Below the pieces are notes generated by a model. The model worked only from the letters and a program-made list of their open reading frames with translations, was not told the DNA's origin and searched no databases. Below are positions 1 through 32,760 of a stretch of 32,760 bases of DNA, piece after piece (the stretch's first letter is position 1; every line of letters begins with the position of its first letter). Location: assembly GCA_031291795.1 (NCBI GenBank), contig JARLIJ010000362.1:1-32760 (forward strand), given 5' to 3'. The stretch is from Acetobacteraceae bacterium (GTDB taxonomy: Bacteria > Pseudomonadota > Alphaproteobacteria > Acetobacterales > Acetobacteraceae). The position numbers were made by a program, and so were the translations under genes.

Positions 1-77
1 CCGACGCCGAGCGACCCGGTCGCCGGTGCCCAGGGCGACCCCGCCACGACCGCGGCCGCCGAGGGCCTTCCCCCGCA

Positions 78-147
78 CCCCCACCCTCAAGGGGAGGGGG
101 AGAAGTGGTGGCCCCGCACGATCGATGCCCCTCCCTCGAGGGAGGGG
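78..147. repeat. two C-rich/G-rich intergenic palindromes
   Basis: Two short hairpin-forming sequences lie side by side before the first gene. Positions 78-100 form an imperfect stem (CCCCCACCC pairing with GGGGAGGGGG with one mismatch). Positions 128-147 are a perfect 20-bp palindrome, CCCCTCCCTC followed by its complement. This style of CCCTC/GAGGG palindrome is a common intergenic repeat in GC-rich alphaproteobacteria (from memory). It could be the transcription end of a gene left of the window. All three forward frames are open here, so an upstream coding end cannot be excluded. Confidence 0.6.
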
Positions 148-180
148 AAACCAGCGACAGCGGCAACGGGTGCGACCCGC

Positions 181-864
181 ATGCGCCTCTCCTTCGTCCC
201 GTTCGTCATTGCGGCCTTGCTTCTGGGGCCGTCCGCCTATGCGCAGGTCCTCAATCCCTGCGAGGCGGCGGGGCAGGCGGCGGAGCAGCGGCTGGGGCTG
301 CCGTCCGGCCTGCTGCCGGCGATCGGGCGGGTGGAGAGCGGCCGTTGGGACCCGGCGCTGGGCCGCGTCGCGCCCTGGCCCTGGACGATCGATGTTGCCG
401 GCGCGGGCCGCCTGTTCGGCGATCGGGGTGAGGCGGTCGCCACCACCGCAGCACTGCACAACGCGGGTGCCGCCAATATCGATGTCGGCTGCTTCCAGAT
501 CAGCCTGCTGCACCATCCCGATGCGTTCGTCACGCTCGACCAGGCGTTCGACCCGGTCGCCAACGCCGAGTATGCCGCGCGCTTCCTGCTGGACCTGCGC
601 GCCCGCCTCGGTTCCTGGCCGGAGGCGGTGGCGGCATACCACTCGGCCGATCCGGTCCGCGGCGTTCCCTACCGCGCGCTGGTCTACGCCGCCTGGGGCA
701 ACCCGTCCGACCCGGCGATGGCGCCGCTGCCTGCGCCAGACACCGGCATGCATATCTGGACCCCCAGCCTCTCCGGCACCGCCCCCTCCATGGTGCTGCT
801 GTCCGCTCGGTTGCCCTCGGGCAGCCAGCCGCGCCTGCCACGGATCATCACGCCGGGCCATTAG
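181..864 (+). CDS. secreted lytic transglycosylase (SLT-like domain)
   Basis: 227 aa. The first 22 residues form a signal peptide (hydrophobic core, cut after AYA-Q), so the protein acts in the periplasm on peptidoglycan. Lytic transglycosylases cleave the MurNAc-GlcNAc bond; the expected catalytic Glu is E52 in the RVESG motif. Other family landmarks are PWPWTIDVAG (about 65-74), NIDVGCFQISLLHHP (99-113, the G-x-x-Q-I part of the SLT fold) and AYHS near 152-155. The reading frame stays open to the left edge, but the ATG at 181 gives the clean signal peptide, so it is chosen despite a weak ribosome site. The last 17 bp overlap the convergent regulator gene. A role as a dedicated wall-opening enzyme for a secretion or flagellar apparatus encoded to the left is possible but not shown. 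Confidence 0.85.
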   Translation: MRLSFVPFVIAALLLGPSAYAQVLNPCEAAGQAAEQRLGLPSGLLPAIGRVESGRWDPALGRVAPWPWTIDVAGAGRLFGDRGEAVATTAALHNAGAANIDVGCFQISLLHHPDAFVTLDQAFDPVANAEYAARFLLDLRARLGSWPEAVAAYHSADPVRGVPYRALVYAAWGNPSDPAMAPLPAPDTGMHIWTPSLSGTAPSMVLLSARLPSGSQPRLPRIITPGH

Positions 865-1555
865 CAGGGCGCTCACCGCTTCTCGGCAAGGCGAGCCACT
901 CGGCCATCAGGCGGCCGTTCCCGGTCGGAAACGTCTCCTCCAGCACCGTCGAGGCGACGATCCGGTCGATGCGGAAATGCCGGTAGTCCTGCCGTAGCTC
1001 GCACCACCCGCCGACCAGCGTGACATCGACGTAATAGGCCATCCCGAGCGGCCAGATCGTGCGATCGGTGCGCGCGCCTTGCTCGTTGGCGTAGGTGATG
1101 CGCAGCTTGCGGGTGGAGCGGATCGCCTCACGCAAGGCGGCCGGGTCGATGCCCCGCGGTTCGGCCGTGCTGCCGTCCGAGACATAGATCGGCGCATCGC
1201 TGAGTTGCCCCCGCAGCGCCTGCGGCACCACGTCGGCGAGCTTTGCCAGCACGCTGTCGGCCGCCGCCTGCATCGTCTTGTCGCGCAGCCGGCGCACCAG
1301 GCGGGCGCCGACGGCGATCGCGTCCACCTCCTCGATGGTGAACATCAGCGGCGGCAGGTCGAAGCCGCGGCGCAGCACGTAGCCGATGCCGGCGGCGCCC
1401 TCGATCGGCACGCGGCGGGCCTGCAGCGTGGCGATGTCGCGGTAGACCGTGCGCACGGTCACTTCCAGCGTCTCGGCCAGCGTCGCCGCGGTGGTCGGGC
1501 GGCTGGCCGAACGCAGCAGCTGGATGATGTCGAACAGCCGATCGGCGCGGCGCAT
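848..1555 (-). CDS. YafY-family HTH/WYL transcriptional regulator
   Basis: 235 aa cytosolic DNA-binding protein. Residues 1-60 are a DeoR-type winged helix-turn-helix (RADRLFDIIQLLR, then TTAATLAETLEVTVRTVYRDIATLQ), and residues 139-215 are a WYL ligand-sensing domain in which the usual W-Y-L signature is loosened to YYVDVTLVGGWCELR followed by RHFRIDRI. WYL domains bind small ligands or nucleic acids; the ligand here is unknown. The gene is divergent from an EamA exporter with a 92-bp gap that holds a CCTGACA/TGTCAGG palindrome, so it most likely represses or activates that exporter and itself. Its 3' end overlaps the convergent transglycosylase gene by 17 bp. Confidence 0.9.
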   Translation of the reverse strand: MRRADRLFDIIQLLRSASRPTTAATLAETLEVTVRTVYRDIATLQARRVPIEGAAGIGYVLRRGFDLPPLMFTIEEVDAIAVGARLVRRLRDKTMQAAADSVLAKLADVVPQALRGQLSDAPIYVSDGSTAEPRGIDPAALREAIRSTRKLRITYANEQGARTDRTIWPLGMAYYVDVTLVGGWCELRQDYRHFRIDRIVASTVLEETFPTGNGRLMAEWLALPRSGERPANGPA

Positions 1556-1582
1556 GCGGCATCTCCGGAGCGTGCGATTGTT

Positions 1583-1634
1583 CCTGACATAACGCTGTCA
1601 GGAGGGGCTGGCTAGGGTCGCGTCCGTTGTCAGG
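1583..1634. promoter_or_regulatory. probable operator: palindrome plus repeated half-site
   Basis: CCTGACA (1583-1589), six spacer bases, then TGTCAGG (1596-1602) form a perfect inverted repeat in the gap between the YafY-type regulator and the EamA gene. The half-site TGTCAGGAGG occurs at 1596-1605 and again at 1628-1637, where the GGAGG is also the ribosome binding site of the exporter. Binding of a dimer here would block transcription, and at the second copy also lie at the translation start. Assignment to the adjacent regulator is inference. Confidence 0.6.
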
Positions 1635-1647
1635 AGGAGGACGGGCG

Positions 1648-2502
1648 ATGCGGCAATCCTGGGTGGGCGTGACGCTGGTGCTGATGTCCTCCGTCGCGTT
1701 CAGTTCGGCCGGCTATTTCACCCGGCTGATCCCGCTGGACGTGTGGACGATGCTGTTCTGGCGCTGCCTGTTCGGTGGGCTGTTCATCGCCCTGTGCGTG
1801 CTGCTGCACCACCGCGGCCGGGTGTGGGAGGCATGGCGGGGCCTGGGCGTCAGCGGGCTGCTGATCGCGCTGTGCTCGACCGTGTCGACGCTGTGCTTCA
1901 TCAATGCGCTGCGGCTGACCAGCGTGGCCGACGTCAACGTGATCTTCGCGACCGCGCCGTTCGTGTCGGCTGGCCTGGCCTGGGCCTTTACCGGCACGCG
2001 GGAGAGCCGCGCGACGCTCGCCGCGAGTTCCGTGGCGCTGCTGGGCGTCGCGATCATGGTCGATGCCGCGGTGACCGAGGGGCACTGGCTGGGCGACCTG
2101 CTGGCGCTGGTGATGACCGTGCTGCTGGCGGCGATGATGGTGATGATCCGGCATCGCAAGCCGGGCCCCGCGCTGCCGGCGGCCAGCCTGTCGGCCTTCC
2201 TCGCCGCGCTGGCGGTGCTGCCCTGGGCGCATCCGCTGGCGGTCGGCCGGCACGACATGGGGCTGCTGGTGCTGTTCGGGGTCAGCCAGTTCGGCCTGGG
2301 CCTGGCGCTGCTGACAGTGGGGACGCGGCTGATCTCGGCCACCCGCGCGGCGCTGCTGAGCGCGCTGGAAATGCCGTTCGCAATCGCCTGGGTGTGGATC
2401 GGGCTGAGCGAAGCACCGACGCTGGCCGCAACCGTCGGCGGCACGGTGGTGATGGGGGCGGTGCTGGGCGATCTGCTGTGGCAACGCCGCGGCCTGCGAT
2501 GA
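1648..2502 (+). CDS. EamA-family (DMT superfamily) exporter
   Basis: 284 aa integral inner-membrane protein with about ten hydrophobic segments arranged as two EamA repeats (about 5-138 and 148-280). The second repeat holds the typical helix QFGLGLALLTVGTRLISATRAALLSALEMPFAIAWVWIGLSE. Drug/metabolite transporters of this type export amino acids, metabolites or toxic compounds; the substrate cannot be read from sequence. The ATG at 1648 is chosen over an in-frame TTG at 1627 because an excellent ribosome site, AGGAGGAGG, sits at 1632-1640. The gene is divergent from a YafY-type regulator that probably controls it through the TGACA/TGTCA palindrome in between. Confidence 0.88.
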   Translation: MRQSWVGVTLVLMSSVAFSSAGYFTRLIPLDVWTMLFWRCLFGGLFIALCVLLHHRGRVWEAWRGLGVSGLLIALCSTVSTLCFINALRLTSVADVNVIFATAPFVSAGLAWAFTGTRESRATLAASSVALLGVAIMVDAAVTEGHWLGDLLALVMTVLLAAMMVMIRHRKPGPALPAASLSAFLAALAVLPWAHPLAVGRHDMGLLVLFGVSQFGLGLALLTVGTRLISATRAALLSALEMPFAIAWVWIGLSEAPTLAATVGGTVVMGAVLGDLLWQRRGLR

Positions 2503-2523
2503 CCGTAGTGTGCGTTGACGAGC

Positions 2524-2539
2524 GGCGAGCTGTCTCGCC
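2524..2539 (+). terminator. hairpin after EamA gene
   Basis: GGCGAG (2524-2529), loop CTGT, CTCGCC (2534-2539), enclosed by a weaker outer GTGTG/CACAC pair (2508-2512 and 2539-2543). No T-run follows, so it is either an imperfect terminator or an RNA 3'-end stabiliser. Confidence 0.4.
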
Positions 2540-2575
2540 ACACTTCCTGGCACGGAACATCTGCATGCGGGTTTA

Positions 2576-2588
2576 TTGTTCCGAACAA
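2576..2588. promoter_or_regulatory. TTGTTC-C-GAACAA palindrome before MFS gene
   Basis: A 13-bp perfect inverted repeat with one central base, in an A+T-richer stretch that ends 25 bp before the MFS start codon. Position and symmetry suit an operator for a dimeric repressor, but no regulator gene lies next to the transporter, so the binding protein is unknown. Confidence 0.35.
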
Positions 2589-2613
2589 GAAAAGAAAATA
2601 GGGAGTGATGTCC

Positions 2614-3906
2614 ATGTCCGGATATTCGCGATCCGACTCATCCGTGCCGTGGTGGAAAGAGCCAACCAAGGATCAATGGTACGCGTATACTGCCGCCTGG
2701 CTTGGCTGGACGTTGGATGCGTTCGACTTTACCGTGTTCCTGTTCCTTCTTGTGCCGATTGCCAAGGAGTTCAATGCGTCCCTGACGTTGGTGGTGCTGG
2801 TCGGCTCGCTCACCATGTGGATGCGCTTCGCCGGCGCCATCGCCTCCGGCTGGATGGCCGACCGACTCGGGCGGCGCGCGCCGCTGATGATCTCCATCCT
2901 GTGGTACTCGGCGTGCAACTTCATCGCCGGGTTCTCACCGACCTTCCTGTTCCTGCTGGTGTTTCGCACGCTGCTGGGTATCGGCATGGGCGCGGAGTGG
3001 CCCGCCGGCGCGGCGCTTGCCATGGAATCCTGGCCGCCGCGTTCCCGCGGACTGATGGCCAGCGTGCTGCAAGGTTCCTGGGCGCTGGGCTACCTCGTCG
3101 CCGCGGTGTTGTACGCCACGGTCTACAGCTATATCGGCTGGCGCGGCATGCTGTGGGTCGGCGTCCTGCCGGCACTCGCCGTGGTGTGGATCCGGGTCTA
3201 CGTGAAAGAGCCGGAGATCTGGATCGAGAACCAGAAGCTGCAGAAGGTGCAGAAAGCCCAGATGAAGGTCCCGCTGCTCGCGATCTTCCGCCGCGGCGTC
3301 CTGCTGAACACCGTGACCGCCTGCTGGTGGATGGCAAGCGCCTTCACCGTCTACTACTCGGTGTTCGGCCTGTTCGCCGCCTACCTGCAGAAGGACCTGC
3401 ATTTGTCCGCCGCCGATGTCGGCTGGCCGCTGGCGTTCTCCAACGGGCTGACCTTCCTGGCGAGCTTCTTCTGGGGCACGCTGTCGGACCGGATCGGCCG
3501 GCGCTGGGCGATGATCATTCCCGCGATCATCGGCTTCGCCATCACGCCATTCTATCTGCTGACCGTCGACTTCACGACCATCGCGGTCGCGTTCTCCGTG
3601 CAGGGCGCCTTTGCCGGCGCGATCTACGGCCAGAACCCCAGCTACCTGTCCGAGCGGTTCCCGACCGAGGTGCGGGCGACGGCGTCGGCGTTCTGCTATC
3701 ATCTGGGTGCCGTGGTGGCGGGATTCGTGACACCGATCCTGACCTGGTTCGCGGTCGATCGCGGCATGGGCTTCGCGATGCCGATGCTGGTCGCGACCTC
3801 CGGCGGCCTGGTCAGCTTCGTCCTGGCATTGCTGGTCGGCCCCGAGACCAAGGGCAAAGTCCTCGTCGCTGACCTGCAAATCATCGAGGCCGCCGAGATG
3901 CCCTGA
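2614..3906 (+). CDS. MFS transporter, carboxylate/sialate-permease type
   Basis: 430 aa, about 12 transmembrane segments. The N-terminus has the LDAFDF motif in helix 1 (about 34-39), followed by the MFS signature GWMADRLGRR between helices 2 and 3 (79-88) and its repeat GTLSDRIGRRW in the second half. RTLLGIGMGAEWPAGAALAMESWPPRSRG in the fourth to fifth helices and SERFPTEVRATASAFCYHLG are typical of the lactate/pyruvate (JEN/Lct) and sialic-acid (NanT) permease branch, so a proton-coupled organic-acid substrate is likely; the exact one is not determined. Start codons GTG 2605, ATG 2608 and ATG 2614 are all in frame; 2614 is preferred because GGGAG at 2601-2605 then has an 8-base spacing. 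A strong hairpin follows the stop, suggesting a single-gene unit. Confidence 0.88.
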   Translation: MSGYSRSDSSVPWWKEPTKDQWYAYTAAWLGWTLDAFDFTVFLFLLVPIAKEFNASLTLVVLVGSLTMWMRFAGAIASGWMADRLGRRAPLMISILWYSACNFIAGFSPTFLFLLVFRTLLGIGMGAEWPAGAALAMESWPPRSRGLMASVLQGSWALGYLVAAVLYATVYSYIGWRGMLWVGVLPALAVVWIRVYVKEPEIWIENQKLQKVQKAQMKVPLLAIFRRGVLLNTVTACWWMASAFTVYYSVFGLFAAYLQKDLHLSAADVGWPLAFSNGLTFLASFFWGTLSDRIGRRWAMIIPAIIGFAITPFYLLTVDFTTIAVAFSVQGAFAGAIYGQNPSYLSERFPTEVRATASAFCYHLGAVVAGFVTPILTWFAVDRGMGFAMPMLVATSGGLVSFVLALLVGPETKGKVLVADLQIIEAAEMP

Positions 3907-3921
3907 CCGCCGTCGCGCCGA

Positions 3922-3956
3922 GCGGCAGGGCGGACGCCATGCGGCGGCCCTGCCGC
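3922..3956 (+). terminator. strong hairpin after MFS gene
   Basis: GCGGCAGGGC (3922-3931) pairs perfectly with GCCCTGCCGC (3947-3956) around a 15-base loop, 16 bp after the stop codon. There is no clear T-run; in GC-rich genomes such hairpins commonly mark transcript ends. Confidence 0.55.
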
Positions 3957-4101
3957 AGGCGATGTTGTCCCGACCGGCCCCAGCCGCGGTGCAGTTCCGT
4001 TTGCCTGCGAAACGCGGTAGCGTGCCGTCGCTTTGGGGCGCGCCCCCGCAAGCGATCCGACCCGGCCGGGATGGCGCCGGCCGAAGCTGGTGGTCACGCT
4101 C

Positions 4102-4539
4102 ATGCAATGGGTCTTCCTGGTGCTTGCGCTGTCGGCCGCGCTGGCCGAGTTGCACACTGGCACGTTCTACCTCGCCGCGGTCGCAGCCGTGTCGCTGGCC
4201 ACCTGGGTGCTGGGCTTCTGGCTGCCCGAGGAGCCGCTGATCTTCGTGTTCGTCGGTGGCTGCGTCGTGGCGGTGGCGTTGGTCTGGTTTTATCACCGGC
4301 ATTTGCCGCATGGCCGGGTACTGGCTGATTTCGACACCGGCCAGGAAGCCACCGTCGCCGCCGTCCTGCCCGGCGGCAGGCTGACCGTCACCTATCGCGG
4401 CACCCGCTGGGATGCCGTGCTGGACGGCGGCCCGCCCCCGCCGGTCGGGACGGTGCTGCGGATCACCCGCAAGACCGGCAGCGTCCTGCATGTCGCGGCG
4501 CGATCCGTCCCCCATCGATCGGTCCAGGAGACCTCGTAA
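4102..4539 (+). CDS. NfeD-family membrane protein
   Basis: 145 aa. Three hydrophobic segments fill residues 1-65 (starting MQWVFLVLALSAALAELHTG), followed by a small soluble beta domain (about 70-135, GQEATVAAVLPGGRLTVTYRGTRWDAVLDGG... VGTVLRITRKTG) that matches the OB-fold of NfeD proteins. This is the short, protease-less NfeD form. Its stop overlaps the start of the next gene, a stomatin-like SPFH protein (TAATG), and NfeD-stomatin pairs are a well-known conserved unit thought to organise membrane microdomains or control membrane protein quality. ATG 4102 is taken as start because the first helix begins there; an in-frame GTG at 4090 is an alternative. Confidence 0.85.
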   Translation: MQWVFLVLALSAALAELHTGTFYLAAVAAVSLATWVLGFWLPEEPLIFVFVGGCVVAVALVWFYHRHLPHGRVLADFDTGQEATVAAVLPGGRLTVTYRGTRWDAVLDGGPPPPVGTVLRITRKTGSVLHVAARSVPHRSVQETS

Positions 4540-5516
4540 TGCCGGAAGCCCTCGCCTCGCTGATTGTTATCGTCCTCCTGGCGTTGGTGGCGCTGTCCAT
4601 CCTGCGCTCCGCCCTGCGCATCGTGCCCCAGCAACAGGAATGGGTGGTCGAGCGCCTCGGCAAGTTCAGTCGTGTGCTGAAACCCGGGCTGAACTACCTG
4701 ACGCCGTTCGTCGATCGGGTGGCGTTCCGCTTCGACACGCGTGAGGTACCGACCGAAGTGCCGCCGCAGACCTGCATCTCGCTCGACAACACCACACTGA
4801 CGGTGGACGGCTTCCTGTATTTGCAGATCACCGACCCGGTGAAGGCGGCCTATGGCTCCAGCAGCCCGATGAACGCGGCGATGCAGTTGGCACAGACCAC
4901 GATGCGGTCGGAGATCGGCAAGCTACATCTGGACCAGGCGCTGTCGTCGCGGCAGTTGCTGAACACCGCGGTGGCGGCGTCGGTCGACGAGGCAGCGGTG
5001 AACTGGGGCATCAAGGTGCTGCGCTACGAGATCAAGGACATCAACCCGCCGATCGAGATCCTGCGCGCGATGGAGTTGCAGATCACCGCGGAGCGCGAAA
5101 AGCGCGCCACGGTCGCGCGGTCGGAGGGGCAGCGCCAGCAGCAGATCAACACGTCGGAGGGCCAGCGCCAGCAGGATATCAACGTCGCCGAAGGGCGGCG
5201 CCAGGCGGAGGTGCTGCGCGCCCAGGGCGAGGCGAAGGCGATCGAGCTGGTGGCGACGGCGAGCGCCGCGGCGATCCGCATGATCGGCGAGGCGGCGGTG
5301 ACCGAGGGCGGCATGGCGGCGCTGCAGATGCAGTTGGCGAAGGATTTCATCGGGCAGTGGGGCAATCTGGCGAAGGCGGGCACGACGCTGATCGTGCCGG
5401 CGGATCTGGGGAATGTGGGCTCGATTGTCGGGACGGCGCTGCAGATGGTGCGGGGCGAGATGCGGCCGGGGGCGGCGCCGCTGGCTGCCGGCGGGTCGGT
5501 GCCGAAGGTGGGATGA
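4539..5516 (+). CDS. SPFH/band-7 stomatin-like protein
   Basis: 325 aa. Residues 3-25 form one N-terminal membrane anchor, followed by the band-7/SPFH domain (about 27-190; IVPQQQEWVVERLGKFSRVLKPGLNYLTPF, and EIKDINPPIEILRAM at its end) and an alanine/glutamine-rich coiled region (about 190-260) with tandem EGQRQQ(Q/D)IN repeats, as in QmcA and other stomatins. SPFH proteins oligomerise into ring or cage assemblies at the membrane and associate with proteases or NfeD partners. The start ATG overlaps the NfeD stop by one base, so the pair is translationally coupled. Classification as stomatin-like is firm; the client proteins are unknown. Confidence 0.9.
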   Translation: MPEALASLIVIVLLALVALSILRSALRIVPQQQEWVVERLGKFSRVLKPGLNYLTPFVDRVAFRFDTREVPTEVPPQTCISLDNTTLTVDGFLYLQITDPVKAAYGSSSPMNAAMQLAQTTMRSEIGKLHLDQALSSRQLLNTAVAASVDEAAVNWGIKVLRYEIKDINPPIEILRAMELQITAEREKRATVARSEGQRQQQINTSEGQRQQDINVAEGRRQAEVLRAQGEAKAIELVATASAAAIRMIGEAAVTEGGMAALQMQLAKDFIGQWGNLAKAGTTLIVPADLGNVGSIVGTALQMVRGEMRPGAAPLAAGGSVPKVG

Positions 5517-5550
5517 GGGGCGGCGTTCGGCCAGGCGCCTTGGCCGCCCC
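5517..5550. terminator. shared terminator between convergent genes
   Basis: GGGGCGGC (5517-5524) pairs with GCCGCCCC (5543-5550); the inside contains a second near-palindrome, GGCCAGGCGCCTTGGCC. It occupies the whole 42-bp gap between the SPFH gene and the convergent permease gene and can serve both transcripts. Confidence 0.6.
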
Positions 5551-5558
5551 ATCAGTCC

Positions 5559-6680
5559 CTAAACCATTGCACCGATCGTCGACCGGAACCGCGTCAGGGC
5601 ATAGGTGAACAGCACCGCCCCGATCGCCGCCAGTGCCACCAGTTGCGGCCACACCACCGACAGCCCTGCGCCGCGATACAGGATCGCCTGTGCCAGCATC
5701 ACGAAATGCGTGGTCGGAGCGGCCAGCATGATGAACTGCACCGCCACCGGCATGCTCTCGCGCGGCGTCATCCCACCCGACAGCATTTCCAGCGGCAACA
5801 GGACAAGGATCAGCAGCAGGCCGAACTGCGGCATGGACCGCGCGATCGTGCCAAGGAAGATGCCCATGGAGGTCGTGGCGAACAGGTGAACCGTCACGCC
5901 GGCCAGGAACAGCAGAACGGAGCCCTCGATCGGCACGCCCAGCAGCCCCTGCACCACGAACAGCAAGGCGGCGGCGGTCGCCAGAATCACGACCAACGCC
6001 ATCGACCACACCTTGGCGATCATGATCTCGACCGGCGTGACCGGCATCACCAGCAGGTGCTCGATCGTGCCGTGCTCGCGTTCGCGGATCAGTGCCGCGC
6101 CGGGCAGCACGATCGAGAGCATCGTCACCTGGTTGATCAGCTCCATGACCGCGCCGAACCAGGATTTGTTCAGTTCCTGGTTGAAGCGCGCCCGCAGTAC
6201 CAGGTCCACGGCATCGGTCTGGACCGCGCGATTGCGCTGGGTGAACTCGTTCACTGCTCCGGTTACGATGGTCTGGATATAGCCGGACCCGGTGAACGCC
6301 TGGCTCATGCGGGTGGCATCCACGTTCAGCTGGATGGTCGGGTTGCGCCCGCCCAGCAGGTCCTGCTGGAACTGGGGCGGGATGTCCAAGGCAAAGGTGT
6401 CGGTGCCGGCATCCATCCGCGCGTCCATCTCGGCTGTGGTGATGAGGGACGGGGACTCGAAATACGGCCGGTAGAATGCCCCGACGATGCGCGTGGACGC
6501 CGGTGAGCGGTCCTCATCGACAATGGCGATCGGTGCCCGCGTGAGCGTCTCCGGCACCGCGGTCGCCGCAGTATAGATCGCCACCGTGAAGGAATAGGCG
6601 ATCAGCACCAGCATCATCGGATCGCGCAGCAGGCTGCGGAGTTCCTTGATGCCCAGGTTCAGCACGTTGGCCAGGCGCAT
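5559..6680 (-). CDS. ABC-2 type transporter permease (YhhJ-like)
   Basis: 373 aa. One transmembrane helix near residues 22-42 is followed by a large periplasmic domain (about 45-170) and five hydrophobic segments in the C-terminal half, the standard ABC-2 permease layout. N-terminal KELRSLLRDPMMLVLIAYSF and the central REREHGTIEHLLVMPVTPVEIMIAKVW are the hallmark coupling and membrane-entry motifs of this family. It is the third gene of a minus-strand operon, starting 3 bp after the stop of the ATPase-permease fusion gene. In E. coli the equivalent trio is yhiI-rbbA(yhiH)-yhhJ. Together they probably form an exporter through the inner membrane; the cargo is unknown. Confidence 0.9.
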   Translation of the reverse strand: MRLANVLNLGIKELRSLLRDPMMLVLIAYSFTVAIYTAATAVPETLTRAPIAIVDEDRSPASTRIVGAFYRPYFESPSLITTAEMDARMDAGTDTFALDIPPQFQQDLLGGRNPTIQLNVDATRMSQAFTGSGYIQTIVTGAVNEFTQRNRAVQTDAVDLVLRARFNQELNKSWFGAVMELINQVTMLSIVLPGAALIREREHGTIEHLLVMPVTPVEIMIAKVWSMALVVILATAAALLFVVQGLLGVPIEGSVLLFLAGVTVHLFATTSMGIFLGTIARSMPQFGLLLILVLLPLEMLSGGMTPRESMPVAVQFIMLAAPTTHFVMLAQAILYRGAGLSVVWPQLVALAAIGAVLFTYALTRFRSTIGAMV

Positions 6681-6683
6681 CGT

Positions 6684-9494
6684 TCAGCGCTCCTGTTTCT
6701 TCAGCAGTGCGACGCTGAGCCCAAGCAGCACCGGAAGGGCGATGGCGAGCGGCAGGAAGCTGCCGTACAGGTCGGAGAATTGCAGCGCCTTGGAGAAGGT
6801 TCCGCGTGCGATCGTCAGGTAATGCGCGGTCGGGAAGATCGCGCCGATCAGTGCGCCGAAACCCTCCAGCGACGAGACCGGGTCGATCATGCCGGAGAAC
6901 TGCGTCGCGGGCAGGATCGTGAGCACCGCCGTGCCGAAGATCGCCGCGATCTGGCTGCGCATGAAGGTGGAGATCAGCAGGCCCAACGCCGTGGTGTCGG
7001 CAACGTACAGCAGCGTCCCCGCCGCCAGGGTCGGAAAGCTGCCTTTCAGCGGCACCCCGAACACCGTGACTGCCAGCAGCGTGAGGAACAGGAAATTCAG
7101 CAGGGCCAGCGCGATGTAGGGCAATTGCTTGCCCAGCAGGAATTCCAGCCGGGTCACCGGCGTGACGTAGAGATTGACGATCGAGCCAAGCTCCTTCTCG
7201 CGCACCACGCTGAGGGCAGCCAGCATTGCCGGGATCAGGATCAGCAGCACCGGGATCATGGCCGGCACCATGGCCACGAGGCTCTTGACGTCGGGATTGT
7301 AGCGGAAGCGGATCTCGATGGTGAACGCGTCGGGGGTGCCGGCCTGTGGCGCAGGCGCGCGCGTGGCCAGCCACAACGCGTGCATGCCCTGCACGTAGCC
7401 CTGTGCGGTTTCCGCTCGCGTCGGCATCGCGCCGTCGATCCAGGCGGCGATCTGGACCGGCCGTCCGCGGGCGAGGTCGCGCGCGAACCCCGGTGGGATC
7501 TCGATCGCCAGGCTCAGCTCGCCATCCCGCATGCGCCGGTCCAGTTCGGCATAATCGGCGATCGGCGGGTGCTGCACGAAATAGCGGGAGCCGGCGAGGT
7601 TCAGGATGTAGTCGCGGCTGGTGGTGGTCTGGTCGCGGTCCAGGACGGCGAACGGCAGGTTCTCCACGTCCATCGTGATGCCGTAGCCCATGATGAGCAT
7701 CAGGATGACGGTGCCGAGCAAGGCGAGGGTGGCACGGATCGGATCGCGACGCAGCTCCAGCGCCTCGCGTCGTGAGTAGCTGAGCATGCGGCGCGGGTCG
7801 AACCGGCGCGGCCGTGCCTGGCGCGGAGGCACCGTGGGGACGGGACCTGGGGAAACAGCATCCGGGGGCGGCGTCGGATCCGCCGGTATCTTGGTGGCAG
7901 CCCCAGGGGCAACGCCTGTATCCGGACCTGCGGCAGCCTCCTCCAGGTAGCTGATGAACGCGTCTTCGAGGGTTTGCACGCCCCGCTTCTCGAGCAGCGC
8001 AGCCGGCGCATCGCTGACCAGGACCCGGCCCGCATGCATCAGCGAGATGCGGTCGCAGCGCGCCGCCTCGTTCATGAAGTGCGTCGAGATGAAGATCGTC
8101 ACGTGATCCTGCCGCGCGAGGTCGATCATGATCTGCCAGAAGGCATCGCGGGCGATCGGATCGACGCCCGAGGTCGGCTCGTCGAGGATCAGCATCTCCG
8201 GGCGGTGGATCATGGCCACGGCGAGGGACAGCCGCTGGCGCTGTCCCAGCGGCAGGGCGTCGGGCAACGCGTCGATGATCCCGGTCAGGTCGAACCGGCG
8301 TGCCATTTCGCCGACGCGTGCGGCAATGGCGTCCGCCGGCACCTGGAACAGCCTGGCATGCAGCTCCAGGTTCTGCCGCACCGTCAGTTCGGTGTACAGC
8401 GAGAAGCTCTGCGACATGTAGCCGACGCGGCGGCGGGTCTCCAGGTCGTGCGGGTTCACCTTCTGGCCGAACAGCCAGGCTTCGCCTTCGCTCGCCGCCA
8501 GCAGGCCGGTCAGCATCTTCATCGTCGTCGTCTTGCCGCAGCCGTTGGAGCCGATGAAGCCGAAGATCTCGCCGCGGATGATGCGGAAGCTGACATGGTC
8601 CACGGCCACGAAGTCGCCGAACCGCATCGTCAGGTCATGGGCCTCGATCGCCGCCGGCGCATCGGGCGGAATATCGAGTGGCGGGATCTCCAGCACGCGA
8701 TGGCCGCGTCGCCGGTTCTCCGGCAACAGGGCGATGAAGGCGGCCTCCAGCGCGGTCGTCCCGGTCTGGCGCAGGAGCTGCGCCGGGGAGCCGGTGGCGA
8801 GGATGCGTCCGGCATCCATCGCGACGAGCCAGTCGAACCGTGCCGCTTCCTCCATGTAGGCGGTGGCGACGATCACGCTCATGCCGGGGCGGCCCTGGCG
8901 GATGCGGGCGATCAGCTCCCAGAACTGCCGGCGCGACAACGGGTCCACGCCAGTGGTCGGCTCGTCCAGGATCAGCAGTTCGGGGTCGTGGATCAGGGCG
9001 CAGCACAAACCAAGCTTCTGCTTCATGCCGCCGGACAGCTTGCCGGCCGGGCGCTCGGCGAACGGGGCGAGGCCGGTGCTGTCGAGCAGGGCGGCGATCC
9101 GCTTGGCCCGTTCGGCGGTGTCGTAGCCGAACAGGCGGCCGAAGAAGTCGATGTTCTCGAACACCGACAGCGTCTGGTAGAGGTTCTTGCCGAGGCCTTG
9201 CGGCATGTAGGCGATGTGCGGCCCCGTGTTGCGCCGGTGTGCGGCCTGCGCCATGTCGCCGCCGAGGACTTCGACCCGCCCGCCCTGCACCGCCCGGGCA
9301 CCGGCGACCAGCGCGAGCAGGCTCGATTTGCCGACCCCGTCGGGCCCGATGAGGCCCACCATGCAGCCGGCCGGTATCGTCAGCGAGATGGCCTGCAGCG
9401 CCTGGGTGGCGCCGTACCGCAATGCCACGTCGTGCAACCGTGCAACCGGTTCCGGTGCGGGCGCAGGCTGCGACGGGGTAGCGGAGGGGGTCAC
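6684..9494 (-). CDS. fused ATPase-ATPase-permease ABC protein, RbbA-like
   Basis: 936 aa, three modules in one chain. ATPase 1 (about 17-260) has Walker [10 protein letters not shown] (50-58), signature LSGGMKQ (153-159) and Walker [10 protein letters not shown] (172-180). ATPase 2 (about 283-515) has Walker [10 protein letters not shown] (315-323), a changed signature LPLGQRQ (414-420) instead of LSGGQ, and Walker [10 protein letters not shown] proline-rich linker (about 520-563) leads to an ABC-2 permease (565-936) with a large periplasmic loop and a C-terminal helix cluster. Size and order match RbbA, the E. coli ribosome-associated ATPase. It starts with GTG overlapping the adaptor stop (GTGA) and is followed at 3 bp by a second permease, so the operon encodes a full exporter. 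Whether it also binds ribosomes cannot be judged here. Confidence 0.92.
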
Positions 9495-10558
9495 TTCGGC
9501 AGCCGCACCTGCAGGTTTGCCGGCCAGTCGACACGCGGATCGGTCCGCACATAGGCCATGCCGGGCAGGCCGGTTTTGACGTCCCGGATATACTGCTTCA
9601 GCAGGTCCGGACTGATCCGTGCCTTGACCCGGAACATCAGTTTCTGCCGCTCCTCCGCGGTCTCCACGGTCTTCGGCGTGAACTGGGCGACGTCGGCCAC
9701 GAAGGAAGCCTGGGCCGGGATGACGTATTGCGGTGCGGCATCCAGCACCAGCCGGATTTCCGTCCCGAGCGCCACGCGTCCGGCCGCCTCGGTCGGCAGG
9801 AAGAAGGTCATATAGACATCCGCGAGATCGACCATGTTCAGGACGCGCCCGCCGGCCGAGAGCACTTCCCCCGGCTGTGCGACGCGGTACTGCACACGGC
9901 CGTCGCGCGGCGAGCGCAGCGTGCTGTCGTCGATATCGGCCTGGATGCGCTGGATGGTTGCGTGCGCGGCCTCGACGGTCGACTGCGTCCGGACCACCTC
10001 CGAATGGGCGGTGTTCAACGCCGCGTCGGCAGCAGCGACCTGGGCGTTGGCGGCTGCGACGGCCGCCCGGGCACCCTGGAACGTCGCGCGGTCGTCGTCG
10101 AGCCGCTGGATCGGTGCGGCGCCGCGCGGCGCCAGTTCCTGCGACCGGGCCAGGTGGCGTTGCGCGGAGTCCAGTTCGGCTTCGCGCTGCGCCACCAGGG
10201 CCTCGGCCGCGGTCTTCTCGGCCTCGCGCTGGGTGACCTGGCTTTTGGCGGTGTCGATGCTGATGCGGGCCTGCTGCAGCTGCGCCTCCGCTTCGCGGCG
10301 CTGCGCCTCCAGCACGGCCGTGTCCATCGTGGCCAGGACCTGGCCGGCGCTGACGAAATCGCCTTCGTCTGCCAGCACCTCCGTCACCCGGCCGGCCGCT
10401 TTGGTCGCAATGTCGATCTCGACGGCCTCGATCCGGCCGTTGCCGCTGGCCAGACCGGCCGGCAATCCGCGCGGGGCGACAAGCTGCCAGGCCGAGTAGG
10501 CGCCGACGCCTGCGACGGCGACGAGCGCTAGCGTGAAGGCCCGCCTGGGAATCTGCAT
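9491..10558 (-). CDS. HlyD-family periplasmic adaptor (YhiI-like)
   Basis: 355 aa. A single N-terminal anchor ([24 protein letters not shown]) is followed by a barrel-sandwich/lipoyl half ([30 protein letters not shown], about 35-75), a long alpha-helical coiled-coil hairpin (about 76-205, rich in Ala, Gln, Glu and Arg), the second lipoyl half ([24 protein letters not shown]) and a beta-barrel domain. Such adaptors link an inner-membrane exporter to an outer-membrane channel. It is the first gene of the exporter operon and overlaps the ATPase fusion by 4 bp. ATG 10558 is chosen because the anchor starts there; an ATG at 10609 would add 17 charged residues. No outer-membrane TolC gene is in the window. 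Confidence 0.88.
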
Positions 10559-10764
10559 TCTTGCCTGCCTCGGCACGTGGGAAGATTCGCCTGCGGCGTC
10601 CTCTCCCATGCCGGGACGGCCGGCGCCATGAGGCAGATCAATCCCCGCCGAAAGGCGACGACTCTCCCGAAACGTGATGATCGTCGATCCCCGCCGGTCA
10701 TCCCCGCTCGGACATGCCGAGGGACGGCCAGAGGGACAGTCAGACGAAAAGCCGCCGGCCGCCC

Positions 10765-10780
10765 CCCCGGGATACCGGGG
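10765..10780 (-). terminator. hairpin after purB
   Basis: CCCCGG-GATA-CCGGGG is a perfect 6-bp stem with a tetraloop, 25 bp past the purB stop (minus strand), and a TTTT follows 14 bases further on that strand. A larger inverted repeat, GTCATCCCCG (10697-10706) against CGGGGATGAC (10776-10785), spans the same gap. The 247-bp gap must also hold the promoter of the exporter operon, which I cannot place. Confidence 0.45.
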
Positions 10781-10805
10781 ATGACGGGCCGCGCTCGCCG
10801 GCCTG

Positions 10806-12143
10806 CTACGCCGCGCCGAACACCCGCTCGAACACCCGGTCCACCGACCTCAGGTGCAGGGCCGGGTCCATCGCGGCATCCAGCGTCTCGGCCGGCACGC
10901 GCTCCGCCACTGCCGGGTCGGCCAGCAGGTTCTCGCGGAAGCTGCGCCCGCCGACGGTGCCGAGCCGGGTCCAGGTCTCCATCGCGCAGCGTTGCACGAT
11001 GCGGTAGGCGTCTTCGCGCAGGATGCCGGATTTGGTCAGTGCCAGCAGGACCTCGCCCGAGTGCACCACGCCGCCCAGGCTCTCCAGGTTCGCCTTCATC
11101 CGCTCCGGGTAGACCACCAGCCGCTCCATCATCCCGGCCAGCCGGCCCAGTGCGAAGTCCAGCGTGACCGTGGCATCCGGGCCGATCATCCGCTCCACGC
11201 TGGAGTGGCTGATGTCGCGCTCATGCCACAGCGTCACGTTCTCCAGCGCCGGCACCACGGCGCTGCGCACCATGCGGGCCAGGCCCGTCAGGTTTTCGCT
11301 CAGCACCGGGTTGCGCTTGTGCGGCATCGCCGACGAGCCTTTCTGGCCCGGATGGAAGAACTCCTCGGCCTCCCGCACTTCGCTGCGCTGCAGGTGGCGC
11401 ACTTCGGTGGCCAGCCGCTCGATGCCGCTGGCGATCACGCCCAGCGTGCAGAAGAACGCGGCGTGCCGGTCGCGCGGGATGATCTGCGTCGACACCGGTT
11501 CGGCGCGCAAACCGAGCTTCTCGGCGACGTAGTCCTCCACCGAGGGATCCAGGTGCGCGAAGGTCCCGACCGCACCGCTGATCTGGGCCACCGCGACCTC
11601 GGCCCGCGCCGCTACCAGCCGTTCCCGGTTGCGGGCGAACTCCGCATAGTGGCCGGCGAGCTTCAGGCCGAACGTGGTGGGTTCGGCGTGGATGCCGTGG
11701 CTGCGCCCGATCGTGAGGGTGTATTTGTGCTCCAGCGCGCGCGCCTTCAGCGCCGCCAGCACCGCGTCCAGGTCGGCCAGCAGCAGGTCCGCCGCCTGGG
11801 TCAACTGGACCGACAGGCAGGTGTCCAGCACGTCGGAGCTGGTCATGCCCTGGTGCACGAAGCGGCTGTCCGGCCCGATGCCCTCGGCGAGCCAGGTCAG
11901 GAACGCGATCACGTCGTGACGCGTTTCCCGCTCGATCGCGTCGATCCGCTCGATTTCGGCGGCGTTGATGCCGGCGAGTTTCGCGTCGCCCTTGGTGCGG
12001 ATGGTGCGGGCGGCTTCCGCGGGAATGGCGCCGATCTGCGCCATGCCTTCGGCCGCCAGGGCCTCGACCTCGAACCAGATGCGGTAGCGGTTCTCGGGCG
12101 CCCAGATCGCCGCCATCTCGGGCCGTGAATAACGAGGGATCAT
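10806..12143 (-). CDS. purB: adenylosuccinate lyase
   Basis: 445 aa cytosolic enzyme of purine synthesis. It removes fumarate from SAICAR in the de novo pathway and from adenylosuccinate in AMP formation. The sequence is a complete fumarase/aspartase-superfamily member: opening [32 protein letters not shown] (101-109), the catalytic His region [10 protein letters not shown] (146-155), and the superfamily signature [11 protein letters not shown] (269-279) on the flexible catalytic loop. ATG 12143 begins the family-typical N-terminus; the open frame continues upstream only because it runs antisense to terC. It is divergent from the TerC-like gene; a probable promoter lies 45 bp upstream of the start codon. 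Not clustered with other purine genes here. Confidence 0.97.
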
Positions 12144-12187
12144 CGCGGTCTTGTCCGTTTGCGTGATGGCTTTACGTACTGAGGGGC

Positions 12188-12216
12188 CAGCTAGACCCCG
12201 TTCCGGCGTTTGACAA
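12188..12216 (-). promoter_or_regulatory. probable purB promoter
   Basis: On the minus strand, TTGTCA (12216-12211) is followed after exactly 17 bases by TAGCTG (12193-12188), a fair sigma-70-type match. On the plus strand the same place reads TTGACA (12210-12215), a possible -35 for the divergent TerC-like gene, although no convincing -10 follows at the right distance. Confidence 0.4.
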
Positions 12217-12251
12217 GCGCCACCCGCCTGATTCGCCGGAGAGCCTGCCGT

Positions 12252-12848
12252 ATGGACGTCGCCACGCTGACCACGGACCTCGCCGCGCTGGCGCAGGTGG
12301 TGATGATCGACATTGCGCTGGCGGGCGACAATGCGGTGGTGGTGGGCATGGCGGTGGCCGGCCTGCCGTCCAAGCAGCGCCGGGCCGCGGTGCTGCTGGG
12401 CGTGGCAGGCGCCACCGGCATCCGCATCATCCTGGGCGTGGTGGCGCTGGAGCTGCTGGCGGTGATCGGGCTGCTGCTGGCCGGTGGGCTGCTGCTGCTC
12501 TGGGTGTGCTGGCGCATGTATCGGGAGCTGCGTCGGCCGCACCATCAAGCCGCCGCCCCGGCCCGCAAGACGCTCGGCCAGGCGATGCTGCAGATCATCC
12601 TGGCCGATCTGTCGATGTCGCTCGACAACGTCCTCGCCGTCGCGGGGGCCGCGCATGGCCGCACCTGGATCCTCGTGCTCGGCCTGATGCTGTCGGTGGT
12701 GCTGATGGGCATCGCCGCCAACCTGATCGCCAAGGTGCTGGAGCGGCAGCGCTGGATCGCCTGGATCGGGTTGCTGATCGTGCTGTACGTTGCGCTGCAG
12801 ATGATCTGGCATGGCGGGTTCGAGGTCGCGGGCGCGTTGAAACACTGA
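12252..12848 (+). CDS. TerC/YjbE-family integral membrane protein
   Basis: 198 aa with about six to seven transmembrane helices. The paired acidic membrane motifs of the TerC superfamily are both present: MIDIALAGDNAVVVGMA (D20, D26, N27) and LADLSMSLDNVLAVAGA (D119, D125, N126), arranged as two inverted repeats joined by a polar loop (about 88-108). Family members such as Alx and MeeY/MeeF export Mn2+ or metallate secreted proteins, so a role in metal, probably manganese, homeostasis is likely. ATG 12252 is preferred, preceded by CGGAGAG. The leader is short, with no room for a manganese-sensing yybP-ykoY riboswitch. Confidence 0.85.
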   Translation: MDVATLTTDLAALAQVVMIDIALAGDNAVVVGMAVAGLPSKQRRAAVLLGVAGATGIRIILGVVALELLAVIGLLLAGGLLLLWVCWRMYRELRRPHHQAAAPARKTLGQAMLQIILADLSMSLDNVLAVAGAAHGRTWILVLGLMLSVVLMGIAANLIAKVLERQRWIAWIGLLIVLYVALQMIWHGGFEVAGALKH

Positions 12849-12939
12849 TCGGGCGTGCCGGAAGATTGGTTGCGCGGGACGAGTGAATCAGGCACATGAG
12901 CGAACGCTGCCCCAACAATCTGCAAGGCCCCTCCGGACG

Positions 12940-13830
12940 ATGCGCGACATCCGCTCGATCATCCGCCGTATCCTGCTGTCGGTTTTCCTGCTGTCGCTGA
13001 TCGCCGGTACCGGAACGTTCTACTTCGTGCTGCACGACCGTGCCGTGCAGCAGGCCGAGGAACAGGCGCGCACCCTGCTCGCCACCGCGCTCGCCGTGCG
13101 CAGCTACACCAACGAACACATCCTGCCGAAGCTGTCCCAGCTGCCCCCGACCACGTTCAATGAGGAGACGGTGCCGTCGTTCGCCGCGCAGACCGTGTTC
13201 CGCTCCCTGGGCGGCCAATCCAGCGGCTACACATACCGGGAGCCAGCGCTGAACCCGACCAGCCCGGCGGATCGCGCCTCGGCGTTCGAGATCGATCTGA
13301 TCCGCCAGTTCCGCGACCGCGACACGCTGACCGAACTGACCGGCGTGCATGACAGCGGTACCGAGCGGCTGTTTTATGTGGCGAAGCCGATGCGGATCAC
13401 CAACGCCGCCTGCCTGATCTGCCACGACACGCCCGAGCGTGCGCCGCCCGCGATGCTGGCACGCTACGGCAGCGCCAACGGGTTCGGCTGGCAGCTCAAC
13501 GAGGTGATCGGGATCCAGCTGCTCACCGTGCCGGTGACGCGCCAGTTCAGCGGGCTGATGACGTTGACGGCCTACCTCGCCGGCGGCCTGCTGCTGATCT
13601 TCACGCTGTGCTACGCGGCACTGTCCGCCACGCTGGATGCGCTGCTGGTGCAGCCGCTGAAATCGCTGGCGACCGCGGCCGATGCGGCGAGCGTGTCGGG
13701 CGGCCATGCGGTGAGCGTGCCGCGCGGGGCGGCCTCTGAACTCAGCTCGATCGCCGCGGCCATCGAACGCCTGCGCCGCAGCCTGGCCCGCAGCATGGCC
13801 CAGCTCGGCCGCGACGACTCGGCGCGATAA
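12940..13830 (+). CDS. Tll0287-like (DUF3365) haem sensor with HAMP, no output domain
   Basis: 296 aa. Layout: TM1 (about 10-31), periplasmic domain (32-205), TM2 (206-228), then a HAMP-like segment (229-281; VQPLKSLATAADAAS ... ASELSSIAAAIERLRRSL) and the end of the protein. The periplasmic part ends in a CLICH motif (C158, C161, H162; 13411-13425), a single c-type haem attachment site followed by DTPERAPPAM, as in Tll0287/DUF3365 sensors that bind haem and may sense redox state or gases. No kinase, cyclase or chemotaxis domain follows the HAMP. The next gene, 13 bp on, is a mechanosensitive channel, so the sensor may act on it. An in-frame GTG at 12883 would add 19 residues. Confidence 0.82.
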   Translation: MRDIRSIIRRILLSVFLLSLIAGTGTFYFVLHDRAVQQAEEQARTLLATALAVRSYTNEHILPKLSQLPPTTFNEETVPSFAAQTVFRSLGGQSSGYTYREPALNPTSPADRASAFEIDLIRQFRDRDTLTELTGVHDSGTERLFYVAKPMRITNAACLICHDTPERAPPAMLARYGSANGFGWQLNEVIGIQLLTVPVTRQFSGLMTLTAYLAGGLLLIFTLCYAALSATLDALLVQPLKSLATAADAASVSGGHAVSVPRGAASELSSIAAAIERLRRSLARSMAQLGRDDSAR

Positions 13831-13843
13831 AAGGGAGGGGCCG

Positions 13844-15334
13844 ATGAGCGGGCACGTCTCCATGCGGCTGGGCTGGCCGATCGCGCTGGCGCTGCTGGCC
13901 ACCGCCGCTTGGCTGCTCGCCTCCGTCGGCCACACCGACCCGCTGCTCGGGCTGCCGGACGCCCAGACGGCGCTGGATGCGGTGACCGAAATCGCCGGCG
14001 GCATCGCGGCCGTGCTGTTGCTGGGCCGGCTGGTGCTGGGCGTCGCCGGCACGCAGACCACCGGGTTTCATCGCGCGATCATCCATTTGCTGCTGACCTT
14101 CGTCGTGTCGTTCCTGGTGATGCGGCATTTCGGGTTCGACCTGCGCGCGATCCTGGCGACTTCGGCGATCCTGACCGCGGCGGTGGGGTTCGCCATGCAG
14201 CCGACCCTGGGCACCATGATCGCCGGCTTCACGCTGCACCTGGACGGCATCGTCAAACCGGGCGACGGGATCATGTACGACGGCGAGCTGGTCCGCGTCG
14301 TGTCGATGAACTGGCGATCGGTCACCGCACGGCGCAAGGACAATACGCTGGTGATCTTCCCGAACAGCCAGGTCTCCGACCGCGTCACGGAAGTGTTCCG
14401 CAACGGCGCCTCGCTGCGGGTCACCAGCACGTTCTACGCGCCGTTGAACGTGCCGCCGCAACGGGTCTCGGCCCTGGTCACCGATGCGGTGTCCGACTTC
14501 GCATTGGTCGACACGACGCGGCCGGTGGCGGTCGGGCCGCTTGGGTTCGAGCTGACGCAGGCGGCGATTCGCTACCGGCTGCGCTATTCCATCCTCGATC
14601 CGTTCGAGAAAGGCGACGTGGAGATGGAGCTGCTGCGGCGGCTCTGGTACGTGTTCCAGCGCAACGAGATCCTGCTGCCGGTGTCGCGCCTGTTCGGCGA
14701 TCCGCGCGGGCTGTCGGTGCCGACGATGGACCGGCCGATGCTCGCCGGCTGGACCCAGGCGGCGCTGGCGGCCGGCGGCGCGTTGCAGCTCGGCGCGGAT
14801 GCGGCGGCCGCGATGGAGGCGCTGGGGCGCGAGGGAAGGCTGCTGCTCTACGCCCCGGACGAGCGGCTGGTGCTGCCGGATGGCATGGATGCGTGGCGGT
14901 TCCTGCTGGTGCATGGGCGGGCGGTGGACTCGCACGAATACGGCCTGGACGAGGCCGATCCCCGCCGCCCCACGCTGCCCGCCTGGTCGCTGGGGCCGGA
15001 CGCGTCGGTGCGGCGGGTGGCGGAGCGCCTGGCGCGGCATATCGGCCCGTACGCCGAGATCGCGGTCCGGCGTGCGGCGCGGGCGACCTCGGACCTGTCG
15101 GCGCTATGCCACGCGGTGGCGAAGGAGATCGACGACCCGAAGGAACGGACCCGGTTCCTGGCCGAGGTCGCGCCAGGGGATGACGCGGCACACGGGCCGG
15201 GGCTGGTGTTCCGCGCGCGGCGGAATGCGGCGGGGGCGCTGATCTGCCACCTGGCGCTGCGGGCGCAGGGGGAGGTGGCGGTGATCGCAATCCCGCCCGG
15301 GTTGCTGGACGCGGCCCGGCGGGCGGCGGAGTAG
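13844..15334 (+). CDS. MscS-family channel with extended C-terminal regulatory region
   Basis: 496 aa. Four hydrophobic segments occupy residues 10-125. The MscS core follows: pore-lining helix and gate region ILATSAILTAAVGFAMQPTLGTMIAGF (103-129), then HLDGIVKPGDGIMYDGELVRVVSMNWRSVTARRKDNTLVIFPNSQ, the beta domain signature. After the usual MscS end (about 285), residues 305-365 contain L-x-YAPDERLVLPDG...LLVHGRAV, which resembles a degenerate cyclic-nucleotide-binding fold, and residues 390-442 carry ERLARHIGPYAEIAVRRAAR...RTRFLAE, a module I also recall at the C-termini of signalling proteins. The start has a good ribosome site (GGGAGGGG). It is co-transcribed with the haem sensor gene upstream. 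Confidence 0.85.
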   Translation: MSGHVSMRLGWPIALALLATAAWLLASVGHTDPLLGLPDAQTALDAVTEIAGGIAAVLLLGRLVLGVAGTQTTGFHRAIIHLLLTFVVSFLVMRHFGFDLRAILATSAILTAAVGFAMQPTLGTMIAGFTLHLDGIVKPGDGIMYDGELVRVVSMNWRSVTARRKDNTLVIFPNSQVSDRVTEVFRNGASLRVTSTFYAPLNVPPQRVSALVTDAVSDFALVDTTRPVAVGPLGFELTQAAIRYRLRYSILDPFEKGDVEMELLRRLWYVFQRNEILLPVSRLFGDPRGLSVPTMDRPMLAGWTQAALAAGGALQLGADAAAAMEALGREGRLLLYAPDERLVLPDGMDAWRFLLVHGRAVDSHEYGLDEADPRRPTLPAWSLGPDASVRRVAERLARHIGPYAEIAVRRAARATSDLSALCHAVAKEIDDPKERTRFLAEVAPGDDAAHGPGLVFRARRNAAGALICHLALRAQGEVAVIAIPPGLLDAARRAAE

Positions 15335-15344
15335 CGGCAATCGC

Positions 15345-15377
15345 CTGAAGCGGGAAGGGTCAGGGCGCTGCCCCAAC
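15345..15377 (+). terminator. nested hairpin after mscS-like gene
   Basis: CTGAAG (15345) pairs with CTTCAG (ending 15377), inside it GGAAGG with CCTTCC, and inside that GGGC-GCT-GCCC. The hairpin begins 11 bp past the stop. Part of it (CAGGGCGCTGCCCC, ACCTTCC, TTCAG) recurs near 29673-29720, so it belongs to a dispersed intergenic repeat. Confidence 0.6.
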
Positions 15378-15453
15378 CTTCCTTCAGCCGATCACTCTCG
15401 ACAGGCGGCGCCGGCGATTCCACGGTGCAGGTGGTTTCGCATGGAGGAAACGC

Positions 15454-16506
15454 ATGGCCGACAATCCGCGCTGGACGCGCCGTCCCGAGGGCTCGACCTG
15501 GGGCGATTTCGGGCCCGACGACGAACTGGGCCGCCTGAACCTGGTCACCCAAGAGAAGGTGTTGCAGGGCATTGCCGAGGTGAAGCTCGGGAAAACCTTT
15601 TGCCTGTCGCTGCCGCTGGATTATCCCGGCGGCAACGTCATCAACCCGCGCCGCACGCCGCCGGTGCTGAAGCCGACCGAACGCAACGGGCGGCCAAATA
15701 TGAACTATCCCCTGCGCTGCGACGATCCGACTGCGCTCGATATTGTCTGCGACGACCAGGTCTTGCTGACGCTGCAGTATTCCACGCAATGGGACAGCCT
15801 GTCGCATGTCGGGCAGATGTTCGACGTGGACGGCGATGGCAAGCCCGAGGATGTTTTCTACAACGGCTTCCAGGCCGGGCGCGATATCATCGGCCCGGTC
15901 TATTACGACGCGAAGGGCAACCAGACGCGGTCCAACCTGCCGTCGGGCGCGCGGCGCCTGGGGGTGGAGAACATGGCCAAGGCCTGCGTGCAGGGTCGCG
16001 CGGTGATGATCGACCTGGAGGCGCATTTCGGTCGCACAGGCCACATCGTCGGCTACGACGACCTGATGCGCGTGCTGGATGCTGACAAGGTCGAGGTGAC
16101 GCCTGGCGATTTCGTCTGCATCCGGACGGGGTTCGCGCAGTTGCTGCTGGACATGAACAAGCAGCCGGACCCGAAAGTGCTGTTCTCGACGACGTCCGCG
16201 CTCGACGGCCGCGATGCGCGCTTGCTGCGATGGGTTACCGACAGCGGCGCGGTGGCGTTGCTGGCCGACAACTACGCGGTGGAGGCGGCACCCGCGCGGC
16301 CATGCGCCGACGACTACTGCGCCACCTTGCCGCTGCACGCCCATTGCCTGTTCAAGCTTGGATGTTACCTGGGCGAAATGTGGTACCTGACGGAGCTGGC
16401 GGATTGGCTGCGGGCGAATGGGCGGAGCCGGTTCCTGCTGACCGCCCCGCCGTTGCGGTTGCCCGGTGCGGTAGGGTCTCCGGCGACACCGGTCGCGACG
16501 GTCTGA
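15454..16506 (+). CDS. cyclase-family hydrolase (kynurenine formamidase-like)
   Basis: 350 aa, cytosolic. Pfam Cyclase-type protein: residues 110-120, STQWDSLSHVG, correspond to the HxGTHxDxPxH metal site, with Gln-Trp replacing the first His pair as in the larger bacterial subfamily; the second site appears as LPLHAHCLFKLGCYLGEMWYLTELA (293-317; H295, H297, E308). The family includes arylformamidase KynB and isatin hydrolase, which use Mn or Zn to open amide or lactone bonds. No tryptophan-degradation genes are nearby, so the substrate is open. ATG 15454 follows a good ribosome site (GGAGGAAA at 15443-15450). A perfect hairpin follows 16 bp after the stop codon. Confidence 0.85.
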   Translation: MADNPRWTRRPEGSTWGDFGPDDELGRLNLVTQEKVLQGIAEVKLGKTFCLSLPLDYPGGNVINPRRTPPVLKPTERNGRPNMNYPLRCDDPTALDIVCDDQVLLTLQYSTQWDSLSHVGQMFDVDGDGKPEDVFYNGFQAGRDIIGPVYYDAKGNQTRSNLPSGARRLGVENMAKACVQGRAVMIDLEAHFGRTGHIVGYDDLMRVLDADKVEVTPGDFVCIRTGFAQLLLDMNKQPDPKVLFSTTSALDGRDARLLRWVTDSGAVALLADNYAVEAAPARPCADDYCATLPLHAHCLFKLGCYLGEMWYLTELADWLRANGRSRFLLTAPPLRLPGAVGSPATPVATV

Positions 16507-16522
16507 TGCGGGGTGGGGACAG

Positions 16523-16554
16523 GGCCTTCCCCCGGGTCATCGGCGGGGAAGGCC
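16523..16554. terminator. perfect 10-bp hairpin terminator
   Basis: GGCCTTCCCC (16523-16532) pairs with GGGGAAGGCC (16545-16554) with a 12-base loop. It lies between the convergent cyclase-family gene and the small membrane protein gene and could end both transcripts. Confidence 0.6.
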
Positions 16555-16599
16555 ACGGCGGCGCGTGGCGTTCGGGTGTACCGGCTGCGGGACGTTCGG

Positions 16600-16866
16600 C
16601 TAAATGCGGCGGCGCAGGAAGGCCTCCCACACGGCACCGCCAAACAGGAGAAGGCCGACGAGCATATAGCCTTCCGCCACGTGGTCGGACAGCAAGTCGG
16701 CAAAGCGAACGAACAGGAAGGAGGCCAGCGTCAGAAAGCAGACCAGCGCGAAGGCCATGTTCGGCCCTTCGGTGAAGCTTGCATGGTCCCGTGAGTGAGA
16801 CAGCAGGAGGAACAACAGGAACGCCACGCAGGTGGGAAGCGGTGCGAGTGAAACCACATAGGTCAT
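16600..16866 (-). CDS. small hypothetical membrane protein
   Basis: 88 aa with three hydrophobic stretches (about 5-23, 37-54 and 66-82) separated by short polar turns, ending in a basic LRRRI tail. I recognise no family. It is predicted to sit in the inner membrane with the C-terminus in the cytoplasm by the positive-inside rule. The start ATG overlaps the stop codon of a possible 41-codon reading frame (ATGA), which could couple their translation; no convincing ribosome site stands before it. M37 is a possible alternative start. Confidence 0.55.
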   Translation of the reverse strand: MTYVVSLAPLPTCVAFLLFLLLSHSRDHASFTEGPNMAFALVCFLTLASFLFVRFADLLSDHVAEGYMLVGLLLFGGAVWEAFLRRRI

Positions 16867-16988
16867 GGCCAGATAGAATATCCCACTGTGGTGACCGGAC
16901 CGTTAAGCTGCGTCGCGTCCGGGTTGTCTTCCATGGACGGCTTGATGCCGGCCTGGAACGGCTCTGCACGTCGCCGCGTTTCTACCAT
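16863..16988 (-). CDS. possible 41-aa ORF coupled to small membrane protein gene
   Basis: ATG 16988 to TGA 16863-16865, in the gap between the CoA transferase and the small membrane protein. The product would be polar (ends TVGYSIWP) with no membrane segment. Its TGA overlaps the next ATG by the ATGA pattern. No ribosome site is clear and no family is recognised, so this may be chance; it is listed because of the overlap only. Confidence 0.2.
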   Translation of the reverse strand: MVETRRRAEPFQAGIKPSMEDNPDATQLNGPVTTVGYSIWP

Positions 16989-17036
16989 ACGCGTGCATCG
17001 AGACGCTGCACAGCGGCCACGCCGGCGCGGTTGCCG

Positions 17037-18233
17037 TCACGCCACGCCGGTCTTGTGCAGACGGGCGAGGTCGTCCGCCTCGACCCCACACAAAGCGGCC
17101 AGCAGCGCGTCCGTGTGTTCGCCCAGCAGGGGCGGACGCGTGATCTCGGCAGGTGAATCGGAGAGTTTGATCGGACAGCCGACGGTCTGGTATGTGCCGC
17201 GCGTCGGGTACTCCACGTCCACGATCATGTCGCGCGCGTGCAGATGCGGGTCGGCCAGCACCTCGCCGGTGTCGAGGCAGGCGCCACACGGCACGCCAGC
17301 TGCGCCCAGGATGCGCATCGCCTCGTGCTTGCTGCGCTGGCGCGTCCAGGCCGCGACGATCGCGTTCAGTGCGGCGCGGTTCTCCCAGCGTGCCTCCGCC
17401 GAACCGAAGCGCGGGTCGTCCGCCAGGTTCGGCATCCCCATTGCCGCGATCAGGGGTTGCCACATCTGCGGTTGGGCGAAGATGTAGACATGATCGTTCG
17501 GCCCACCCGGCGCGCACGGGTAGGTCGTTCCGGGTACGGTGCGGCCCAACTGGTTGCCCGTGCGCGGCGGTGGGTGGCCGAAACGCTGGTGGTCGCGCAA
17601 GGAGACGCGGATCAGGTTGACCACCGCGTCCTGCATGGAGACTTCCACGTGCTGGCCTTTGCCGGTGGCGTGGCGCTGCTGCAGCGCGGCGAGGATGCCG
17701 ATCGCCATGTGCATGCCGGTGCCGGAATCGCCGATCGCGGGGAACACGTAGGTGGGCGGGTTCTCCGGAAAGCCGGTCACGGCCATGGCGCCGCCCATGG
17801 CCTGGGCGATCGGCTCGAAGCTTTTGAAGCCGCTATAGGGGCCGTAGGTGCCGAAGCCCTTGATGGTGGCGTAGACCAGCCGCGGGTTGATCTGCCTGAG
17901 CGTGTCGTAGCCGAGGCCCAGGCGGTCGAGCGCGCCGGGGCCGAAGTTTTCCAGCAGCACGTCGGACTGGGCGATGACCTGCTTGAACAGGGCTTTGCCC
18001 TCGTCGGTCTTCAGGTTGAGCGTGAGGCTTTGCTTGTTGGCGTTGAGGATCAGGAAGAACAGGCTGTCGCTGTCCGGCTTGTCGCGCATGTTGGTGCGGG
18101 CGACGTCGCCGCCTTGGGGTTCCTCCAGCTTGATCACTTCGGCGCCGAGGAAGCCCAGGATCTGGGCGCAGGCCGGGCCTGCCTGGTTGTGCGTCATGTC
18201 AATGACGCGGATGCCTTGAAGTGCCTGGCTCAT
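17037..18233 (-). CDS. CaiB/BaiF (type III) CoA transferase
   Basis: 398 aa, cytosolic. It transfers CoA between carboxylic acids. The N-terminal Rossmann part starts ALQGIRVIDMTHNQAGPACAQILGFLGAEVIKLEEP, and the catalytic Asp is D169 in PAIGDSGTGMH, the same residue number as in formyl-CoA transferase. LLENFGPGALDRLGLGYDTLRQINPRLVYATIKGFG (93-128) and the C-terminal GVPCGACLDTGEVLADPHLHARDMI are family landmarks. Closest by eye to the formyl-CoA/succinyl-CoA:acid group; the acid is unknown. ATG 18233 is the family-typical start, although the frame stays open further upstream through low-complexity Pro/Thr codons. A G-rich run lies just upstream. Confidence 0.9.
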   Translation of the reverse strand: MSQALQGIRVIDMTHNQAGPACAQILGFLGAEVIKLEEPQGGDVARTNMRDKPDSDSLFFLILNANKQSLTLNLKTDEGKALFKQVIAQSDVLLENFGPGALDRLGLGYDTLRQINPRLVYATIKGFGTYGPYSGFKSFEPIAQAMGGAMAVTGFPENPPTYVFPAIGDSGTGMHMAIGILAALQQRHATGKGQHVEVSMQDAVVNLIRVSLRDHQRFGHPPPRTGNQLGRTVPGTTYPCAPGGPNDHVYIFAQPQMWQPLIAAMGMPNLADDPRFGSAEARWENRAALNAIVAAWTRQRSKHEAMRILGAAGVPCGACLDTGEVLADPHLHARDMIVDVEYPTRGTYQTVGCPIKLSDSPAEITRPPLLGEHTDALLAALCGVEADDLARLHKTGVA

Positions 18234-18259
18234 GGTTGTGGTCTTCCCTCCCTTTGGTT

Positions 18260-18298
18260 GGGGAGAGTGTGGGGCTGTTGGGGTGGGGTGGGAAGGGG
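18260..18298 (+). other. potential G-quadruplex run upstream of CoA transferase
   Basis: Runs of G at 18260-18263, 18271-18274, 18280-18283, 18285-18288, 18290-18292 and 18295-18298, with loops of 7, 5, 1, 1 and 2 bases, on the plus strand. It lies 27 bp upstream of the minus-strand CoA transferase start, so the G-rich strand is the template strand for that gene. Confidence 0.5.
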
Positions 18299-18380
18299 TT
18301 GGCTTCGCGCGGCCTGTTGGCTGCGGGGATGGTCTCAATGATTCGGCAAGGTTTGGCTGGCAGGATCTTCTTGCAGAAGA

Positions 18381-18415
18381 AATGGAACCACAGATGCACG
18401 CGGATGCACACAGAT
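18381..18415 (+). repeat. left 35-bp inverted repeat of GxxExxY unit
   Basis: Begins AATGGAACCACAGATGCAC and continues with two further copies of a roughly 10-base unit (GCGGATGCAC, ACAGAT). Identical over 35 bp to the reverse complement of 18799-18833; the bases just outside differ. It contains the ATG of the enclosed gene at 18404. Confidence 0.92.
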
Positions 18416-18796
18416 GAGACCGTGCTGAACGGATTGTCCGAGCGAATCATCGGGTGCGCGATGACGGTGCTCAATTCGCTCGGGGCCGGATTTCTGGAGA
18501 AGGTCTATGAGAACGCCTTGGCGCACGAATTGCGCAAGGTCGGCCTGTCTGTATCGCAGCAACATGGCGTGGTCGTTACGTACGACGGGGTCGTCGTGGG
18601 TGCCTACGCGGTGGACCTGCTGGTCGAAGACAAGGTGCTCGTCGAGTTGAAGGCGGTGCGGGCGCTCGACGCTATCCATCGTGCCCAATGCCTGAACTAC
18701 CTGAAAGCGACCGGGCTCACGCTCTGTCTGCTGCTCAACTTCGGTAAACCACGCCTCGAAATCACGCGGCTAGTCCTGAGTCCCGGAGACATCTGA
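18404..18796 (+). CDS. GxxExxY family protein, PD-(D/E)XK nuclease-like
   Basis: 130 aa. The naming motif is G29-F-L-E32-K-V-Y35 in LGAGFLEKVYENALAHELRKVGL. A nuclease-like core follows: D71 in AVDLLVED, then E81 and K83 in VLVELKAV, the D-x9-E-x-K pattern of PD-(D/E)XK enzymes, and QCLNYLKATGL (96-106), which matches the conserved helix of that fold. The first residues MHTDE are encoded by the left inverted repeat; relatives often begin MNTD or similar (from memory), which suggests the repeat-start arrangement is general. Function is unknown; DNA cleavage connected with spread of its flanking repeats is one hypothesis. The frame is open far upstream, but the conserved part begins at about residue 11. 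Confidence 0.85.
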   Translation: MHTDETVLNGLSERIIGCAMTVLNSLGAGFLEKVYENALAHELRKVGLSVSQQHGVVVTYDGVVVGAYAVDLLVEDKVLVELKAVRALDAIHRAQCLNYLKATGLTLCLLLNFGKPRLEITRLVLSPGDI

Positions 18797-18798
18797 AT

Positions 18799-18833
18799 AT
18801 CTGTGTGCATCCGCGTGCATCTGTGGTTCCATT
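18799..18833 (-). repeat. right 35-bp inverted repeat of GxxExxY unit
   Basis: Exact reverse complement of 18381-18415, beginning two bases after the stop codon of the enclosed gene and ending GTGGTTCCATT. Between its end and the GT87-type gene (stop at 18957) lie 123 bp in which I see no gene. Confidence 0.92.
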
Positions 18834-18956
18834 GCTAAGTAATACCGAACGGTCAATACATTTGCCGGTTGGTGTCGCAACTATAATGTGGAGAAAGGAG
18901 GCTTGTACAGCCGCCGCATCCCACAGCCTTCTTTGATCGGCATATGTCGGTCAAGA

Positions 18957-20174
18957 CTACCTTGCGGTCGCCTGCATTCCACGGAGCAGTGCCGCACGCG
19001 TGATTGCGCTTCGCTCGATCCGCCATGCCAGGCACAGAGCGACGGCGAGCAGCAGGAAGCCGCCGATCGGATGCAGTCCGAGGTAGAAGCTCCATGTGAT
19101 GGCCAGCGCGGGCCACATCCACAGGCCCGCGAGGGCAGCGCGCTCCGGCCAGGCAAAGCCGGTCGAGAAGCCAGCCTGTGCCAGCACGGCAACCGCCAGC
19201 ATGGCCGGGGTCGCGTCGTACACGTAGCCAAACGGCGTCGCCAGCAGAGGAAGGACGCAGGTCAGCGCGTTGCGCCAGCGTCGATCCGCATGGGGAAGCG
19301 ACCAGGCGCGCACCACCAGCACGATGGCCACCAGAGCGGACAGGCTCTGCCCGATCGTGGCGAGGCGCCGATCGGCACCCCATCCCTGCAGCGTGACCCA
19401 CATGGTCGGCATCGCGTATTGCGGCGGAATGCCGTATTCGTGCAGCAGCTGAGCGGTCATGCGCGGCATGCTTTGCGTCACGAATCCAATCCAGGCCTGC
19501 GGGCCGAAGACCACAACGGTTGCTGCGATCATCGCCACGGATACCAGTGCCGCTGCGGCGAAGGCGCGCCGATACCCGCCGGCGGCAAACGCGAATGGCA
19601 GCAGAATGCCGAGCTGCGGCTTGATGATAAGCAGGCCGGCGCAGGCACCGGCGAGAATGGGACGCCGGTCGACGCACCAGATGGCCGCGATCAGCAAGCC
19701 GGCTGTCAGGGCGCCATTCTGGCCGTAGGTAAGAGAATAGAAGGCGGCCGGGCTGAGCAGCACGATCAATGCGACGCGCCTGTCTGCCACCGCCGATCGC
19801 AGGACCAGGCCCAGGAAAGCGAAGGTCGCACCAAGCCAGACGATGAAGGCGACCGGGAGCGGGAGCAGGCCGAACGGCAACAGGAGCAGGAGCATCGTCG
19901 GCGGATAGGACCACGTCGCGAATGCCTGCATCGAGCCGGGAGCGAGCTGGGTTGCCAGCCAGGCATTGAACGAATCCGGATCGAATACCCGATCGAGGCT
20001 GCCGATCCAGAACAGCCTGGCGCCGCCCCAGAAATACGCAAAATCGTGCAGCAGCTGGTCGCTTGGATACGAGAAGAATCCTGCACCGTGCTGGCGGATC
20101 GGGAGAAGGAAGAGGACGACGTCCAGCAGCAGGCAGCAACCCACCAGCAATGTTGCGATACCCCGATCGACCAC
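18957..20174 (-). CDS. GT87/DUF2029-family glycosyltransferase-like membrane protein
   Basis: 405 aa with ten or more transmembrane segments spread over its length. N-terminal periplasmic loop DFAYFWGGARLFWIGSLDRVFDPDSFNAWL follows the first helix, as in polyprenol-phosphate-dependent mannosyltransferases of the GT-C fold; SPAAFYSLTYGQNGALTAGLLIAAI (about 140-164) and LLIIKPQLGILLPFAFAAGG are typical of DUF2029/GT87. Members of that family add mannose or arabinose to lipids or proteins outside the membrane using lipid-linked sugar; the acceptor here is unknown. It starts with GTG at 20174; no better in-frame start is seen. It stands alone on the minus strand and is divergent from the next gene. 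Confidence 0.8.
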   Translation of the reverse strand: MVDRGIATLLVGCCLLLDVVLFLLPIRQHGAGFFSYPSDQLLHDFAYFWGGARLFWIGSLDRVFDPDSFNAWLATQLAPGSMQAFATWSYPPTMLLLLLPFGLLPLPVAFIVWLGATFAFLGLVLRSAVADRRVALIVLLSPAAFYSLTYGQNGALTAGLLIAAIWCVDRRPILAGACAGLLIIKPQLGILLPFAFAAGGYRRAFAAAALVSVAMIAATVVVFGPQAWIGFVTQSMPRMTAQLLHEYGIPPQYAMPTMWVTLQGWGADRRLATIGQSLSALVAIVLVVRAWSLPHADRRWRNALTCVLPLLATPFGYVYDATPAMLAVAVLAQAGFSTGFAWPERAALAGLWMWPALAITWSFYLGLHPIGGFLLLAVALCLAWRIERSAITRAALLRGMQATAR

Positions 20175-20366
20175 GCGAACGGCATTCGATCCTGTAACAA
20201 AACGATTTCCGCTGACGCCGAACAGCCGCTATCTCGGGCAGGTCTCCTTACAATGAGGTTTCCAGACTTGCGCGCGTGTCGCCGACATCGACAGTCCCGT
20301 GCCCGAGGCTGGCACGCATCCTCGCTTCGCGCCAGAATGCCCGCTCGGGAGCAAGAGGAGGAAGCA

Positions 20367-20999
20367 ATGGCCAAAGGTCTGCTGCTGGTGGCGTTCGATT
20401 CCACCAACGCCCAACAGGACGAATTCAACGACTGGTACGACCTGGAGCACGTCCCCGAACGCCGGCGCGTGCCCGGCTTCGGCACCTGCGAGCGCTGGGT
20501 CAGCGTCGCCAATCCGAACCATGCCGTCGCCAGCTACGAACTCGACAGCCCGGACGTGCTGCAGAGCGACGCCTACCGCGCGATCGCCGGTGACAACCTG
20601 TCGCCCTGGTCCAAGCGCATGACGTCGATCGCCAAGCGCCTGCTCCGTTTCGACGGTGAGCAGACCCTGCCGGGCGAGCAACCCGGACCGGCCGGCGCCG
20701 GCGGCCTGCTGGTCAACGCCATGAACGTCGACCCGGCACACGAAGCCGAGTTCAACGAGTGGTACGACCACGAGCACATCCCGCTGCTCTCGAAAGTCTC
20801 CGGCACGCTCTGTGCCCGCCGGTTCCGCGATCCGACGGGCACCCACCGCTACCTCGCGCTGTATCACCTGGCGACGGCTGAGGTGCCGACCACCGACGCC
20901 TGGAAGCAGGCCGCCGGCACGCCGTGGACCGAACGGCTCCGGCCGCATTTCCGCGACCATGTGCGGATTCTCACCCGGCGCTACGTGCGCGGCGCCTGA
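20367..20999 (+). CDS. tandem dimeric alpha/beta-barrel protein
   Basis: 210 aa, cytosolic, made of two related halves. Each half has the same motif: EFNDWYDLEHVP (19-30) and EFNEWYDHEHIP (128-139), preceded by a beta strand (GLLLVAFDST and GLLVNAMNVD). This F-N-x-W-Y-D-x-E-H-(I/V)-P pattern is characteristic of EthD/DUF4286-like ferredoxin-fold proteins, in which two barrels normally pair from separate subunits; here both may lie in one chain. Small monooxygenase-like or degradation-related roles are known for the fold, but the reaction here is unknown. ATG 20367 follows a very strong ribosome site (AGAGGAGGAAG). A 12-bp perfect hairpin follows the stop by 9 bp. Confidence 0.8.
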   Translation: MAKGLLLVAFDSTNAQQDEFNDWYDLEHVPERRRVPGFGTCERWVSVANPNHAVASYELDSPDVLQSDAYRAIAGDNLSPWSKRMTSIAKRLLRFDGEQTLPGEQPGPAGAGGLLVNAMNVDPAHEAEFNEWYDHEHIPLLSKVSGTLCARRFRDPTGTHRYLALYHLATAEVPTTDAWKQAAGTPWTERLRPHFRDHVRILTRRYVRGA

Positions 21000-21008
21000 C
21001 GCGACGAA

Positions 21009-21042
21009 TCTCGCAGGCGGCGCACCCGCTCCGCCTGCGAGA
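21009..21042 (+). terminator. 12-bp perfect hairpin terminator
   Basis: TCTCGCAGGCGG (21009-21020) pairs with CCGCCTGCGAGA (21031-21042) around a 10-base loop, just after the barrel-protein gene. No T-run. Confidence 0.6.
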
Positions 21043-21520
21043 CGAACCCCGCCGGCCCGACTGCCGCAAACCTCACCCGGTTTCCCTGCACGCAACCTGC
21101 CAGCCGGTGCGCAATCGCGCGGCCGAGCGAGTTCGGGGATGGCAGTTTCACCTGATTCCTGCGCCCGAAACCCATGCGGCGTGACACAAAAAGTGCCACG
21201 TTTTGTGTCCCGATCTGCCACAATACGGTGCCGGAATTTGACGCACTATGCAACGAAATGCCCGCCGGCCGGAAACACCGCTTGAAGCGCAACCGCCGGT
21301 ATGATCGGGACCCGCCGTAAACCTGCGGCGCCCCGCAACTGGCGCCCGGCAGACCGTGTCGCCAGCGATCATCACGGCCGGCGTCGGCGCGTCAATCGCC
21401 GTCCGTCTCCGGCGCCACGACGCGGCAGCCCCAGCCCTCTCGGCCGCGAACGCTTTCCCAGCGCCCTGGCGTTGCACCCGCGCGGGCGCCAGACTGCGAC
21501 CTCCGAGTCCCGAGGGTGTC
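21043..21520. other. gene-free stretch before DUF3142 gene
   Basis: About 480 bp with no convincing gene on either strand. The middle (about 21183-21290) is richer in A+T than its surroundings and contains GACACAAAA (21183-21191) and its exact complement TTTTGTGTC (21201-21209) around nine bases. This could be an operator, or a promoter region for the DUF3142 gene with a long leader. No tRNA-like or known riboswitch pattern was recognised. Confidence 0.5.
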
Positions 21521-22714
21521 ATGACCTGCCGCTGGCCGAAGTGGCTGCTCCTGCTCCTGTCCCTCTTTCCCCTGACTGCCTCCGCCCCGACCGCTCGGGG
21601 GCTGCCGCACGACGCCTATGTCTGGCAGCAGCATTGGACCCCCGCGCTCGCCGCCGCGGTGGACGGCGCGGGCGACCTGGTGCGGGCCTGGCGGGTGCTG
21701 GGCGCCCGCGCTGATCGGTCTGGAATCCTGCGCACGATCGAGCCGGACTGGGCAGCGCTGGCCGCGAGCGGCCGGCCGGTCGTGCTGGTCGTGCGCCTCG
21801 ACGGCCAGCTCGACCACTGGGACCAGGCCGCCCTGCGCGATGCGGTGCTCGCGCGGGTCCGTGCCGCGCCGCTGCCGCTCGCCGGGCTGGAGGTCGACCA
21901 TGACTGCCCGACCGCCCGGTTGGCGGACTATGCCGCGCTGCTGGCCGATCTGCGCACCGGTTTGCCCGCCGCGATGGCGCTCTCGATCACCGCGCTGCCC
22001 ACCTGGACCGGCTCCCCCGGTCTCCCGGCCGTGCTGCAGCCGCTGACCGAGATCGTGCTGCAGGTCCACGCCGTCCAGTCGCCCCGTGCCGGCCTGTTCG
22101 CCCCGGCCCAGGCGCGGCGCTGGATCGATGCATTCGACCGCCGTACGACGCGGCCCTTCCGTGTCGCCCTGCCGACCTATGGCACCCGCGTGAGCTGGGC
22201 CGATGACGGTCGCCTGCTGGCCGTGGAGAGTGAACGCCCCACCCTCGCCGGCGGCGGCAGTGCCAGCGAGCTGATCGCCGCTCCGCGGGACGTCGCGGCC
22301 CTGCTGCGCGACCTGCAGGCCGATCCGCCCGCGCATTTGGCCGGCATCGCCTGGTTCCGCCTGCCCACCACCGAGGACCGCCGAACCTGGAGCCTCGCAA
22401 CCTGGCGCGCGGTGGTGCAGGGCCGGACGCCGACCGCAGCCGCAACCCCGGAGGTCGTGGCGGGCGACCTGCCCGGCCTGCACCATGTGCTGCTCGCCAA
22501 CGATGGCGAGATAGACGTGACGCTGCCGGCCGCCGTGACGCTGCCCGCCGGCTGTGCGGTCGCCGACGGTGCCAACGCGTATGGGCTGGAACGGACGGCT
22601 GGCGGGCTCGTGCTGCAACGCCGGCAGGCCGGCTTGCTGCACGGCCATGCCCGCGAACTGATCGGCTGGATGCGCTGCGATGCCGCACCGGAGGGCCTGC
22701 ATGTCTCGCCGTAG
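21521..22714 (+). CDS. secreted DUF3142-domain protein
   Basis: 397 aa. Residues 1-22 are a signal peptide (CRWPKWLLLLLSLFPLTASA), so the protein is exported. The DUF3142 body starts at HDAYVWQQHWTPAL and contains the conserved GLEVDHDCPTARLADYAALLADLR, with acidic residues at the end of a strand as in TIM-barrel hydrolases, then LPTYGTRVSWADDGRLLAVESERP and AGIAWFRLPTTEDRRTW. A sugar-active role is plausible from the barrel-like pattern but unproven. ATG 21521 is chosen for the signal peptide, although the frame is open 165 bp further upstream. The next gene begins 14 bp before this one stops, so the two are co-translated and probably work together. Confidence 0.82.
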   Translation: MTCRWPKWLLLLLSLFPLTASAPTARGLPHDAYVWQQHWTPALAAAVDGAGDLVRAWRVLGARADRSGILRTIEPDWAALAASGRPVVLVVRLDGQLDHWDQAALRDAVLARVRAAPLPLAGLEVDHDCPTARLADYAALLADLRTGLPAAMALSITALPTWTGSPGLPAVLQPLTEIVLQVHAVQSPRAGLFAPAQARRWIDAFDRRTTRPFRVALPTYGTRVSWADDGRLLAVESERPTLAGGGSASELIAAPRDVAALLRDLQADPPAHLAGIAWFRLPTTEDRRTWSLATWRAVVQGRTPTAAATPEVVAGDLPGLHHVLLANDGEIDVTLPAAVTLPAGCAVADGANAYGLERTAGGLVLQRRQAGLLHGHARELIGWMRCDAAPEGLHVSP

Positions 22715-24926
22715 CCTGGTGCTGGCCTGCCTTGGGCTATGCGTCGCCGTGTCGGTGGCGGTGGCCTGCGGGCCGGACTTTCCCTGGCAGTTGCTCGACG
22801 ACCGAACTGCCACGCTGAAAGCCACGCCCGCCAACAGCTTCGCGTACGAGGCGGCTCATCTCGCACCGCCCCCCGCCGACATGCTGCAGGCGGTCGAGGT
22901 GACGGACGCCTGGGAAGAACACGCGCTCGACCAGGCCCGTGCCAAGGCGGAAGCCGTCGGACTGACCCCGGCCCAGGCCGCCCAGATCGCCCGCATGCGG
23001 CGGGCACCCAACGGCGAGGTCGCTTTCGCCCTCGGGACCGGCCTGCCGGAGGCCGTGCGGCACTACACCGCCGGCGCCGTGGCGTTCCACCATGGCGATG
23101 CTGCCGGTGCGGCGCGACACTTCGAGGCGGCAGCGCAGCAAGGCGCCTCGCCCACTGCCCTGCGGGCCACCTGGGCCGCTTACATGCGCGCCCGGCTGCA
23201 TGTCCTGGCTGGCGAGACCGGCCCGGCCGCGGCCGCGTTCGCCGCCACCCGCGCTTTGGCGCTCGCCGGTGCGCCGGACCCGTTCGGCCTCGCCGTCGCC
23301 AGCCTGGGCGAGGAAGCCCGGCTGCACCTCGATGCCGCGCAAGCCCTGGTCGGCGATGGCGATCCGCCACCGGCCTACGCTGCCGAACTGGGTGCCGCCG
23401 TCGGCCTCTATGCCGACCAGGCCGCCCATGGCTCGGGCGAGGGCGTGGAGTCCCTGCGAATGGTCGCCGAGGACCTGCTGGGCATCGGAACCGACCGCAA
23501 CGCGGTGAAGCTGCGCGCCGCCGTGCACGTGCCGTTGGTGCAGCGGCTGCTGGTCGCCTACGCGCTGGCGCGGGTGGAAGACGACCCGCCCGCCGACAAC
23601 GCGAAAACCCCCCAGCCCAACCCCCTGCTCGGTGTGCTTGTGGACGCCATCCAGGCCGTCGGCGGCGATCCCCCGGGAGCGGACCGGCTGGCGGCACTGT
23701 GCTACCGGACCGGGCGCTACGACCTGGCCGCCCAACTGGCCGGCAAGGCGGTGGGGCCGCTCGCCGCCTGGGTGCGCGCCAAGCTTGCCCTGCAGCGGGG
23801 TGACCTCGTCGGGGCGGCGGCCGCCTATGCCGAGGCCGCGCATGCCTTCCCCGACGCCGCCGATGCACCGCTTGACGGCGCCAACCGCCGGCTGGTGGTG
23901 GGGGAGCGGGGAACGCTGACCCTCGCGCGCGGCGACTATGTCGAGGCCCTGGCGCAGCTTTATCCCGTCGCCGACGCCTATTGGGGCGATGTCGCCTATA
24001 TCGCCGAACGCGTGCTGACGGTCGACGAGCTGAAGCATTTCGTCGATGCCAGCGTCCCAGCTCCTGCCGCGCCGGTCACCGATGGGCCGAGAGGCGGGGA
24101 CGTTCCGAACTGGCTGGTCTCCGACCCGGCAGCCCAGTTGCGCGACCTGCTCGCCCGCCGGCTGGTGCGCCAGGAGCGCTACCAGGAGGCGCTGCCCTAT
24201 TTCCACGGCGTGGCCGACACCGTGTTCTCCGATCCGGCGATCCGCGGCCATGTGGTGGCCTACGCTGCCGCCCGCCAGGCCGGGACAGCGCTGTGGTGGC
24301 GGGTGGAGCGGGCGCGCGCGTGGTACGCTGCCGCGGTGCTGGCCCGCCGCTTCGGCATGGAGATGATGGGCTATGAGGCCGCCCCCGATTACTTCGCGAT
24401 ATCAGGCGCTTTCGGCACTGGGTTGGGCCAGACCCGGCCGGGCGATGCCTTCGTCAGCACGGCCGAACGCAGCCGCTTTGCCGCGAGCGAGCCGCTGCCC
24501 GACCTGCGGTTCCACTACCGGTTCCTGGCGGTCGAGCATGCGAGCCTCGCGGCCGACTTGTTGCCGCCACGATCCCAGGCCTTCGCGGCGGTGCTGTGCA
24601 ACGCCACGAACTGGATGCTCGATACGGCCGACAAGCTGGATACGCCGGACGGCAAGGACAACCCCGCTCTGGTCCGCGTCCATGCGCTGTACGGCCGCTA
24701 TGTGCGGGAAGGCGCCCACATGGATTGGGCCACCCATTTTGGCCATGACTGCCCGCAGCCGGATTTCGAGGCCGCGGAACGGACCGCGCGACGGCAGATC
24801 CTGCGTGATGCCCGCGCAGTGGAGCGCGAGCACCGGCCGCTGATCCTGCTGGCGATGGGGGGAGCGGCCGTGCTGGGACTGATGTGCTTCGCGATGCACT
24901 GGCACACGAAGCGCATGACGGGTTGA
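22701..24926 (+). CDS. large lipoprotein-like protein with TPR-like repeats
   Basis: 741 aa. The N-terminus is a signal sequence ending VAVAC-GPDFPW; Cys23 would be the lipidation site, although Ala rather than Leu stands at -3, so a lipoprotein is likely but not certain. The body is alanine-rich and helical with several TPR-like stretches (for example RHYTAGAVAFHHGDAAGAARHFEAA, and KLALQRGDLVGAAAAYAEAAHAFPDA). A hydrophobic segment near the end (about 714-733) followed by HTKRMTG could anchor the C-terminus. I recognise no named family. The gene overlaps the DUF3142 gene by 14 bp and has a good ribosome site (GGAGGG), so the two form a unit acting at the cell envelope. ACGPDFP followed by an acidic stretch is also seen in uncharacterised relatives of such pairs. 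Confidence 0.7.
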   Translation: MSRRSLVLACLGLCVAVSVAVACGPDFPWQLLDDRTATLKATPANSFAYEAAHLAPPPADMLQAVEVTDAWEEHALDQARAKAEAVGLTPAQAAQIARMRRAPNGEVAFALGTGLPEAVRHYTAGAVAFHHGDAAGAARHFEAAAQQGASPTALRATWAAYMRARLHVLAGETGPAAAAFAATRALALAGAPDPFGLAVASLGEEARLHLDAAQALVGDGDPPPAYAAELGAAVGLYADQAAHGSGEGVESLRMVAEDLLGIGTDRNAVKLRAAVHVPLVQRLLVAYALARVEDDPPADNAKTPQPNPLLGVLVDAIQAVGGDPPGADRLAALCYRTGRYDLAAQLAGKAVGPLAAWVRAKLALQRGDLVGAAAAYAEAAHAFPDAADAPLDGANRRLVVGERGTLTLARGDYVEALAQLYPVADAYWGDVAYIAERVLTVDELKHFVDASVPAPAAPVTDGPRGGDVPNWLVSDPAAQLRDLLARRLVRQERYQEALPYFHGVADTVFSDPAIRGHVVAYAAARQAGTALWWRVERARAWYAAAVLARRFGMEMMGYEAAPDYFAISGAFGTGLGQTRPGDAFVSTAERSRFAASEPLPDLRFHYRFLAVEHASLAADLLPPRSQAFAAVLCNATNWMLDTADKLDTPDGKDNPALVRVHALYGRYVREGAHMDWATHFGHDCPQPDFEAAERTARRQILRDARAVEREHRPLILLAMGGAAVLGLMCFAMHWHTKRMTG

Positions 24927-25282
24927 GTGTATGCCGCAGGGGCCGCGTGTCAGCCAGCCGGAGGGCCAGCCCGTCGCCAGGCGCGTCGTGCGGTACAGCG
25001 CGAGCGGCGGCACGCGGAAGTCGATGCTGGTCAGCACCAGATCGCCGCTCGTCCGGGTAATCGGCTGCTCCGGCCAGGCTCTTTTGCCAGGGCTACCTTG
25101 GCCGCCAGCCTACCACGACGACCGGGAAACCGCGCGCAACTTCCCGAACGGGCCGCCCGCGACCGCAGCCGGCCCCGGTTGCGTCCGATCAGCGCAAAGC
25201 CGATTGGCGCAGGAGGCTGGTCGGACTGCCGTCCCGGGTGGCGGTCGTCAGCGCAGCGTCGCCGATCTTCGTGGCATCCCAG
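24927..25282. other. gene-free stretch, possible decayed coding remnant
   Basis: 356 bp between the lipoprotein gene and the convergent CDGSH gene. No intact gene is seen. On the minus strand, about 24930-25070, one frame reads SGDLVLTSIDFRVPPLALYR and continues TTRLATGWPSGWLTRG, a protein-like composition without the usual Arg/Pro bias of shadow frames, but it has no start, no clear end and no family I recognise. Confidence 0.3.
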
Positions 25283-25531
25283 CTACGGCAGGTTCTTGTG
25301 CGAGCCGTCGCAGCGCGGGGCCTTGCTGCTTCCCTTGCAGCCGCAGAACGCCACGATTCCGGCCTCCTCCGCCTTGAACTCCATCGGCGCGAAGCCCGTC
25401 CCCTTGTGCGACCCGTCGCAGAATGGCTGCTTGCCGCTCTTGCCGCAGGCGCACCACCAGTACGACTTACCGGCCTCGACTTCCATTTTGTAGGAGCCTT
25501 TTTGGGCAACGATCGGCAGGGATTCGGACAT
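25283..25531 (-). CDS. double CDGSH iron-sulfur protein
   Basis: 82 aa, cytosolic. Two CDGSH domains, each with the three-Cys-one-His ligand set of a [2Fe-2S] cluster: C27, C29, C38, H42 (CACGKSGKQPFCDGSH) and C63, C65, C74, H78 (CGCKGSSKAPRCDGSH). Such proteins carry redox-active, pH-sensitive clusters and are linked to iron and redox handling. ATG 25531 is chosen because GGGAGAA precedes it; an upstream GTG at 25561 overlaps the hydantoinase B stop (GTGA) and would add ten residues. It is the last gene of the minus-strand operon with hydantoinase A and B, 26 bp after the B subunit. Confidence 0.9.
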   Translation of the reverse strand: MSESLPIVAQKGSYKMEVEAGKSYWWCACGKSGKQPFCDGSHKGTGFAPMEFKAEEAGIVAFCGCKGSSKAPRCDGSHKNLP

Positions 25532-25557
25532 CGGCGTTTCTCCCGTGTTGATTTGGT

Positions 25558-27252
25558 TCACCCCGCATCGAAACCGTAGAGGCGGCGGGCTTCAGCCAGG
25601 GTAACGTAGCCATCCAGCAGGTCTTCGGAAAGCGCGACCTTGTCGCGGTTCGCCGGCGGGCCGTAGCCGCCCGACCCAGGCGCCTCCACCACCACCAGCG
25701 AGCCGGCGGGCGCCAGGAAGCCGCCTTTGCTGGTCAGTTTGCGTGCATTGCCGTTGGGCGCGATCAGCTCCAGATTCGCCGGCGCACCCGGATTGCCGCC
25801 GGCGAGGCCGAACGGTGGCGTGACGGTCCGCTCGCAGCATACAGCGGCATGGGACTGGCGTTCGAGCACCCGCCAGACCCGCCGCACGCCCAGGCCGCCA
25901 CGAAACGTCCCGGCGCCGCCGCTGTCGGGGACGAGGCTGTATTCCTCGACCCGGAGCGGAAAGCTCATTTCCAGGATTTCGATCGGCGTGTTGCTCATGT
26001 TGGAGACGGTGCTGGCGACCGCGTTGATGCCGTCCTTGGTCGGTCGCGCGCCGAAGCCGCCCTTGACGGACTCGTAGCTCACGAAACGCTCGCCGGTGCG
26101 GTAGTCGGTGCCGCCGAACGTGATGACGGCGGACGTACCTTGCGACCCGGCCATCACCGTCCGCGGCGTGATCGCGAACAGCGCCGCCATGACCATGTCG
26201 GCGACGCGGTGCGACATCTCATGGTTGGCGTAGACGACCGGGGAGGGGTGCTGGGCGTTCACCACCGAACCGGGCGGAGCGGTGACCGTGACCGGCCGCC
26301 AGCAGCCGGAATTGGGCGGGATCAGGCTCTTCGGGTCAGCGATCATCTTCAGCGCGCAGAACACGCCCGAGGCGGTGACCGTCAGCGGCGCGTTCATCGG
26401 GCCGGCAACGGCGGGGTCGGACCCGGCGAAGTCCGCGACGATCGTGTCGCCGGCCTTGGTGATACGGAGCTTGACGCGGAACGTCTCGTCCTCGGTTTCG
26501 CCGGGGCTGATGACACCGTCGCCGTCGAAGATGTCGGTGAACTCGGCGGTTCCGTCGGGCAGGGCGCGCAGGGCGGCGCGCATCATGGTCTCGGAGTAGT
26601 CCAGCACCTCCTGCATGATCTGCAACAGCGTGTCGGTGCCGTATTTGGTCGCGAGCTCCGCCATGCGCTGGGCTGCCCGCCAGTTCGCCGCCACCTGCGC
26701 GCGCAGGTCGCCGAGGCGTTCGGTGGGCGTGCGGACATTGGCGAAGATGATCGCCTCGATGCCGGGATCGGGGCGGCCGTCGCGATACAGGCGGATCGGC
26801 GGCAGGCGCAGGCCCTCGCCGTAGATTTCCGTCACCGCGCCATAGCTTCCGGGCGTGGCGCTGCCGATATCCGGCCAGTGCGCGCGCACGCAGCCGAAGC
26901 CCAACAGGCGGCCTGCATGGAAGGCGGGGGCGACGACGTTGACGTCGGGGAGATGGGAGCCGCCGTCATACGGGTCGTTGTGGATGAACACGTCGCCGGG
27001 GGACACGTCGGGGAAGGCCCGCACCACCGCGCGCACCGCGTCCGGCATCGAGCCGAGATGGATCGGGAGGTCGGGGCCTTGCGCGACCATGTTGCCCTGC
27101 GTGTCGAAGATGCCGCAGGAATAGTCGCCGGCGACCTTCAGCAACGGCGAGTAGGCGGTCTTGGCGAGGACAATCTTCATCTCCTCGGCCGCGGCGTAGA
27201 GCGCGTTCTTGACCACTTCGAAACGGGCTGGGTCGGTTTGGCGTGTGGTCAT
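25558..27252 (-). CDS. hydantoinase B/oxoprolinase family subunit
   Basis: 564 aa, cytosolic. A full-length HyuB-type protein: TDPARFEVVKNALYAAAEEMKIVLAKTAYSPLLK opens it, followed by GDYSCGIFDTQGNMVAQG, the NDPYDGGSHLPDVNVV metal-site region (91-106), and GGAGTFRGGLGVRRVWRVL near the C-terminus. The B subunit, together with the ATP-using A subunit encoded upstream, hydrolyses cyclic amides such as 5-oxoproline or N-methylhydantoin, or carboxylates ketones in the acetone/acetophenone carboxylase branch; the substrate cannot be assigned. The A gene is 273 bp upstream, with a 158-bp palindrome in that gap. A double-CDGSH gene follows at 26 bp. Confidence 0.93.
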   Translation of the reverse strand: MTTRQTDPARFEVVKNALYAAAEEMKIVLAKTAYSPLLKVAGDYSCGIFDTQGNMVAQGPDLPIHLGSMPDAVRAVVRAFPDVSPGDVFIHNDPYDGGSHLPDVNVVAPAFHAGRLLGFGCVRAHWPDIGSATPGSYGAVTEIYGEGLRLPPIRLYRDGRPDPGIEAIIFANVRTPTERLGDLRAQVAANWRAAQRMAELATKYGTDTLLQIMQEVLDYSETMMRAALRALPDGTAEFTDIFDGDGVISPGETEDETFRVKLRITKAGDTIVADFAGSDPAVAGPMNAPLTVTASGVFCALKMIADPKSLIPPNSGCWRPVTVTAPPGSVVNAQHPSPVVYANHEMSHRVADMVMAALFAITPRTVMAGSQGTSAVITFGGTDYRTGERFVSYESVKGGFGARPTKDGINAVASTVSNMSNTPIEILEMSFPLRVEEYSLVPDSGGAGTFRGGLGVRRVWRVLERQSHAAVCCERTVTPPFGLAGGNPGAPANLELIAPNGNARKLTSKGGFLAPAGSLVVVEAPGSGGYGPPANRDKVALSEDLLDGYVTLAEARRLYGFDAG

Positions 27253-27325
27253 GGGAGGTGCCTCGGGTTGGAGAGGACGGGGCTGGGGCGGAGGCTGGGG
27301 GTTCGTCGTGCTTACTGCGCGGGTG

Positions 27326-27483
27326 GTCTGTGCGGTTCGTTCTGCTTCGGGTTCAACACAGAGTTTGAAGACGAGCCACAGAGATCACAGAGAAGAAGGG
27401 GTTTATAATTTCCTTTCTCTGTGAGCTTTGAGGCTCGTCTTCAAACTCTGTGTTGAGCCAAAGACGAAGCGGATCGCACAGAC
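27326..27483. repeat. 158-bp imperfect palindrome between hydantoinase A and B genes
   Basis: Arms 27326-27394 and 27415-27483 are inverted copies with the same spacing throughout (69 bp each, 20-bp loop). Matches include CGCACAGAC against GTCTGTGCG at the outer ends, a near-perfect 28-bp block around CACAGAGTTTGAAGACGAGCC, and ACAGAGAA nearest the loop. CACAGAGA-type units recur about every 10 bases on the left arm. It has no open gene and looks like a MITE or the remains of a repeat-bounded unit; the RNA form would be a strong hairpin inside the operon transcript. Confidence 0.75.
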
Positions 27484-27525
27484 GATGCGTCATGGTCGCA
27501 CAAACCATTCCGCACGCTCCCCTTC

Positions 27526-29595
27526 TCACGTCCGGGTCAGCCGGATGTAGCCCATCTCATCGATCCGCGCCTGCCAGCCGGGCAGCACGACGGTGGTGGA
27601 ATCGAACGCCTCGATCACCGCCGGGCCTTGGAGCACGCTGCCGGGCCGCAGCCCGTTCCGCCAATGCACCGGGGTCGCAACGAAGCCGGCCGCAGGAAAC
27701 CACACCTCGCGTGTCCGCAGGCGCTCGCTGCCCGGCTCGTGGCGCTGCGCCAGTGTCAGGTCCGGCAGCTTGCCGACCGCCGTCAGTCGCAGGTTCACCA
27801 GTTGCACGGCTTCCGCCGGGTTGGCGTGGCCGTAGGTCTGCTCGTGCCTGGCGTGGAACGCGGCGGCCAGGGCATCCAGCGTGGCGCGGGTCACCGCGCC
27901 CTCGGCGACCGGCAGGGTCAGCTCGTAGGCCTGCCGCCGGTAGCGCACATCGGCCTGCCGCAGCAGCACGCGGCGTTCGGTCGGCACCTGCGCCGCTTCC
28001 AGCATCGCCGTCCCGGCCGCCTCCATGGCCGCGAACGCGTCGGCCACCCGCCCGGCCTCGACCTTCCCCAGATCGGCGTACAACGTGCGGGCGTAGTCCC
28101 GCTTCAAGTCGGTGGCGACCAGCCCCAGCGCGGAGAAAGCACCGGGGGCAGGGGGGATGATGACCTCGGGGATCTGCAGCTCCTCGGCCAGGGCCACGGC
28201 ATGCACCGGGCCGGCGCCACCGAACGCGATCAGCGAGAACTCCTGCGGGTCCAGCCCGCGCTCCACCGAGACGATGCGCAGGGCCTGCGCCATGTTGCTG
28301 TTCACCACCTCGACAATGCGGGCGGCGATGTCCGGCACCGACAGGCCGAACGGGTCGGCCACGGTGGCGAGCGCGCGCTCCGCGGCCGGCAGGTCGATCT
28401 GCAGCGCGCCGCCCAGCAGGGCGTCACGGTCGAGATGGCCCAGAATCACGTCGGCATCCGTCACGGTCGGGCGTGTGCCGCCGGCACCATAGGCGGCCGG
28501 CCCCGGAGCGGCGCCGGCGCTGTGCGGCCCGACCTTCAGCGCCCCGCCGGGATCGACCCAGGCGATCGAACCGCCGCCCGCGCTGACCTCCGCCAGGTCG
28601 ATCACCGGCACGCGGATCGGGTGGCCGGTGCCGTGCATCCAGCGCTTGGCATTGGCCGCACCGCCAACCTCATACTCCGCGGTGACGGCAACCTCTCCGC
28701 CGACGATCACGCTGGCCTTGGCGGTGGTGCCGCCCATGTCGAACGAGATCAGGTTCGGCCGGTCGAGCTGCCGCCCGGCCAGGGAAGCGGCGATCACCCC
28801 GGCGGCCGGGCCGGATTCCACCGCCATCGCCGGCATGCGCAGGCCCTCGGCGATGTCGAACACGCCGCCCGACGAGCCCATCACGTGCAGCGCCGGCAGC
28901 CCCAGCGCCGCGGTGGCTTGCGACAGCCGGTCGAGGTAGCCCGCCAGCAGCGGCCCGACATAGGCGCAGACCGCGGTGGTTGAGGCACGCTCGAACTCAC
29001 GGATCTCCGGCAGCACCTCGCAGGAGAGGAAAACGCCGACATCGGGCAGCGCGGCACGCAGGGCCTCGCCGACCCGGCGCTCATGGGCGTCGTTCAGGAA
29101 GGAGAACAGGAAGGACACCGCAACTGTCTGCAGGCCGGCGGCCTTGATCGCCGCGATCAGGGGGGGGAGTTCGTCCTCGGCCAGGGCCGTGACCACCTGG
29201 CCCTGGGCGTCGATCCGTTCGGTGATTTCGAAGCGATGGCGGCGTGGCACCAGCACGCCGGGGCCGTCCTGGAACAGGTCGTACAGGTCCGGACGGGAAG
29301 ACCGCCGCAGTTCCAGGATATCGCGAAAGCCACGCGTGGCGACGAAGCCGGCACGGGCGCCTTTCTTCTCCAGCAGCGCGTTGGTGACCACGGTCGTTGC
29401 ATGCGACAGCAATGCGACATCCGGCGCATCGATGGCGTTCTCGTGTAGCCCGCGGGTGATGCCGTCGATCACGCCTTGCCCGAAATCTGCTGGTGTCGTC
29501 AGGACTTTCGCGATGCCTAGGCGACCTGTTGCCTCGTCCACCAGCGCCACGTCGGTAAATGTGCCGCCGATGTCGATGCCGATCCGCCATGCCAT
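27526..29595 (-). CDS. hydantoinase A/oxoprolinase family subunit
   Basis: 689 aa, cytosolic. ASKHA-type nucleotide-binding protein: the first phosphate loop is GIDIGGTFTD (6-15), the second is FDMGGTTAK (285-293), and SGPAAGVIAAS lies at 261-271. The Hydant_A_N domain covers about 4-180, the main domain about 200-490, and a C-terminal accessory domain the rest. The A subunit uses ATP to activate the cyclic amide or ketone substrate and acts with the B subunit encoded downstream. ATG 29595 begins directly before the phosphate-loop strand and is preferred over an in-frame upstream ATG at 29670. No separate transporter or regulator is attached to this operon. Confidence 0.93.
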   Translation of the reverse strand: MAWRIGIDIGGTFTDVALVDEATGRLGIAKVLTTPADFGQGVIDGITRGLHENAIDAPDVALLSHATTVVTNALLEKKGARAGFVATRGFRDILELRRSSRPDLYDLFQDGPGVLVPRRHRFEITERIDAQGQVVTALAEDELPPLIAAIKAAGLQTVAVSFLFSFLNDAHERRVGEALRAALPDVGVFLSCEVLPEIREFERASTTAVCAYVGPLLAGYLDRLSQATAALGLPALHVMGSSGGVFDIAEGLRMPAMAVESGPAAGVIAASLAGRQLDRPNLISFDMGGTTAKASVIVGGEVAVTAEYEVGGAANAKRWMHGTGHPIRVPVIDLAEVSAGGGSIAWVDPGGALKVGPHSAGAAPGPAAYGAGGTRPTVTDADVILGHLDRDALLGGALQIDLPAAERALATVADPFGLSVPDIAARIVEVVNSNMAQALRIVSVERGLDPQEFSLIAFGGAGPVHAVALAEELQIPEVIIPPAPGAFSALGLVATDLKRDYARTLYADLGKVEAGRVADAFAAMEAAGTAMLEAAQVPTERRVLLRQADVRYRRQAYELTLPVAEGAVTRATLDALAAAFHARHEQTYGHANPAEAVQLVNLRLTAVGKLPDLTLAQRHEPGSERLRTREVWFPAAGFVATPVHWRNGLRPGSVLQGPAVIEAFDSTTVVLPGWQARIDEMGYIRLTRT

Positions 29596-29672
29596 GCCGC
29601 GCTGCTCCCCGGTGCGTTGCAGCGATCGTGGCAAAGCCGTGCGAAGAGGGCAATCGCTGGACGAAGGCAAGG

Positions 29673-29691
29673 CCAGGGGCGCTGCCCCTGG
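29673..29691 (-). terminator. hairpin after M28 peptidase gene, part of a dispersed repeat
   Basis: CCAGGGGC (29673-29680), loop GCT, GCCCCTGG (29684-29691): a perfect 8-bp stem, about 26 bp past the peptidase stop codon on the minus strand. Neighbouring ACCTTCC and TTCAGGCG (to 29723) recur next to the MscS-like gene, and the TTCAG of the repeat supplies the TGA stop of the peptidase gene. Confidence 0.55.
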
Positions 29692-29716
29692 ACCCCGCCA
29701 GGGACCTTCCCTTCCT

Positions 29717-30976
29717 TCAGGCGGTCGCCCGCAGCGCCGCCAGCTGTGCCGCCGGCGCGGTCAGCGCCGCGCGCAGGATGGCCCACGCCACCCGCGCCGG
29801 TTCGGCGAAATCCTGTGGTGCGGCCATGTCGCGCCGATCATGCCGGGACAGCAGCAGCCGTATCTTGCTGTCGCGCTCGTTGAACCCCGACACCAGCCGC
29901 AGGGCCGGGATCCCGCCCATCGCGAAATTGGCATGGTCCGAGTTCGCCATTAGCGGCAGGTGCACGCCTAGCGAGGCGCCGGCCGCCGCGGTCACGAAGC
30001 CGCCCAGCCGCGGGAAGCCCGAGGTCAGCGCGGTCAGTCGGGACCCGCCGGTGACGGTGTCCAGGTTCAGGTTGAACACCAGCCGTTCGCGCGCCGCCGC
30101 GCCCAGCCCGGCCAGCCAGGTCTTCGAGCCGGTCAGCGCCCATTCCTCGGCGCTGAACAGGCACACGGTCAGGCCACGCGGCTGCTGCGCCAGGTACGGG
30201 GCGGCCTGCCGCGCCAGGGCCAGTGCCAGCGCGACGCCGGTCGCGTTGTCGAGCGCGCTCTCGGCGGGTGCGTGCCCGTCGATATGGGCCGACAGCACGA
30301 CGCGGTCCGGCCCGCCGCCCGGCAGGTCCAGCACGAGCGTTTCGGTCTCGGCGTCCGGATGGAGCTCCGTCACGACATGCAGGCGCACCGGTGTCCCCGG
30401 CATGGCGCGGATGCGCGCCGCTGCCTCTGCCGAGATGCCCAGGGCGGGAATGCGCCGCATTCCCGCCGGCAATCCGCCCGACCCGCTCATCGCACCCATC
30501 CCCGGCTCCGGTGCGGCGATCAGGAAGGCCGCGGCGCCGGCTTCCACGGCTGCTGCGAGCTTCACGCGGCGATGCACCGTATCCTCGGCGAACATGTATT
30601 CGTGCTGCACCAGCACGGCGCGGCCGGCCACGCGCGACCCGGCGGCGGCGATGTCGGCTGGCGTGCCGCGGCCGCAATCGACGACCTCCAGCGTCAGGTC
30701 GGCCGGTTCGGTGCCAGCGGAGCACAGCAGGGCGGTGGCCTCCAGCGCCTCGTCGCCGATCAGCAGGCGGCACGCGGAACAGTGCCAGCCATCGTAGCGG
30801 GTGGGCTCCCGGCTGAGCCGGCCGCCCGGGATTGCCGCCAGCCGGCCGGCCGCCCAGTCGCGCGCCGCGACTTCTCCGCACGTGCCGGTCAGCCGGCCGC
30901 CGTGGTCGCACAGCGCCAGGAAATCGCTCCACAGGGCAGGATCGGCAGGCACGGTCATCGGCAAGGATTGCGGCAC
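29717..30976 (-). CDS. M28-family zinc aminopeptidase with PA-domain insert
   Basis: 419 aa, no signal peptide, so probably cytosolic. The M28 zinc site is intact: H231-x-D233 (LSAHIDGH), D243 (ALDNATG), E277/E278 (FSAEEWALTGS; catalytic Glu and ligand), D306 (NLDT) and H348 (SDHANF). Residues about 95-205 form the PA-like insert (VAGRAVLVQHEYMFAED...AAAFLIAAPEPG). M28 enzymes remove N-terminal residues from peptides or deacylate amino-acid derivatives. The start is GTG 30976, three bases after the LysR stop, with GGAG nine bases before it; ATG 30958 is the alternative. It is cotranscribed with the LysR gene and opposite an amino-acid ABC transporter, consistent with peptide or amino-acid-conjugate use. 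Confidence 0.85.
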   Translation of the reverse strand: MPQSLPMTVPADPALWSDFLALCDHGGRLTGTCGEVAARDWAAGRLAAIPGGRLSREPTRYDGWHCSACRLLIGDEALEATALLCSAGTEPADLTLEVVDCGRGTPADIAAAGSRVAGRAVLVQHEYMFAEDTVHRRVKLAAAVEAGAAAFLIAAPEPGMGAMSGSGGLPAGMRRIPALGISAEAAARIRAMPGTPVRLHVVTELHPDAETETLVLDLPGGGPDRVVLSAHIDGHAPAESALDNATGVALALALARQAAPYLAQQPRGLTVCLFSAEEWALTGSKTWLAGLGAAARERLVFNLNLDTVTGGSRLTALTSGFPRLGGFVTAAAGASLGVHLPLMANSDHANFAMGGIPALRLVSGFNERDSKIRLLLSRHDRRDMAAPQDFAEPARVAWAILRAALTAPAAQLAALRATA

Positions 30977-30979
30977 TGT

Positions 30980-31870
30980 TCAGGACTCCACGAGGAAAGG
31001 GGCGATATGCGCGTCCAGCGCATCGGCGAAGGCGCGGGCGAGGATGGTCAGCTCGCCGTCTGGCGGGCCGAGCAGGCCGACCTCATAGGGCAGCTGCGGG
31101 CGGAACGGGCGGCGGACCAGCCCCGGCCCGACGGTGGAAGCGCTGATCGGATCGGCGAGGCATACGCCCGCCCCGGCGGCCACCATGTTCAGCGCGATGG
31201 CGGTGAACTCGCATTCCGCGACCACGCGGCACACGCTGCCGGCCATGTCGAACGCCCGCGCCACGTTGCTCCAGCTCCAGCTTGACCGGACGGTCGCCAC
31301 CAGGTCCTCGCCGTCGAGCAAAGCGGGCGTCAGGACGTCGTGTGCGGCCAGCCGGTGATCGCACGGCAGCACGGCGACGCGCGCCAGGGTGTAGCGCCGC
31401 AGCACCGGTTCGGCATTGGCGAACGGCGCCTCGGCCAGCCCGAGGTCGAACGCCGACACCCGCGCCAGCGCTCGGACCTCGGCGGAACTGCGGGTCAGCA
31501 GGCGCAGCAGGACCTGCGGGCGGTCGCGGCGGAAGGCGGCGGCGACGGCCGGCAGCCACGAGATTGCCGGGCCTGGGTTGGTGGCGATGGTCAGGGTGCC
31601 ACGCTGGCCGGCGGAGATTTCGCCGATCGCGACGCCCAGCCGATCGAAGCCATCTAATAGGCGGCTTGCCTCCATATGCAGCAGCCTCGCCTCTTCCGTG
31701 GGCACAATGCGACGCCCCTCGCGGCGGAACAGCGTGAAGCCCAGCCGCTTCTCCAGCTTGGCGAGCGACAGGCTGACCGCCGGCTGTGACACGCCCAGCA
31801 GGCGGGCGGCGGCGGTAACCGATCCCTGGTCGATGACGGTGCGGAAGATCTCAACCTGGCGATGATCCAT
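30980..31870 (-). CDS. LysR-family transcriptional regulator
   Basis: 296 aa. The N-terminal winged helix (1-60) has the typical order: MDHRQVEIFRTVIDQGSVTAAARLLGVSQPAVSLSLAKLEKRLGFTLFRR. The effector-binding half (about 92-290) has the periplasmic-binding-protein-like fold, with TLTIATNPGPAISWLPAVAAAFRRDRP at its start. LysR proteins bind DNA as tetramers and respond to a small molecule. The gene is divergent from an amino-acid ABC ATPase with a T-N11-A palindrome in the gap, and its stop is three bases before the M28 peptidase start, so it likely controls both directions. ATG 31870 is the normal LysR start; the frame is open 69 bp upstream. Confidence 0.93.
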   Translation of the reverse strand: MDHRQVEIFRTVIDQGSVTAAARLLGVSQPAVSLSLAKLEKRLGFTLFRREGRRIVPTEEARLLHMEASRLLDGFDRLGVAIGEISAGQRGTLTIATNPGPAISWLPAVAAAFRRDRPQVLLRLLTRSSAEVRALARVSAFDLGLAEAPFANAEPVLRRYTLARVAVLPCDHRLAAHDVLTPALLDGEDLVATVRSSWSWSNVARAFDMAGSVCRVVAECEFTAIALNMVAAGAGVCLADPISASTVGPGLVRRPFRPQLPYEVGLLGPPDGELTILARAFADALDAHIAPFLVES

Positions 31871-31967
31871 AACCACTATCAATGTGTGCGGTTGAACAAG
31901 CGTGCATCTGCCAGCGTGCTCATGCAATGACTGCGCCACACACAGGCAAGTTCCGTGATCACCATGG

Positions 31968-31984
31968 CATAGGTTTTGCTTATG
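31968..31984. promoter_or_regulatory. LysR-type T-N11-A box
   Basis: CATA, nine bases, TATG: a 17-bp palindrome with T31970-N11-A31982, the classic LysR binding pattern, in the 161-bp gap between the divergent LysR and ABC transporter genes. It is 48 bp before the preferred ABC start (32032) and 9 bp before the other in-frame ATG (31993). Confidence 0.5.
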
Positions 31985-32031
31985 GATTGGCTATGATTGA
32001 CAGCCTGATAGACCGTGAACGGGTGCGCGCC

Positions 32032-32760
32032 ATGGACTCAGACGTCGTGAACCCACCCGCGATGCCGCTGCTCGCCGCCGAAGGCGTGGGCAAGCGCTAC
32101 GGCCAGCATGTGGTGCTGCACAACGTCGATCTCGCGGTCCAGGAGAAGGAAGTGGTCTGCATCGTCGGGCCCAGCGGCTCCGGCAAGACGACCCTGCTGC
32201 GCTGCCTGGCGTTGCTGGAGCAGCCCAGCGAAGGCCGCGTCGTGATGCAGGGCCAAACCCTGGCAACGCCAACGCCGGACGCCACGGTCCGCCGCGCCGC
32301 CCGCCAGGTGCGGGCCGAGATCGGCATGGTGTTCCAGCACTTCAATCTCTGGCCGCACAAGACGGTGCTGGGCAACCTGATCGAAGCCCCGATGCGGGTG
32401 CGCGGCCTGTCGCGCAAGGCCGCCACGGCACAGGCGGAGGCGCTGCTCGGCAAGGTCGGGCTGGCCGACCGGCGCGATGCCTATCCCACCCGCCTGTCCG
32501 GCGGCCAGCAGCAGCGCGTCGCCATCGCCCGCGCGCTCTGCATGTCCCCCCGCGTGCTGCTGTTCGATGAGCCGACCTCCGCGCTCGACCCGGAGCTGCG
32601 CCGGGAAGTGCTGCTCGTCATGCGCGCGCTGGCACAGGAGGGCATGACCATGGTCGTGGTGACCCACGAGATGGGCTTCGCGCTGCGGGTCGGCAGCCGC
32701 GTGATCTTCATGGATGCGGGTGAGATCGTGGAGGAGAGCGACCCGAAGACGTTCTTCTCC
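32032..32760 (+). CDS. polar amino-acid ABC transporter ATPase (partial)
   Basis: First 243 residues; the gene runs off the right edge near its expected end (family length about 245-260). Cytoplasmic ATPase of a polar amino-acid uptake system. Walker [10 protein letters not shown] (46-54), Q-loop Q102 in [15 protein letters not shown], signature LSGGQ (155-159), Walker B VLLFDE (175-180) and H-loop H212 in VVTHEMGFA. The [12 protein letters not shown] and [22 protein letters not shown] segments are typical of GlnQ/HisP/ArtP-type proteins. Permease and binding-protein genes are expected to the right. ATG 32032 is used; in-frame ATG 31993 would sit 9 bp from the LysR box and has no ribosome site. 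Confidence 0.93.

Follow-up and report, generated by a model that had tools for sequence, protein, structure and literature searches.

A single gene packed between two perfect inverted repeats, with no known transposase beside it, raises two questions: whether such a unit is mobile, and whether the protein of the enclosed gene acts on the repeats. The unit lies in a stretch of 32,760 nucleotides from an Acetobacteraceae bacterium, which we call the window, and its gene encodes a GxxExxY protein. The original prediction had raised both possibilities and had compared the protein with the REP-associated tyrosine transposases (RAYTs). We therefore compared the unit with other GxxExxY loci in the same genome, in related genomes and in named genomes of other phyla. 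The genome of the window is assembled in 417 contigs with a completeness of 69%; in the labels below G stands for a genome (G000 is the window's genome), C for a contig and L for a fetched locus.

The unit, its nuclease gene and its occurrence

The two arms, read on opposite strands, are identical and enclose one GxxExxY gene, and the coordinates and length given for them by the original prediction were correct (Table 1). With one mismatch the inverted repeat grows to 38 bp at 97% identity (18378-18415 and 18799-18836). The ATG of the gene is located within the left arm, and its stop codon ends 2 bp short of the right arm. Chance origin of the repeat was rejected, because none of 200 dinucleotide-preserving shuffles of the 700 bp around the unit gave a score above 13, against the observed score of 35. 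No Rfam family matched positions 18200-19000 at E values up to 1.

Table 1. Features of the GxxExxY unit and its neighbouring genes in the window.
Feature	Position	Strand	Remark
Left arm	18381..18415	+	perfect over 35 bp; 18378-18415 with one mismatch
Left arm modules (three, ~10-bp)			CACAGATGCA / CGCGGATGCA / CACAGAT
Right arm	18799..18833	-	exact reverse complement of left arm; to 18836 with one mismatch
GxxExxY / PDDEXK_3 gene	18404..18796	+	130 codons
Codon E32, E of the GxxExxY motif	18497..18499	+	nearly invariant
Codon D71, PD-(D/E)XK site	18614..18616	+	
Codons E81-L82-K83, ExK of the PD-(D/E)XK site	18644..18652	+	
Codons Q95 to Y99, Q-x3-Y	18686..18700	+	
Left neighbour, CoA-transferase family III gene	17037..18254	-	outside the unit
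Right neighbour, GT87 glycosyltransferase gene	18957..20174	-	outside the unit

The window protein is a member of the GxxExxY / PDDEXK_3 family. It matched PF13366 (PDDEXK_3) with an E value of 1.6e-40 and 138.6 bits against a curated cut-off of 22, and TIGR04256 (GxxExxY) with 2.7e-42 and 143.8 bits against a cut-off of 35, and its PD-(D/E)XK residues are intact. The nuclease-like pattern of D71, E81 and K83 had been read correctly: all three are invariant in 22 aligned homologues, as is Q95, with E32 and Y35 nearly so. Over a set of 84 homologues G29, D71 and E81 never vary, and conservation is at least 90% at E32, K83, Q95 and Y99. The Q-x3-Y at Q95-Y99 resembles the motif of RecB-type nucleases.

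The predicted structure of the window protein had a pLDDT of 95.2. Its best structural match was SSO0001, which we take to be a Cas4 protein (E 8e-4, TM-score 0.54, the sole hit below 0.001), followed by LHK-Exo (1.5e-3) and lambda exonuclease (6e-3), with TM-scores near 0.54. Taken together, the conserved residues, the confident model and these structural matches make it very likely that the protein is a nuclease of the Cas4/lambda-exonuclease type. Such proteins are the solved folds closest to the model, but their identity is about 14-18%, the targets have about 200 residues, and the unit contains no CRISPR or Red partner.

Other searches gave little. The sequence search of solved structures found no clear relative (one weak hit, E 0.24), and the window protein matched nothing in PADLOC up to an E value of 1 and nothing significant in PHROGs. 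The relative L020 showed weak PADLOC matches to Cas4 (best E 0.003). Relatives in plasmid and phage records were absent at E up to 1e-5, and among 103 pattern matches in viral contigs none was confirmed as a relative. PF13366 was the sole Pfam family reported at E up to 0.001, and the Rpn family PF04754 was unmatched. The Pfam and TIGR profile searches found no DDE or HUH transposase domain in the window unit. In L293 (G152:C65:147970-148320) and L040 (G014:C190:35392-35739) the GxxExxY matches are located in open frames of 1326 and 756 codons, which are possibly fusions or high-GC artefacts.

Units were located elsewhere through the GxxExxY gene or through its arms. Among 254 distinct GxxExxY loci, arms were present at 132 of the 221 testable ones, compared with 5 of 784 control positions. 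By group, arms were found at 35/84 loci in the genus, 24/39 in the family, 19/27 in the phylum, 53/70 in named contigs, and 1/1 in one more. Among ordinary ORFs of comparable length on the named contigs, 3 of 196 had arms. Named genomes were scanned with the subfamily of the window, which gave at least 568 confirmed relatives; in the best 80 of these, with 56-70% identity, flanking arms (score at least 14) were found at 54 of 72 testable loci against 1 of 408 shifted positions. From the same best 80 of at least 568 relatives, 52 named-contig units with an arm score of at least 16 belong to 14 named phyla or divisions plus four unplaced labels, and they include archaea (Methanosarcinales). The window unit is one case of a general pattern.

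The ungapped test found no arms at 89 of the 221 gene loci, including 49 of 84 in the window's own genus; these loci may be decayed, gapped or truly without arms. Where arms are present, they are built from runs of 8-10-bp modules and an outer tail, and the modules are oriented inward in 111 of 126 units, outward in 11 and unclearly in 4. At L056 imperfect inverted repeats (630-815 and 1189-1361) run about 190 nt outward, with 62% identity over 191 columns, so the true ends of the element in this subfamily may be well outside the arms.

Dispersed copies, empty sites and target duplications

Further copies of the repeat, with and without the gene, are present in the window's genome and in its relatives. 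The window's genome has gene-less units on C124, C147 and C397, and also an outward-facing arm pair at C324 and a single arm near a contig end at C133. From G099 we fetched 11 gene-less units, ten of which (L070-L080 without L072) align as one family with a longer and a shorter outer end. The longer ends are like AGAAAGCAATTTGGAACC and the shorter ones like CAGAAAAATGGAACC, and about 80 bp beyond them the units again share some faintly similar sequence. Each of two gene-less units had matching repeats in 10 of 33 genus genomes, and part of the matches are arms that flank genes.

Gene-bearing copies are dispersed too. The window's genome has 12 GxxExxY matches, several of which are pieces, and G156, from the same genus, has 32. 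Several of the matches in G156 are incomplete or have internal stops. Sister-subfamily copies were identified at five loci of the window's genome (L053-L057): L053, L054 and L056 are 83-86% identical, with surroundings that are unrelated. L057 is a derivative that has lost internal sequence and retains its two arms with only the first 40 or so codons. In a wider comparison, 104 locus pairs can be aligned over the gene and short flanks and lose homology beyond these on both sides. Eleven of these pairs had further collinear homology and were excluded from the count of unrelated surroundings. The other 93 pairs involve 83 loci, and both loci have arms in 44 of the 93. A separate comparison of L101 with L290 was set aside, as the 100% right flank suggests one contig under two ids.

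Filled and empty sites were compared at the unit on C124 of the window's genome, for which 29 loci were fetched, 13 of them with both neighbouring genes on one contig. In 4 of the 13 relatives (G177, G150, G158 and G176) the two genes abut or overlap without the unit. In the other nine the two genes are 68 to 1069 bp apart, and the four spacers inspected hold no such arms. At the left-neighbour gene of the window's own unit, the stretches fetched from nine relatives contain no arms and no GxxExxY gene; other genes differ in this region as well, which keeps it from being a clean empty site. A query for empty sites with L073 yielded no clean site; most of what it returned was a neighbouring gene that is repeated. 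In the window about 2095 bp (18262-20357) separate the CoA-transferase match from the next conserved stretch, and about 963 bp in the relative G157; the GT87 gene may be a variable insert too.

A clear insertion was found in L175 (Planctomycetota), where a 460-bp unit (2450-2909) lies between perfect 27-bp direct repeats (2423-2449 and 2910-2936). The unit separates an aminotransferase class-V gene, putatively sufS-like, from an iron-sulfur assembly gene (PF01883), and it has split an Fe-S operon. The 27-bp repeat is the end of the upstream gene, and the stop codon of its second copy overlaps the start codon of the next gene. The insertion point is thus the end of a coding gene, with no arm module in the target. 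In L312 (G430:C274) 61 bp of a gene start (54 identical) are repeated on both sides of the units, and we take this gene to be dihydroorotase-like. Two tandem units are present in L312:1-780, each followed by a copy of the gene start, and the relative L326 has one unit. An exact 16-bp direct repeat was found in L388.

In total, direct repeats with a score of at least 14 flanked 10 of 133 gene-bearing units, compared with 1 of 782 controls made from mismatched flank pairs. For at least five of these ten (L151, L153, L298, L343 and L296) the direct repeat is arm or outer-end sequence that recurs in neighbouring units, and we therefore count three clear cases that resemble target duplications of differing length, namely L175, L312 and L388. 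Gene-less units had direct repeats in 12 of 65 cases against 15 of 600 controls, a comparison confounded by tandem arrays. The window's own unit has no detectable flanking direct repeat (best score 7; shuffled median 7).

As judged by this comparison of loci, the GxxExxY units are mobile. Gene-bearing units occur in unrelated surroundings, and at one insertion the target is duplicated perfectly over 27 bp. The opposite picture, with the unit at the same locus everywhere, no empty sites and no other copies of the repeat, is not what the genomes hold, and the mobility raised by the original prediction is borne out at this level.

Tandem copies show where units may be added. In L296 and L349 the right arm of one unit is joined to the left arm of the next by a 17-bp linker. 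On a deltaproteobacterial contig (L118:540-1125) about four gene-less units of about 148 bp form a head-to-tail array adjoining a GxxExxY gene, and in L118, L402/L154 (one contig), L143 and L151 gene-less units next to the gene form long direct repeats. The tandem copies suggest head-to-tail amplification, and tandem units and gene-less arrays together suggest that the arms themselves are sites of insertion or amplification. All these cases, with the tandem units of L312, would suit a process like that of homing endonucleases, in which arm-like sites are cut and host repair of the break copies the unit into them, with dispersal depending on arms that already exist. Homing is not known to leave a target duplication, whereas the unit of L175 was inserted into a coding end free of arm modules and has a 27-bp duplication. 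We regard homing as an improbable account of the units.

Maintenance of the arms and their match with protein subfamilies

The two arms of a unit change in step. Across 92 units, the left and right arms of one unit are 93% alike, against a mean of 60% between a left arm and the right arms of other units of the same type. For 68 of the 92 left arms the best match is the right arm of its own unit. The same is visible in two homologous gene-less copies of the window's genome, L003 and L010, where the arms of L010 share changes that are absent from those of L003.

Mismatches between arms tell whether this likeness is kept in RNA or in DNA. In 4094 pairs from 126 units there were 100 G.T mismatches, 90 A.C mismatches and 125 of transversion type. 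The first two numbers are equal statistically (p = 0.51), and pairing as sense RNA would favour G.T, so upkeep of the arms as sense RNA was rejected. As G.T is not tolerated above A.C, the arms are probably held at the DNA level, by fold-back conversion or by a DNA-reading protein. This bears on an explanation in which selection keeps the arms because they serve a resident gene in regulation or at the RNA level, for instance as an mRNA hairpin, and the units hardly move. Such a role would agree with the left arm overlapping the aligned gene start in 42 of 126 units, and with some units that stay unmoved at one same locus across species. It is contradicted not only by the mismatch counts but also by gene-less units, unrelated surroundings, unit-free sites and the 27-bp target duplication, and we consider it very improbable.

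The modules of the arms go together with the subfamily of the protein. Among the 126 units overall, those with the protein signature E-K-V have GAT modules in 61 cases, RAG modules in one and ties in five; those with the signature E-S-x have RAG modules in 36 cases and GAT in one; the remaining signatures are few or mixed. On a tree of 108 rows, from which ties, short rows and rows with stops were left out, the module label changes 4 times, compared with about 34 times after shuffling, and most forks of this tree are weak. Host base composition was rejected as the cause of module type, since nine genomes, the window's included, hold both GAT and RAG types. With only about four label changes, joint inheritance of arms and protein offers an alternative to active recognition, and the match between subfamily and module could be plain co-inheritance.

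Arms and gene also occur together in genomes. The arm pattern of the window was found in 6 of 150 family genomes, and all six are among the 19 of 150 that carry the gene (chance about 2e-6). For the wider GAT pattern the gene is present in 8 of 10 genomes; G094 and G145 have no gene. RAG arms at counts of at least 10 and at least 3 times the control were found in 5 of 150 genomes, all gene-bearing, with G060 as the exception (nine RAG matches and no gene). RAG counts of a few per genome are background, as the reversed-pattern control gives similar numbers. Two genomes have many arms for their genes, namely G067 with one gene and 24 arm matches, and G109 with one gene that has an internal stop and 12 arm matches. 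Such an excess is expected if gene-less units are moved in trans.

The co-occurrence and the match of subfamily and module give indirect support to the possibility, raised by the original prediction, that the protein acts on its own repeats. Another explanation accepts that the unit is mobile and treats GxxExxY as cargo: a different transposase would move the arms, and the nuclease would only benefit the element or the host. A nuclease is not known to join DNA alone, and arms without an intact gene do exist, with none in G094 and G145 and only pieces in G080, as a cargo gene would allow. The cargo explanation fits poorly with a module type that follows the protein subfamily through 14 named phyla or divisions (in the best 80 of at least 568 relatives) and within the nine genomes with two types, and with arm patterns that are concentrated in gene-bearing genomes. 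We judge it unlikely, though it deserves to be kept in mind.

A proposed mechanism and its relation to known systems

The reading that we prefer, with a probability of roughly 0.6, is that the unit is a mobile element with one gene, the nuclease of which recognises the arms of its own unit and mobilises gene-less derivatives as well, in a REPIN/RAYT-like manner with an unrelated enzyme. The GxxExxY nuclease would bind the modules of its own arms, probably in single-stranded form or as an extruded hairpin or cruciform, and would cut or trim at the arms. PD-(D/E)XK nucleases cut DNA and are not known to join it, therefore a partner is needed: host replication or repair, or some other partner, would complete excision or insertion. 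Gene-less hairpin units would be mobilised in trans by this protein too. Staggered cuts whose distance varies could produce target duplications of variable length, and fold-back synthesis, copying one arm from the other, could make the arms alike within a unit and different between units.

The unit looks like a widespread jumping element, with an enzyme that fits no known transposon class. DDE/HUH insertion sequences also carry one gene between inverted repeats, and target duplication in some cases is a further likeness, but no such transposase domain is present here. Common insertion sequences make target duplications of one fixed short length, whereas the clear direct repeats of GxxExxY units have 16, 27 and 61 bp.

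The closest likeness in way of working is with REPIN/RAYT systems. Passages of PMC3116915 describe REPINs as inverted repeat pairs that form hairpins, are dispersed without the gene and have lineages matching those of their RAYTs, and RAYTs as single-copy and apparently not self-mobile. GxxExxY units likewise have hairpin-forming inverted repeat pairs, dispersed gene-less units (including inverted repeat doublets in the same genome as the gene), a gene flanked by the same repeats, and repeat and protein lineages that go together. They differ in the enzyme, which is a Y1/HUH transposase there and a PD-(D/E)XK nuclease here, with only PF13366 found, and in the gene, which is multi-copy and located at unrelated loci. 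The comparison with RAYTs made by the original prediction is thus useful for a possible way of working and fails for the enzyme family.

For the gene-less units a second comparison is with MITEs, which passages of PMC10969869 describe, including Chunjie of Geobacter uraniireducens, as short non-coding elements with terminal inverted repeats, insertions in operons and size variants. The gene-less units, and these only, share the short dispersed form with terminal inverted repeats; insertion in operons and size variants are also alike. Chunjie is likened here through the description in that review and not by sequence. Unlike MITEs, the present units have a gene-bearing form without a known transposase, and their arms are repeated modules that change in step.

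A looser parallel is given by the Rpn/YhgA-like nucleases (PF04754), which according to passages of PMC5350276 are PD-(D/E)XK proteins, sporadic and often several per genome, and are reported to promote RecA-independent recombination. The fold class, the sporadic distribution and the several copies per genome are alike, but the Pfam family is another one, and the term 'inverted repeat' is absent from the main text of PMC5350276.

In the literature covered, which leaves out most subscription journals, we found no assigned role for the common GxxExxY family and no description of these arm-flanked units. One-gene mobile units with inverted repeats are already a known kind; proof that the nuclease is what mobilises the present units would make them a new class. 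We lean, by a narrow preference, to the broader view that GxxExxY proteins are the mobilising enzymes of an unrecognised class of elements in bacteria and archaea, in which a single PD-(D/E)XK nuclease would recognise module-built hairpin arms, move the gene that encodes it, mobilise hairpins lacking the gene in trans, and could leave long target duplications of variable length, with the joining done by the host. If this is true, genes annotated as 'GxxExxY protein' and the palindromic intergenic repeats adjoining them would be one mobile system that spans many bacterial phyla and extends to some archaea. The enzymes that move DNA would then include a nuclease for which no joining chemistry is known, and its subfamilies would provide matched pairs of enzyme and arm.
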